DNA from: Flavobacteriales bacterium
Lineage (GTDB): Bacteria > Bacteroidota > Bacteroidia > Flavobacteriales_D > Crocinitomicaceae
DNA: 64,000 nt
NCBI GenBank assembly: GCA_947491305.1
Contig: CANLIL010000007.1
Location: forward strand, 1 to 64,000
Direction of reading: 5' to 3'
The notes beneath the pieces were generated by a model. The model searched no databases. It was not told where the DNA came from and saw nothing but the letters and a program-made list of their open reading frames with translations. The position numbers were made by a program, and so were the translations under genes. Shown one piece after another: positions 1 to 64,000 of this stretch (positions are counted from its first letter, which is position 1; each line of letters starts with the position of its first letter).

Positions 1-2
1 CT

Positions 3-3000
3 GCAAATTTTGATGCTATTACTTGGAGTGCGGACCAAAAATCACTAAAAGTTGAAGTCGATGTGAATGGACAGTGTGCTAGTTTCGTTGCTGTAAGTTC
101 TCAAAAACTGGAATACGTTCCCTATGCGTTTCATGCTAACTCAGCTGAAAATGTTTCAGGTATTATTCCAATTGAAAATGGAGGTACAAATGCGTCAACT
201 GTTTTGGGTGCTAAAACCAATTTAGGATTAGAAAACGTTGATAATACAAGTGATTTAAACAAACCAATCAGTATTGCAACGCAAGCTGGTTTAGATTTAA
301 AAGAAAATGTTGCTAATAAATCTACTGTAACGACTTTAGGAACAAGTGATGTGTTATATCCATCTCAAAATGCTGTGAAAACATACGTTGATGCAAGTGC
401 AACGACATTAACTACAGCAATCAACAATGAAGCAACTATAAGAGCAGCTGCGGATGCTACTTTAACAACGAACTTGGCAACTGAGGTAACCAATCGTATC
501 AATGGTGATGCGATATTAACAACAAACTTAGCAACTGAAGCTGCAACAAGAGCTGCTGCGGATGCTACATTAACATCGAACTTGGCAACTGAAGTAACTA
601 ATCGTATAAATGGTGATGCTACTTTAACAACCAACTTAGCTACTGAAGTTACCAACCGTACAAATGCGGATGCAGTATTAACAAACAACTTAGCTACCGA
701 AGTTACCAACCGTACAAATGCGGATGCAGTTTTAACTACCAACTTAGCTACTGAGGTTACTAACCGAACAAATGCAGATGCTACTTTAACAACGAACTTG
801 GCAACTGAGGTTACGGATAGAACAAATGCCGATTTATTAAAAGAAAATACTGCTAACAAATCAACTGCAACAACATTAGGAACAAGTAATGTCTTGTTCC
901 CGACTCAAAATGCAGTAAAAACATACGTTGACGGAAACATTGCAACAGTAACTGCTGCAAATACTGCACTTCAAGCAACTGTTACTGCGAATGCTGCTGC
1001 TGCAACCAGTGCTCTTAACAATGAAGCAACCATTCGTGCAAATGCAGATGCTGTTTTAACAACCAACTTAGCCAATGAGGTAACCAACAGAACAAATGCT
1101 GATTTATTAAAAGAAAATACAGCTAATAAATCAACTACCACAACTTTGGGTACAAGTGATATTTTATTCCCTTCACAAAATGCAGTGAAAACGTACGTTG
1201 ATGCAAGTGCAACGACATTAACTACAGCAATCAACAACGAGGCAACTATTAGAGCTGCTGCAGATGCGACCTTAACAACGAACTTAGCTACTGAGGCTAC
1301 TAACCGTACAAATGCAGATACTGTTTTAACAACCAACTTAGCCAATGAGGTAACCAACAGAACAAATGCTGATTTATTAAAAGAAAATACAGCTAATAAA
1401 TCAACTACAACAACTTTGGGTACAAGTGATATTTTATTCCCTTCTCAAAATGCAGTGAAAACGTACGTTGATGGAAATATCGCAACTGTAAATGCTGCAA
1501 ATACTGCGACACAAGCAACAGTTACAACATTACAGAATACAGTAGCAACCAACGCTGCTAATACAACTACTTCGTTAGCCTTGAAAGAAAATACTGCAAA
1601 TAAATCAACTACAACGACTTTAGGTACTAGTGATGTATTATTCCCAACTCAAAATGCGGTGAAAACATATGTTGATGGAAGTATTACTACTGCAAATACT
1701 GCAAACATTTCAGCTATCGCTGCAGTTCAAGCAGATGTAGACGCCAATGAAACAGCTGCTACAACTGCAATTTCAACACTGCAAAATACAGTAACAACCA
1801 ACGCAACGAATACAACAGCTTCCTTAGCTTTGAAAGAAAACGCTGCGAATAAATCAACTACAACGACTTTAGGCACGAGTGATGTGTTATTCCCTACTCA
1901 AAATGCGGTGAAAACATATGTTGATGGCAGTATTACTTCTTCGAATACAGCAAACACTTCGGCCATCGCAGCAGTTCAAGCAGATGTAGACGCAAATGAA
2001 ACAGCAGCTACAAATGCAATTTCAACACTTCAAAATACAGTAACGACCAACGCAACGAATACAACAGCTTCGTTAGCTTTGAAAGAAAACGCTGCGAATA
2101 AATCAACTACAACAACTTTAGGAACAAGTGATGTGTTGTTCCCTACGCAAAATGCAGTGAAAACGTATGTTGATGGAAGTATTACTACTGCAAATACAGC
2201 AAACACTTCAGCCATCGCTGCAGTTCAAGCAGATGTAGATGCAAATGAAACAGCTGCAACAACTGCAATTACTTCACTTCAAAATACAGTGACAACCAAC
2301 GCAACGAATACAACAGCTTCTTTAGCTTTGAAAGAAAACGCTGCGAACAAATCAACTACAACAACTTTAGGAACGAGTGATGTGTTATTCCCTACTCAGA
2401 ATGCAGTAAAAACGTATGTTGACAACCAAGTCTCAAATATCAATGCTACCAACGTTTCTGGTGTAGTTGCGATTGCAAATGGAGGAACAGGATCTACTAC
2501 ACAAAATTTTGTGGACTTAACAACTAATCAAACTATTGGTGGAACAAAGACATTTAGTTCACCAATAACAGTTCAAAGTAACACATTGAAAGGTAATGGT
2601 TCAGGATCTTTTAGAAATGTAGGATTAGGATTAAGTGTTTTTAATGCTTCGTTAACTGGAACATGGAACACTGCAATGGGAGCTTATTCAATGGAAAGAT
2701 TAACTTCAGGTTCAAATAACACTGGAATTGGTAATGAAACAATGAGTTTTATAACCACTACATCTAACAATACAGGCATTGGTAACAGATCGCTTATGAA
2801 TACAACTGGTTCAAACAATACTTCTTTGGGTAGTAATGCTGCAGTTCAATTAACAACAGGAGACAATAATTTATTTCTAGGAAATTCTTCAGGTACACAA
2901 ATTGCAAACAACTCCAACTTAACAAGTTTATCAAATAGTGTCTTAATTGGAGCAGGTGCTAGAACTGCAGCAAATACTGAAACGAATGAAATTGTTATTG

Positions 3001-3404
3001 GTTACAATGCAGTTGGAAATGGCTCAAACACCATTCAATTAGGAAATGCTTCCATAACAAATGTAAACACGAAAGGATCAATCACTGCAAATGCAGAAAT
3101 TAGTTCTGAAATAACAGCAAACTTGACCATCAACAATGCAAATTCTGAATTATATAAAGCAAAGGTATTAATCTGTAATCCTACGAGTCAAATCACCATT
3201 ACATTTAGTAACGACTTACCTTTAGGTTTCAACTGCATGGTATTACAAAAAAGTGCAGATGCTAACAAAATTATATTAGCAGGTGGTGCTGGTGTTACTT
3301 TAAAAAATAGAAATAACTACACGGCTACAGCAGGAAACTATGCAATCGCTACAATTGTGAATATTGGTGGTGGAATCATTGTCACAGCAGGTGATATGCA
3401 ATAA
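3..3404 (+). CDS. Large repeat-rich trimeric fibre/adhesin-like surface protein, 5'-truncated by the window edge
   Basis: Frame is open from base 3 (ANFDAITWSADQKSLKVEVDVNGQCASF...), so the listed GTG at 63 is probably not the true start. Stalk-like repeats (LTTNLATEVTNRTNAD; KENTANKSTTTTLGTSDVLFPTQNAVKTYVDG) and phage-fibre-like 'LGLENVDNTSDLNKPIS' are followed by a YadA-head-like section (GSNNTGIGNETMS...TNEIVIGYNAVGNGSNTIQLGN). Confidence 0.8.
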   Translation, partial: ANFDAITWSADQKSLKVEVDVNGQCASFVAVSSQKLEYVPYAFHANSAENVSGIIPIENGGTNASTVLGAKTNLGLENVDNTSDLNKPISIATQAGLDLKENVANKSTVTTLGTSDVLYPSQNAVKTYVDASATTLTTAINNEATIRAAADATLTTNLATEVTNRINGDAILTTNLATEAATRAAADATLTSNLATEVTNRINGDATLTTNLATEVTNRTNADAVLTNNLATEVTNRTNADAVLTTNLATEVTNRTNADATLTTNLATEVTDRTNADLLKENTANKSTATTLGTSNVLFPTQNAVKTYVDGNIATVTAANTALQATVTANAAAATSALNNEATIRANADAVLTTNLANEVTNRTNADLLKENTANKSTTTTLGTSDILFPSQNAVKTYVDASATTLTTAINNEATIRAAADATLTTNLATEATNRTNADTVLTTNLANEVTNRTNADLLKENTANKSTTTTLGTSDILFPSQNAVKTYVDGNIATVNAANTATQATVTTLQNTVATNAANTTTSLALKENTANKSTTTTLGTSDVLFPTQNAVKTYVDGSITTANTANISAIAAVQADVDANETAATTAISTLQNTVTTNATNTTASLALKENAANKSTTTTLGTSDVLFPTQNAVKTYVDGSITSSNTANTSAIAAVQADVDANETAATNAISTLQNTVTTNATNTTASLALKENAANKSTTTTLGTSDVLFPTQNAVKTYVDGSITTANTANTSAIAAVQADVDANETAATTAITSLQNTVTTNATNTTASLALKENAANKSTTTTLGTSDVLFPTQNAVKTYVDNQVSNINATNVSGVVAIANGGTGSTTQNFVDLTTNQTIGGTKTFSSPITVQSNTLKGNGSGSFRNVGLGLSVFNASLTGTWNTAMGAYSMERLTSGSNNTGIGNETMSFITTTSNNTGIGNRSLMNTTGSNNTSLGSNAAVQLTTGDNNLFLGNSSGTQIANNSNLTSLSNSVLIGAGARTAANTETNEIVIGYNAVGNGSNTIQLGNASITNVNTKGSITANAEISSEITANLTINNANSELYKAKVLICNPTSQITITFSNDLPLGFNCMVLQKSADANKIILAGGAGVTLKNRNNYTATAGNYAIATIVNIGGGIIVTAGDMQ
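462..839 (+). repeat. 54-bp (18-aa) coding tandem repeats, about 7 copies
   Basis: 'ttaacaacg/aac' phase points at 462, 516, 570, 624, 678, 732 and 786, exactly 54 bp apart. Confidence 0.9.
1582..2430 (+). repeat. 249-bp (83-aa) coding tandem repeats, 3 full copies plus a partial
   Basis: 'tgaaagaaaa' phase points at 1582, 1831, 2080 and 2329, exactly 249 bp apart; units nearly identical. Confidence 0.92.
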
Positions 3405-3441
3405 AAATAAATCTATAAAAATTTAATATAAAATAAAACAA

Positions 3442-4890
3442 ATGAAAAAAATAGCAATTTACTTAATGGTCAGTTTTGCACTTAGTTCAATCTCACTTGC
3501 AAACAATTTAATTCTTGGTACACCAACAATAAGTGGTAGTACACTTACATTTACAATTAAATGGGACAATAGCTGGAAAGTTGCAGATGGTCCAACTAAT
3601 TGGGATGCAGTATGGATTTTTGTTAAAAGACAAACTTGTGTAACAGGTACTGTAAATCCATGGATTCACGCTACATTAGATGCTAGTGGGCAATCTGTAA
3701 CGGGTTCTGAGCTTCAAGTTGATAATGTAACAGATAATGCTGGAGTATTTGTTAGAAGATCTACAAATGGAATTGGAAATATTACACAAGCAACTGTAAC
3801 GTTAACTTTAGCAAGTGCAATTGGTGGGGACAATATTCGTATTTTTGGTATGGAGATGGTAAATGTTCCTACTGGTGATTTCTACATCGGTGATGGAAAT
3901 TCGTCTTATTATTCATTTGGAAACTCTACAAATCAACCAGTACAAATTACAAGTGCAACAACAAGTTTAACAAAAGCGCAGTACGGAGGTCAAAGTCAAT
4001 TAGGCACAACAGTTACCTTACCAAGTACTTATCCATTTGGATACAATCGTTTTTATTGTATGAAATATGAAATCACCTGTGCACAATATGTAGGATTTCT
4101 AAATACCCTAACTTATGACCAACAATTGCACAAGCAACAAGACATGAACTGGAACACAACACCTCCAACTTCTTCTGCAGGTACTTTGTTTATGGGTTAT
4201 CATTATTATAGAATTGAAATAAAAACGCCTGGTGTGTCCACAACTAGTTTAACACCAGCTGTTTATGCCTGTGATGCAAATAACAATGGGATTTATGATG
4301 AAGATTGTGATGGATTAGGATTACCTGTATCTTTACGACAAGAACATTGGTTAACATTTATGGAATGGGCTGCATTAAGACCTATGACAGAATTTGAATA
4401 TGAAAAAGCGTGTAGAGGTCCACTTGCTCCAATTAACGGAGAGAAAGCATGGGGAACTGTAGATATAGCTCAATTTCAATATACAAATGCAAACTGGGGT
4501 TGTTCAACAGATGCACAAACTGTTTTCGCATTAGGATTATGTAATTACCAAACAGGTAGAGTGTACCGAGCTGGAAGTGCTGCAAGTTCAATTACGGATA
4601 GAGTTCACGCTGGTGCTACTTACTATGGAATTCTTGATATGTCTGGTAGTACCTACGAGCGATGTGTTGGAGGTTGGAATTATGATTACTCGACTTTTAC
4701 AACTGCTAATGGAGATGGAAATATAAACAGTGACGGAACGTGCGGTATGTCGATTTGGAACAACATGCAATATTGGAACAGAGGAGGATCTTCTCAAAAT
4801 GGAAATGCTATTCAAGTATCAAGTAGAGCATATGGAAATGATGCAGGTTATTATCAAGTTCAAGCTGGAAGAGGTGTAAGATCTTATTAA
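3442..4890 (+). CDS. Secreted formylglycine-generating-enzyme/SUMF1-like (C-type-lectin-fold) domain protein
   Basis: N-terminal signal peptide; MEMVNVPTGDFYIGD, FYCMKYEITCAQYVGFLNTL, RPMTEFEYEKACRGP, WNRGGSS...GRGVRSY motifs. Confidence 0.8.
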   Translation: MKKIAIYLMVSFALSSISLANNLILGTPTISGSTLTFTIKWDNSWKVADGPTNWDAVWIFVKRQTCVTGTVNPWIHATLDASGQSVTGSELQVDNVTDNAGVFVRRSTNGIGNITQATVTLTLASAIGGDNIRIFGMEMVNVPTGDFYIGDGNSSYYSFGNSTNQPVQITSATTSLTKAQYGGQSQLGTTVTLPSTYPFGYNRFYCMKYEITCAQYVGFLNTLTYDQQLHKQQDMNWNTTPPTSSAGTLFMGYHYYRIEIKTPGVSTTSLTPAVYACDANNNGIYDEDCDGLGLPVSLRQEHWLTFMEWAALRPMTEFEYEKACRGPLAPINGEKAWGTVDIAQFQYTNANWGCSTDAQTVFALGLCNYQTGRVYRAGSAASSITDRVHAGATYYGILDMSGSTYERCVGGWNYDYSTFTTANGDGNINSDGTCGMSIWNNMQYWNRGGSSQNGNAIQVSSRAYGNDAGYYQVQAGRGVRSY

Positions 4891-4900
4891 TTTTATAAAC

Positions 4901-5404
4901 GTGATAAAAAAATTATTATTCATAGCGTTTTTGTTTTCGTTGCAGCATTCTTATGGACAAATTGTACTGACATCTATGCGTGGAATATTCAATGCTAAAA
5001 AAACTTCTACAATGTTTACTGGAGGAATTGGCTATGGAGATGCGCAACAAGTTTTGATTCAGAATATTTGCCAACCATTAGTTGTTGTAGATATTTTCTA
5101 CGGTGGTATAGGATATGGAGTTCAACAACATTCTATTATGCAAAATATCTGTACTGCTCAACCAGTGGTAGATATTTTCTATGGTGGCTTGGGTTATGGC
5201 AATCAGCAACAAAACATAACTCAAAGTGTTTGTTCTCCTCCTGTTATAATTGATATTTTCTATGGCGGAACAGGAAATGGAATTGATCAACAAACAATTA
5301 TACAAAGCGTGTGCTCTTCACCACCAATACAATCAATATTCTTTGGTGGAAATGGCTATGGTAGCCAAGAAAGTAAAATTATACAAACCGTTTGTACCTA
5401 TTAA
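4901..5404 (+). CDS. Small secreted repeat protein, five 27-aa GGxGYG...C repeats, function unknown
   Basis: GTG start, signal peptide MIKKLLFIAFLFSLQHSYGQ, then repeats such as DIFYGGIGYGVQQHSIMQNICTAQPVV. Confidence 0.75.
   Translation: MIKKLLFIAFLFSLQHSYGQIVLTSMRGIFNAKKTSTMFTGGIGYGDAQQVLIQNICQPLVVVDIFYGGIGYGVQQHSIMQNICTAQPVVDIFYGGLGYGNQQQNITQSVCSPPVIIDIFYGGTGNGIDQQTIIQSVCSSPPIQSIFFGGNGYGSQESKIIQTVCTY
5009..5401 (+). repeat. 81-bp coding tandem repeat, 5 copies
   Basis: Repeat phase points at 5009, 5090, 5171, 5252 and 5333; exact 81-bp period, diverged sequence. Confidence 0.9.
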
Positions 5405-5408
5405 CTAC

Positions 5409-5440
5409 AAGTCCAACAGAAATGTTGGACTTTTTTTTTT
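5409..5440 (+). terminator. Intrinsic terminator of the fibre/FGE/repeat-protein operon
   Basis: AAGTCCAACA-GAAA-TGTTGGACTT followed by T-tract. Confidence 0.9.
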
Positions 5441-5449
5441 AGTATTAAC

Positions 5450-6988
5450 TCACCCAGCCCATCCTTCTTTATCCAAACTTCGAAACTGAATGGCTTCTGC
5501 AATGTCTTGCGGTCTAATTTTCTCTGACTGATCGATATCTGCAATTGTGCGGGCTACTTTTAAAATACGGTCATACGCCCTAGCGGAAAGTCCCATACGG
5601 TCCATCGCTTTTTTTAACATTTCATTGCTTTCAGCATTAATTTTACAGTAATTTTTTATGTCGTTTTGGGACATTTGAGCATTGCAATGAATGCCATTTT
5701 TATTACCGAAGCGCTGTTGTTGTAACTTTCGAGTGAACTCCACTCTTTTACGGATTTCTCTGCTACCTTCTGTAGGAACATCATTCGTCAATTCATCAAA
5801 CGATACGGGAGTTACTTCCACATGTAAATCTATTCGATCCAATAAAGGACCTGAAATTTTATTCAAATAACGTTGCACAATTCCAGGCCCGCAGACGCAT
5901 TCTTTCTCTGGATGATTGTAATAGCCACACGGACACGGATTCATTGCCGCAATCAGCATAAAACCAGCCGGATAATCCACTGAGAACTTCGCTCTGGAGA
6001 TTGTCACACATCGATCTTCCAAAGGTTGGCGCATGACTTCCAAAACTGTTCGTTTGTATTCAGGTAATTCATCTAAGAACAAAACACCATTGTGCGCCAA
6101 AGAAATCTCGCCAGGTTGTGGATACCCTCCACCCCCGACAAGTGCAACATCAGAAATGGTATGGTGTGGTTTTCTAAAGGGTCGTTGGGTTATGAGTCCT
6201 TTTTCATTTTTTATTTTCCCTGCAACACTATGAATTTTGGTTGTTTCCAAGGCTTCTTCCAAACTCATTGGTGGAAGAATAGTCGGTAAACGCTTGGCTA
6301 ACATTGATTTTCCTGCACCTGGCGGACCGATTAAAATTACATTGTGTCCACCTGCCGCAGCGATTTCAAATGCCCGCTTAATATTCATTTGTCCTTTCAC
6401 ATCACTAAAATCAACTTCGATTTCATCCACCATGCGTTCAAATTCTTGTTCAATATTGACAGAAAATGGTGCAATTGTCAATTCGTCATTTAAAAACTGA
6501 ACAACTTCCATGATGTTTGCCGCTCCAATGATGTCAATTCCACTTACAACTGCTGCCTCTTGCGCATTTTGAATAGGAACAATTACACCTTTATAACCTT
6601 CTTTTTTGGCTTGTAATGCAATCGGTAAAATTCCTTTTAAAGGATTTAGATTTCCATCCAATGACAATTCTCCAATTAAAATATATTGATTTAATCGTTC
6701 AGCTTGCACTAAATTATTAACAGCCAAAATGCCAATTGCAATGGGTAGATCAAAATAAGAGCCTTCTTTTCGAATATCAGCAGGCGCCATATTGATTGTG
6801 ATTTCTTTTCCAGGATACGCTAGATTGTTGTTTTTAAATGCTGCTTTAATGCGTTGTTGACTTTCTTTCACAGCGCTATCGGGTAATCCAACTAAAAAAA
6901 AGCCGATTCCAATTCCTAAATTAACTTCGATGGTGATGGTCGTTGCATCTATTCCAAAAACGGTACTACTAAAGGTTTTTACTAACAT
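5450..6988 (-). CDS. comM: YifB family Mg chelatase-like AAA ATPase
   Basis: GPPGAGKSMLAKRLPTILPP, AMNPCPCGYYNHPEKECVC, LLDRIDLHVEV. Confidence 0.93.
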   Translation of the reverse strand: MLVKTFSSTVFGIDATTITIEVNLGIGIGFFLVGLPDSAVKESQQRIKAAFKNNNLAYPGKEITINMAPADIRKEGSYFDLPIAIGILAVNNLVQAERLNQYILIGELSLDGNLNPLKGILPIALQAKKEGYKGVIVPIQNAQEAAVVSGIDIIGAANIMEVVQFLNDELTIAPFSVNIEQEFERMVDEIEVDFSDVKGQMNIKRAFEIAAAGGHNVILIGPPGAGKSMLAKRLPTILPPMSLEEALETTKIHSVAGKIKNEKGLITQRPFRKPHHTISDVALVGGGGYPQPGEISLAHNGVLFLDELPEYKRTVLEVMRQPLEDRCVTISRAKFSVDYPAGFMLIAAMNPCPCGYYNHPEKECVCGPGIVQRYLNKISGPLLDRIDLHVEVTPVSFDELTNDVPTEGSREIRKRVEFTRKLQQQRFGNKNGIHCNAQMSQNDIKNYCKINAESNEMLKKAMDRMGLSARAYDRILKVARTIADIDQSEKIRPQDIAEAIQFRSLDKEGWAG

Positions 6989-7061
6989 AATGGTTTCATG
7001 ATTTTATGAATTCTAGTATTAAGTTAGTGAAATTGTTTCTTACTTACAAACTTTTAGAAAC

Positions 7062-7090
7062 AAAAAAACCGATGCCATAAGACATCGGTT
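7062..7090 (-). terminator. Intrinsic terminator downstream of rpmH
   Basis: AACCGATG...CATCGGTT stem (7067-7090) with A-run at 7062-7068 (U-tract on minus strand). Confidence 0.85.
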
Positions 7091-7112
7091 ATACTATCGT
7101 TGCAAACGTTAA

Positions 7113-7271
7113 TTAACGTTTGTGCATTGGCTCATCTGATACACTAATTCTTTTTCTACCTTTACGACGACGTGCAGCTAATACGCGACGTCCGTTCTTA
7201 GTAGCCATACGGCTTCTGAAACCGTGCTTGTTTCTTCTCTTTCTTACTGATGGTTGAAACGTTCTTTTCAT
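7113..7271 (-). CDS. rpmH: 50S ribosomal protein L34 (absent from supplied ORF track)
   Basis: Reverse-strand translation [52 protein letters not shown]. Confidence 0.97.
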
Positions 7272-7394
7272 GATCTGTTATATTATGCTTTTTTTATCTC
7301 AAAAATTCGGAATGCAAAGATAGTTTAATTTTCAAAAAAACAAAAGCTTTTAAATAAAATTTATAAAAAAGAATCATTTCCGGTTAAAGACCAC

Positions 7395-7402
7395 TATTTT
7401 TG
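7395..7402 (+). promoter_or_regulatory. Bacteroidota -7 element (TATTTTTG) for the ABC exporter
   Basis: Matches TAnnTTTG about 19 nt before ATG 7421. Confidence 0.5.
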
Positions 7403-7420
7403 CAGTACAAATATAACAAA

Positions 7421-9229
7421 ATGGCTCGTCGCAACAAGGAAGAAAAAATCAAAGTTACAAAGGAAAGTATTAAAAAAGCTAAAGGAATTTTTGCCTACTT
7501 ACGACCGTATCGAATTCAATTTTTAATTGGCTGGATTTTCTTGGCACTTTCAACGTCTGCTGGCTTGGTTTTCCCATTCTTAATGGGGCAATTGTTAGGC
7601 AGCGGTTCAGCGAAACCTCAAAATCTGGAAGAATCGGTTCGTTTAATCGACTTAAACAATGTGAATACTATCGCTATATTATTGTTTATTTTGTTTGGTG
7701 TACAATCGCTATTCTCTTACTTCAGAGTCGTGATTTTCACAAATGTAACTGAAAACGCGCTGAGAGATGTTCGAAAATCTGCTTTCAACAAGTTGATTTA
7801 CATGCCAATGGACTTTTTTAACCAAAACAAAGTGGGCGAATTAACCAGTCGCCTATCATCAGATATTGTTCAAATTCAAGACACCTTGAAAACAACCATT
7901 TCTGAATTTTTCAGACAAATCATAATGATTGTTGGAGGCATTACTTTCCTTTTCTTTTTATCGTGGAAACTCGCATTAATCATGTTGGGTACTGTTCCAG
8001 TTATGGCAATTATAGCCGTATTCTTTGGTCGTTTTATTCGTAATCTTTCTAAAAAAGCACAAGATCAAGCAGCGACTTCAAATTCAATTATTGAAGAAGC
8101 ATTATCTGGTATTAGCAATGTGAAATCATTCACCAATGAAGGGTTTGTGCTTTCTAAATACATGAAAGCGATTGAAGAAATCAGAACGCTCAACATTAAA
8201 AGTGGCGTTTGGCGCGGATTGTTTATTTCGTTCATTATTTTTTGCTTGTTTGGAGCGATTGTATTTATTGTATGGCAAGGATTATTAATGACGCAGGGGC
8301 CAAATCCTCAATTATCCGCTCAATCGTTCTATTCTTTTATCATGTTTACAATTATGATGGGTGCCTCGATTGGTTCGTTACCTGATTTGTATGCGAGCAT
8401 TCAGAAATCAATTGGTGCAACAGAAAACTTAATGAACATCATCAATTCTCCAAGTGAAAAAGAAACCTTAAAAGGAACTGAACAACCTTTAATTACTGGA
8501 GAAATCTCATTTGAACACGTAGAGTTTAGTTACCCTCAACGCAGTGATATTAAAGTATTGAATAATATTTCTTTCAAAGCTAATGTGAATGACACCATCG
8601 CGCTAGTTGGAACATCAGGATCTGGAAAATCAACCATTTCATCATTATTATTGAACTATTACTCCATTTCAAGTGGCGCAATTCAATTCAATGGAACACC
8701 GATCGAGAAAATTGACACCCATTATTTACGAAGTAAAATGGCGATCGTTCCGCAAGAAGTCATCCTTTTTGGAGGATCTATTCGCGAAAACATCGCTTTT
8801 GGAAATACCGATGCGGACGAAGCAGCAATCATTGAAGCTGCCAAACAAGCCAATGCGTGGGAATTTATTTCAAGTTTCCCTGAAGGACTTGAAACAGAAG
8901 TTGGTGATCGTGGTATTCAACTTTCTGGCGGACAAAAACAACGTATCGCAATTGCTCGAGCAATCATTAAAAATCCAAGCATTTTAATTTTAGACGAAGC
9001 TACTTCTGCTTTGGATTCTGAATCAGAAAAATTGGTACAAGATGCATTGGATAAATTAATGGTTGGTAGAACCTCTATCGTGATTGCGCATCGCTTGTCA
9101 ACCATCAAAAACGCGAATCAGATTTTAGTAATACAGCAAGGAGAGATTGCTGAGCAAGGAACACACGACGAATTAATCGCTTTAAACGGACAATATTCTA
9201 AATTAGTAGAACTACAAGGTATGGAATAA
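7421..9229 (+). CDS. ABC transporter ATP-binding/permease (MsbA-like exporter)
   Basis: TM domain plus GTSGSGKST, LSGGQKQRIAIARAI, ILILDEATSALD. Listed start 7400 is TTG inside the promoter; ATG MARRNKEEK at 7421 preferred. Confidence 0.92.
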   Translation: MARRNKEEKIKVTKESIKKAKGIFAYLRPYRIQFLIGWIFLALSTSAGLVFPFLMGQLLGSGSAKPQNLEESVRLIDLNNVNTIAILLFILFGVQSLFSYFRVVIFTNVTENALRDVRKSAFNKLIYMPMDFFNQNKVGELTSRLSSDIVQIQDTLKTTISEFFRQIIMIVGGITFLFFLSWKLALIMLGTVPVMAIIAVFFGRFIRNLSKKAQDQAATSNSIIEEALSGISNVKSFTNEGFVLSKYMKAIEEIRTLNIKSGVWRGLFISFIIFCLFGAIVFIVWQGLLMTQGPNPQLSAQSFYSFIMFTIMMGASIGSLPDLYASIQKSIGATENLMNIINSPSEKETLKGTEQPLITGEISFEHVEFSYPQRSDIKVLNNISFKANVNDTIALVGTSGSGKSTISSLLLNYYSISSGAIQFNGTPIEKIDTHYLRSKMAIVPQEVILFGGSIRENIAFGNTDADEAAIIEAAKQANAWEFISSFPEGLETEVGDRGIQLSGGQKQRIAIARAIIKNPSILILDEATSALDSESEKLVQDALDKLMVGRTSIVIAHRLSTIKNANQILVIQQGEIAEQGTHDELIALNGQYSKLVELQGME

Positions 9230-9256
9230 AAAAAAGCGCTTAAAAGCGCTTTTTTA
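9230..9256 (+). terminator. Intrinsic terminator after ABC exporter
   Basis: AAAAAAGCGCTTAAAAGCGCTTTTTT. Confidence 0.88.
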
Positions 9257-9280
9257 TTATAAACAATTTGTGTTCAATCT

Positions 9281-10762
9281 TTATTTCACTTCTCCCATTA
9301 ACTTTTTAATGAACGGAGAAATTACAATCAACAACACACCTGCTACCAATGCATAAATTGCCAATTGATGGTAACCATTTGTATATGAAATCAATTTTTC
9401 TGTGACAGAAGCCTTTTCATCTGGACTAGCCATTCCAGCACCAAGTATTCCTGCAACGTACTGACCGTATGCAGAAGCCAAGAACCACATCCCCATCATT
9501 ACTCCCCACAAATGTTTCGGTGCTAATTTTGTCATAATTGATAATCCAATTGGCGACAAACACAATTCTCCAAGCGTAATAATGAAATATGCTAAAGTGA
9601 AAACATTCAGCGAAGTTTTTCCATTGACATCGGCGAAGAAACGTGTTGCATAGAACACATAAAAAGCAAGCGCTAAAAACAAGAAGCCTAAACCAAATTT
9701 AATAATTGTATTAGGCTCAATTTTACGTTTTGCCATCCACAACCACACCAATCCAATTAAAGCACTAAATACAATTACAAAAACTGAATTCGAAGTGTTA
9801 TTTACTACGTTGGGATCGATGGTAACTCCCACTAAATTATCTTGTAAATTATTCAATGCAAACAAAGACAATGAACCTCCACTCTGTTCAAAAAATGCCC
9901 AAAATACAATTGAGAACACAATAAAAAACAATGCTGCTAAAATTTTCTTGTTTTCTTGTTTCGTTAATTTACGCATTTCCAATCCTAAATAAACCAACGT
10001 TGCAGGTCCAATGATGTACATGAACAAATCTGTGTAAGCAGTGTTTTGAACCATTATTAAAATAAAAGGAATGCACAACAATGAACCAATAAACACAAAT
10101 AATTCACGTGTCGTTCGTTTCTTCTTTGGTAAATGTTGCAACGGTGAATCACCAATTGGACCCAATGTTTTTTTCGTAAACCAAAACGTCAACAAACCAA
10201 TCGACATAACGATTCCAGCTAATGAAAACGCAATGTTCCATGAATACGATTTACCAATCCAAACACACAAGAAACCGCCTAATAAAGCACCAACATTGAT
10301 ACCTGTATAGAACAAACCAAAACCAGCATCTCTTCTCGAATCGTTTTCTTTGTACAATGCGCCAACCATCGTAGAAATATTTGGTTTAAAAAACCCTGTT
10401 CCAATCACTGTAAAACTAATTCCAATAAAGAATAATTTTTCAGGTGAAAATGCCAAGATTGAACTTCCAACAATCATCAATGCACCACCCCAAAATAAGG
10501 ACTTTTTAAAACCTAAAATTTTATCTGCAAACAAACCTCCAATAAACGTAAAAGCATAAACAAAGGCTTGAATTGCTCCGTACTTCAAATTTGCTTCTTG
10601 TTCTTTAAACAGCAATTCACTTACCATAAATACTGTTAACATACCACGCATTCCGTAAAACGAAAAACGTTCCCACATTTCACTTAAAAATAAATACCAC
10701 AATTGTTTTGGGTACTTCCCTTTGAAATCTTGAATCGATTCTAATGTAACTTGATTTTCCAT
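9281..10762 (-). CDS. POT/PTR2 family proton-dependent oligopeptide transporter
   Basis: YLFLSEMWERFSFYGMRGML, GTGFFKPNISTMVG, LGELCLSPIGLSIMTKLAP. Confidence 0.93.
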   Translation of the reverse strand: MENQVTLESIQDFKGKYPKQLWYLFLSEMWERFSFYGMRGMLTVFMVSELLFKEQEANLKYGAIQAFVYAFTFIGGLFADKILGFKKSLFWGGALMIVGSSILAFSPEKLFFIGISFTVIGTGFFKPNISTMVGALYKENDSRRDAGFGLFYTGINVGALLGGFLCVWIGKSYSWNIAFSLAGIVMSIGLLTFWFTKKTLGPIGDSPLQHLPKKKRTTRELFVFIGSLLCIPFILIMVQNTAYTDLFMYIIGPATLVYLGLEMRKLTKQENKKILAALFFIVFSIVFWAFFEQSGGSLSLFALNNLQDNLVGVTIDPNVVNNTSNSVFVIVFSALIGLVWLWMAKRKIEPNTIIKFGLGFLFLALAFYVFYATRFFADVNGKTSLNVFTLAYFIITLGELCLSPIGLSIMTKLAPKHLWGVMMGMWFLASAYGQYVAGILGAGMASPDEKASVTEKLISYTNGYHQLAIYALVAGVLLIVISPFIKKLMGEVK

Positions 10763-10778
10763 TATTGTTGTTTTATAA

Positions 10779-10806
10779 AAAAACCTCCTTAAATTAAGGA
10801 GGTTTG
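10779..10806 (-). terminator. Intrinsic terminator between the two POT genes
   Basis: AAACCTCCTTAA/TTAAGGAGGTTT stem with U-tract on minus strand. Confidence 0.85.
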
Positions 10807-10815
10807 AATGTTTAT

Positions 10816-12531
10816 TTAAATTACGTTATTCTCACGCATTACTTTATTCAGCCATTTTAACATTAAAATTAAAACAATAGCTGCTGCTAGTACTAATCCA
10901 AAGTTTAATAAGAAGAAATTTTGTTTTTCAGGAATTGTTTCCCATAAACTAGACAACATACCAGAAAGCTTGTTTCCAACTGAAATCGCTAAGAAAAATC
11001 CTCCCATCATCAATGCTGTAATTCGTGGTGGCGACAACTTAGAAACCAATGATAATCCCATCGGCGACAAACAAAGTTCACCAATTGTAATTACACCATA
11101 AGAAGCAAACAACCACAAAGAACCTGCTTTTGCAGACAATCCATTCGTAGCGAATACAGCTCCAACCATTACTAAAGCAGATAATGCTGTAATTATCAGA
11201 CCAATGGCGATTTTAGTTGGAGTACTTGGTTCTTTTTTCTTTCTACGCATAAAACCAAAGAATCCAACAACTACTGGTGTCAATACCACAACCCAGAATG
11301 GATTGATTGATTGATACAACTCTGTTGAATACAATTTCAAGTCTTTTCCTTTTGCTGGAACTTGATCTTTCGGTAATGTTTCAAAATATTTTCTAGATTT
11401 CTCTAATTGCGAGATGTGCTCTGAATACTTTGCTTTTGCTTTCAATTCTACTTGCGATACAGCAGGCATTTTTTCTTCAATCCCTCGTAATGAATCAATT
11501 GTAGCGTTGAAAGTTTTATCGTCTGAAGAAACGATATCATTGTTTACAACCACTTGTGCCATTCCAATTTTATCAGCCGTTTTCGCAACACCTTCAGACA
11601 TGTTTCTGTTCGTATGATCTTCAGCCCAAACAGTTAACGCATCTCCATTTTGGTGAAAAATTGCGAAGAACAAAATAACACAGGTAAATACGGCTAATAA
11701 TGCTTTAATTGCTCTACTCTCTTTCGCTTCAGCTGTAAATGCCAAATAAATAAAGAACGCAATTACAGGCAAACACCCGATAATAAATGCATCATTTGTA
11801 TCAGATCCTAAAAAATTTCCTGGAATTAAGTACCCAATTACACCAAAAATAAACATTGGAACAACTGTTAATCCTAAAATTTTAACCGTAGACATATCTC
11901 CTTTTTCAACTGGTTTCACAACGTCTACATGTTTGATGTGTTTCGTTCCCATCAAGAAGATAACTACACCTATTAACATTCCAACTCCGGCAGCAGCAAA
12001 AGCGTAACCCCAACCATAATTAATGCGCATAAATGCAGCTACGAAATTACAAATGAAGGCACCGATGTTTATTCCCATATAAAAGATGTTATAACCCGCA
12101 TCTTTTTTATCTTTCATTTCATCAGAACTGTACAAATTACCTACCAACGTAGAAATATTTGGTTTGAAAAAACCATTACCTAAAATGATTAAAAACAAGG
12201 CTAAATAAAACGATGGAACAGTGTGTAATGACAACATAAAATATCCTGCCGACATCATTAAGCCACCTATCACAATTGATCTTCTATAACCAAGAATACG
12301 ATCGGCCAATAAACCACCAATAAATGGCGTAAGGTAAACTAACCCTAAATACGTTCCATAAATATCTGATTTTTTCGCAGAATCAAAGCCCATACCGCCG
12401 TTATTCCAACCATCTACCATGTAGAGCGAGAAAATCCCTAACATTAAATAGTAACCGAAACGCTCCCACATTTCAGTACCGAACAAATACCATAATCCTT
12501 TCGGATGTCCATTTTGTGATTTATTTTCCAT
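10816..12531 (-). CDS. POT/PTR2 family transporter (second paralogue)
   Basis: MENKSQNGHPKGLWYLFGTEMWERFGYYLML; GNGFFKPNISTLVGNLY. Listed start 12714 would overlap tatD; ATG at 12531 preferred. Confidence 0.92.
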   Translation of the reverse strand: MENKSQNGHPKGLWYLFGTEMWERFGYYLMLGIFSLYMVDGWNNGGMGFDSAKKSDIYGTYLGLVYLTPFIGGLLADRILGYRRSIVIGGLMMSAGYFMLSLHTVPSFYLALFLIILGNGFFKPNISTLVGNLYSSDEMKDKKDAGYNIFYMGINIGAFICNFVAAFMRINYGWGYAFAAAGVGMLIGVVIFLMGTKHIKHVDVVKPVEKGDMSTVKILGLTVVPMFIFGVIGYLIPGNFLGSDTNDAFIIGCLPVIAFFIYLAFTAEAKESRAIKALLAVFTCVILFFAIFHQNGDALTVWAEDHTNRNMSEGVAKTADKIGMAQVVVNNDIVSSDDKTFNATIDSLRGIEEKMPAVSQVELKAKAKYSEHISQLEKSRKYFETLPKDQVPAKGKDLKLYSTELYQSINPFWVVVLTPVVVGFFGFMRRKKKEPSTPTKIAIGLIITALSALVMVGAVFATNGLSAKAGSLWLFASYGVITIGELCLSPMGLSLVSKLSPPRITALMMGGFFLAISVGNKLSGMLSSLWETIPEKQNFFLLNFGLVLAAAIVLILMLKWLNKVMRENNVI

Positions 12532-12597
12532 AGTTTTTATAAAGTTTAAGTTTGTGAAAATAGAAAAATTTTTAACATTATTCAATTTTTCATTTAC

Positions 12598-12605
12598 TAA
12601 CTTTG
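12598..12605 (+). promoter_or_regulatory. -7 element TAACTTTG immediately before tatD ATG
   Basis: TAnnTTTG ends 4 nt before ATG 12610. Confidence 0.5.
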
Positions 12606-12609
12606 AAAC

Positions 12610-13263
12610 ATGTTCATCAACATTCATACGCATCAATTTCATAATCAAGGAATTGAAATCATAAATAAAGACGACAATCCATTCACTGACGGACTCTTTT
12701 CTTATGGAATTCACCCATGGAATGCAGCAAAATGGCTTGAATTAGAAAAAGATTTCTTTGCTGAAACAAACCATGAAAACTGCTTAGCAATCGGAGAGAT
12801 TGGTTTAGATAAATTAAAAGGTCCTTCAATTCAAGAACAAATTGACGTTTTTAAAGCTCAAATTGCAATTTCTGAACAACATCAACTTCCTGTTATTATC
12901 CATTGTGTGAAAGCATGGAACGAATTAAAACAATTGAAACAAGAATTGAAGCCACTGCAACCATGGATTAACCACGGAGTTGAAAAAGCGTCAATTGTAG
13001 AAGATATTTTACAATCGGGAATGTTTGTGAGTTTTGGTAAAGGATTAGTTCAGAATGTAAAATTGCAAGAAGCGCTATTAAAAGTTCCTTTGAACCAGTT
13101 ATTTCTAGAAACCGACACAGCCGATTGTTCAATTTTAACGCTTTATGCGTTCGTTTCAAAACTAAAAAATATACCTTTGCACGAATTAGAAAATTCAATA
13201 GAACAAAATTTTAAACGCGTTTTTACAAAATGGAAAAATGGCTTGAACGGACAGCACTTCTGA
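12610..13263 (+). CDS. TatD family hydrolase
   Basis: MFINIHTHQFH, GIHPWNA, AIGEIGLDKLKG, PVIIHCVKAWNE, FLETDTAD. Confidence 0.85.
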   Translation: MFINIHTHQFHNQGIEIINKDDNPFTDGLFSYGIHPWNAAKWLELEKDFFAETNHENCLAIGEIGLDKLKGPSIQEQIDVFKAQIAISEQHQLPVIIHCVKAWNELKQLKQELKPLQPWINHGVEKASIVEDILQSGMFVSFGKGLVQNVKLQEALLKVPLNQLFLETDTADCSILTLYAFVSKLKNIPLHELENSIEQNFKRVFTKWKNGLNGQHF

Positions 13264-13991
13264 TAGACGAAGATAAGTTAGATAAATTAGCAAATTCACA
13301 TGTTTTAATTGTTGGCTTGGGCGGAGTTGGTTCGTTCGCAGCTGAATTTATTTGTCGCGCTGGCGTTGGAAAAATGACCATTATTGACGGTGACAACTTT
13401 GACGAAACCAATAAAAACAGACAATTAACAGCGTTAGATTCTACTATTGGAAAAAATAAAGCGGTTGTTTTGGGAGAACGATTGTTGGACATCAATCCAA
13501 ATCTTAAACTTACTGTTATTCAGGAATTTGTAATGCCAGAACGTGTTTGGGAAATATTGAAAGAAGCAAAACCAGATTATGTGATGGATTGTATTGATTC
13601 TGTTACCCCAAAATTAGAATGGATTAAAGCAACCAAAGTATTAAAGTATAAATTAATATCACATTTGGGAGCAGGTGGAAAAATGGATCCAACGAAAGTT
13701 CAAGTGGTTAATTTAACGCAAACACATAATTGCAAATTAGCCACCCATTTAAAAAAACGTTTGAAAAAAGACGGTATTCATTTCAAAACAATACGCGCAG
13801 TTTTTTCATCTGAATTGCAACAAAAAAAATCATTGAAATTAACGGATGGCTCTAACTTTAAACGCTCTTTCTACGGAACTGTTAGCTACATGCCTGCACT
13901 TTTTGGTTTAATGGGAGCAGCCGATGTGATTCGCTACCTGATGGAAGATGATGGCAGAAAAATGAAAGCACGAATTCTCGAAGAAGATTAA
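13230..13991 (+). CDS. tcdA: tRNA threonylcarbamoyladenosine dehydratase (ThiF/E1-like)
   Basis: VLIVGLGGVGSFAAEFICRAGVGKMTIIDGDNFDETNKNRQ; DYVMDCIDSVTPK. Confidence 0.9.
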   Translation: MEKWLERTALLIDEDKLDKLANSHVLIVGLGGVGSFAAEFICRAGVGKMTIIDGDNFDETNKNRQLTALDSTIGKNKAVVLGERLLDINPNLKLTVIQEFVMPERVWEILKEAKPDYVMDCIDSVTPKLEWIKATKVLKYKLISHLGAGGKMDPTKVQVVNLTQTHNCKLATHLKKRLKKDGIHFKTIRAVFSSELQQKKSLKLTDGSNFKRSFYGTVSYMPALFGLMGAADVIRYLMEDDGRKMKARILEED

Positions 13992-14698
13992 TCTTTTTTA
14001 GACAAACGTTCGATTGTCATCTTAAAATCAGCTGGTAAACATGCTTCAAACGTCATTTCTTGATCGGAAACTGGGTGTTTAAACGTTAATTCACTCGCAT
14101 GCAATAACATTGAGTTCATCCCCCATTTTTCTAAAAACAATTTATTTTGTTTGTTACAACCGTGCGGACGATCACCAATAATTGGATGAAAAATATGTGC
14201 AAAATGCTTGCGAATTTGATGCATCCTTCCTGTTTCCGGTTCAACTTCCACCAATGAAAAGCGTGCAGTTGTAAATTTCCCATTAGGAATTTCAATTTCA
14301 AATTGTTGCAGCAATTTAAAATGAGTTAGTGCATCTTGTACTTTTCCAGCTTCATTGGTTAATGCATAATCGATCGTGCCTTTTTCGGCAATAAATCCGC
14401 GAACAAGTGCCACGTATTTTTTGTCAATTTTACGATTCATAAACGCCATTTGCAAGTGTTTGTTCACTTCCTCATTCAAAGCAAATACTAACAAACCACT
14501 TGTTTTTCGATCTAAACGATGCACAGGATACACTTTTTGACCAAGTTGATCGCGCAATACTTGAATGGCAAATTCACTGGCGTCAGCTGCAATTGGAGAG
14601 CGATGCACCAGCAAACCAGTTGGTTTATTGATGACAACCATTACCTCATCTTGGTAAATAATTTCTAACACTGTTTTCGCTGAGATTTCCGTTTCCAT
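13988..14698 (-). CDS. RluA/RsuA-type RNA pseudouridine synthase
   Basis: VVINKPTGLLVHRSP, YPVHRLDRKTSGLLVFA, TGRMHQIRKHFAHIFHPIIGD. Confidence 0.9.
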   Translation of the reverse strand: METEISAKTVLEIIYQDEVMVVINKPTGLLVHRSPIAADASEFAIQVLRDQLGQKVYPVHRLDRKTSGLLVFALNEEVNKHLQMAFMNRKIDKKYVALVRGFIAEKGTIDYALTNEAGKVQDALTHFKLLQQFEIEIPNGKFTTARFSLVEVEPETGRMHQIRKHFAHIFHPIIGDRPHGCNKQNKLFLEKWGMNSMLLHASELTFKHPVSDQEMTFEACLPADFKMTIERLSKKD

Positions 14699-14707
14699 TT
14701 ATATTCG

Positions 14708-14734
14708 AAAAAAAAGAGCCCTTTCGGACTCTTT
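14708..14734 (-). terminator. Intrinsic terminator downstream of clpC
   Basis: Minus strand AAAGAGTCC-GAAA-GGGCTCTTT plus U-tract. Confidence 0.82.
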
Positions 14735-14739
14735 CTATA

Positions 14740-17277
14740 TTATGATTCTTTTTCTTCTTTCTTTTTAGACGGACTTTTTGGCTTGTCAATTTTCACTGTC
14801 AATTCCTCATGTCCTTCTTCGATGTCCAATTTAATCGTATCGCCAGACTTTAAGTGTGATTTAATAATCTCTTCAGCAAGTGGGTCTTCAATGTATTTTT
14901 GAATAGCTCGTTTCAACGGACGCGCTCCAAATTTCTCATCGTATCCTTTGTCAACGATAAAATCTTTGGCTTTTTCTGTCAATTGAATTTGGTAACCCAA
15001 ATCATTGATACGACCGTATAATTTCGCTAATTCTAAATCAATAATTTTATGAATACTTTCACGTTGCAACGATTTAAATAAAATCATATCGTCTATACGG
15101 TTTAAGAATTCAGGAGCAAACGCTTTTCTCAAGGCATTTTGAATCACGGTTTTTGCGTTCTCATCTCTTGAATCCTCTTTTGCTTTCGTACCAAAACCAA
15201 CACCAGATCCGAAATCCGCCAGTTGACGCGCCCCAATGTTTGAAGTCATAATCAAAATCGTATTTTTAAAGTCAATTTTACGACCCAAACCATCTGTCAT
15301 GTGACCATCATCCAAAACTTGTAATAATAAATTAAATACGTCCGGATGCGCTTTTTCGATTTCATCTAATAAAATGATTGAATACGGTTTGCGTCTCACT
15401 TTTTCAGTCAGTTGACCACCTTCTTCATATCCTACGTAACCTGGAGGCGCTCCAACCAAACGTGAGATGGAAAATTTTTCCATGTATTCTGTCATATCAA
15501 TACGAATCAACGCATCGTCTGTGTCAAACAAATACTTCGCTAAGACTTTTGCTAATTGTGTTTTACCAACACCTGTTGGCCCTAAAAAGAAAAACGAACC
15601 GATTGGCTTATTGGGATCTTTTAATCCAGCTCTATTTCGCTGAATAGCTTTTACAACTTTCGAAACAGCTTCATCCTGACCAATAACTTTTCCTCTTAAT
15701 TCTTCACCCATCAAAACAAGTTTACCTGTTTCAGATTGAGAAACACGTGTTACAGGGATTCCGCACATCATTGAAACAACTTCTGCAACATGCTCTTCGG
15801 TTACTGTAACGCGATTTTCTTTCGCATCATCTTCCCATTTCTTTTTAGCAGTTTCTAATTGATCTTGTAACTTTTTCTCACTATCTCTTAATTCAGCTGC
15901 TTTTTCATATTGCTGCGCTTTAATCACATCATTTTTGTGATTTTTCAGAGTTTCCAGTTCTTGCTCAACATCTAAAATTTCTTTAGGAACATGAATATTT
16001 TTTAAGTGAACGCGAGATCCAACTTCGTCTAATGCGTCAATTGCTTTATCTGGTAAATGGCGATCTGTTATGTAACGTTCTGTTAATTTGACACAAGCAC
16101 TAATTGCTTCATCGGTATAATTTACAGAATGGTGTTCTTCATAACGCTCTTTAATATTGTTAAGAATCTGAACAGTTTCTTCGGCTGAAGTTGGTTCAAT
16201 CAATACTTTTTGAAAACGACGTTCTAAAGCACCATCTTTCTCAATATATTGTCTGTATTCATCCAAGGTTGTCGCACCAATAACTTGCATTTCTCCCCTT
16301 GCCAATGCTGGCTTAAACATATTTGAAGCATCCAACGATCCACTTGCACCTCCCGCACCAATAATCGTGTGAATTTCATCGATGAATAATATCACGTCAG
16401 GATTTTTTTCAATTTCCTGCATTACAGCTTTCATGCGTTCTTCAAATTGCCCACGGTATTTTGTACCTGCAACTAGAGAAGCTAAATCCAACGAAACGAT
16501 TCGTTTGTTAAAAAGCACACGTGAAACTTTGCGTTGCACAATTCGCAAGGCTAAACCTTCGGCGATGGCACTCTTACCAACTCCAGGTTCACCAATTAAT
16601 ATGGGATTGTTTTTCTTTCTTCGTGCTAAAATTTGACTTACACGTTCGATTTCTTTTTCACGGCCTACGATTGGATCTAATTTTCCAACCTCCGCCATTT
16701 TCGTTAAATCGCGTCCAAAATTATCTAAAACAGGTGTTTTAGACTTTGGATCTGTCGGTTTGCGTTGCGTAGAAAATTGTTCCCCTCCACCTTCTTCATC
16801 TTGTCCACCTGGGAATTCTGCCCTTGGATTTTTTGTTTCTTCCGTCATAGTTTCAAAATCATCTTTAATGGCATCATAAATCACACCGTATTTATTTAAG
16901 AGTCGACATGCAAAACAATCTTCTTCTTTTAATATTGATAATAATAAATGCTCCGTACCAATTAAGGCACTTTTATAAAGCTTTGCCTCCAAATAAGTTG
17001 TTTTCAAAACTTTTTCAGCTTGCTTTACTAAAGGAATATTTCCTAAAGGCACTTGCGCAGAAGCTACAGATTTTTGCAGGCTACGTTCAATCTCTGAACG
17101 AATTAATTTCAAGTCTAACTGAAAATCACGCATAATTTTCACGGCCTTCCCATCTCCTTCTCGAATTATTCCTAATAGCAGATGTTCAACACCAATAAAA
17201 TCGTTCCCTAAACGCATCGCTTCTTCGCGACTAAAACTAATCACATCTTTAACACGTGGTGAAAATCTTGCTTCCAT
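14740..17277 (-). CDS. clpC: ATP-dependent Clp protease ATP-binding subunit ClpC
   Basis: Clp N repeats, GEPGVGKSAIAEGLA, UVR motif, GPTGVGKTQLAKVLAKYLF. Confidence 0.96.
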   Translation of the reverse strand: MEARFSPRVKDVISFSREEAMRLGNDFIGVEHLLLGIIREGDGKAVKIMRDFQLDLKLIRSEIERSLQKSVASAQVPLGNIPLVKQAEKVLKTTYLEAKLYKSALIGTEHLLLSILKEEDCFACRLLNKYGVIYDAIKDDFETMTEETKNPRAEFPGGQDEEGGGEQFSTQRKPTDPKSKTPVLDNFGRDLTKMAEVGKLDPIVGREKEIERVSQILARRKKNNPILIGEPGVGKSAIAEGLALRIVQRKVSRVLFNKRIVSLDLASLVAGTKYRGQFEERMKAVMQEIEKNPDVILFIDEIHTIIGAGGASGSLDASNMFKPALARGEMQVIGATTLDEYRQYIEKDGALERRFQKVLIEPTSAEETVQILNNIKERYEEHHSVNYTDEAISACVKLTERYITDRHLPDKAIDALDEVGSRVHLKNIHVPKEILDVEQELETLKNHKNDVIKAQQYEKAAELRDSEKKLQDQLETAKKKWEDDAKENRVTVTEEHVAEVVSMMCGIPVTRVSQSETGKLVLMGEELRGKVIGQDEAVSKVVKAIQRNRAGLKDPNKPIGSFFFLGPTGVGKTQLAKVLAKYLFDTDDALIRIDMTEYMEKFSISRLVGAPPGYVGYEEGGQLTEKVRRKPYSIILLDEIEKAHPDVFNLLLQVLDDGHMTDGLGRKIDFKNTILIMTSNIGARQLADFGSGVGFGTKAKEDSRDENAKTVIQNALRKAFAPEFLNRIDDMILFKSLQRESIHKIIDLELAKLYGRINDLGYQIQLTEKAKDFIVDKGYDEKFGARPLKRAIQKYIEDPLAEEIIKSHLKSGDTIKLDIEEGHEELTVKIDKPKSPSKKKEEKES

Positions 17278-17293
17278 AATTTTAATTTTTCAA

Positions 17294-17315
17294 GGATAAA
17301 ATTGTACAATTATCC
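17294..17315. promoter_or_regulatory. Candidate operator palindrome GGATAAAATTGTACAATTATCC in clpC leader
   Basis: Near-palindrome just downstream of the -7 element at 17323-17330. Confidence 0.4.
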
Positions 17316-17322
17316 GACAGTA

Positions 17323-17330
17323 CAAATATA
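17323..17330 (-). promoter_or_regulatory. -7 element TATATTTG of clpC
   Basis: Minus-strand TATATTTG matches TAnnTTTG. Confidence 0.55.
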
Positions 17331-17490
17331 AAAGGAAAAAAATGTTAATAAGTCAACGAAAAAGTCAATTTTCCACAGATTTTTGTTAGTAAAATCAAAA
17401 TTCACTATGTAATTTATATGGGTTATTTTCCTAATTTCGAAGCTTGCTTTAACAGCACAATAAACGTGCAATTAAAAAATTAGTGACAAG

Positions 17491-20061
17491 ATGGCAGATG
17501 GAGAAAAAATAATACAGATTAACATCGAAGACGAAATGAAATCAGCTTACATTGATTATTCAATGTCAGTTATTGTTTCACGTGCTTTACCAGATGTTCG
17601 TGATGGTTTCAAGCCAGTTCACAGACGTGTATTATATGGAATGCAAGATTTGGGTCTATTTTCTAACCGACCTTATAAAAAATCAGCAAGAATCGTTGGA
17701 GAAGTTTTAGGTAAGTACCACCCACACGGAGATAGTTCAGTTTATGACACGATGGTTCGTATGGCTCAACACTGGTCGTTGCGTTATCCATTAGTAGATG
17801 GACAGGGTAACTTTGGTTCAGTAGATGGTGATAGTCCTGCAGCAATGCGTTACACAGAAGCACGTTTGCGCAAGATTGCGGAGGAAATGCTAGACGATTT
17901 AGACAAAGAAACGGTTGACTTTAAGCCAAACTTTGATGATAGTTTATTGGAGCCATCCGTAATGCCTACAAAAGTTCCTAATTTATTAGTGAACGGAGCG
18001 TCAGGAATTGCAGTTGGTATGGCAACAAATATGGCGCCACATAATTTGACAGAAGTAATTGATGGAGTTATTGCATATGTTGACAATAACGATATTGAAA
18101 TAGAGGAATTATTAAATTTCGTAAAAGCACCTGATTTCCCGACTGGCGGAATCATATATGGGTATGAAGGTGTTCGCGATGCATTAATGACGGGACGTGG
18201 AAGAATCGTCATGCGTGCAAAAGCAGAAATCGAGGAACATAATGGTAGAGAACAAATCATTGTAACTGAGATACCTTATCAAATCAATAAAGCAGAAATG
18301 ATTAAAAAAACTGCTGATCTGGTAAACGATAAAAAAATTGAGGGAATTTCGGACATACGTGACGAATCAGATAGAAATGGAATGCGCATCGTTTATGAAA
18401 TTAAACGTGACGCTATTGCAAATGTGGTATTGAATAAATTATACAAATTCACTTCACTACAAACGTCATTCTCTGTCAACAACATTTGTTTAGTTGATGG
18501 TCGACCACAATTATTAAATCTTAAGCAACTAATCTCCTACTTCGTTGAATTTCGTCATGAAGTTGTAATTAGAAGAACGCGTTTTGAATTACGAAAAGCG
18601 GAAGAAAGAGCACATATATTAGAAGGTTTAATCATTGCATCAGACAACATTGACGAAGTAATCGAGATAATCAAAAAATCTTCAAGTCCTGATGAAGCGC
18701 GTGAGAAATTAAGTGCTCGTTTCGGATTGAGTGAGATTCAAACACGTGCAATTGTTGACATGCGTTTAAGACAATTAACGGGACTTGAACAGGATAAATT
18801 ACGAGCTGAGTTTGATGAATTAATGAAAACAATTACTGATTTAAGAGATATCTTAGATCGTGTAGAACGAAGAATGCAAATCATTAAAGATGAATTAATT
18901 GAAATTCGTGCTAAATATGGTGATGCACGACGTTCACAAATCGAATATTCTGCAAGCGAAATGCGTATGGAAGATTTAATCGCAGATGAAGAAGTGGTTA
19001 TTACAATTTCTCATGCTGGTTATATCAAACGTACAAGTTTATCAGAATACAAAGTTCAAAACAGAGGCGGAATGGGCTCAAAAGGCTCAACAACAAGAGA
19101 TAAAGATTTCTTAGAGCATTTATTTGTAGCGACAAATCATAATTATTTATTAGTATTTACAGAAAAAGGAAGATGTTTCTGGATGCGGGTTTATGAAATT
19201 CCTGAAGGAAATAAAACATCTAAAGGTAGAGCAATACAAAACTTGATTAATATTCCGCAAGATGACAAAGTAAAAGCGTATGTTAAAGTTTTAGATTTGA
19301 CCGATAAAGAATACGTTGAAAACAACTTTATTGTCATGTGTTCTAAACAAGGTGTTATCAAGAAAACTTCTTTAGCCGCTTATTCTCGTCCGCGTTCAAA
19401 TGGTATTAACGCCATTACAATTCGTGAAAACGATGAGTTATTAGAAGCTAAATTAACCAACGGAACAAACGAAATTGTTTTAGCAACAAATTCTGGTAGA
19501 GCAATTCGCTTTAACGAAGAAAAAGTTCGCCCAATGGGTAGAAATGCTTCTGGAGTTCGTGGAGTTACCTTATTAAGCGAAGAAGACAGTTTGGTTGGAA
19601 TGGTTTGTGTTGCGGATGTTTATTCTACTATTTTGGTTGTTTCCGAAAAAGGATATGGAAAACGTACGTTCTTAAACGATCCAGAAGATAACGAACCAGT
19701 TTACAGAATCACTAACAGAGGTGGTAAAGGTGTTAAAACATTAAACATCACTGAGAAAACTGGTAAATTACTTTCGATATTAAACGTTTCTGACGAAGAA
19801 GATTTAATGATCATCACAAAATCTGGTGTTGCTATTCGCATGCACATTGATACGATTCGTACAATGGGAAGAGCAGCTCAAGGAGTTCGATTAATCAACT
19901 TAAAAGGTAGTGCAGAGATCGCTGCAATAGCGCGTGTTCCAAGAACAGAAGATGAAGAAGAAATCGAATTAGATGAAAATGGTATCGTTATTGAAAAACC
20001 AATGATTGAAGATGATTCATCGGAAGAAAATAACGATGATGAAAATTCAGATGTGGAATAA
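17491..20061 (+). CDS. gyrA: DNA gyrase subunit A
   Basis: [43 protein letters not shown]-terminal beta-pinwheel and acidic tail. Confidence 0.97.
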
Positions 20062-20099
20062 TTAAAATTCTGCATCTATTTATAAAAAAACAGATTAGA

Positions 20100-21308
20100 A
20101 TGAAAAAGTCAATTCAAAAAACAACTATAATTGCTGGAGCCTTGATGGTTTCAGCAATTTCTTTTGCTCAAAAAAAGAATGAAACGAGCGCAGCAGTTGA
20201 ATTCAGAAACAACTACCAATCAAGTTTTGCTGCACAAGATTTTGACAAAGCAAAAAAAGCATTAATCGCTGCAAAAGGATTTATTGATTTAGCAGCTGAG
20301 CATGTTGAAACAAAAGATAGTCCTAAAACACTTTGGTTGAAAGGTGAAATCTACTCAAGTATTGTTATGCTAGGCATGCAAACAATCGATACAAATTTGG
20401 TTAAATTAGTAGGAAATGATGGGATAGATGTTGCTATTGCATCGTTCAAAAAAGGGTATTCTATTAGTGATAAATATGACGATGAAATTCGACAATCAGC
20501 TTATGGAAAACACGACATGATTGATCGAATGGCTGGTATGTTGTACAAAGGAAAAATGTTCAAAGAAGCTGCAGAAGCATATCAAACTGAGTACAAATTC
20601 TTTGATGCAGTTGGTGAAACAGATAGTACTTCTTTATTCAATTCTTCACTTTGTTTTGAAAATTCAAGTGAATACGGAAAAGCTGCACAAGGGTATGCTC
20701 AATTGGCTCGTTTAGGTTACAAACCAACAACTACTTATGCTTTAGCTTCAAGTAATTTCCGTAAAAACAAGCAAAATGCTGAAGCCAAAGAATTGATTAC
20801 TGAAGGACGTAAGAAATTCCCATTGGACAAAGAATTGTTGTTAGAAATGGTAAACTTTAGTATTGATGCTGGTGATGCTGCAGGCGCTGAGAATGCTTTA
20901 AACGAAGCAATTGCAACAGATCCAAACAACAAACAATTGCATTATACAATCGGTACAATTTACATTGACTTGAAGAAAAACGAAAAAGCTGAAGCAGCTT
21001 TGTTGAAAGCAATTGAAATTGATCCTAACTACACAGATGCATTATACCAATTAGGTGCACATTTAGTTTCTTGGGCAAGTGATATGAAAACACAAGCTAA
21101 CGCCTTAAAATTTGGCGATCCAAATTATGACAAAATGATAAAAACAGCGGATGAAACCTACACAAGAGCAATTAATCCCTTGGAAAAATACATCGCTAAA
21201 AATCCAACAGATAAAGACGTATTAACTATCTTATATCAATTGAATAGAAGTATTGGCAATACTGAAAAAGCAAAAGAATACAAAGCGAAAATCGACGCTT
21301 TAAAATAA
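20100..21308 (+). CDS. Secreted tetratricopeptide repeat protein
   Basis: Signal peptide; TPR-like repeats (AIATDPNNKQLHYTIGTIYIDLKKNEKAEAALLKAIEIDPNYTDALYQLG). Confidence 0.85.
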   Translation: MKKSIQKTTIIAGALMVSAISFAQKKNETSAAVEFRNNYQSSFAAQDFDKAKKALIAAKGFIDLAAEHVETKDSPKTLWLKGEIYSSIVMLGMQTIDTNLVKLVGNDGIDVAIASFKKGYSISDKYDDEIRQSAYGKHDMIDRMAGMLYKGKMFKEAAEAYQTEYKFFDAVGETDSTSLFNSSLCFENSSEYGKAAQGYAQLARLGYKPTTTYALASSNFRKNKQNAEAKELITEGRKKFPLDKELLLEMVNFSIDAGDAAGAENALNEAIATDPNNKQLHYTIGTIYIDLKKNEKAEAALLKAIEIDPNYTDALYQLGAHLVSWASDMKTQANALKFGDPNYDKMIKTADETYTRAINPLEKYIAKNPTDKDVLTILYQLNRSIGNTEKAKEYKAKIDALK

Positions 21309-21325
21309 TACAACAAACGTATTGA

Positions 21326-21356
21326 AAAGGTCATTCATCTGAATGGCCTTTTTTTT
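21326..21356 (+). terminator. Intrinsic terminator after TPR gene
   Basis: AAAGGTCATTCA-TC-TGAATGGCCTTT plus T-tract. Confidence 0.87.
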
Positions 21357-21367
21357 GTTTCAAACAC

Positions 21368-21396
21368 TTGTTTTTCAAGATTTTTTACTATCTTTG
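21368..21396 (+). promoter_or_regulatory. rpsA promoter (TTG-N18-TATCTTTG)
   Basis: -33 TTG at 21368-21370 and -7 TATCTTTG at 21389-21396. Confidence 0.7.
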
Positions 21397-21448
21397 CACC
21401 CTAAAAATAAGACTGTTACCCTAATTTTGACAGTTTAGTATTTATCTC

Positions 21449-21473
21449 TTTCGAGAAAACAGGGTGCTCGAAA
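21449..21473 (+). promoter_or_regulatory. Hairpin in rpsA 5' leader
   Basis: TTTCGAG-aaaacagggtg-CTCGAAA, 20 nt before ATG 21493. Confidence 0.45.
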
Positions 21474-21492
21474 TACAATTTTTAAAAGCCAG

Positions 21493-23298
21493 ATGGCAAA
21501 AAACACAAACTTGCAGGGATCTGCAGATTTCGACTGGGATGCATTAGCACTAGACGGATATTCAAAAATCCAACGTTCTGAGTTATCAGACAAATACGAA
21601 GTAACATTGACTTCAATCAACGAAAAAGAAGTTGTTGAAGGAACTGTTGTTATCGTTACAAAAAAAGAAGTAATCATTAACATTGGTTACAAATCTGAAG
21701 GAATTATTCCTGCGTCAGAATTTCGTTACAATCCAGAATTAAAAGCTGGTGATGTTGTTGACGTATTCGTTGAATGTCAAGAGGACAAAACAGGTCAATT
21801 AGTCGTTTCTCACAGAACAGCACGTATGCACAAAGCATGGTTGCGTGTGAATGATGTATTACGTACTGGTGAAGTAATCACTGGATTCGTGAAATGTCGT
21901 ACAAAAGGTGGTTTGATTGTTGACGTATTTGGAATTGAAGCATTCTTACCAGGATCTCAAATCGACGTTAAACCAATTCGTGATTACGATGTTTACGTTG
22001 GTAAAAACATGGAGTTCAAAGTGGTTAAAATCAACCAAGAATTCCGTAACGTTGTTGTTTCTCACAAAGCGCTTATTGAAGCTGAATTGGAAGAACAGAA
22101 AAAACAAATTATCTCAGGTCTTGAAAAAGGTCAAGTATTGGAAGGAACAGTTAAAAACATCACATCTTATGGTGTATTCATCGATTTAGGTGGTGTTGAT
22201 GGTTTAATTCACATTACAGATTTATCTTGGGGTCGTGTGAACCACCCAGAAGAAATCGTTGAATTGGATCAAAAATTAAATGTTGTTATCCTTGACTTTG
22301 ATGACGATAAAAAACGTATTGCTTTAGGCTTGAAACAATTACAACCTCATCCATGGGACGCTTTAAACACTGAATTAAATGTTGGTGATAAAGTTTCAGG
22401 AAAAGTTGTTGTAATGGCTGATTATGGTGCTTTCGTTGAAATCGCTGCAGGTGTAGAAGGATTGATTCACGTATCAGAAATGAGCTGGTCACAACATTTA
22501 CGTTCTGCGCAAGATTTCATGACTGTTGGAGACTCTGTTGAAGCAGTTATCTTAACGTTAGATCGTGAAGAGCGTAAAATGTCTTTAGGTATCAAACAAT
22601 TGATGCCAGATCCATGGGCTGATATCGAAGGTAAATATTCAGTTGCTTCTAAACACAATGCTAAAGTTCGTAACTTCACAAACTTTGGTGTATTTGTTGA
22701 ATTAGAAGAAGGAGTTGATGGATTGATTCACATTTCTGACCTTTCTTGGCAGAAAAAAATCAAACACCCATCTGAATTCTGTAAAGTTGGTGACGAAATG
22801 CAAGTAGTTGTATTAGAAATCGATCGTGAAAACAGAAGAATTTCTTTAGGTCACAAACAATTAGAAGAAAATCCATGGGATGTATTTGAAACTATCTTCG
22901 GAGAAGGTTCAATTCACCAAGGAACAATCATTGAAAACAAAGATAAATCTGGAATCGTTGCACTTCCATACGGTGTTGAAGGTATTTGCCCAGCAAAACA
23001 CTTACGTAAAGAAGACGGAACGAATGCTAAAGTAGAAGAAACTTTAGATTTCAAAGTTATCGAATTCAATAAAGAATCTAAGAAAATCGTTGTTTCTCAT
23101 ACACGTTTATTCGAAGAAGGAGAAGATAAACCAACTACAACTGCGAAAGCAACTGGTGGTAAAAAAGGTGGAAACGCTGGAGGTGGATCATCAACTTCAC
23201 AAGCGGTTAAAGCAATCAACCAAAACACAGAGAAATCTACGTTAGGTGATTTAGATGCTTTATCAGCATTGAAAGAAAAAATGGAAAAAGGAAAATAA
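21493..23298 (+). CDS. rpsA: 30S ribosomal protein S1
   Basis: Multiple S1 repeats (GVFIDLGGVDGLIHITDLSWGRVNHPEEIV...). Confidence 0.95.
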   Translation: MAKNTNLQGSADFDWDALALDGYSKIQRSELSDKYEVTLTSINEKEVVEGTVVIVTKKEVIINIGYKSEGIIPASEFRYNPELKAGDVVDVFVECQEDKTGQLVVSHRTARMHKAWLRVNDVLRTGEVITGFVKCRTKGGLIVDVFGIEAFLPGSQIDVKPIRDYDVYVGKNMEFKVVKINQEFRNVVVSHKALIEAELEEQKKQIISGLEKGQVLEGTVKNITSYGVFIDLGGVDGLIHITDLSWGRVNHPEEIVELDQKLNVVILDFDDDKKRIALGLKQLQPHPWDALNTELNVGDKVSGKVVVMADYGAFVEIAAGVEGLIHVSEMSWSQHLRSAQDFMTVGDSVEAVILTLDREERKMSLGIKQLMPDPWADIEGKYSVASKHNAKVRNFTNFGVFVELEEGVDGLIHISDLSWQKKIKHPSEFCKVGDEMQVVVLEIDRENRRISLGHKQLEENPWDVFETIFGEGSIHQGTIIENKDKSGIVALPYGVEGICPAKHLRKEDGTNAKVEETLDFKVIEFNKESKKIVVSHTRLFEEGEDKPTTTAKATGGKKGGNAGGGSSTSQAVKAINQNTEKSTLGDLDALSALKEKMEKGK

Positions 23299-23315
23299 TC
23301 TATTTTCAATCAATT

Positions 23316-23348
23316 GAAAAACCAGCTTAGAAATAAGCTGGTTTTTTT
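23316..23348 (+). terminator. Intrinsic terminator of rpsA
   Basis: AAAACCAGCTTA-GAAA-TAAGCTGGTTTTTTT. Confidence 0.9.
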
Positions 23349-23385
23349 GTGTTATTACGTTCTGAAAATCCTTTTGACGTTGGAT

Positions 23386-23413
23386 TTCTTTACAATATTG
23401 CAATGTTGTAAAT
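23386..23413. repeat. 28-bp palindromic repeat, copy 1
   Basis: ttcTTTACAATATTGCAATGTTGTAAAt; 24-bp palindrome with one mismatched pair. Confidence 0.85.
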
Positions 23414-23499
23414 GAGAAGATTATCAGAATAATAATAACCTAAATAAATAAAGGATGTATTTCAAAGAATTTACATCTGAAACACTTGATATCACTAAC

Positions 23500-23527
23500 T
23501 TCTTTACAATATTGCAATGTTGTAAAT
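23500..23527. repeat. 28-bp palindromic repeat, copy 2
   Basis: Identical 28-mer to copy 1, 114 bp downstream, same orientation. Confidence 0.85.
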
Positions 23528-23538
23528 TTTTCAAAAAA

Positions 23539-26500
23539 TCAGTCCAACAATAGCAACAAATCTTCTTTCCCCAACATTTTTGAAGATTTCAAATCTACCT
23601 TAATTAAGTCATCAATCATTTCTTTCTTACTTTCCTGCAATAGCAAGATCTTTTCTTCAATCGTATCTGGACAAATCAAGCGTACAGCAATCACTTTACG
23701 TTTCTGTCCAATGCGGTAAGAACGATCAATTGCTTGATTTTCAACAGCCGGGTTCCACCAAGGGTCAATAATGTAAACATAATCAGCCTCTGTTAAATTC
23801 AATCCTACTCCACCCGCTTTTAAACTGATCAAGAAAACACGAATTGATTCATTTTCTTGAAAATTACGAACAACCTCTTCTCTATTTTTAGTTTTACCAG
23901 TCAAGTACTCAAAAGGAATGCCTAACAAAATCAAGCGCTCTTTAATCAAATCCAACATGCCAACAAATTGAGAGAAAATCAATAGTTTGTGATTCATAAC
24001 TTGTTCAGAAACTTGTTCTATTAAAATATCAATTTTCGCCGATTCATTACCGTAAAATCCTTCATCGTTTAACAATGCAGGAGAATTACAGATTTGTCTT
24101 AATTTTGTCAAACCCTGTAAAACATGCATACTTTGATTCAATAATTCTTCTTTTTTACTTTTTTCTAAGTATAATTTAAATTCATTTTTGTAAGAATCAT
24201 AAACAGCGCGTTGCTCCTTACCCATTTCGCAAAACAGAACAATTTCTGTTTTTTCAGGTAACTCAGATGCTACTTGTTTTTTAGTTCTTCTCAACAAAAA
24301 AGGGTGTATTTTCCGCTGTAATTCTTTAGCACGTAAGCCATCTTTAAATTTATCAATTGGAATGGCGTAATTGTCCTTAAAACGTTGCTGCGTTCCTAAG
24401 CTTCCGGGATTTAAAAACGAAAATTGGGCAAATAAATCATACGTATTGTTTTCAACAGGGGTTCCTGTCAATACCAATCTATTTCTTGCTTGTAATAGTC
24501 GAACTGATTTATAACGCTTCGACATTGGATTTTTTATTGCTTGTGATTCATCTAAAATTATATAATCAAAGTCAACTGATTTTAAGAAGTTTACGTCTGA
24601 TAATAATGTTCCATAAGTTGTGAATACGATATCAAATTTCTTAAAGAAATCTTTATCTTTTTTTCGTTCATTCCCATAATTCATATGGAATTTCAACGAA
24701 GGCGCAAACTTTTCTAATTCGCTTTTCCAATTAAACAACAAGGAAGTTGGCAAAACAATTAAATGTGTTTTTTTGCCATTTTTAGCTTTTAAGGATAAGA
24801 TAAAAGCAATGATTTGGATAGTTTTGCCTAAACCCATATCGTCGGCTAAACAACCACCAAAATTGAAAGAATCTAAAAAATGTAACCAATTTAACCCTTC
24901 TTTTTGGTAATCTCTTAATTCAGTTTTTAATCCTTTTGGTACATTGATTTGCTCAATGGATTGAAAAGAATCAAATTTCTGTTGGTACATCGCCAATTCT
25001 TTCGTAACATCTGAAGGCAACACTTCATCTTTGAACAATTCTTCAATCATTGAAAAATGAAGTTTTGACGTGCGCATAGTTGTGTCGTGAATTTCACTTG
25101 ACCTGAAAAATGCTGCAAATTTCTCCAACCATTCTTTCGGCATCAATCCCAAACGTCCATCACCTAAGCGAACGTAATTTGACTGATTGACAACTGAACG
25201 TTGAATTTCTTTCAAGCGAACAACTTCATCTCCAAAACTAACTTTCAACGCTGTATCGAACCAATCAATTCCAGAAGAAACAGCTAATGAAACAGCCATT
25301 TTTGAGGGATGATAAGCATTGTTTTTTATTGTATTGAATCCTAAAATTTCAACGCCATCTTGTTGCCATTGTTCAAAGACATTTAAAAACCATTGATCAT
25401 CTAAAAATACCGCTTTATTGAGGTAAAAATAATCGAATTGTTCTTGTTCTTCGAAATTTGGGTGTTTATCTTGAATTGCAATTAAAAAACGGATTTCTAA
25501 ATCATCATCGCGTTTAATTTCATACGGTTGACCCAATGCATCTAGTAAATAAATTCGTTTTTTTGAGCGAACGGGTACTTCAATTGCTCCATATTGCATC
25601 ACCGGCGTAATCAAAACAAAAGAATCAGATTCTGATAAATAAACTTTTTTTACAGGCAGCTCGTCTCCAAAGAAATCTTCGTATTGTTGCGGTGTAGCAG
25701 TTTGCAAAAAAGTATAATCAATCGTTAATTTATCTTCTAACTGAATCAAAATAGCGGCTTGAAATGCAGGAAATTTATCTTGATGTATTAATAATTTATG
25801 TTGTTGCTTTTTGAAAAAGGTTATTGCTTTTAAAACGGCTTCATCTGCACAATAAATTAACTCATTTTCAACACGAACAAAAGATGAATACACTAATTTT
25901 AGTGCTGAGAAACTTTTTAAAACACTATCAACAAATAACTTAGGTGTTATTTCATAAAAATTTTCTTTTTGAATGATTTTTAAATGAAACTCAAATATTC
26001 CTTTTTTCAGTTGCACCTCTTCTAAGCCTTGAACAGTGCATTTATCTGATTGCTTAGCATTGGGGCAATAAACAGAAAATTCAGAACTATTGCGAACAAT
26101 TTCAGTCAAAGCCAAATGTTCATCTGTAGTTTTTCGATTTGGCGTAAAATTTGGAGACGATTGAAAAACGCCAATCGCAGCATAAAACTTCAAGGCTACA
26201 GGATCGTCGCACGTGAAAATAAACTGTCGCGCGTCTTCCAATTTTAAAGGATTTTTAATGCGCCCTTCTTTTGTTAAAAAAGCACTGTAAAGACTTATGT
26301 GAAAATCGTTAGCATAACGTGCTTCTTCAAAAACGATGCAATAATCTTTCGGCAAGCCTTCTTGAAAGGAAAACTCAAAAGGTTGTTTATCTGAAGCAAT
26401 TAACTGTTTACTGAATTTATCTATGGTTGGTTCGTTTACTGGAATCAAACCTGTAATCAAACTTTTAATTTTTATTTCTTTATTATCGAACTGAATTTCA

Positions 26501-27210
26501 AAATAATCTTCTAAATTTTCGGTAGAAGATAGTCCATAATCACCTGCAAATGCTTGTAAAAATGTTTGTCGGGCTTTTGAATCAAAAAATGGGCGAAGTA
26601 CACGATCGTCTTTCAACAGGTACATTGCTTTTTCTTGATGTTTACACAAATGCGTTTTCAAATCTTCACATTGACACTCAAGGACAAGGTCGCCTGCTTC
26701 AAAACTCACATGTACAATTTCTCGTTCGTAATAAGATCTTGAAACGACCAACACAGCTTCATTTAAGCGTAATTCCTCAATGTAAGCACTTAAATTATAA
26801 CTTGGTGAATCATTTAAATGATTGAAAATAAAATCATTTGTTAAAGCTTTAAAATCAAAGGAAGGAAATAAAAAAGTGGTTGGATGTCCTGATCGTTTTT
26901 CTTGAGCCAACACATCTTCTTGCAACAATTGCATTTCTTTTTTGTACAAAAGCGTGTGCGCTGCATTTAAAACAGCTAAAATATGTTCGCAAACTTTTGA
27001 TTGATTCTTGGAGCACGTGCAAGCCGTTGAATGAATTACACCTTGAAAGATGACAACATTTATTTTGTAATAACTTAATGCCTTAACGTTTGCAGTAATT
27101 CCAAGTTTTCCAACGACTAAATTTTCCACCTCACATTCTTTCATTTTTGCTTTTAACAGCTGATTGGAATTGGCTTCAATGTACAATTTAAATACGTCGT
27201 TTTTTATCAT
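23539..27210 (-). CDS. SNF2-family DEAD/DEAH helicase with SWIM-type zinc finger
   Basis: CTCSKNQSKVCEHIL; ADDMGLGKTIQIIAFI; DESQAIKN; LVLTGTPVENN; DPWWNPAVENQAIDRSYRIGQ. Confidence 0.92.
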   Translation of the reverse strand: MIKNDVFKLYIEANSNQLLKAKMKECEVENLVVGKLGITANVKALSYYKINVVIFQGVIHSTACTCSKNQSKVCEHILAVLNAAHTLLYKKEMQLLQEDVLAQEKRSGHPTTFLFPSFDFKALTNDFIFNHLNDSPSYNLSAYIEELRLNEAVLVVSRSYYEREIVHVSFEAGDLVLECQCEDLKTHLCKHQEKAMYLLKDDRVLRPFFDSKARQTFLQAFAGDYGLSSTENLEDYFEIQFDNKEIKIKSLITGLIPVNEPTIDKFSKQLIASDKQPFEFSFQEGLPKDYCIVFEEARYANDFHISLYSAFLTKEGRIKNPLKLEDARQFIFTCDDPVALKFYAAIGVFQSSPNFTPNRKTTDEHLALTEIVRNSSEFSVYCPNAKQSDKCTVQGLEEVQLKKGIFEFHLKIIQKENFYEITPKLFVDSVLKSFSALKLVYSSFVRVENELIYCADEAVLKAITFFKKQQHKLLIHQDKFPAFQAAILIQLEDKLTIDYTFLQTATPQQYEDFFGDELPVKKVYLSESDSFVLITPVMQYGAIEVPVRSKKRIYLLDALGQPYEIKRDDDLEIRFLIAIQDKHPNFEEQEQFDYFYLNKAVFLDDQWFLNVFEQWQQDGVEILGFNTIKNNAYHPSKMAVSLAVSSGIDWFDTALKVSFGDEVVRLKEIQRSVVNQSNYVRLGDGRLGLMPKEWLEKFAAFFRSSEIHDTTMRTSKLHFSMIEELFKDEVLPSDVTKELAMYQQKFDSFQSIEQINVPKGLKTELRDYQKEGLNWLHFLDSFNFGGCLADDMGLGKTIQIIAFILSLKAKNGKKTHLIVLPTSLLFNWKSELEKFAPSLKFHMNYGNERKKDKDFFKKFDIVFTTYGTLLSDVNFLKSVDFDYIILDESQAIKNPMSKRYKSVRLLQARNRLVLTGTPVENNTYDLFAQFSFLNPGSLGTQQRFKDNYAIPIDKFKDGLRAKELQRKIHPFLLRRTKKQVASELPEKTEIVLFCEMGKEQRAVYDSYKNEFKLYLEKSKKEELLNQSMHVLQGLTKLRQICNSPALLNDEGFYGNESAKIDILIEQVSEQVMNHKLLIFSQFVGMLDLIKERLILLGIPFEYLTGKTKNREEVVRNFQENESIRVFLISLKAGGVGLNLTEADYVYIIDPWWNPAVENQAIDRSYRIGQKRKVIAVRLICPDTIEEKILLLQESKKEMIDDLIKVDLKSSKMLGKEDLLLLLD

Positions 27211-27261
27211 TTTAAGTGAGCATTGCTGCTAATTATTGTGCGATTAATAGAAATTTAAGGG

Positions 27262-27293
27262 TAAAAAAAATCCTGAGTGTTAGCTCAGGATTT
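27262..27293 (-). terminator. Intrinsic terminator downstream of BtuG-like gene
   Basis: AAATCCTGAG-TGTTAG-CTCAGGATTT, A-run on plus strand = U-tract on minus. Confidence 0.87.
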
Positions 27294-27311
27294 AAAGTTA
27301 AGGATTTAAAC

Positions 27312-28586
27312 TTACTCAACAATTAATTTAATGGTTGAACTAGCCGGTGACGCAACAAATTTGATGAAATATGTTCCTTGTTCAAGCGCGCTAACGTCCA
27401 TTGTAGTTTTTAAATTCATGTTTGTTGTTAATACAACTTGTCCTAAGTTATTCAAAACGTGAAGTTCGCCAGTGTAATTTCCTGAAACGGTTGTTTTACC
27501 AGCAGTTGGATTTGGCATTACTTTAAAATCAGTTGTTAAATCAGTAACTCCTAAAGTCGAACGAACATCAAAAACGATTGTTCCTGGCGCAACACCTGCA
27601 TCGAAATTTGTCACTTCATTATTGGATTGATCATACACATAAACTTTTCCATAAGTTGTATAATCGGTGTTACTTGCATACAATAAATTATTCGTTTCGT
27701 CTTCTGCTAATTCATAGTATGACATCGCCAAGTTAGCAACTGGTCCAACATTACTCATTGTCAACACATTCCATTCATTAACGGAAATGTCATAAGCAAT
27801 TTGATAGGAAATATTTCCATCTCTTAAACAAGATGTTCCGCAACCTGTACTTGCCAACGAAAGATTTTCTGTGATTACTGAGTTATTCGATAAATCAATT
27901 CTTGAAATAGATGAACCTGACCAATCTTTGTTATTTACTGCAACAATGTAATTTCCAATTTTAACTAAATTGTCCGGGTTTTTTCCATTTACACCTAAAT
28001 CAACTTCATTACCATAAGTCAAGTTTGTTAAATTCAACGAACCAATCAATCCTTTTTCATTTCCCCATTCAAAACCATTATTCACAGCGATGTATGCTGT
28101 TGAACCATCGATTACAATATTTTGAGTTGCCCATTTTGGACCAGCAACAGAATCAATTGCTGCAATTAAAGATAAATCAGTTGTGTTGTAAATGTGTAAA
28201 TACGAATTAAACGTTGACAAGTATTCCCCTCTTGTCGCCACTAATTTATTTTGATACACGCCTAAATTACGTACACCTGGACAAGCTACATCAGCAACAA
28301 ATTGATTCGTTAATTTACTATATTTTAAAATTTTTGAATCAGCCGCAACATAAAAATAATCTCCTGAAATGACTAAATCAGAAGCAAAACGCATGTTTTC
28401 TAGTGTGTCTAACACTGAATAAACTTGAGTTTGAGGATTGTAAGTTCCTAATGTAACCGGAACAATTTGTGTGTTAGTAACGTAATCAAAATTACCTTCA
28501 TTTAACACGTAAACTTGATGCACATACGATTGTGCTTGCGCCATTGCTGACATCCCTAATACAAGGGAAAAAATTACCTTTTTCAT
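27312..28586 (-). CDS. BtuG-like/DUF5074-type (YncE-like) beta-propeller with T9SS type A C-terminal sorting domain
   Basis: Signal peptide; VYVLNEGNFDY...PVTLGTYNPQT propeller-like repeats; C-term VMPNPTAGKTTVSG...LEQGTYFIKFV; directly downstream of a cobalamin riboswitch and adjacent to a TonB receptor. Confidence 0.75.
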   Translation of the reverse strand: MKKVIFSLVLGMSAMAQAQSYVHQVYVLNEGNFDYVTNTQIVPVTLGTYNPQTQVYSVLDTLENMRFASDLVISGDYFYVAADSKILKYSKLTNQFVADVACPGVRNLGVYQNKLVATRGEYLSTFNSYLHIYNTTDLSLIAAIDSVAGPKWATQNIVIDGSTAYIAVNNGFEWGNEKGLIGSLNLTNLTYGNEVDLGVNGKNPDNLVKIGNYIVAVNNKDWSGSSISRIDLSNNSVITENLSLASTGCGTSCLRDGNISYQIAYDISVNEWNVLTMSNVGPVANLAMSYYELAEDETNNLLYASNTDYTTYGKVYVYDQSNNEVTNFDAGVAPGTIVFDVRSTLGVTDLTTDFKVMPNPTAGKTTVSGNYTGELHVLNNLGQVVLTTNMNLKTTMDVSALEQGTYFIKFVASPASSTIKLIVE

Positions 28587-28631
28587 CTTTTTTGTTTTTT
28601 AAAGATTAATAAACTTAAAAACAAGAAGCAT

Positions 28632-28675
28632 GAAAAAAGAAGGACAAGTCCGTTGGGGAAAACGGCTTGAGTCCG
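28632..28675 (-). terminator. Riboswitch expression-platform terminator
   Basis: Minus strand GGACtcAAGcCGTT-ttcccc-AACGgaCTTGTCC then TTCTTTTTTC, between aptamer and ATG 28586. Confidence 0.7.
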
Positions 28676-28699
28676 ACTTTAATCTGAAGTCTTCTCTCT

Positions 28700-28857
28700 A
28701 GTTTTAGGCAAGTATTCTGACTCATACCAACTCAGCTTTGCCTTCCCGATTGCTCAGTGACATATATTAAGCCAATTTAACGGTATTTACAGCTGCAGTT
28801 ACAGTTTCGGATTTACACCGAATTCCTTTTTAATGCAAAAATTGCTACCTAAAACCA
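28700..28857 (-). promoter_or_regulatory. Cobalamin (B12) riboswitch aptamer
   Basis: Minus strand GGTTTTAGG (P1)...GAATTCGGTGTAAATCCGAAACTGTAACTGCAGCTGTAA...GTCACTGAGCAATCGGGAAGGC...GAGTCAGAATACTTGCCTAAAACT (P1'). Confidence 0.93.
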
Positions 28858-28860
28858 GGG

Positions 28861-28868
28861 CAAAGGTA
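28861..28868 (-). promoter_or_regulatory. -7 element TACCTTTG directly upstream of riboswitch P1
   Basis: Minus-strand TACCTTTG matches TAnnTTTG; predicted TSS falls at about 28857, the start of P1. Confidence 0.55.
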
Positions 28869-28898
28869 AACAAATTAACTAGGAAAGCATCACTTTAA

Positions 28899-31298
28899 TT
28901 AAAATTTCAAGGTGTACTGAAGCATGATGGTACGAGGCGGTTCAATTTTCAAAGGACGCAACGAATAAATTCGGTTGAAAACATTTGAAGAGATAATCGC
29001 TAATTTGTGCTTTTCATTGAATTGATAGGATAAACGTGCATCAAAGATCCAATTTCCAAAGCGATGTGCGTTGTAATAATCCATGTAGCGAATATCTTGC
29101 AGCAATTCATTATCGACGGTGATTTGCTCAAAATCTTCAATAATTTTATCCATGTTGACAATTTTACTGAAATATTTTGCGCTGAAGCCAAGACTAATCT
29201 TCTTGTTGTAAACAAGTTCAACATCTGCTTTAACATTGTGTAAGAAACGGTATTTTAAGATTTTATTGGTTGGATCCAATGAAGTTGTATTATACGTAAA
29301 AACACGATTCAACGAATCAATGGCATACACATAATCTGGCGATAGCGTAGTTGGAACAATGTAATTGTAACCAACAATGAAATTAAGATCTAACTTGGGT
29401 GATAACTTTGCCATACCAGCCATACTTGCATCAATTCCTAAAACCCTTGATTTTCCAGTATTTAAGAATTTAAATCCAGCACTTGAACCCATTGTTTCAA
29501 CAGAAGTAATGGGGTACCAAACTCCAAACATGTATTCAATCGTATTTTGATATTCTTGCCAAAATCCTGCAACATCAATAAAACCAGCTAAACCTCCAAG
29601 TTTAAACCCTTGTTTCAGACCAATTTCAGCATTCCAACTACTTTCGGATTTCAAATCAGGATTAGGGAAAACGCCAAAATTACCCACACCTGTTTTAATG
29701 AATCGTTCGGTAATTGTTGGGAAACGGTAACCTTGTCCAAATGAAGCACGCACATATGTTTCTTTGAAGAATTTCATGCTTGCTCCTGCTCTAAAAATTG
29801 GTTTCAAAGCTTGATTCGTATCGTTCAATTGAAAGTATTCTAAGCGCATTCCAGCAGATAAATTCAAACGTTTACCAACTTTAATTTCGCCTTGCGTGTA
29901 AGCAGATAGGTTGAGCATTTTGTTGTTTGGAGAACCAGATCCAACATAAATCGAAGAAAAAGAATTCACATAATTCCCTGTAATTCCTCCAATGAACTCA
30001 AGTTGTTTCAACTTGTTTATTTTTTTCTGGAACACATAATCCGCATAATAAGAAGTCGCACGGTTGGACTGATTGGCCGTCATTTCATTATCTGTGTGTA
30101 AAATTCGGGTTCTTAAACTATGTTTTCCTTTTTGCGATGAATAATAGTTAATGAATGGGTCTAAATTAAAAATAAACTGATCTTGTAAAAAAACAGCTCC
30201 TGGATACGCTCTAAATAAACCAGTTGTATCGTTTAGCCATGCTAATGCCATTGTAGAATGAGATAACATTGCGTTTCCATTTAATCCATAGGTTAATCCA
30301 TCAATTTTTTTAGAACGGTAACGTAAATTGAAATTTAATCGAATGCGCTGAGCAACCATTTGTCGCTCTTTAAAATTAGAGATTGTATCTGGAAAGATGG
30401 TTGCAACCAATGAATCTGTTTGCGGTGGCCCGATGTAACCGTGATCGTAATTGTAATTTCCTCCGATTACTATATCTAAGTTTTTATGTTGTTTGGAATG
30501 CAAGAAATTGACACCATAAATTCCGGGAAATTCAGTATTCCATTTTGCAATTCCAGGGCTCGAATAAAACCCTGAATAAACGTTTACTTTTGTAACAGGC
30601 TTTGGTCCTGGAAAAGCTGTTCGAATGTGTATTGAACCTGAAAGTGCTGAACTTCCTGATAAAACGGATGCCGCACCTTTAATTACTTCGACTTGATTGA
30701 TATTTTCAACTGGAATAAATCCCCATTCTGGACGACCTGCATCTCCAGATAACATCGGCATATCATCAACAATTACTGCAACTTTTGAACCAACACCAAA
30801 GGTAAAACCACTTCCACCCCTGATTTGTGGTTCTCCATCCAAAATATTCAATCCTGGCGTTTGATCCAATGCAGTTTCGATGCTTCGTGTATTCTTGTTT
30901 TCAATGATCTGTGGTTTAATGACTTGCATCGAAACCGTTTGTTCTTCTAACGGCTTGTCAAATTTCCCAACCTTGACCTCAATAGTTTTCAATTCTAATA
31001 CCAAAGGTTTCAAAGTAAACGTAAAAAACAAGTTGGTATCCTGATTGATTTCAAAATTTACAAATGCACGTTCATACCCAACATTTCTAATTTCGATTTC
31101 ATACACTCCGCGATTCAACAAAAACTGAAATTGTCCTTTGTCATTAGAAACCGTGCTTAAATCACTGTTCTTTAAACGAACGATTGCACCAAAAACAACT
31201 TCATTTTTATCATCAACTATTCTTCCTCTTACACGAGAAGATTGAGCAAAAACAAATGAAACTAAAAAGGTAAGTAATACAGCACTTATAAACTTCAT
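28899..31298 (-). CDS. TonB-dependent receptor, BtuB-like candidate, with N-terminal carboxypeptidase-like domain
   Basis: Signal peptide; GRIVDDKNEVVFGAIVRLKNSDLSTVSNDKGQF; plug domain LDQTPGLNILDGEPQIRGGSGFTFGVGSKVAVIVDDMP; C-terminal TIMLQYTLKF. Confidence 0.88.
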   Translation of the reverse strand: MKFISAVLLTFLVSFVFAQSSRVRGRIVDDKNEVVFGAIVRLKNSDLSTVSNDKGQFQFLLNRGVYEIEIRNVGYERAFVNFEINQDTNLFFTFTLKPLVLELKTIEVKVGKFDKPLEEQTVSMQVIKPQIIENKNTRSIETALDQTPGLNILDGEPQIRGGSGFTFGVGSKVAVIVDDMPMLSGDAGRPEWGFIPVENINQVEVIKGAASVLSGSSALSGSIHIRTAFPGPKPVTKVNVYSGFYSSPGIAKWNTEFPGIYGVNFLHSKQHKNLDIVIGGNYNYDHGYIGPPQTDSLVATIFPDTISNFKERQMVAQRIRLNFNLRYRSKKIDGLTYGLNGNAMLSHSTMALAWLNDTTGLFRAYPGAVFLQDQFIFNLDPFINYYSSQKGKHSLRTRILHTDNEMTANQSNRATSYYADYVFQKKINKLKQLEFIGGITGNYVNSFSSIYVGSGSPNNKMLNLSAYTQGEIKVGKRLNLSAGMRLEYFQLNDTNQALKPIFRAGASMKFFKETYVRASFGQGYRFPTITERFIKTGVGNFGVFPNPDLKSESSWNAEIGLKQGFKLGGLAGFIDVAGFWQEYQNTIEYMFGVWYPITSVETMGSSAGFKFLNTGKSRVLGIDASMAGMAKLSPKLDLNFIVGYNYIVPTTLSPDYVYAIDSLNRVFTYNTTSLDPTNKILKYRFLHNVKADVELVYNKKISLGFSAKYFSKIVNMDKIIEDFEQITVDNELLQDIRYMDYYNAHRFGNWIFDARLSYQFNEKHKLAIISSNVFNRIYSLRPLKIEPPRTIMLQYTLKF

Positions 31299-31305
31299 TA
31301 CTTGT

Positions 31306-32253
31306 TTATTCTTTGATGAATTTAATTACCTGCTGTTGATTACCTGCATACAAATGAATAAAATACATGCCTGCATTCTCTTGAAACAATAGTGAAGTCG
31401 TTTTTTGACCGCTCGCAAGCGTTTTTCCATTGACATCATAAATTTCATACGAGGAAATATCCATTGGCGATTTTATTTGAAGATAGTCACCCGAAATAAA
31501 AACACGCGCCGATTCCAAAGTAAGCTCATCGATTCCAACTGGATTGTAAATTAATTCTACATCGTCAATTAAAACTTCATCATTACCTAAACCTTGACCC
31601 GGTGTTTTATTGGTCGAAAAAGTTAATAGAATATTGGTAATATTAGTTGCTGGTCCAACATAACTAAAAGGAACACTAAAACGCTTCCACAAACCGTTGG
31701 TTGAAGGATAAAATAATTGTGCTTGCGCCATTTGGTGGATTCCTCCTTGGTCATTTGGATCGATAAAATTGTAATTATCATGTAAAATTGCATTCATTAA
31801 GGCTTGATAGTTACCACTTGCTACTACAGGCGTAAATTTAGCCCAAAAAACAATTGAATCTGGATGTTCAATGATTGATTCTGAAAAATTAGGATTGCTT
31901 ACATCTGAATAGGTATGATTTAAGGGACTAATCACTGTTGAACTTGCCATGTTTATGCGACCTAAACTAACTGTTCCGTTAGCAGATGCTCCTAAAATAG
32001 TTTTTGTCCAAATACGCGCACAATATTGTCCAGAAGCACCCGGTCGAACGGCTGTTGAACGTTGCAATTGTTGAGAAGCAAAAGAGGATAAACTTCCTGA
32101 TGCTGATTTAAAACCATTCCAATTGATTGGCTCTTCCGTTGGATTACCTACATTTTCCCATTGTTCAAAATTACTGTTCCCAATTTGGGTTTGACTGAAT
32201 AAATTAAACGCAATAGATATGCTTGTTATGCTAAGTAGTAATTGTTTTTTCAT
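31306..32253 (-). CDS. PCMD-like secreted protein with T9SS type A sorting domain
   Basis: QTQIGNSNFEQWENVGNPTEEPINWNGFKSASG...DEVLIDDVELIYNP; C-term YEIYDVNGKTLASGQKTTSLLFQENAGMYFIHLYAGNQQQVIKFIKE. Confidence 0.7.
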   Translation of the reverse strand: MKKQLLLSITSISIAFNLFSQTQIGNSNFEQWENVGNPTEEPINWNGFKSASGSLSSFASQQLQRSTAVRPGASGQYCARIWTKTILGASANGTVSLGRINMASSTVISPLNHTYSDVSNPNFSESIIEHPDSIVFWAKFTPVVASGNYQALMNAILHDNYNFIDPNDQGGIHQMAQAQLFYPSTNGLWKRFSVPFSYVGPATNITNILLTFSTNKTPGQGLGNDEVLIDDVELIYNPVGIDELTLESARVFISGDYLQIKSPMDISSYEIYDVNGKTLASGQKTTSLLFQENAGMYFIHLYAGNQQQVIKFIKE

Positions 32254-32274
32254 TAATTTATAGTTTTAGTAGAA

Positions 32275-32304
32275 CAAAGATAAAAAACGAAATGAGCTTT
32301 CAAA
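32275..32304 (-). promoter_or_regulatory. Promoter of PCMD-like/TonB receptor unit (TTTG-N18-TATCTTTG)
   Basis: Minus strand TTTG (32301-32304) and TATCTTTG (32275-32282), 22 nt before ATG 32253; no riboswitch between. Confidence 0.6.
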
Positions 32305-32347
32305 GGAAATCTAAAAAACAACCAAAAAAAAGTCTTATTTTTGTTCA

Positions 32348-32971
32348 ATGCAAGTTAAGGATATCGACACGACAAAAGAACTTCCAATTATGGAATATTT
32401 TTACACCATTCAAGGTGAAGGAAGTTATGCTGGTCGTGCAGCTTTTTTTATTCGTTTGGCAGGTTGCGACGTAGGTTGTGTTTGGTGTGATGTAAAAGAA
32501 AGTTGGAATGCTAACGAACATCCGTTGTTGACAATTGACTTCATCATTGAAGAGGTAGTGAAATCAGGTGCGAATTTTGTAGTGATTACAGGTGGTGAAC
32601 CTGCCATGTATGATTTAACAGAATTAACGAAGCGTTTAAAAGTGTTGCAGCTAGAAATTGCCATAGAAACTTCTGGTACATACGCACTAATTGGTCACAT
32701 AGATTGGTATTGTTTTTCTCCTAAGAAATTTAAACAACCCGTTCAAGATGCGTATGATAAAGCTGCTGAATTAAAAGTAATAATCAACCATCCAAGTGAT
32801 TTTGAATTTGCGGAATTACATGCTTCGAAAGTAAATAGTTTATGCAAATTGTATTTACAACCTGAATGGTCGAAACAAGATCGTTTTCTCCCTGAAATAA
32901 TTGCGTATGTCAAACGTTATCCAAAATGGAGGATTTCATTACAAACGCACAAATTCATGCAAATCCCTTAA
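32348..32971 (+). CDS. queE: 7-carboxy-7-deazaguanine synthase (radical SAM)
   Basis: MEYFYTIQGEGSYAGRAAFFIRLAGCDVGCVWCDVKESW; VVITGGEPAMYD. Confidence 0.93.
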   Translation: MQVKDIDTTKELPIMEYFYTIQGEGSYAGRAAFFIRLAGCDVGCVWCDVKESWNANEHPLLTIDFIIEEVVKSGANFVVITGGEPAMYDLTELTKRLKVLQLEIAIETSGTYALIGHIDWYCFSPKKFKQPVQDAYDKAAELKVIINHPSDFEFAELHASKVNSLCKLYLQPEWSKQDRFLPEIIAYVKRYPKWRISLQTHKFMQIP

Positions 32972-32990
32972 TTTTTAATTGCTTTTGACT

Positions 32991-35006
32991 ATGAAATTTT
33001 TAATCTTCTTATTAAGTATTTTTTTCATTCATTCAGTGTCAATTGCACAATTTCACTATTCAAGCAAAAATAAAAAAGCAATTAAATTATTTGAAAAGGG
33101 CCAAAAAGCTCCCAACGAATCATTGGACCCTATTACACGTTTACCTAATTATAAATTAGGGCTTTCTTATTTCAATCAAGCATTAAAAAAAGACCCGCTT
33201 TTTTGGGAAGCACATGTTTTTGCTGGCGAATACTGCGAAATCATGCAAGATTATCCTGCAGCGATTGCACATTATGAAGCAGCGATTCAAATTAATCCGC
33301 AACACAGTCAAACTGGAAGCACGTATTTTTACACAGCAAACCTTTATCAAGCATTGGGTAATTATGAAAAAGGCTTGCGATTTGCAGAACAATTTATTCA
33401 ATACAAAAACACCAATCCTGAATTATTAAAAAAGGCATACACCATTCGAGAAAATTGTTTATTTGCAAGTGATGCCATGCAGCATCCAACAATTTTTAAG
33501 CCAATAAATGTTGGTCCGGGAATTAATACGGCAGATCCTGAATACTACCCAACCATCACTGTAGATGGAAAAACAATGTTGTTTACTCGTAGAATTAAAG
33601 ATGATAAAGCTCAAAATCAACAAAAATTACAAGAAGATTTTTTTGTTTCGCATTATACCAATAAGTGGGAACAAGCGCAACCAATGCCAAAAAACATAAA
33701 CACATCTTTAAATGAAGGCGCTCCGTCAATTGCTGCAGATGGTAGATCCTTGATTTTTGTAGCTTGTTCTGATCAATCAGGTAATAACAATTACGGCGAC
33801 GCAAGAACCGGTAAAGGAAGTTGTGATTTATTTTACACTAAAAAATTAGGGTCAAAATGGCTCAACCCAATTAACCTTCCTGGAAGTGTAAATACTGGTA
33901 CGTGGGAATCTCAACCATCTTTATCTGCTGATGGAAAAACACTTTATTTTATTCGTAGAGTTAACAAACGCGGTGAAGCAGCTAATTCTGATATTTTTGT
34001 TTCGCATTTATTGGACAACGGAGATTGGTCGACGGCTAAAGCATTACCCAATAACATTAATACACCTTTGGAAGAAGAATCTGTTTTGATTCATCCAGAC
34101 GGAAAAACTTTATATTTTGCTTCTCGCGGACACATTGGTATGGGAGGATCAGATTTATTCCTTTCAACATTAGACGCAACAGGTAAATGGTCCAATCCAA
34201 AAAATTTAGGTTATCCAATTAACACAAATTTTGATGAAAATTCGTTACTCGTTTCTGCTGAAGGAACAATTGCCTATTTTGCATCGAACAGAACCGGTGG
34301 CTTTGGTCAATTGGATATTTACTCGTTTGAAATGCCGGAAGAATTGCGACCGACCAAAACACTTTATTTTGAAGGGATTGTTTACGATGCGGTAACTAAA
34401 AAACCGTTAGCTGGGAAATTCCAATTAATTGATTTACAATCTAGTAAAGAAATTATTTTTTCTGAAGCAGATAAGATTACTGGAGAATTTTTAGTTTCTT
34501 TACCCTTAAATAAATCGTATGCCTTGAATGTTAGTTACCCAGGTTATACTTTTTATTCTGAAAATTTTAATATGCTCGACACGTCAAATCTTTCAGCAAT
34601 TCACTTAGATGTTCCTATGATTCCAATAACCAGCGAACAACCTAATTTATTAGCCAATGTATTTTTTGATTTAGGAAAAGCAAACCTCCGTAATGAATCG
34701 TTTGTTGAATTGAATAAATTAGTTGATTTTCTGCAAAAAAACCCATCGCTTTCAATAGAAATTAGCGGTCACACAGATAATCGTGGCGATGCCAATGTAA
34801 ACCTTCAGCTATCAACAGATCGCGCCAAAACAGTTTACGCGTACATTATTGGAAAAGGAATTGATCAAAAAAGACTAACTTACAAAGGTTATGGATCTAG
34901 CCAGCCAATCAATTCTGTTGAAGACATTGCAAAAATAACAACTGAAGTTGCTAAAGAAAAAGCACATCAAATGAATCGTAGAACAGAATATAAACTTTTA
35001 AAATGA
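32991..35006 (+). CDS. OmpA-family protein with TPR and WD40-like/PD40 repeats
   Basis: TPR at N-term; YYPTITVDGKTMLFTRR, PSLSADGKTLYFIRR repeats; C-term ANVFFDLGKANLRNESF...ISGHTDNRGDANVNLQLSTDRAKTVYAYI. Confidence 0.9.
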   Translation: MKFLIFLLSIFFIHSVSIAQFHYSSKNKKAIKLFEKGQKAPNESLDPITRLPNYKLGLSYFNQALKKDPLFWEAHVFAGEYCEIMQDYPAAIAHYEAAIQINPQHSQTGSTYFYTANLYQALGNYEKGLRFAEQFIQYKNTNPELLKKAYTIRENCLFASDAMQHPTIFKPINVGPGINTADPEYYPTITVDGKTMLFTRRIKDDKAQNQQKLQEDFFVSHYTNKWEQAQPMPKNINTSLNEGAPSIAADGRSLIFVACSDQSGNNNYGDARTGKGSCDLFYTKKLGSKWLNPINLPGSVNTGTWESQPSLSADGKTLYFIRRVNKRGEAANSDIFVSHLLDNGDWSTAKALPNNINTPLEEESVLIHPDGKTLYFASRGHIGMGGSDLFLSTLDATGKWSNPKNLGYPINTNFDENSLLVSAEGTIAYFASNRTGGFGQLDIYSFEMPEELRPTKTLYFEGIVYDAVTKKPLAGKFQLIDLQSSKEIIFSEADKITGEFLVSLPLNKSYALNVSYPGYTFYSENFNMLDTSNLSAIHLDVPMIPITSEQPNLLANVFFDLGKANLRNESFVELNKLVDFLQKNPSLSIEISGHTDNRGDANVNLQLSTDRAKTVYAYIIGKGIDQKRLTYKGYGSSQPINSVEDIAKITTEVAKEKAHQMNRRTEYKLLK

Positions 35007-35956
35007 TGCATTTTATTAAACTTATCCGTCCGATTAATTTATTAATCATCGCCATCACGATGTATGGTGTTCGTTTTTACGTCTTGGAAGTACACTACTT
35101 TGAAAAAGTAAAAGACAATGCGCTTGACTTTTTTCTATTGGTTTTTTCAACCGTAATTATTGCTGCAGCCGGTAATATTATCAACGATTATTTTGATGTG
35201 CGTGCTGACCGCATAAACAAACCTGAACGATTAATTATTACAAAACATATCAAACGTCGTTGGGCAATCTTAATTCATTGGATTTTTAACGGTATTGCCT
35301 TTGGAATTGCCCTATATTTAAGTATCAAATATCAATCGTTGTGGTTTGTTTTCATTCACTTGCTTTCAATCAATGCACTTTGGTTCTACAGCATGCTTTT
35401 TAAACGAAAAGTTTTTATTGGAAACTTAATGGTGGCTGCATTAACTGCATTAGTTCCAATTTTAGCAGTAGTTTATTTTAAAGTTGGAAACACTTACCAT
35501 TTGGCATTTTCTGAGTTCAAATCAGACTCTTGGATAGCAATTATCAACTACGATTTCTTTTATGTACTAGCATTTTTTGCCTTCATTCAAAACTTAGCAC
35601 GTGAAATTATCAAAGATATGCAAGATGTTGAAGGCGATAAATTGATATACGCTACTTCTCTACCAATGATTTGGGGAGAAAAAAAAGCCATTTGGGTTGT
35701 AACATTGTTACTTTCTATTCTTCCAATATTTTACCTCGTTTTCTCGCTAGTATATGCAAAAGCTGCGTTTGAAGGCATTCATTACTACATTGCGACCATT
35801 CCTTTTATTTTGGTGGTTGTAATCAACTTAACAGTTGTGTTCTTAAGCTTTAAAGATCAAACAAAGCGTTTGAAATTATACGATAACTTGATTAAAATAT
35901 CCATGCTAATTGGTGTGTTATCGACTTTTTACATTGCTTCATTGGCGACATTTTAA
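35003..35956 (+). CDS. UbiA-family prenyltransferase
   Basis: GNIINDYFDVRADRINKPERLI; NLAREIIKDMQDVEGDKLIYATSLPMIWG. Confidence 0.9.
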   Translation: MMHFIKLIRPINLLIIAITMYGVRFYVLEVHYFEKVKDNALDFFLLVFSTVIIAAAGNIINDYFDVRADRINKPERLIITKHIKRRWAILIHWIFNGIAFGIALYLSIKYQSLWFVFIHLLSINALWFYSMLFKRKVFIGNLMVAALTALVPILAVVYFKVGNTYHLAFSEFKSDSWIAIINYDFFYVLAFFAFIQNLAREIIKDMQDVEGDKLIYATSLPMIWGEKKAIWVVTLLLSILPIFYLVFSLVYAKAAFEGIHYYIATIPFILVVVINLTVVFLSFKDQTKRLKLYDNLIKISMLIGVLSTFYIASLATF

Positions 35957-35967
35957 CCTTTCATTGC

Positions 35968-36528
35968 ATGCAACTTATTTTAGGATCAAAATCTCCTCGT
36001 AGAAAAGAATTACTTGCCTTACTCGGTTACCAATTTGAAATTAGAACGAAAGAAACAGATGAATCGTATCCTGAAACTTTAAGCATTGAAGAAATTGCTC
36101 CGTTCATTGCGAATAAAAAAGCGCGTGACTTACTACCAACATTAACAACTGACGAGGTTATTATTTGTGCAGATACAATTGTTGTACTTGGCAATCAAAT
36201 TTTAGGAAAACCAGAAAATGCACAACATGCCATTGAAATGCTGTCTTCGCTTTCAGGGAAAGAACACCAAGTAATTACTGGAGTTGTCATTGCTTCTATT
36301 TCTAAAAAAGTAGTGTTTTCTGTGCAAACACTTGTTCAATTTAAAGCACTTTCAACAGCAAACATTGAACAATATGTTGCAACCAATCAACCATTCGATA
36401 AAGCAGGTTCTTATGGTATTCAAGAATTTATTGGGGCGATTGGAATTGAGCGCATTCAAGGTTCATACAACAATGTTGTTGGCTTACCTACAGCAGAAGT
36501 ATTTGAAGCGCTAAAATCTTTTGAATAA
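35968..36528 (+). CDS. maf: Maf-family nucleotide pyrophosphatase
   Basis: LILGSKSPRRKELLALLGY; ICADTIVVLGNQILGKPEN; GSYNNVVGLP. Confidence 0.93.
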   Translation: MQLILGSKSPRRKELLALLGYQFEIRTKETDESYPETLSIEEIAPFIANKKARDLLPTLTTDEVIICADTIVVLGNQILGKPENAQHAIEMLSSLSGKEHQVITGVVIASISKKVVFSVQTLVQFKALSTANIEQYVATNQPFDKAGSYGIQEFIGAIGIERIQGSYNNVVGLPTAEVFEALKSFE

Positions 36529-36556
36529 AAAAAGGCCGATATTTCTATCGACCTTT
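36526..36556 (-). terminator. Intrinsic terminator of OmpA gene
   Basis: Minus strand AAAGGTCGATAGAAATATCGGCCTTTTTTT. Confidence 0.83.
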
Positions 36557-36578
36557 CTGCACTAATTATTTATCACAA

Positions 36579-37763
36579 TTAACGTACTTTAAACGTTACT
36601 CTTCTATTTTTTGCTTGCTTTAAATCATCTTCGTCAACTGTAGAAATCTCTTCATTTGGCAATTCACTTCCTTGTGGGGAAGCAATTAAACGCGCCTCAG
36701 CAATTCCATTTTCAACGAAATAAGTTTGAATAGCATCAACACGTTTTGTTGACATTTCAGCATATTGACCTTTTTCTTTTCCAACTTTATCTTCTTCAGG
36801 ATCACTGTGACCTAAAATCTCCAATTTCATTGTTGGATTTTCTTTCAATGTTTTAACAACGAAATCTAAAGCTTCTTTTCCAGTTGGAGTTACAGTTGAT
36901 TTTCCAAATGCAAAAAACAATTGGTGTTTTTCGATTTTTTGAGTCGGATTCATTTTATCATTCAAATTCACCGCTTTTTGGTAAACTGTTGTTGAGTAAT
37001 TGTCTTGATCAACTTCGATTTGGCAATCACATTTGTCTTTTTTACCTAATAACTCAACAGATACATCATCAATGTAATAGTATGCTGCAACAATTTGATT
37101 GATTTTCAAATCTTTGTTCTTACGATTCGTTTCTGAACTTGTATTTGCATCTGGGTAAAAATTCCCAATAGTAATAAATTTCTCACCACCTGTTGCTTCG
37201 TATATTCCACAAACTTGATCCCAATTGTACATTTGGTTGATTTTTTTGGTCTCGTTGTTAGCATGAAGAACGTGCGCAACATCTTTAATGATTCCTTTAT
37301 CCTCTGTACCAAATTGTTTTTTAGAAAAATTAATTCCAATTTGATTACAAGCATATTTTGAACCATCCGCCAATGACAAGCTAAATTTTACACAGTAACG
37401 CATTCCTTTTTTCAAAGGCGTACTTAATTTAGTCATCAAATAAGATCTAGGCACTTTATTTCCAACTGAAAAAGCAACAATTCCAGCATAATTAGAACCT
37501 TCTTTTGCATCTTCTTTTCCATACATATTGTCTGGAACGTTGATTTCTAAAACTTTACCTGGAACAAACAAATCTGCTTGAACAGCTGTTGGAGACGTCC
37601 AACCTGTAGCACTTGAAATAGCACCAACTTTTTTAATTTTTCCTTCAGTTGCTTCGAAACTTCCGTTAGGAACTAAATTTTCTTGAGCAATTGCATTCAA
37701 TGTACTTAGTCCTAAAACTAAAACGGTACTAATGCGCATCATTTTTTTAGAAACGTATTTCAT
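36579..37763 (-). CDS. OmpA-family outer membrane protein
   Basis: Signal peptide; [14 protein letters not shown]-term [41 protein letters not shown]. Overlaps hemE stop by about 17 bp; M8 or M9 is an alternative start. Confidence 0.88.
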
Positions 37764-38784
37764 AATTTTTAACTGTTTTTATAAATGTTTTAACCTTTTC
37801 AGGATCAATGTCTGGATATACTCCGTGACCCAAATTTACAATATGTCTTTGACTTTCAAAGCGATTCAACATATTTATTGTAGATTTTTCTACTTCAGCA
37901 TGTGATGCATACAACGCACATGGGTCTAAATTCCCTTGTAAAGTCCTTGTTTCACCTACTTCTTTACGAATTGCAACAGCATCCATATTCCAATCCAATC
38001 CGATCGTGTTACAATTCAATTTTGCTAAATCATTCACAGAATTAATTGCTCCTTTTGAAAAAAGTGTCAACGGAACCTCATTGATTGCATTGGCGATTTT
38101 ATCCAAATACCGTAAACCAAATTCTGCATATTGTTCCGTACCCAAAATTCCTGCCCAAGAGTCAAATAGCTGCAACATTTGAGCACCTGCATTCACTTGT
38201 GCTTTCAAATAGCTGATGGTTACATCTGTAATACGATTCAATAATTCATGTGCCAACGTTGGATTGGTATACAACATTTTACGCGATTCAGAAAACGTTT
38301 TAGAACCTTTCCCTTCCACCATGTAACAAAAAATTGTCCATGGAGCACCAGCAAATCCAATTAAAGGAACACGTCCATTCAATTCTTTTTTGGTAAGGCG
38401 AATGGCTTCAAGTACGTACCCTAATCGATCTTCAATATCGAAATTAGTTTCAGCATATTTTAAATCATCCATTGTTTGAATAGTTTTTTCAAACCAAGGA
38501 CCTTTTTGTTCTAACATTTGATATTCCAAGCCCATCGCTTCTGGAACGACTAAAATATCAGAGAAAATAATTGCCGCATCAACATCCAAGATATCAACTG
38601 GTTGAATGGTAACCTCAGCCGCAAATTCTGGTGTTTCCACCAATTCTTTAAACCCAGAAAGTTTCGAACGAACCGCTCTGTATTCAGGTAAAATTCGTCC
38701 AGCTTGTCGCATCAACCAAACAGGATAACGCTCAATGGCTTCTCCTCTTGCAGCGCGTAATATTAAATCATTTTTTAATTCCAT
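37747..38784 (-). CDS. hemE: Uroporphyrinogen decarboxylase
   Basis: [56 protein letters not shown]. Start MELKND at 38784. Confidence 0.96.
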
Positions 38785-38789
38785 TGGAG

Positions 38790-38797
38790 CAAAGATA
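38790..38797 (-). promoter_or_regulatory. -7 element TATCTTTG 5 nt before hemE ATG
   Basis: Minus-strand TATCTTTGCTCCAATGG. Confidence 0.55.
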
Positions 38798-38824
38798 AGC
38801 AATCATTTTTTTTTATGGTAGAAC

Positions 38825-39490
38825 TTACCATTGAATTTCAGTCAAACCATGTTGCTTTAAATAATGATTGGTTTTAGAAAATGGTTTTGAACCAAAAAAA
38901 CCTCGATAAGCAGCTAATGGCGATGGATGTGGAGCTGTTAATATCAAATGTTTCGTTCCATCAATCAAACGCGTTTTACTTTGAGCATGCGCTCCCCACA
39001 AAATAAAAACTAAATGCTCTTTATTCGATGATAGCATTTCAATTACTGCATCTGTAAACAATTCCCAACCAAAGTGACCATGACTACCTGGCTTACCTTC
39101 TTCAACCGTTAATGCTGTATTCAATAACAAGACACCCTGTTCTGCCCAAGGCTCTAAATTACCCGACAAAAGAATTGAACGTTTTACATCTTCTTGAAGT
39201 TCTTTGAAAATATTGATTAAACTTTTAGGATTTTTTTTCAAAGATGGATCAACTGAAAAACACAAACCATTGGCATGTCCAATTGTTGGATAGGGATCTT
39301 GACCTAAAATAATGACTTTTGTTGCTTCAAACGAACATTTTCCAAATGCATTAAACACTAACTCTTTTGAAGGAAAGACTTGTATATCCTCTGAAGCATA
39401 AGCCTTTTCGACGCATTGCATTAAAGTTAAAAAATAAGATTTTTCAACTTCAGACATTAATTGATTTTTCCACGATTGAGGTAATTCCAT
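38825..39490 (-). CDS. ung: Uracil-DNA glycosylase
   Basis: KVIILGQDPYPTIGHANGLCFS; GVLLLNTALTVEEGKPGSH; LTAPHPSPLAAYRGFFG. Confidence 0.95.
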   Translation of the reverse strand: MELPQSWKNQLMSEVEKSYFLTLMQCVEKAYASEDIQVFPSKELVFNAFGKCSFEATKVIILGQDPYPTIGHANGLCFSVDPSLKKNPKSLINIFKELQEDVKRSILLSGNLEPWAEQGVLLLNTALTVEEGKPGSHGHFGWELFTDAVIEMLSSNKEHLVFILWGAHAQSKTRLIDGTKHLILTAPHPSPLAAYRGFFGSKPFSKTNHYLKQHGLTEIQW

Positions 39491-39606
39491 GCTTTGTTAA
39501 TTCTTCTCAAATTTACATTTTTTAATCTTTCAATTGATGCATTAACAATGAATGCTCTATATTTGTGACAATCTGTTATTGTATTTTTGCATTTTAATTC
39601 CAACTC

Positions 39607-40374
39607 ATGAAAAATATCTTTCTTTTATTAATTATAGTTCAAACGTTCGTTGCTTGTAACAATGAAGCAAACAAACCAATTGAAAAAGAAACTAAACCTG
39701 AAACAGCAACAAAAAAGTTATCAGTTGAAGAACAAGCAAAAACACATATAATGCGTGCATTATCAATTCCATCGAATGAAAAATTCACCTACACGATTTA
39801 CAAAGAACATTTAGACGGCGATGATAAAATAGATGCCATTATCACGCTTAATCGTTTTGAAAATGCTAAAAGCGACGCTGTAAAATCCCCTAATCCTGCT
39901 TTGTACTCAAAATTTGGTTACATGGGATATTACAATTTTATCTTCTATTACGATGGGGAATTAAATTTGATTTCTCCTCAAATTGTCGTTGCTTCTAATG
40001 CAAACGTTCCACTAAAAGTAAGCTTTGAAAATGTTTATTCATTAGCATATAAAGATGCAATAGTCGAATACCATGTTTCGAATGCAGGTTACAGAGAATA
40101 CTTTACAATTGTCAATCATACGCCAAAAAGTTATTTCAAATGGAAAAATTTTGACGGAGTATTAAAAGGAACACAAGAAGCTTTTACGTTTAGCTATTCC
40201 GACGGAACAATGGGACCGCTGAAAGATATTTTAATCTATAAAGCCAACTTCCAACAACCTTCTGCAGGAACAGATCCAAATACCTATGAACCAAAACTTG
40301 CAGCTTCAAAAGAATTAGCTTACCGCTTCTTTTATCATACTGAGACAGATAAGTATATGACTAAGAATAAGTAA
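39607..40374 (+). CDS. Hypothetical lipoprotein
   Basis: Lipobox-like MKNIFLLLIIVQTFVAC. Confidence 0.7.
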   Translation: MKNIFLLLIIVQTFVACNNEANKPIEKETKPETATKKLSVEEQAKTHIMRALSIPSNEKFTYTIYKEHLDGDDKIDAIITLNRFENAKSDAVKSPNPALYSKFGYMGYYNFIFYYDGELNLISPQIVVASNANVPLKVSFENVYSLAYKDAIVEYHVSNAGYREYFTIVNHTPKSYFKWKNFDGVLKGTQEAFTFSYSDGTMGPLKDILIYKANFQQPSAGTDPNTYEPKLAASKELAYRFFYHTETDKYMTKNK

Positions 40375-40409
40375 GGATTAACAATTTTCTATGATCGAAG
40401 AATAATTGT

Positions 40410-40600
40410 ACTTAGCGCGAAGCACCTAATCCAAATCGCAAGCGCAAGAACCCCTAAATTTTCCAAGATTTAGCCATGAAGCATGCGTAATTGCGCCCAA
40501 GCCCATGCGATAGCATTGGCTGATCAGGGCAAAGCATGCAGCAATGCGAAATTGGCGATTTTCATGAAACGCAGTGGAATGAAAAAAATCCTAAGAAAAT
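40410..40600. repeat. Compositionally distinct intergenic block, possible degenerate dispersed repeat
   Basis: GC-richer than flanks; repeated GCATGC and GCAATGCG-like words; GCCCATGC-GATA-GCATTGGC hairpin; no credible CDS. Confidence 0.35.
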
Positions 40601-40749
40601 TTGAAATGCACTTTTTACAAATAAGTGTTTATTTTTTTTATAGAATTTGTGAGGTCACTTCGTTTAGTTGTTTCTTTTTTTGCTAAGGAAAAAAGAAAGA
40701 AGAAATTATTTAATTTAAGTTTATAAGCTTGTGCATACAAAAACACTCA

Positions 40750-40782
40750 AAAAAAAGTGGCTATTTTTCAATAGCCACTTTC
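40750..40782 (-). terminator. Intrinsic terminator of TonB receptor gene
   Basis: AAAGTGGCTATT-TTTC-AATAGCCACTTT with A-run on plus strand. Confidence 0.87.
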
Positions 40783-40803
40783 GTTATTTTAATAATTCTC
40801 CCA

Positions 40804-43224
40804 TCAAAAATTCCCTCTCAAAGTAACAATAAAGTTTCTGCCTGGAGCTGAAATATTAGAAGCAAAAACGCGGTAATTTTGATCTAACATATTTTCACAC
40901 GCTACTTGTACACCAATAAATTTATTGAATTGGTAATTCACTTTTGCATTTACTGTAAACCAAGATGGCATTCCAGTTGGTAAAGCATAAGCCTCATTAT
41001 CTTCTCCTGAATTACTGTAATCAGAAATATTTTTAGCACCACTGTAATTCACAAATAAATCTCCTTTGAATTTTTTGTCGATTACTTGTAAACCAAATTT
41101 ACCAAATACAGGAGGAATGTGATCTAATGGAACGATACCATTATCTGAAACGATACGAGCATGCGTATAGTTATAGGTTGCGTAATAGTTTACATTGTAA
41201 TTTATTCGTCCATTAATCGCCAATTCTAAGCCATACATAAATGCTTTGTTCGCATTTGTTGTTGCAACAACTTGACTCATTGTTCCACCATATAAAATAG
41301 AATCTTGACCATTATACGTAAAGTTTTGAGTCGTTAATGCATTTCTATACCATGTGTAATAACCAGTTGCTTGAATATTAAATTCATCACTAAATCGATG
41401 TCCAATTCCAACTTCGCCATTGTAGGTGTATTCTGGTTTTAAATTGGCATTTGGAACAGTTATTTTTCCAGGAGTTGATTCAAATACTTTACTCAAATCA
41501 TCCACATTTGGCGCTCTAAATCCAGTTGAAAAAACAGCTGTCAAACGAGTTTCTAATGAAGGCATGTAAATGATTCCAATATTTCCATTCAATGCACTGT
41601 TGTTTTGATTTGCATCTTTGAAAGGGAAATTAAAAAATGTAGTATCAGTAAATTTTGCATTAAGTCCAACATTCGAGAAACGTAAACCATCATTTAATAT
41701 TAATTTATCTGAAATTTCCCACGTATGCGTTGCATAAACAGCAACTGATTGCATAGAAGCACCTCCAGAAGCATACCGCGTATCCAACGGAGATTCAACT
41801 GCTGTAGTTATGTTTTTTGTAAATGCTGTTGAGTTAACAGAATTGTACCAACCCTCAACGCCATAACGTACTTCATGATTTCCAATTCCTTTGGAAAAAT
41901 CTAAATTTGCACTGTACACATTTAAATTTTCAACGCGGTGATTTTGATTATTGTTGTTGAATTTACGATCAATTCTACTTTCTTCAATTTGCTGATACGC
42001 TAAAATAAAACGTGCTTCGTCATAGAATTTTGTTGGTTTTGATAACTCAAGCATGTATGATGTCAATAGCCTTTTTTGAGGGCCATAATACCATTCTGCA
42101 AATTTTGGTTTAGAACCTGAAAGCAAGGTTAAACGATCGTAGCGGTCAATGTTCGATGAAGTAGAATATTGTAAATTAACCGTATGCTTCACATTTGCAT
42201 TTTGTTGGTATAAGAATTTTTGTAAGATATCGTACTGAGAATAACCTGAACCAACTTGAAGATTCGTGTCTGTGTTCATCACCATCGAATCCTTTCCATT
42301 AATTCTCTCTGAATACCACGTTCTTGCGCCGAAATTACCGACTTCAGTTGCTCTGTATGCACCCTGACGTAAATCACCAAATTTAGAATACGTAAACGAT
42401 GTTAATGATCCGAATTTTTTACCGCCAACTGCAACATCCGCATGCGCCGCATAACCAGAAACAGCAGACATGTAACGCGTATATGCATTTGATTTCACCA
42501 CTAACTTACCATTATTAGATAATAGAGGGTTTTTAGTTGTAAATGACATTACTCCGCCAAGAGCATCCGAACCGTAAACAACCGATCCAGGACCATAAAC
42601 GATTTCAACACGATCCATGATGGCATTGTCTAAGGTCAACACATTTTGTAAATGTCCGCCTCGATAAATTGCATTGTTCATTCGAACTCCATCAACAACC
42701 ATCAACACTTTATTGGTTTCAAATCCACGAATTATCGGACTTCCGCCACCTAATTGTGATTTTTGAACCATCACATTTCCTGAATTAGCCAACACATCAG
42801 CAGTAGATGATTGATTCATATCTTGGATTTCTCGCGCAGAAAGAACTTGAATCTTTTGAGAAACATCTTTTTTCTTTTCTTCAAAACGACTCGCTGAAAT
42901 AACAACTTCATCCAATTGATTGAAGTTTTCGACCATTTTAACGGTATAATTCAAGCTTTTTAACCGATCTAAACTTGTATAATACAAATCAAAACTAGGG
43001 TGTCTAAAATAAATATCTTGCGTTGGCGCACAATCTTTCACGTTTATGATGCCATCTTCACCAGATACTGCAAAAGGATAGCCTTCGTTTGATTTAAAGA
43101 TTTGAACATTTGACAAAGGCTGAAGCGTATGTTGATCTACAACAGTAATTTTTTGTGTTTGTAATTGCGCTTGAACACTTATAAATAAGCACATACAAAC
43201 GAAAAGTAACTTAATTTTTTTCAT
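40804..43224 (-). CDS. TonB-dependent receptor (substrate unknown)
   Basis: Signal peptide, N-terminal carboxypeptidase-like domain, LGGGSPIIRGFETNKVLMVVDGVRMNNAIYRGGHLQNV plug, GRNFIVTLRGNF C-term. Confidence 0.92.
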   Translation of the reverse strand: MKKIKLLFVCMCLFISVQAQLQTQKITVVDQHTLQPLSNVQIFKSNEGYPFAVSGEDGIINVKDCAPTQDIYFRHPSFDLYYTSLDRLKSLNYTVKMVENFNQLDEVVISASRFEEKKKDVSQKIQVLSAREIQDMNQSSTADVLANSGNVMVQKSQLGGGSPIIRGFETNKVLMVVDGVRMNNAIYRGGHLQNVLTLDNAIMDRVEIVYGPGSVVYGSDALGGVMSFTTKNPLLSNNGKLVVKSNAYTRYMSAVSGYAAHADVAVGGKKFGSLTSFTYSKFGDLRQGAYRATEVGNFGARTWYSERINGKDSMVMNTDTNLQVGSGYSQYDILQKFLYQQNANVKHTVNLQYSTSSNIDRYDRLTLLSGSKPKFAEWYYGPQKRLLTSYMLELSKPTKFYDEARFILAYQQIEESRIDRKFNNNNQNHRVENLNVYSANLDFSKGIGNHEVRYGVEGWYNSVNSTAFTKNITTAVESPLDTRYASGGASMQSVAVYATHTWEISDKLILNDGLRFSNVGLNAKFTDTTFFNFPFKDANQNNSALNGNIGIIYMPSLETRLTAVFSTGFRAPNVDDLSKVFESTPGKITVPNANLKPEYTYNGEVGIGHRFSDEFNIQATGYYTWYRNALTTQNFTYNGQDSILYGGTMSQVVATTNANKAFMYGLELAINGRINYNVNYYATYNYTHARIVSDNGIVPLDHIPPVFGKFGLQVIDKKFKGDLFVNYSGAKNISDYSNSGEDNEAYALPTGMPSWFTVNAKVNYQFNKFIGVQVACENMLDQNYRVFASNISAPGRNFIVTLRGNF

Positions 43225-43252
43225 TTTAATTTTTTAATTCAAAAATCGGTCA

Positions 43253-43284
43253 GCTGAATAATATTCAGCAACCAGTATTATTCA
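43253..43284. promoter_or_regulatory. Overlapping palindromes upstream of TonB receptor
   Basis: GCTGAATA-a-TATTCAGC (43253-43269) overlaps TGAATAATA-N12-TATTATTCA (43255-43284). Confidence 0.45.
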
Positions 43285-43305
43285 AACATCCATTTATGTT
43301 GAATG

Positions 43306-43323
43306 ATTCGAACGCATTCGAAT
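43306..43323. promoter_or_regulatory. Inverted repeat ATTCGAA-CGCA-TTCGAAT
   Basis: Perfect 7-bp arms, 4-nt loop, just downstream of the 43326 stop. Confidence 0.4.
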
Positions 43324-43325
43324 GT

Positions 43326-43868
43326 TTATGAAATAAAAAATGAATTGGGTGGTGGTGTTTCAATTGATGGATCTATTGTCTCCAATTGAAACGTGTATTG
43401 AAAAAAATCTTTTAAATGTAGAATTGGTAGGGATTTTTCAAGCGTGAAATTAACTTCGTTTAATACAAAGGGAACTTGAATAATTTTAAAAAATTTACTC
43501 AACGATTGCGAATTTTTTTCATCACCCAAATTGGATGAAACGTACTGTTTTAAATCTTTGAACAATTGCGTTTCTTGATCATCGGAAACACATTTAAAGT
43601 AATGAATGCCTTTTTTGGATGTTCCTCTGTAAACAACATCATACAAGTGTCCATCTAATTCAAACTCATGCTTTTTATGCCAAACTAATTCCTTGATTTC
43701 TTTCTGATTGAATTGGAATGCAATCAATTGTTTTTGAGGCACTCCCAGCTTAATCAAACTTTTTAATTCCTTTTTTATCTTGAATTTTGAAAATTCAAAA
43801 TAGCCAACAAACCCGATCAGTTGCCAACTTATGATACCAAAAAGAAGAAAAGATAAAATTCGTCTCAC
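43326..43868 (-). CDS. Hypothetical membrane-anchored protein preceding TonB receptor
   Basis: N-terminal hydrophobic segment; FELDGHLYDVVYRGTSKKGIHYFKCVSDD core; C-term ETPPPNSFFIS. Confidence 0.7.
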   Translation of the reverse strand: MRRILSFLLFGIISWQLIGFVGYFEFSKFKIKKELKSLIKLGVPQKQLIAFQFNQKEIKELVWHKKHEFELDGHLYDVVYRGTSKKGIHYFKCVSDDQETQLFKDLKQYVSSNLGDEKNSQSLSKFFKIIQVPFVLNEVNFTLEKSLPILHLKDFFQYTFQLETIDPSIETPPPNSFFIS

Positions 43869-43924
43869 AAAACAAATGTATATATTTGATTTCGATTACT
43901 AAAATTTATGCTCAAAAAGTTAAC

Positions 43925-44551
43925 ATGAAGCACTATTTAGAAGCACCTTCAACCTTTCGCTATGTCACACATGGTTCTGAAAAAGCACCTCATTTATTAA
44001 TCGTTTTACATGGTTATGGCCAATTAGCCGAATATTTCATTCAAAAATTCACCCACTTAGATTCCGATTTTTTCATCGTTGCGCCTGAAGGAATGCATCG
44101 TTTTTACTTGAAAGGAAGTAGTGGCCGCGTCGGAGCTTCATGGATGACAAAAGAAGAACGTCAATTAGACATTCAGACGAATTTGAATTGGCTCAATACC
44201 TTATTAGCAAAATTGACGTCCGTAAATACCTATCAAAAAATCAGTTTATTGGGATTTTCTCAAGGTGGAGCCACTGCAGCTCGTTGGTTTCATGCTACGA
44301 ACCAATTTGATCATTTCATCAGTTGGGCCAGTGTTTTTCCTCCGGATTTAGAACAGGAGCTAACTATAACACCAAACGCTACAAAAACCAACTTTTTTGT
44401 CATTGGAACCAACGATGAATTTGTAACACCAGATGAACAAACAAACTTGATTCAATCCTACCAATTGAAAGGCTACCAAACGATTGTTTACGAAGGAACA
44501 CATGCGATTGATTCAGCGTGTTTACAAAAATTAACAACTGCCATCAAATAA
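43925..44551 (+). CDS. Alpha/beta hydrolase (phospholipase/carboxylesterase family)
   Basis: LIVLHGYGQLAEYF; LLGFSQGGATAARW; catalytic His near GTHAID. ATG at 43925 (MKHYLEAP). Confidence 0.85.
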   Translation: MKHYLEAPSTFRYVTHGSEKAPHLLIVLHGYGQLAEYFIQKFTHLDSDFFIVAPEGMHRFYLKGSSGRVGASWMTKEERQLDIQTNLNWLNTLLAKLTSVNTYQKISLLGFSQGGATAARWFHATNQFDHFISWASVFPPDLEQELTITPNATKTNFFVIGTNDEFVTPDEQTNLIQSYQLKGYQTIVYEGTHAIDSACLQKLTTAIK

Positions 44552-44619
44552 TTTTATTTATTACCACGTTATTTGTTACAATTTCTGATATTTGCACTGA
44601 AATTTAATACATACAATAG

Positions 44620-45255
44620 ATGAAACTTTTAGTTGTACTTTTTGCATTCGTTGCATTCACTGGATTTGGTCAAGATGCTAAATCTCAAGCTGTTTTAGAT
44701 AAACTTTCAACAAAAATGAAAGGTTTAAAAACATTTTACATCGAATTTTCTGCTACAATTAAAAATTCTTCGTCAGGAACCAATGAAAATCAATCCGGAA
44801 AAGGTTGGGTAAAAAACAACAAATTTTATGCAGCGTATGGCGATAACACCATCATTTCTAACGGAATAAAAACATGGTCAGTTGTTAGAGACGAAAAATC
44901 TGTTTATGAAAGTGACGCATCCGACAAAGACGAGCAATCGTTGAATCCTAAAAAATTAATGACCATTTGGGAAACAGGGTTCAAAAACAAATACGACAAA
45001 GAAGATAAAATCAATAACGAAGCCGTTCACATCATCAACTTATTTCCAAAAAACCCTTCAAAAGTTGATTACCATACCATCACTTTATACATTTCTAAAG
45101 TTTCCAACGAACTAAAAAAAGCGGTAATGCGCTCTAAAGATGGTTCTACAATGGTTTACTTATTGACAAAATTCCAAGAAAACCCAGCAATCGACGATTC
45201 AAAATTTGTCTTCGACTTAAAAAAATTCCCGGGGTATAGCGTGATTAAGGATTGA
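44620..45255 (+). CDS. LolA-like outer-membrane lipoprotein carrier
   Basis: Signal peptide; LDKLSTKMKGLKTFYIEFSATIKNSS; KGWVKNNKFYAAYGDNTIISNGIKTW. Confidence 0.82.
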   Translation: MKLLVVLFAFVAFTGFGQDAKSQAVLDKLSTKMKGLKTFYIEFSATIKNSSSGTNENQSGKGWVKNNKFYAAYGDNTIISNGIKTWSVVRDEKSVYESDASDKDEQSLNPKKLMTIWETGFKNKYDKEDKINNEAVHIINLFPKNPSKVDYHTITLYISKVSNELKKAVMRSKDGSTMVYLLTKFQENPAIDDSKFVFDLKKFPGYSVIKD

Positions 45256-45262
45256 TCATCCT

Positions 45263-46612
45263 TTACTTCTTCTTTTTCTTCTTCTGACCTTTTGTAATTG
45301 GGCGACCGTACTTTTCTTGTTTCATTTTTTTCCAGTCCTTGCGAACGTTAACTTTTTGATTCTTCAACGATTTTTCGTGGAAAGCAGGTCCTACTTCGCG
45401 TTTCGTGATTTTGATTTGCGGTTCAGGCATGGTCGATTTCGGTTCCTCATCAAGAATCAATACATTCGAAATCGTAACCATTTCTGGGAACGGTAAATAT
45501 TCAATGCTTAAATCACCTAATTCTTCTTCAATCGCTTTCTGTTGTTTTTCTTCAAAAGGTGAAAAGAAACAAATCGCAGTTCCTTGTTGGTCTGCCCTAC
45601 CCGTTCTACCAACTCTGTGAATGAAATTCTCGAAATCTTCTGGCGCGTCAAAATTGATCACATGCGTTACACCTGTTATATCAACTCCACGTGAAATGAC
45701 ATCCGTAGCAACCAACAAATCAATTTCTCCTGTTTGAAATTGTCGTACCGTTTCAAAACGATTGTTTTGCGATTTATTGGAGTGAATTATTCCTAAACGT
45801 TCTTCAAAGTTCAATTCCAACCGTTCATGAACGATCGTTGCAAACGCTTTACTACTCGTGAAAACCAAGACTTTTTTCATGTCTTCATCGGTTTCAAGCA
45901 AATGTTGCAATAAATTCAATTTGGTATTGAAATTGGCTACTTTATACCCTTCTAATTTGATACTTTCCAAAGGTGTTCCAGCAGGAGCTGCTTCCACTTT
46001 TACAGGAGCAATAAAATAGTTTTCGATCAATGCTTCCACGTCTTCGTTCATGGTTGCAGAGAAAAACAAACTTTGTTTGCGTTCCGGTAAAATATCTAGA
46101 ATATTCGTTAGCTGCGTTCTAAATCCAAGGTCAAACATTTCGTCCACCTCATCCACGATTAAGCGCTTGATGTTTTTCAAAGCTAAATCTCCACGTAAAA
46201 CTAAATCTAACAAACGTCCTGGAGTCGCAACCAAAGCATCTAAACCAAGTGAAACTTCTTCTGCTTGTGTTCGGATGTTTGCTCCACCATAAACCCCAAC
46301 TACTGTAAAAGTCATGTACTTGGTTAACTTTTCGATTTCCTCTACTACTTGCATCACCAATTCACGCGTTGGAACAATGATTAATATTTGTGGCAAACGA
46401 TCTTTTGTAAAGTTCCATTGGCGCAAGGTTGGCAATAAAAACGCTAAAGTTTTACCCGTTCCTGTTTGCGCGATACCCAACATGTCTTTTCCGGACATAA
46501 CGACAGAAAAAGCTTTTTGCTGAATGGTTGTTGGTGTTTCAAAACCTAAATCATCCAATGCGTTTAACAAGGGTTTAGTTAAGTTTAAATCACGAAATGT
46601 ACTATTTTCCAT
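45263..46612 (-). CDS. DEAD/DEAH-box RNA helicase
   Basis: AQTGTGKTLAFLLP, VDEVDEMFDLGF (DEVD), FSATM, HRVGRTGRADQQG, lysine-rich tail. Confidence 0.94.
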   Translation of the reverse strand: MENSTFRDLNLTKPLLNALDDLGFETPTTIQQKAFSVVMSGKDMLGIAQTGTGKTLAFLLPTLRQWNFTKDRLPQILIIVPTRELVMQVVEEIEKLTKYMTFTVVGVYGGANIRTQAEEVSLGLDALVATPGRLLDLVLRGDLALKNIKRLIVDEVDEMFDLGFRTQLTNILDILPERKQSLFFSATMNEDVEALIENYFIAPVKVEAAPAGTPLESIKLEGYKVANFNTKLNLLQHLLETDEDMKKVLVFTSSKAFATIVHERLELNFEERLGIIHSNKSQNNRFETVRQFQTGEIDLLVATDVISRGVDITGVTHVINFDAPEDFENFIHRVGRTGRADQQGTAICFFSPFEEKQQKAIEEELGDLSIEYLPFPEMVTISNVLILDEEPKSTMPEPQIKITKREVGPAFHEKSLKNQKVNVRKDWKKMKQEKYGRPITKGQKKKKKK

Positions 46613-46641
46613 TTTAATTTTTTACGTGTGAAGCCACACTT

Positions 46642-48642
46642 TTAATATGCTAAGAGTGCATTAATCGCCTCTCTTAGTCGTTCTTTTGGTAAAAATTGTG
46701 TTTCCAATGAAACCGCAAAAGGAACTGGTGTATCCAACGAAGCAACACGTTTCACTGGTGCATCTAAATCTTGGAAGCAGTTTTCAGTGATTAAAGCAAC
46801 CAATTCACCGCCAATTCCCCCTGTCATGCAATCTTCGTGCAATACTAAAACTTTACCAGTTTTTCGCGCTGCAGCATAAATTGCTTCAGTGTCCAACGGT
46901 AACAAGGTTCTTAAATCTACAATTTCAGCTGTTACTTCTGGCATTTCAGCCAAAATTTCTGTCGCCCAATGAACTCCCAAACCATAGGTTACAATCGTTA
47001 AATCGTTACCCGTTTGAACCGTTCTAGCCTTCCCAATTTCAACTGTGTAATAATCAGATGGAATTTCTTCCTTCAAACTTCTGTATAAATATTTGTGTTC
47101 AAATACCATGACTGGATTTGGATCTTCTATAGCAGCATTCAATAATCCCTTTGCATCGTAAGGAGTGGATGCGTAAACTATTTTTAATCCTGGTGTATGA
47201 AAAAACCACGCTTCGTTGCTTTGAGAATGAAAAGGTCCTGCGGCAGTTCCTGCACCCGTAGGCATTCGAACTACAACATCCGCATTTTGCCCCCAACGCC
47301 AATGAATTTTTGCTAAATTATTGATAATTTGATTGAAGCCACACGTAACAAAATCAGCAAATTGCATTTCAACAATCGCTTTCATTCCAGCAATCGATAA
47401 GCCTAATCCTGCGCCAACAATCGCTGATTCACAAATTGGTGTATTGCGCACGCGACCTTTTCCAAACTGCTCAACAAATCCCTCTGTTACTTTAAACGCA
47501 CCACCATATTCGGCGATATCTTGTCCCATAATTACCAATTCTGGGTATTTTTCCATCGACTGACGCAACGCATCTTGAATGGCATCAATAAAACGTTTTT
47601 CGGCTTTTTCGCCACTTGCAACTTGAACAGCTTGTTCAAACGGTGCATATACATCTGTGGTTTCTTTATCCAACGAAGCAACAATCGCAGGAGCGGCATT
47701 CGCCTCATCGAAACCAGTTTGTATTTCAGACTTAAACGTTTCACGAATTTCGTTTTCTTTAGCGTCTGTTAAAACACCTATTTCCTTTAAATACAATTCA
47801 TAATTTGCAACAGGATCAAATTTCTCCCACTCTTCTTGCAATCCTTCAGGATAATATTTTGTACCTGATGCTTCTTCGTGACCGCGCATTCTGAAAGTCA
47901 TTAACTCCAATAAAAATGGTTTCGGTTCCACACGAATTTCTTCGTTGATTTTACGAACCGTTCGAATCACTTCCAAAATATTGTTTCCATCCACTTGAAC
48001 AGCTTCCATACCGTACCCAATACCTTTATCAATGAATTGTTTACATCTAAATTGTTCTTCTGAAGGCGTTGATAATCCCCAACAATTATTTTCAACCGCA
48101 AAAATTACGGGTAAATCCCACACACTTGCGACGTTTAATGACTCATGAAAATCACCTTCAGAGGCACCACCATCGCCGGTAAAAACGATTGTAGATTTTT
48201 TTTCATTCTTTAATTTTGCTGCTAGGGCGATTCCGTCTGCGATACCTAATTGAGGGCCCAAATGCGAAATCATGCCAACAATTTTATAGTCTTGTGTTCC
48301 AAAGTGAAACGAGCGATCTCTTCCTTTTGTAAAACCAGCTTCCTTCCCTTGAAATTGAGCAAAAAGTCTATTCAAAGGAATGCCACGTGTGGTAAAAACA
48401 CCTAAATTACGGTGCATCGGTAAAATATATTCATCTTGGTTCATTGCATACGCGCAACCGACAGAAATTCCTTCTTGTCCCCAACCAGAAAACCATTTTG
48501 TAATTTTCCCTTGACGCAATAGAATCAGCATTTTCTCTTCAATCATACGCGGTTTTAAGAGCGTTTTATAGATTGTCACTAATTCCTGATCATCAAAACC
48601 TTCACGGTTAAAAGTGGTATATAATTTATCTAATTTTTCCAT
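46642..48642 (-). CDS. Fused alpha+beta E1 of branched-chain/2-oxoacid dehydrogenase
   Basis: FTGDGGASEGDFHESLNVASVW plus beta-type transketolase domain (MGQDIAEYGGAFKVTEGF; LPLDTEAIYAAARKTGKVLVLHED). Confidence 0.93.
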   Translation of the reverse strand: MEKLDKLYTTFNREGFDDQELVTIYKTLLKPRMIEEKMLILLRQGKITKWFSGWGQEGISVGCAYAMNQDEYILPMHRNLGVFTTRGIPLNRLFAQFQGKEAGFTKGRDRSFHFGTQDYKIVGMISHLGPQLGIADGIALAAKLKNEKKSTIVFTGDGGASEGDFHESLNVASVWDLPVIFAVENNCWGLSTPSEEQFRCKQFIDKGIGYGMEAVQVDGNNILEVIRTVRKINEEIRVEPKPFLLELMTFRMRGHEEASGTKYYPEGLQEEWEKFDPVANYELYLKEIGVLTDAKENEIRETFKSEIQTGFDEANAAPAIVASLDKETTDVYAPFEQAVQVASGEKAEKRFIDAIQDALRQSMEKYPELVIMGQDIAEYGGAFKVTEGFVEQFGKGRVRNTPICESAIVGAGLGLSIAGMKAIVEMQFADFVTCGFNQIINNLAKIHWRWGQNADVVVRMPTGAGTAAGPFHSQSNEAWFFHTPGLKIVYASTPYDAKGLLNAAIEDPNPVMVFEHKYLYRSLKEEIPSDYYTVEIGKARTVQTGNDLTIVTYGLGVHWATEILAEMPEVTAEIVDLRTLLPLDTEAIYAAARKTGKVLVLHEDCMTGGIGGELVALITENCFQDLDAPVKRVASLDTPVPFAVSLETQFLPKERLREAINALLAY

Positions 48643-48724
48643 AAATTAAAATCGATCGAATAATTTACAAAATTAATGCAAATTGTCGGAGAACAAGCCT
48701 AGAAAGTGAAAAAGGTTGGAAATA

Positions 48725-48752
48725 AAAAAGGCTGATTCAAATGAACCAGCCT
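48725..48752 (-). terminator. Intrinsic terminator of gdhA
   Basis: Minus strand AGGCTGGTTCA-TT-TGAATCAGCCTTTTTT. Confidence 0.85.
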
Positions 48753-48772
48753 CTTCAGTATATTAAGATTGA

Positions 48773-50140
<1,368 letters not shown>

Positions 50141-50154
50141 TTAAATTAACGAAG

Positions 50155-50162
50155 CAAATGTA
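50155..50162 (-). promoter_or_regulatory. -7 element TACATTTG of gdhA
   Basis: Minus-strand TAnnTTTG match about 26 nt upstream of ATG. Confidence 0.5.
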
Positions 50163-50264
50163 AAAAAAATTAATTACTAAAAATGAAAAAACAACAACTG
50201 CTTCATAAATTGTTGATTAATTAAAAAATTGTTATTAAATAATAAAGTTTGAATGAATATATAA

Positions 50265-50296
50265 TTTGCATTTGATGGCAACTATTAATATATTTG
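50265..50296 (+). promoter_or_regulatory. Promoter TTTG-N20-TATATTTG upstream of 50333 gene
   Basis: TTTG 50265-50268; TATATTTG 50289-50296. Confidence 0.65.
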
Positions 50297-50332
50297 GCCG
50301 TACTAAGATTACTGAATAACAAAAACTATACA

Positions 50333-50731
50333 ATGAAAAATACTATTTTCTTAACTCTTTGCGCGCTATTTCTCATAAGTTTTAAAGGTCATTCTCAATC
50401 CTATGAAGTGATTTACATGACTGCTAATCAAGAAATACAATCAAAAATCGATCAAAATAAGGTTGCTGGAATAGAAATATTATCAGGAATTTGGAGTCAC
50501 CAAACCATAGGATTATCTGGTTTAAGCTCAACTCAGAAAGACGATTTAATAGCAATACTTTCAAAAAACAAAGAGATTCAAACAATCAAAATAAATGATG
50601 AGAATAATTTAATGATGATTGTATCAACACCAAAATTAACGAAAGAAGTTTTCAAAGATGTATTAGATCAATTCAATGTAATCATGACAGGATATACCGT
50701 AAATTATGAATTATTTATTGACAAAAACTAA
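50333..50731 (+). CDS. Hypothetical secreted protein
   Basis: Signal peptide MKNTIFLTLCALFLISFKGHSQ; ATG 50333 preferred, listed start precedes it. Confidence 0.7.
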   Translation: MKNTIFLTLCALFLISFKGHSQSYEVIYMTANQEIQSKIDQNKVAGIEILSGIWSHQTIGLSGLSSTQKDDLIAILSKNKEIQTIKINDENNLMMIVSTPKLTKEVFKDVLDQFNVIMTGYTVNYELFIDKN

Positions 50732-50741
50732 ACTAGAAATC

Positions 50742-53240
50742 ATGCTTAAAAAAATATTTTTTGTTGGCTTTTTGTCGTTATCTTCATTATTAAATGCACA
50801 AGTAAACCCTGGCGCAAGTTGTGGTCAAGCTGGTTGTTCTTTAGGAGGTTCTTATAACAATCTGACAGGATCTCCTAGTATGGGGTCTTATTCTTGTTTA
50901 GGTTCTACTCCCAATGCGAATTGGTTAGCATTGGGAATTGCGAACACTGGCAATGTCCATTTAACCTTAACTCAAGTTTCAAGTGCGGGAACTCCTATTG
51001 ATGTTGACTTTGCTTTGTATGGACCTTACACAAGTGTTTCTGCAGGTTGCCCTATAGGCCCAACGACTCCAACTGTTGATTGTTCCTATTCACCATCTGC
51101 TACAGAGTATGTTGATATTATTGGTGCAGTTGCAGGACAAGTTTACATTTTATTGGTAACAAATTTCAATGGTGGCGCTGGATCAATTAGTTTGTCTCCA
51201 AATACCGCTCAACCATCAACGGGTTCAATTAATTGTAACACAAACTTTACGGCAACAACTACTCAAGTTGCAGCTACTTGTGGTCAAGCAACTGGTTCAG
51301 CAACTGTTACGGCTGTAGGTGGGTACCCTCCATATACATACACATGGAATTTACCAGGAAGTCCTACTACACAAACAGTTACTAATTTAGCCCCTGGAAC
51401 TTACACTGTGACTGTTACTTCATCACCAAATCCTACTAACAACCAATCTGTTAACCCAACAACGGGAACTGTTACTGTATTAAACAAGGTTGCAACATTT
51501 AGCGCTACATCAACACAAGCATCATGTATTGGAGGAGCCAATGGAACAGCAACTGCCAATTTTGCCATGTCAGGCGGTAACGCTGGAATAACAGCAACTT
51601 ATTTATGGAATAATGGACAAACTACTAAAATTGCAACAGGATTATTGCCAGGCACTTATACGTGTACTGTAACTTTATCAAATGGATGTGTTGGAACAGC
51701 AACAGTGACTGTTGGTGCTAGTTCAGTAAGTTATTCTGGAACTTCAACATTAGTTTCTTGTCCTGGAGGGTCAAATGGAACAGCAACTGTATCTATGAGT
51801 CCAGTAATTGGAAACCTTTCTTTCTTATGGAATGATGCTTTACAACAAACAACACAAACTGCAACTGGTTTACCTGCTGGAGTTCATACATGTACTATCA
51901 CCTCAGATATCGGATGTGTAGGAACAAAAACAGTTACAGTTGGAACTATTCCCGGAATGGTTGGAATTTTTTCAGCAATAAATGATGTAACGTGTAATTC
52001 TGCGAACAATGGCTTAATGGCTGTTTCAGTCACACAGGGTACAGCGCCATACACCTATGACTGGTTAAACTCAACGTCTGTAAATGACACAGCAAGCGAT
52101 TTATATGTTGGTTACCAAGCTGTAACAATAACAGATGCAAACGGATGTATTATAACTATCTCGGACACATTAGACGAGCCATTAGCATTAAAAATAACAG
52201 CTTTAACTCCACCAACTCAAATCTGTCCAGAAGCATCAATTACTTTATCAGTAAATGGAACAGGTGGATCTTCACCTTATATTTTTACTTGGACAGAAAA
52301 TGGAGCGGTAATTGGAACAGGAAATTCAATTACAGTGAATCCGTTAAATTCTATCACTAATTATTGTGTTAAAATGGAAGAAGTTTGTGGCTCCCCATTC
52401 GCCGACTCTTGTACGGTGTTAACGTTCCCTTTAGAAATTTTTCCAGCTGTAAGTTCTGATGCACCTGAACGATGCATACCTGCAAAATTTGATTTCACAA
52501 ATAACTCTTCAAATCCAACTGAAATTGCTTCGACCTATTTCGAATTTTCAGATGGCTTTAATGTGCTAGAGACTGGAATTGATTCAACATCTAACATATT
52601 TGAAATCCCTGATCAATATTCAGTTATTATGACTGTAACCTCTATATTTGGTTGTATCTATACAGACACATTTGTAAACATTGTAAACGTGAGAGATGTA
52701 CCTAAGGCAGATTATACATTTTCATCAAACCCAACTACGTTCTTTGAAACAACTATTGCAATGCAGGATCGTTCTTCTTCAGATGTTGTAACGTGGAACT
52801 GGTTGAGTCCTTATTCGTCACCTTCCTATAGCCAAGCTCAAAACCCAGTTTTTAACTACCCAATTGGTGAAGTTGGAATTTATCCTACTACTTTGATTGT
52901 AACATCAAGTTATGGGTGTGTTGATACTGTAACGTATAACATGAATGTGATACAAGACATCATTATGTATGCACCAAACTCGTTTACACCAGATGGTGAT
53001 GAGCACAACCAAAATTGGAATTTTGCAATTCAAGGAATTGATGTTTACTCCTTTAATTTGATGTTATTCAACAAATGGGGTGAAATTATTTGGGAAACAC
53101 AAGACGTAAATTCTTCTTGGGATGGTACTTACAATGGGAAATTAGTGCAATCTGGTTCTTATTTTTGGCGAGCTAGTGCCAAAGATATTATGAACGATGG
53201 AAAGCATGAATTCAGCGGATCGATTAATGTTTTACGTTAA
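50742..53240 (+). CDS. SprB-repeat/PKD surface protein with T9SS type B (gliding-motility CHU_C-like) C-terminal domain
   Basis: Signal peptide; GGYPPYTYTW...TNLAPGTYTVTVT repeats; C-term YAPNSFTPDGDEHNQNW...LMLFNKWGEIIWET...WDGTYNGKLVQSGSYFWRASA. Confidence 0.88.
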   Translation: MLKKIFFVGFLSLSSLLNAQVNPGASCGQAGCSLGGSYNNLTGSPSMGSYSCLGSTPNANWLALGIANTGNVHLTLTQVSSAGTPIDVDFALYGPYTSVSAGCPIGPTTPTVDCSYSPSATEYVDIIGAVAGQVYILLVTNFNGGAGSISLSPNTAQPSTGSINCNTNFTATTTQVAATCGQATGSATVTAVGGYPPYTYTWNLPGSPTTQTVTNLAPGTYTVTVTSSPNPTNNQSVNPTTGTVTVLNKVATFSATSTQASCIGGANGTATANFAMSGGNAGITATYLWNNGQTTKIATGLLPGTYTCTVTLSNGCVGTATVTVGASSVSYSGTSTLVSCPGGSNGTATVSMSPVIGNLSFLWNDALQQTTQTATGLPAGVHTCTITSDIGCVGTKTVTVGTIPGMVGIFSAINDVTCNSANNGLMAVSVTQGTAPYTYDWLNSTSVNDTASDLYVGYQAVTITDANGCIITISDTLDEPLALKITALTPPTQICPEASITLSVNGTGGSSPYIFTWTENGAVIGTGNSITVNPLNSITNYCVKMEEVCGSPFADSCTVLTFPLEIFPAVSSDAPERCIPAKFDFTNNSSNPTEIASTYFEFSDGFNVLETGIDSTSNIFEIPDQYSVIMTVTSIFGCIYTDTFVNIVNVRDVPKADYTFSSNPTTFFETTIAMQDRSSSDVVTWNWLSPYSSPSYSQAQNPVFNYPIGEVGIYPTTLIVTSSYGCVDTVTYNMNVIQDIIMYAPNSFTPDGDEHNQNWNFAIQGIDVYSFNLMLFNKWGEIIWETQDVNSSWDGTYNGKLVQSGSYFWRASAKDIMNDGKHEFSGSINVLR

Positions 53241-53258
53241 TTTTTGATAATATTTTTT

Positions 53259-53286
53259 AAAAGGGAAGTATTGCTTCCCTTTTTTT
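53259..53286 (+). terminator. Intrinsic terminator
   Basis: AAAAGGGAAG-TATTG-CTTCCCTTTTTTT. Confidence 0.87.
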
Positions 53287-53314
53287 ATGATCTTTAGGAT
53301 CTAAAATATCAATT

Positions 53315-54070
53315 ATGAAAACCCTTATTGCCATAACAATTGGAAGTGTCTTATTCATTTCTTGCGATGTAGCGAACGAAGTAAGTTCAATCGCTACTAA
53401 TTTATCAACGTCGATGAATACTGGAACTTCTTCGACTCAACCAAAATTATCCAATGCGGATGTAATTTCAGGATTAAAAGAAGCACTAACTGTTGGTATT
53501 CAAAATTCAGTAAAATTAAGTTCTGTAACGGATGGATTTCTTGGAAACCAAATGATTCGTTTACCATTTCCAGAAGATGCTGCCAAAGTGAAACAAAAAG
53601 CATTGGATTTAGGGATGAAAACACAAGTTGAGAATTTCGAAACAACCTTGAATCGTGCCGCTGAATCTGCAACGAAAGAAGCGTTACCTATTTTCACGAA
53701 AGCGATAACATCAATGAGTGTTAGTGATGGTTTTTCAATTTTAAATGGTGGCAATGGTGCTGCAACATCATTTCTTAAGAAACAAACTACGGCTGAATTG
53801 ACAACTGCATTTGCACCAAAAGTAAAGGAAGCTATTGCAAAAGTAAAACTTACGGAAGTTTGGAATCCAATCATGTCAAAATACAACACCGCAATGACGT
53901 TTACAGGTGGACAAAAAGTGAATCTAGATTTGAATGCATATGTAACACAAAAAGCGATTGATGGACTCTTCAAATTAGTAGAAATTGAAGAAAATAAAAT
54001 AAGAAAAGATCCAGCTGCACGTGTGAATGATATTCTTCAAAAAGTATTTGGAAGCATCAAATTAAATTAA
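53315..54070 (+). CDS. DUF4197-like lipoprotein
   Basis: Lipobox-like ISC; VISGLKEALTVGIQNSVKLSS...IRLPFPEDAAKVKQKALDLGM. Confidence 0.85.
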   Translation: MKTLIAITIGSVLFISCDVANEVSSIATNLSTSMNTGTSSTQPKLSNADVISGLKEALTVGIQNSVKLSSVTDGFLGNQMIRLPFPEDAAKVKQKALDLGMKTQVENFETTLNRAAESATKEALPIFTKAITSMSVSDGFSILNGGNGAATSFLKKQTTAELTTAFAPKVKEAIAKVKLTEVWNPIMSKYNTAMTFTGGQKVNLDLNAYVTQKAIDGLFKLVEIEENKIRKDPAARVNDILQKVFGSIKLN

Positions 54071-54071
54071 C

Positions 54072-54935
54072 ATGTATTATCCAGCATCTGAATTAGTCTT
54101 AAATACTAAGAATCAAGTATATCATTTAGGGATTTCACCAGAAACTATTGCTGAAAAAATAATTTTAGTTGGAGACCAAGACCGCGTTCAATTGGTTTCC
54201 AATTTTTTTGATTCTATTCATCATCAATCGCAGCACAGAGAGTTTGTTGTGCATACTGGCACTTACAAAGGAAAGGAAATTTCAGTTATCTCTTCAGGAA
54301 TCGGGACTGACAACATTGATATCGTACTAAATGAAGTGGATGCTTTATTTAACATTGATTTAGCTACTCGAACTGAAAAAAAAATCAAAAAAGCACTTGA
54401 ATTTGTTCGAATTGGAACGTGTGGAATTTTACAAAAAACAATCCCACTTCATTCCTATATCCTTTCAACGCATGCATTTGGCTTAGATAACATTGGTCAT
54501 TTCTACCAAATTCCTTTCGATGAAAAAGAAATTGAAATGGCTGAAATAATTAAAACACATTTAAAACTTCCAAGTGCAGTCGTTCCTTATTTTGTAGCTG
54601 CTTCAGAATCACTTGTGCATAAACTTATTTCAGAAAAAACCTATCAAGGAATTACAATTACAAGCAGTGGGTTTTACGGGCCACAAGGGCGCGAATTGAG
54701 AGCTAAAAATACTGTGCCTGAAATGAATAATCAAATTGAGACATTTGATTTTGAAGGTTTAAAAATTTGCAATTTTGAGATGGAAAGTTCAGCCATTTTT
54801 GCATTAAGTAACGTTTTAGGTCATACCGCATCTACCATCTGCTTGGGAGTCGCTAACCGTCCAAATAAAGAATTTTCAACTGGTTTTGAAAAGGAGATGA
54901 ACGAATTAATTCAGTATGTTTTAGATCGGATTTAA
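54072..54935 (+). CDS. Nucleoside (uridine-type) phosphorylase
   Basis: ILVGDQDRVQLVSNFF; ISSGIGTDNIDIVLNE; FVRIGTCGILQ; NFEMESSAIFALS. Confidence 0.88.
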   Translation: MYYPASELVLNTKNQVYHLGISPETIAEKIILVGDQDRVQLVSNFFDSIHHQSQHREFVVHTGTYKGKEISVISSGIGTDNIDIVLNEVDALFNIDLATRTEKKIKKALEFVRIGTCGILQKTIPLHSYILSTHAFGLDNIGHFYQIPFDEKEIEMAEIIKTHLKLPSAVVPYFVAASESLVHKLISEKTYQGITITSSGFYGPQGRELRAKNTVPEMNNQIETFDFEGLKICNFEMESSAIFALSNVLGHTASTICLGVANRPNKEFSTGFEKEMNELIQYVLDRI

Positions 54936-55622
54936 AGCTGTTAAAATCCTTTTTACACGCGCTTCATCTACCTTTAATACATTTTCAGAGAACAAAGACT
55001 CTTCATCTAATTGCATTTTTGTCGTTCCTGAAAAATGAATAGCATCCGGATGAATCTCCTTATTTAATTTTGCAACATTTGCTGCACTTACTCCTCCTCC
55101 GATCATAATTTGTAGCTTACCCGCACTAAAAACTTTCATTTCTTTTAAAACAGCCATTCCTAAATCAACATTTCGCGCTAAACCTGAAGTTAAAACACGG
55201 TTTACTCCATAATTGCTCAAAACAGTCAACGCCTTTTTCCAATCATAACAATCATCAAAAGCACGGTGAAAAGTAACTTCCATACCAACAGCTTTTTGCA
55301 TGACCTTTTTTAAAAAATCTTCGTCAATCGCCCCTGCTTCTGTTAATGCTCCAATGACAATTCCACTTGCGCCCATTTCTTTACAATTGATTATTTCACG
55401 CAGCATAATTTCTTGCTCATCTTCTGAATAAAAGAAACCTCCTGGACGCGGACGAATTAACACATGTGTTTCAACACCATAAGCTATCGCATATTCAATC
55501 ATTCCATACGAAGGCGTAATTCCACCATGCTCTAGATTTTGACACAATTCTATTCGGTCAAAATTTAAACTTTTCGCCAAATGAATTGCAGCTAACGATG
55601 CTGCGCACAATTCTAACTTCAT
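54921..55622 (-). CDS. cutC: CutC family protein
   Basis: DRIELCQNLEHGGITPSYGMIEYA; HVLIRPRPGGFFYS; TFHRAFDDCYDW. Confidence 0.92.
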   Translation of the reverse strand: MKLELCAASLAAIHLAKSLNFDRIELCQNLEHGGITPSYGMIEYAIAYGVETHVLIRPRPGGFFYSEDEQEIMLREIINCKEMGASGIVIGALTEAGAIDEDFLKKVMQKAVGMEVTFHRAFDDCYDWKKALTVLSNYGVNRVLTSGLARNVDLGMAVLKEMKVFSAGKLQIMIGGGVSAANVAKLNKEIHPDAIHFSGTTKMQLDEESLFSENVLKVDEARVKRILTALNPI

Positions 55623-57877
55623 TACTTAAAATAGATATTTAATTCATCAATAAATGTCCAAGGCGTATTTCCTTCACCATTCGATCCTACAGGAATTTTA
55701 GTTCTGTTTTTGATGTGGAATTTAACAAATCGACCCTTCATCTTTTGATTTAATTGAAATTTAACAGCTGTTTTATCCAACGAAAGTCCAATTGGTTTCG
55801 ACCATTTTTTTCCATTTTTTGAAACAGAAATCTCACAATTTTCAGGAGCGTAAATCCAAGAATTAGTGTCGTCTAAAAAGTGAATAGAAGCACCTTCAAT
55901 CGTTGATTTCTGAGTTAAATCTACAATAAATTCAATAGTTGATGTGTCAAAACCCAACCATTCATAGCCTTTCCAAGGTAATTTCCCATAAACACCATCC
56001 ACTAAAGTCAAACTTCCATTCGAACTGTATTGAGGACTTGGTTTGGTAAGAAACGTAATTGGTAAACCCAAAGCTGGGTGACGATAAATCACTTGTTTTG
56101 CTGGATCTTTTAACAATGGCGAGGTCAATTCTACTGTAATTTTCTCAACAGTTGTTCCAGTTGTGCGATTAAAATCCATTGAATCTAAATCACGAATAGT
56201 TTTAGAAATGATGCTACCATTATCGCCAATTTTGTAATTCAATTGAAAATCTTGAGTTTGATCTTCGTCTTTTACATACAATTTCATTCCAGTCTTTGTT
56301 GGAACTAGTTTAGAACTTGGATAAAACAATGCTCTTGAAAAATTGACATTTTTTTGTTTTAAATAGTCCACATGAAATGCTTGAAATGCTTGTTTAAATT
56401 CTTCAAATTTTGGTTTTTCTTGGCACCACAATGCTTGAGAAAGTGCAATAGCACGAGGATACGCCATGTATTCTAATTTTTCCATCGTTGAAATGTACTC
56501 TGTCCACAGATTGGCTTGACCACCTAAAATATACGCGTGATAATTAGGCGCTAATTTTTCAGGAATCGGATTGAAATCATATACTTTTTCAATCGGTGTA
56601 TATCCACCTATCGCAATTGGCTCGCCTGGATTCGTACTTTGATAATGATCAAAATAGCAATGCGAACCTGGAGACATAACAACAAAATGTTGCTGTTTCG
56701 CCGCATCAATTCCACCTTCAAATCCACGCCAAGACATGACAGCAGCATTTTCAGACAAACCACCTTCTAAGATTTCATCCCAACCAATCAACTTACGACC
56801 ATTTTTCGTTAAATATTTATCCATTTGTTGAATGAAATAACTTTGTAAATGATGTTCATCAGGAATTCCATTTTCACGCATAACAGCTTGACATTTTTTG
56901 CATTTTATCCAACGTGCTTTTGGTGCTTCGTCGCCTCCGATATGGATGTATTGCGAGGGGAATAAAACCAGCACCTCATCTAAAATATCTTGTAAAAAAT
57001 GAATACTTTCTTCTTTTGAGCAAAAAATATCATCAAAAACGCCCCATAAACCTGGTACACTTTGTTCTTCAATCGTACAAGAAAATTGAGGATAAGCCGC
57101 TAATGCAGCACGCGAATGTCCGGGCATTTCTATTTCTGGTACAATCGTAACATAACGATCTTGCGCATATTTCACCACATCTTTGATTTGCTCTTGCGAA
57201 TAATAGCCACCGTATTTATTTTTAGAATACGTTCGCGGAGAAGTTGTGTAATGATTTTCAACGGTACTGTCTCGCCAAGCGCCTATTTCAGTTAATTTTG
57301 GGTACTTCTTAATCTCAATACGCCAACCTTGGTCGTCGGTTAAATGCCAATGAAATGTATTGAACTTGTAAAAAGCCATTAAATCAATGTATTTTTTAAC
57401 TTGTTCAACAGTGAAAAAATGTCGACTCACATCTAAATGTAAACCACGCCATTGAAATTTTGGAGCATCTTGCACAAACGCGCGTTGAATTGAATAGTGC
57501 TCTTTTTCTCCAACGATTAATTGAAACAAGGAATTAAAAGCATAAAAACAACTCGCATCTGAAGTAAAGCGAATTTTTACATTATCACCAATATTTATCG
57601 AATAAAAATCAGTTGGAGCGTTGTTTAATTTTTGAAATTGAACAAGAGCGTTTTTACCCACAAAAACACAGTTTATACCATACATTTCTTTTAACTGCGT
57701 TTGCATGTAATTTCGTAAAGGCTTCACTAAAAGCGTGGAATCGAAGGATAGTTCGTTTCCTAAATTGATTTCACCCACCATGGCTTTATAAACTGAAGGT
57801 GCAGGTAAAATAACACTTTGAGAAAACCCAACTTTCGTTAACAAAAGCAGCGAAGCTATTAAAAAAGAATGTTTCAT
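55622..57877 (-). CDS. Beta-N-acetylhexosaminidase (GH20)
   Basis: RGLHLDVSRHFFTVEQVKKYIDLMAFYKFNTFHWHLTDDQGWRIEIKKYPKL; HIGGDEAPK. Confidence 0.95.
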   Translation of the reverse strand: MKHSFLIASLLLLTKVGFSQSVILPAPSVYKAMVGEINLGNELSFDSTLLVKPLRNYMQTQLKEMYGINCVFVGKNALVQFQKLNNAPTDFYSINIGDNVKIRFTSDASCFYAFNSLFQLIVGEKEHYSIQRAFVQDAPKFQWRGLHLDVSRHFFTVEQVKKYIDLMAFYKFNTFHWHLTDDQGWRIEIKKYPKLTEIGAWRDSTVENHYTTSPRTYSKNKYGGYYSQEQIKDVVKYAQDRYVTIVPEIEMPGHSRAALAAYPQFSCTIEEQSVPGLWGVFDDIFCSKEESIHFLQDILDEVLVLFPSQYIHIGGDEAPKARWIKCKKCQAVMRENGIPDEHHLQSYFIQQMDKYLTKNGRKLIGWDEILEGGLSENAAVMSWRGFEGGIDAAKQQHFVVMSPGSHCYFDHYQSTNPGEPIAIGGYTPIEKVYDFNPIPEKLAPNYHAYILGGQANLWTEYISTMEKLEYMAYPRAIALSQALWCQEKPKFEEFKQAFQAFHVDYLKQKNVNFSRALFYPSSKLVPTKTGMKLYVKDEDQTQDFQLNYKIGDNGSIISKTIRDLDSMDFNRTTGTTVEKITVELTSPLLKDPAKQVIYRHPALGLPITFLTKPSPQYSSNGSLTLVDGVYGKLPWKGYEWLGFDTSTIEFIVDLTQKSTIEGASIHFLDDTNSWIYAPENCEISVSKNGKKWSKPIGLSLDKTAVKFQLNQKMKGRFVKFHIKNRTKIPVGSNGEGNTPWTFIDELNIYFK

Positions 57878-59079
57878 AATTTAGTTGTTTCAGGCAAATT
57901 TTCCATTTTATTCACTTTGAAAGATACGAAATAAAAAAAGAAAATTGCAGTTAAATTTACAATTCCTAACAAACCGATTTCAGCAATGAAATCTGATAGA
58001 CTTGCAGACATAAGATCATTTGATCGCAGTGTAAATGGCATTAGAATAATCGAAAAGAATACCCACAGCATCCAATTTTTTAATTTCAATAAATAATAGA
58101 CTATTAAAATTAACAAGGGCATTGACAATAAAAAATGTTCGGTATCTGTGACGAAAAAATTTGGTGTAAACGCCATTAAAACAATTGAAAACTCAATGAA
58201 ACTATCGATTGAAAACATTTGCCTTTTCGAATAAAAATAACCAAAAGTCAGAACAATCAATAATACTAAAATTGAGGGCAACCAGGTTGAATGAATTCCG
58301 AAATAATAGTTTGCTAAATACGTTAAGGAATATTGACTAATAATATAAGAACCGTGTTTGGAAACAGCTATAAACCAAAAGCGCCAAATTTCTAAAAGCC
58401 CATTTAAAGAATTATTCACGATTGGTAGTATAAAAAAGAAAACGCCCAACAGAGCTAATCCAGCGATAATTCTCCACTTTTTAAAGAGAAATAAAGGAAT
58501 AAAAACGATGACAACAATTGGCTTTAAAATCACCATTAAGGCCCATGCAAAAATTGTCATCCACAGTTTATTTTTTAAAATGCCATATAAACCAAGCGTA
58601 AAAAAGAAAAATAAGAATAAATTGATGTTGCCAATGTGAAATTCACGCACCAGCTGAATAACGGTAAAAAAGAACGCTGTATAGAGCATCCAATTGTATT
58701 TTTTATCCTGATTTAATCGCTCTTCAAATAATATTTTTCGCAAATAATAAACCCCAAACACAAATGCAACTAACAAAAGAATTGAATGAATAATTTGTGC
58801 TGTAAAAAAAGAAACTTTTGTTGTAAAATAGAAAAAATAAAGGGTTGTTGGTGGGTATTTAAAAAAGCCTGTATCTTCTCCGTACGCTAATAAATATGGG
58901 TTTTTTCCTTCAAAATAATCTTTAGCTGCCAAATAATATACCTCGAAATCGTTGGTGTAAAATTTTCCGTTTAGCTTTTCAACAAAGATCAAAAGTGTTA
59001 CAAATAAAAGCATAAAAACCCCGAAGATCACTATTGACCTTTGGGGTTTTACAAAATTATTTTTTAAGATATTCTTCAA
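57874..59079 (-). CDS. Glycosyltransferase family 87/DUF2029-like integral membrane protein (start uncertain: TTG 59079 or ATG 59013)
   Basis: Polytopic; TNDFEVYYLAAKDYFEGKNPYL, GFFKYPPTTLYFF. Confidence 0.8.
   Translation of the reverse strand: MKNILKNNFVKPQRSIVIFGVFMLLFVTLLIFVEKLNGKFYTNDFEVYYLAAKDYFEGKNPYLLAYGEDTGFFKYPPTTLYFFYFTTKVSFFTAQIIHSILLLVAFVFGVYYLRKILFEERLNQDKKYNWMLYTAFFFTVIQLVREFHIGNINLFLFFFFTLGLYGILKNKLWMTIFAWALMVILKPIVVIVFIPLFLFKKWRIIAGLALLGVFFFILPIVNNSLNGLLEIWRFWFIAVSKHGSYIISQYSLTYLANYYFGIHSTWLPSILVLLIVLTFGYFYSKRQMFSIDSFIEFSIVLMAFTPNFFVTDTEHFLLSMPLLILIVYYLLKLKNWMLWVFFSIILMPFTLRSNDLMSASLSDFIAEIGLLGIVNLTAIFFFYFVSFKVNKMENLPETTKL
59015..59052 (-). terminator. Intrinsic terminator-like hairpin downstream of icmF, inside the 5' end of the next ORF
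   Basis: Minus strand AAACCCCAAAG...CTTCGGGGTTTTTA, about 11-bp stem plus U-tract. Confidence 0.7.
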
Positions 59080-59082
59080 AAT

Positions 59083-62000
59083 TTACATATTGCGTCGGTA
59101 TTGGCCACCAACCTCAAACAAGGCTTCTGTTATTTGTCCTAATGATGAATACTTACACGTTTCCATCAATTGTTCAAACATATTTTGATTGCTAATCGCT
59201 GCATTTTGAACTTTTTCAATTCCATTTTTTGCAATTTCAGCATTTCCTTTTTGCAAGTTTTCCAACATGGTAATTTGGTATGCTTTTTCTTCTTCTGTTG
59301 CACGAATAACTTCTTTCGGAAGAACTGTTGGAGAACCTTTCGAACTTAAGAAGGTGTTTACTCCAATAATTGGGAATTCACCTGTATGTTTCAACATTTC
59401 GTAGTACAATGATTCCTCTTGAATTTTAGAACGTTGGTACATTGTTTCCATAGCTCCTAACACACCACCTCGCTCGGTAATTCGATCAAATTCTAGTAAT
59501 ACGGCTTCTTCCACTAATTCGGTCAATTCTTCAATAATAAACGAACCTTGCAGCGGATTTTCATTTTTCGCTAACCCTAATTCACGGTTGATGATCAATT
59601 GAATGGCCATTGCTCGACGAACAGATTCCTCTGTAGGCGTTGTAATTGCTTCGTCATACGCGTTGGTATGCAATGAATTACAATTGTCATAAATCGCATA
59701 CAACGCTTGTAAGGTTGTTCGAATATCGTTGAAATCAATCTCTTGCGCATGCAGCGAACGACCGGAAGTTTGAATGTGGTATTTCAACATTTGAGCACGT
59801 GCATTTGCTCCGTATTTACGCGCTAAGGCTTTCGCCCAAATTCTTCTTGAAACACGACCAATTACCGCATATTCAGGATCAATTCCATTGGAGAAAAAGA
59901 ACGATAAGTTAGGACCGAAATCGTTGATACTCATGCCACGACTCATGTAATATTCTACATAGGTAAATCCATTTGCTAACGTAAAGGCTAATTGTGTAAT
60001 TGGATTTGCGCCAGCTTCGGCAATGTGATAACCAGAAATCGAAACAGAATAGAAGTTGCGCACTCCATTTTGAATGAAATATTGTTGCACATCCCCCATT
60101 AAACGCAATGCAAATTCAGTTGAGAAAATACACGTGTTCTGCGCTTGATCTTCTTTTAAAATATCTGCTTGTACCGTTCCACGAACTTGCGTTAACGTTT
60201 CAGCTTTGATTGTTGAATATATTTCAGCTGGCAACACTTGATCACCTGTAACGCCCAATAACATCAAGCCTAAGCCATTATTTCCTTCTGGTAATTCACC
60301 TTGGTAACTTGGTCGAACGGTTCCTTTTTCTTTGTAAATCGCTGCGATTTTTGCTTCAACTTCCGCTTCCAAACCATTTGCGACAATGTGTTTTTCACAA
60401 TTTTGATCAATTGCAGCATTCATAAAGAATCCCAATAACATCGGTGCTGGACCATTAATCGTCATTGAAACTGAAGTCATCGGATGCGACAAGTCGAAAC
60501 CAGAATACAATTTCTTAGCATCGTCTAAACAACAAATCGAAACACCTGAATTTCCGATTTTACCGTAAATATCTGGACGTATTGCTGGATCGTTTCCGTA
60601 TAACGTCACAGAATCAAATGCTGTTGACAAACGTTTTGCAGGCATTCCTAAAGAAACGTAGTGAAAACGCTTATTGGTTCTTTCAGGACCACCTTCTCCA
60701 GCAAACATTCGTGTTGGGTCTTCACCTTCACGTTTGAACGGAAATAAACCTGCAGTGTATGGAAATTCTCCTGGAACATTTTCTTGCAAAGACCAACGTA
60801 AGATATCACCCCACCCCTTGTATTTTGGTAAGGCAATTTTTGGAATCTGTAAATGTGAAAGCGATTCGGTATGTGTATCTAATTTTAATATTTTATCGCG
60901 AACTTTAAATTCAAACGTTGGATTTGTGTACGTAGCTTTTTTGTCCGACCATTTTTGTAAAATGTCCCAATTTTTTGGGTCAAAATTCAACTTTTCAGTT
61001 TCAAATGCTTCTGCTAATGCTTTAACCAAACGATCTTTATCCTCCATTGACGACTGACGAATCGTTTCCATAGAAGAATGTAAGCCTTGCAATTTCTCCG
61101 CGACCAACACTTGTTCATTCACCCATTTATCATACGAACGGTTGTTTTCTGAGATTTCAGATAAGTAACGTGTACGATCCGGTGGAATAACAAAAATTTT
61201 CTCAGACATTTCTTTGGTAATTTGAAACGTTGATTTCAAATCTGCACCAGAAACTTCAACAACTTTATCCATGATCACTTTGTACAACGAATTCATTCCT
61301 GGATCGTTGAATTGAGAAGCAATCGTTCCGTAAACAGGCATAGAATCAACGTCTGCTTCCCATAAATTATGGTTGCGTTGGTATTGTTTACGCACATCAC
61401 GCAAAGCATCTAAAGCGCCACGTTTATCGAATTTATTCAATGCAATAACATCTGCAAAATCCAACATATCTATTTTCTCCAATTGCGTTGCTGCTCCATA
61501 TTCCGGAGTCATCACGTACAACGACATATCAGAATGCTCTAAAATTTCTGTGTCTGACTGACCAATTCCAGACGTTTCCAAAATAATCAAATCGTATTCA
61601 GCAGCTTTCAAAACCGTAATGGCTTCCGCCACATGTTTTGACAAGGCCAAATTTGATTGACGCGTAGCCAAAGATCGCATGTAAACTCGGTCACTTTTGA
61701 TGGAATTCATTCGAATACGATCTCCCAATAAAGCGCCACCAGTTTTACGTTTTGATGGATCAACTGAAACGACAGCAATTTGTTTTGTTGGAAAATCAAT
61801 TAAAAAACGACGCACCAACTCATCCACTAACGAAGATTTTCCAGAACCACCTGTTCCTGTGATTCCTAAAACGGGTACATTGACACCTTTCGCCAATTCA
61901 GTAACTTGCGCTAAAACTGCTTTTGATTCTTCTGGATAATTTTCTGCGGCAGAAATAATATGAGCGATTGCAGGGACAAATTTCTCTTTAATTCGCGGAA

Positions 62001-62463
62001 CATCTTGCGCTACATTTTGTCCGACAGGAAAGTCAGATTTTTCAACTAAATCGTTGATCATTCCTTGCAGACCCATTGCACGACCATCATCAGGATGGTA
62101 AATGCGTGTTATTCCGTATGCTTGTAATTCTTCAATTTCTGACGGCAAAATAGTTCCGCCACCACCACCAAAAATCTTGATGTGCGGCGCGCCTTTTTCC
62201 TTCAAAAGATCATGCATGAATTTAAAATATTCTGTATGTCCACCTTGGTAAGAAGTCATTGCAATTGCCTGCGCATCTTCTTGAATCGCACAATTCACCA
62301 CTTCTTCAACCGAGCGGTCGTGACCTAAGTGAATCACTTCACAACCCGTTGCTTGAATGATGCGTCGCATAATATTAATTGCCGCATCGTGACCATCGAA
62401 TAACGAAGCTGCAGTAACAATTCTAATTTTATTGATTGGCTTGTAAGGCGCTACTATTTCCAT
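59083..62463 (-). CDS. icmF: Fused B12-dependent acyl-CoA mutase (IcmF-type: B12-binding, MeaI-like GTPase and mutase domains)
   Basis: B12-binding [32 protein letters not shown]; mutase core [40 protein letters not shown]. Confidence 0.92.
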
Positions 62464-62560
62464 AAACTTTTTTGTTCATTTATTTGCGGGGTAAAAATAC
62501 AAAAAATAGCCGTTATAGAAAGCTTTTGGGAAGAAAGTTGGTGAGGAAAAATTACACCAT

Positions 62561-64000
62561 TTAAAACCTCACAATCATTTTCAAATTGAAGCGACGCTGT
62601 GTTAAGTAATTAGGGATTGAATAGTATTTTCCTTCCACATCTTGAATCCATTGTTTGGAAAGGATGTTGTTGATACCCATTAAATTCAAGACTTCAAACG
62701 ACAAAATAGCATCGGTGAAGTTTTTAGAAAAGAAATTCTTTTTGGCTTTTTTCTTGTATAAGAAATCGTAGGAAAAACCAATGTCAACTCTAAAATAGGA
62801 ACTCATGCGCAAGGTATCTTTGTAGCGACTCGGGTCTGGCGGACCATATGGCAAAGGAGTACCATATTGCAAGCCCATTTGAACAGAAAAACTTTCGTAA
62901 CCCGGCATGCGGTCTTGCACCAATGCACCAAAATTCAAGAATTGATCGGTTGGACGTGGAATGTACCCTGGAAAAATGGTTGCGCTATCAACAATTGTTT
63001 GATCTTCTGAATAGCCAAAAATTATTTTTTCACCCGCAGCATTGTAGAATTCTTTGTAGGAATCATTCAAAATATCTTCTTTAGTAGACATGATTCCAAC
63101 TTTGAAAAATGATTCGATTCCTTCGATAAATTGTCCGTGTACATTCAAATCTACCCCATACGCATAAGCAACAGCATTGTTATCTGCATAATAACGTGTT
63201 CGAACATTTTCGATTTCGTACGGATTCACATCCCACATGTATTTGTAATAGGCTTCAGCGGTAAATTTAAACGGCACTTCTCTGTTCCACATGTTGAAAA
63301 ACAAATCTGAACCAGCAACAATGTGAAACGATTTTTGTGCTTTTACATTTAAATTTAATTGTCCATCAAAAGTTCTAAATTCTCTGTAAAATGGCGGCTG
63401 GTAATACAAACCTGTTGCCAAACGAAAAGCAACGTCTCTTCTGCGCACTTGCCCATTTCGCACCATGTATAAACGAGGAATAAACGTCACAGAAATTCTT
63501 GGTGTTACAAAAAATTCTTGGTTCGCAGAAGTATATCCAACACGCGACCCAATGTTTAAGGCCCATTTCGAATTGGATTCACGTATGGTATCTGAAAAAG
63601 TTTTCACAACGCGTTTCCCGTCAATTTTGAATTTTTTGGAAGCAACAGCTACAAAATCTCGTTTTGTTTTGGACCACGCAAAATTTCCTTGTAAAAAACC
63701 TGTCAAACGGTACGATTCCAACGCTAATTTTCCTTTAATGGTTTCCAATAATTCTACTTGGTTCGGAGAAGCTTGTGGCAATGAATATCCAGCAGAATCA
63801 ATCATTTTCCATTCGCTCAATTTGTCATTAAAAACATCGTGTTGGTAATTAACACCCCAATTCAACGCATGATTGCGGTAATTAATACGATCGCTGTCAA
63901 TGTATTTGTTTTTAATCACAAATTGACCATTGTGATAGACGTTCACAATCGTAGCCGTTAATTGGTTGCGTGCATGGTTCAAAAAAGTTCCAATGCCTAA
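62561..64000 (-). CDS. C-terminal part of TonB-dependent outer-membrane receptor, truncated at window end
   Basis: Beta-barrel alternation; C-term RRFNLKMIVRF; frame stays open beyond the TTG at 63982 to the window edge. Confidence 0.8.
   Translation of the reverse strand, partial: LGIGTFLNHARNQLTATIVNVYHNGQFVIKNKYIDSDRINYRNHALNWGVNYQHDVFNDKLSEWKMIDSAGYSLPQASPNQVELLETIKGKLALESYRLTGFLQGNFAWSKTKRDFVAVASKKFKIDGKRVVKTFSDTIRESNSKWALNIGSRVGYTSANQEFFVTPRISVTFIPRLYMVRNGQVRRRDVAFRLATGLYYQPPFYREFRTFDGQLNLNVKAQKSFHIVAGSDLFFNMWNREVPFKFTAEAYYKYMWDVNPYEIENVRTRYYADNNAVAYAYGVDLNVHGQFIEGIESFFKVGIMSTKEDILNDSYKEFYNAAGEKIIFGYSEDQTIVDSATIFPGYIPRPTDQFLNFGALVQDRMPGYESFSVQMGLQYGTPLPYGPPDPSRYKDTLRMSSYFRVDIGFSYDFLYKKKAKKNFFSKNFTDAILSFEVLNLMGINNILSKQWIQDVEGKYYSIPNYLTQRRFNLKMIVRF

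Follow-up and report, generated by a model that had tools for sequence, protein, structure and literature searches.

A solitary BtuG-like beta-propeller with a T9SS sorting domain, behind a cobalamin riboswitch, as a putative corrinoid catcher in place of the BtuB/BtuG operon in Crocinitomicaceae

Do a PCMD-like protein, a TonB-dependent receptor and a beta-propeller encoded in a row in a member of the Crocinitomicaceae make up a single module for the capture of vitamin B12 at the cell surface, or does the propeller, which follows a cobalamin riboswitch, act by itself? In gut Bacteroides, BtuG is a lipoprotein that forms a lid on BtuB and binds B12 tightly. The initial annotation of the present locus proposed a similar arrangement in which type IX secretion system (T9SS) tails had taken over from lipid anchors. 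The locus lies in a window of 64,000 nt, by which we mean the whole stretch of DNA that was analysed (GenBank assembly GCA_947491305.1, contig CANLIL010000007.1, positions 1 to 64,000), from a genome of 2.53 Mb in 88 contigs that is 99.99% complete. The three consecutive minus-strand ORFs are indeed present. They encode a PCMD-like protein of 315 aa with a T9SS type A tail (31306-32253), a TonB-dependent receptor of 799 aa (28899-31298) and a BtuG-like beta-propeller of 424 aa with a signal peptide and a T9SS type A tail (27312-28586). On that strand the cobalamin riboswitch sits between the receptor gene and the propeller gene, and an SNF2 helicase gene follows the propeller.

The propeller is a distant relative of BtuG, and family profiles were required to detect this kinship. 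Its single sequence gave no Pfam match to DUF5074, Pfam detecting the tail alone, and a PDB search with the same sequence returned T9SS tails and a weak trace of BtuG at an E-value of 0.8. When the family profile was compared with the PDB, BtuG chains were the only propellers found (E about 1e-6, via the last blade), the other matches being T9SS tails and one borderline carbonic anhydrase. By hhalign (probabilities of 98.8–98.9%), the propeller family matched a profile containing BtuG1-3 (E 1.3e-16) and, over residues 22-339, the lipoprotein DUF5074 family of the sister operons described below (98.9%, E 3.9e-17), a family which itself matches BtuG1-3 at 1e-72 to 1e-89. An AlphaFold2 model built from 43 sequences (pLDDT 88.1, pTM 0.75) gave the same answer, all of Foldseek ranks 1-13 being BtuG (E 1.1e-15 to 6.4e-13; TM 0.73–0.81 by target length, and 0.80 for the match of best E-value), with the next non-BtuG propeller at 6e-11 or worse. 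The BtuG-like identity suggested at the outset is thus borne out both by profile–profile comparison and by structure, and fold and family are well supported; B12 binding is a prediction. At the sequence level, identity with BtuG is low, at about 18%. Among the pocket aromatics of BtuG2 named by PMC10404256, Tyr316 aligns with a conserved tyrosine of the propeller, Y291, Trp194 aligns only with a loop containing W174, and Trp272 has no counterpart by alignment.

The riboswitch that had been noted ahead of the propeller was confirmed. The aptamer (RF00174; 28690-28867, minus strand) scored 91.4 bits by cmscan (E 2.4e-21; gathering cut-off 31.5 bits), and it is the sole RNA-family match within the window and the one match to RF00174 in the entire genome. 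Since it lies 3' of the receptor gene, beginning 31 nt after the stop codon, and 5' of the propeller only, it can act on the propeller gene alone, and the genome's single cobalamin riboswitch has just this one gene under it. A box resembling the Bacteroidota-type -7 promoter element, TACCTTTG, read directly from the sequence at 28861-28868 (minus strand), coincides with the very start of the riboswitch, and the window, like 7 of the 14 further loci that were scanned, has a TANNTTTG box 278-285 nt 5' of the propeller ATG. The probable expression platform is a GC-rich hairpin followed by the T-run TTCTTTTTT (28633-28674, minus strand), picked out by sequence, by fold and by a terminator scan (stem 28665-28650); the scan gave no excess over shuffled sequence, so that the call rests on position and on a similar T-run in relatives. 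Because hairpin and T-run fall between the aptamer and the ATG, the riboswitch likely acts by transcription termination. A terminator-like hairpin 3' of the propeller gene (27268-27293, minus strand; 10-bp stem and T-run) suggests, in turn, a one-gene transcript.

Both accessory proteins carry T9SS type A tails, as had been annotated. That of the propeller (residues 356-423; 27318-27521, minus strand) scored 37.7 bits against TIGR04183 (cut-off 23) and 36.4 bits against PF18962, also over the cut-off, while the PCMD-like protein reached 34.6 bits against TIGR04183, likewise over the cut-off. The propeller combines a signal peptide, recognized in the N-terminus as read from the sequence, with the sorting domain, and SprA, the T9SS translocon, is encoded in the same genome (2416 bits); these are the attributes of T9SS type A cargo. 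The tail is present in 40 of 43 propeller orthologues, and a lipobox was found in none of the 72 complete ones.

The claim that the three genes form one module did not survive a survey of 80 public Crocinitomicaceae loci encoding the propeller, 77 of which offered enough upstream sequence. One half of the proposed association was kept without exception, a riboswitch lying directly 5' of the propeller in 77/77 testable loci (66 called by a B12-box pattern and 11 more, missed by that strict pattern, recovered by cmscan: 10 plus L199). The other half was not, for the TonB receptor adjoins the propeller in 10/80 loci and was not seen at 70/80, about 10 of these being contigs that start at the propeller and so show no neighbour on that side. 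The genes 3' of the propeller differ widely among loci. At all ten outside loci examined, which belong to the same taxonomic family and order, the PCMD-like/TonB pair occurred without riboswitch or propeller, and in two propeller genomes (G063 and G017) it adjoins queE, as it does in the window, with the propeller elsewhere. Only in two genera, one of them the window's, does the receptor adjoin the riboswitch. As each of the two, PCMD–TonB and riboswitch–propeller, occurs alone, we take them to be two conserved units that are neighbours by chance in the genus, with the PCMD-like protein as partner of the 799-aa receptor and that receptor probably outside the propeller unit. The pair (28899-32253; L243-L252) is conserved across Flavobacteriales, and PCMD-like orthologues often bear additional Ig, cadherin or PKD repeats. 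The window's PCMD-like protein gave no match to PCMD (PF13201), although three out of 13 orthologues did, the strongest at E 4.9e-6, and its structure model (pLDDT 50) was too poor for a structural search.

At the corresponding place behind this riboswitch, sister genomes within the window's genus encode a DUF4465 protein with a T9SS tail, a TonB receptor of 656 aa, a DUF5074 lipoprotein whose start resembles a lipobox (LISC, IVSC), a T9SS protein of 328 aa and a methyltransferase. The receptor family of these operons matches Bacteroides BtuB1 at an E-value of 4.6e-145, which identifies them as true BtuB/BtuG operons. In propeller genomes the propeller alone occupies the place of this canonical operon, often with the methyltransferase still after it. 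Profile searches over 240 genomes of the family found the propeller in 84, BtuB in 135 and both in none (Fisher p about 4e-45, ignoring shared ancestry), figures that count genomes and not independent events, a single switch within the window's genus being all that the tree, of limited resolution, requires; the exclusion holds also within both mixed genera (15 propeller genomes vs 7 with BtuB in one, 69 vs 8 in the other). Seven BtuB-profile hits in propeller genomes (141–152 bits, E about 1e-41 to 1e-45) were the weakest of all, and they were not counted as canonical BtuB because they overlap the matches of a 616-aa receptor in the same genomes. The window's genome encodes a MetH reactivation domain (B12-dependent methionine synthase) together with three B12-binding domains and methylmalonyl-CoA-mutase-type enzymes; having kept such B12-dependent enzymes, it should need B12.

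Several other genes recur in these operons. The methyltransferase, of the TPMT-type SAM-dependent kind, ends both BtuB-type and propeller-type operons in the genus (L085:15242-15823, L064:10697-11284, L066:5780-6400) but does not follow the propeller in the small clade to which the window belongs (G000, the window's genome, with G016 and G025). In several propeller operons the gene after the methyltransferase encodes a protein of 888 aa that shows no clear Pfam domain (L066:6422-9088). A family of T9SS-tailed proteins of about 320 aa with a GSTAIHKDSS-like motif (L085:14214-15200, L096:10847-11809, L100:6959-7921) occurs in most canonical Flavobacteriales B12 operons read; two members scanned showed no Pfam domain beyond the tail.

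These comparisons bear on the proposal that T9SS anchoring had replaced lipid anchoring in this lineage, which stands in one respect and falls in another. The window's lineage has lost the canonical operon, and a solitary T9SS propeller is found in its place. A simple exchange of lipid anchor for T9SS tail is not supported, however, since both modes of export coexist within operons: the sister operons encode lipoprotein BtuG next to proteins with T9SS tails, DUF4465 among them, and three genomes from outside the family combine a T9SS propeller, BtuB and lipoprotein BtuG in a single operon. In these full operons the T9SS propeller takes the first slot, elsewhere that of DUF4465, and this suggests that it began as an accessory catcher comparable to DUF4465 and was later the sole survivor, and is not a re-anchored BtuG.

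Which receptor, if any, the propeller serves divides the possible readings. Were the PCMD-like protein, the 799-aa receptor and the propeller to form one B12 capture complex, with T9SS tails for lipid anchors, the receptor would be the lineage's BtuB. It is a TonB receptor, as annotated, with plug, barrel and CarboxypepD_reg domains; it matches TIGR01779 (TonB-B12; E 3.9e-16), and its PDB matches include E. coli BtuB plugs, with no Bacteroides BtuB among them. The three genes stand in a row with little space between receptor and riboswitch, and the order PCMD–TonB–riboswitch–propeller recurs in several species of the genus. Yet the match to TIGR01779 is far under the equivalog cut-off, and families of heme/hemoglobin receptors give better scores with this protein; the pair lies equally beside the riboswitch in genomes with true BtuB, and away from any riboswitch at the outside loci, those of G017 and G063 among them. 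Moreover, an orthologue of this receptor is missing from G046, a 100% complete genome with both riboswitch and propeller, and the riboswitch has a promoter-like box of its own. A joint complex therefore appears very unlikely to us, and the adjacent receptor was dropped as BtuB partner on the synteny survey. A second receptor, of 616 aa, is encoded elsewhere in the window's genome (contig C32:24603-26450; L211:1480-3330), beside a ribBA-like gene and an ABC ATPase gene, and is the most BtuB-like receptor found there. That the propeller hands B12 to this unlinked, divergent BtuB, a special case of the reading we prefer, is consistent with TIGR01779 being its best NCBIfam match (E 2.7e-44 over the full length), with E. 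coli BtuB as its best PDB match and with its rank as the genome's best match to the BtuB profile (E 1.1e-29). Its 152 bits against TIGR01779 are nevertheless to be set against an equivalog cut-off of 600 bits, its locus has no riboswitch in a genome with only one, and its distribution is patchy (34 of 84 propeller genomes, and also 9 BtuB genomes), which weakens its candidacy as a dedicated partner; we view the pairing as doubtful. A receptor linked to the propeller in all propeller genomes was not found.

The propeller might also be controlled by B12 without binding it, serving as an adhesin, as a binder of another ligand or as a tether near B12 producers. Low identity to BtuG and the incomplete match of the pocket aromatics would fit such a role, and BtuK2 of B. 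thetaiotaomicron provides a precedent, showing that membership of a B12 operon does not by itself imply B12 binding (PMC12751083). Against this, BtuG is the closest fold by a clear margin, no other propeller family came up in the profile search, and related propellers elsewhere fill the operon slot of DUF4465, a family with demonstrated B12 binding; we regard a non-binding role as unlikely.

Our working hypothesis, to which we assign a probability of about 0.63, is that the propeller is a solitary, B12-repressed, T9SS-exported corrinoid catcher of the BtuG type that has taken over from the canonical operon and supplies a receptor at another locus. The unit would be a one-gene transcript with promoter, cobalamin riboswitch, intrinsic terminator and a single secreted protein. 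At low intracellular B12 the terminator would not form and the propeller would be made; the signal peptide would direct it across the inner membrane and the T9SS across the outer membrane, where the C-terminal tail would be cut off and the propeller would stay on the cell surface. There, one face of the BtuG-type propeller may bind the corrinoid, which would then be handed to a TonB receptor encoded elsewhere. More tentatively, this B12-requiring Crocinitomicaceae lineage might have given up both BtuB and lipoprotein BtuG and import the vitamin through the solitary propeller and one or more TonB receptors that are not BtuB. If true, this would be a route of B12 uptake in which catcher and receptor have separate loci and the T9SS serves to fix the catcher to the surface. 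What is new is a BtuG-type propeller with T9SS export signals that stands alone behind a cobalamin riboswitch and, among 240 genomes, never together with canonical BtuB. Either another outer-membrane receptor is used or catcher and receptor have become uncoupled. The pattern predicts a function for a family of T9SS cargo annotated by its tails alone, and the DUF4465 proteins, the 320-aa family and the propellers point to repeated use of the T9SS for vitamin acquisition in Flavobacteriales.

Among the closest known systems is that of the BtuG proteins, lipoprotein propellers found on the surface of gut Bacteroides (BT1954, BT2095; PDB 8okv, 8bmx, 3dsm; PMC6143338, PMC10404256). The propeller shares with them the beta-propeller fold, an N-terminal NEGxF motif, a conserved last blade, control by a cobalamin riboswitch and predicted export to the outside. 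A lipobox with a signal for lipoprotein export marks BtuG (PMC6143338); the propeller has neither and bears a T9SS type A tail, and btuB is missing next to it and, as judged by profile search, from its genome as well. In other Flavobacteriales families (L096, L079, L080) the first slot of the operon is taken by T9SS propellers whose homology runs the full length, tail included (hhalign E 3.4e-40), and which also lie directly behind a cobalamin riboswitch; these belong to complete operons with BtuB and lipoprotein BtuG, whereas the window's propeller is alone. The T9SS-tailed DUF4465 proteins resemble the propeller in being, in the sister genomes, the first gene behind the riboswitch, in their tail and in an expected accessory role in B12 binding, and one of them, F2I9N3 of Fluviicola taffensis (BtuJ family), binds B12 in vitro and retained B12 during purification (PMC13398666). 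Unlike the propeller, DUF4465 is a jelly-roll of an unrelated family, and in the loci read it is accompanied by BtuB and lipoprotein BtuG.
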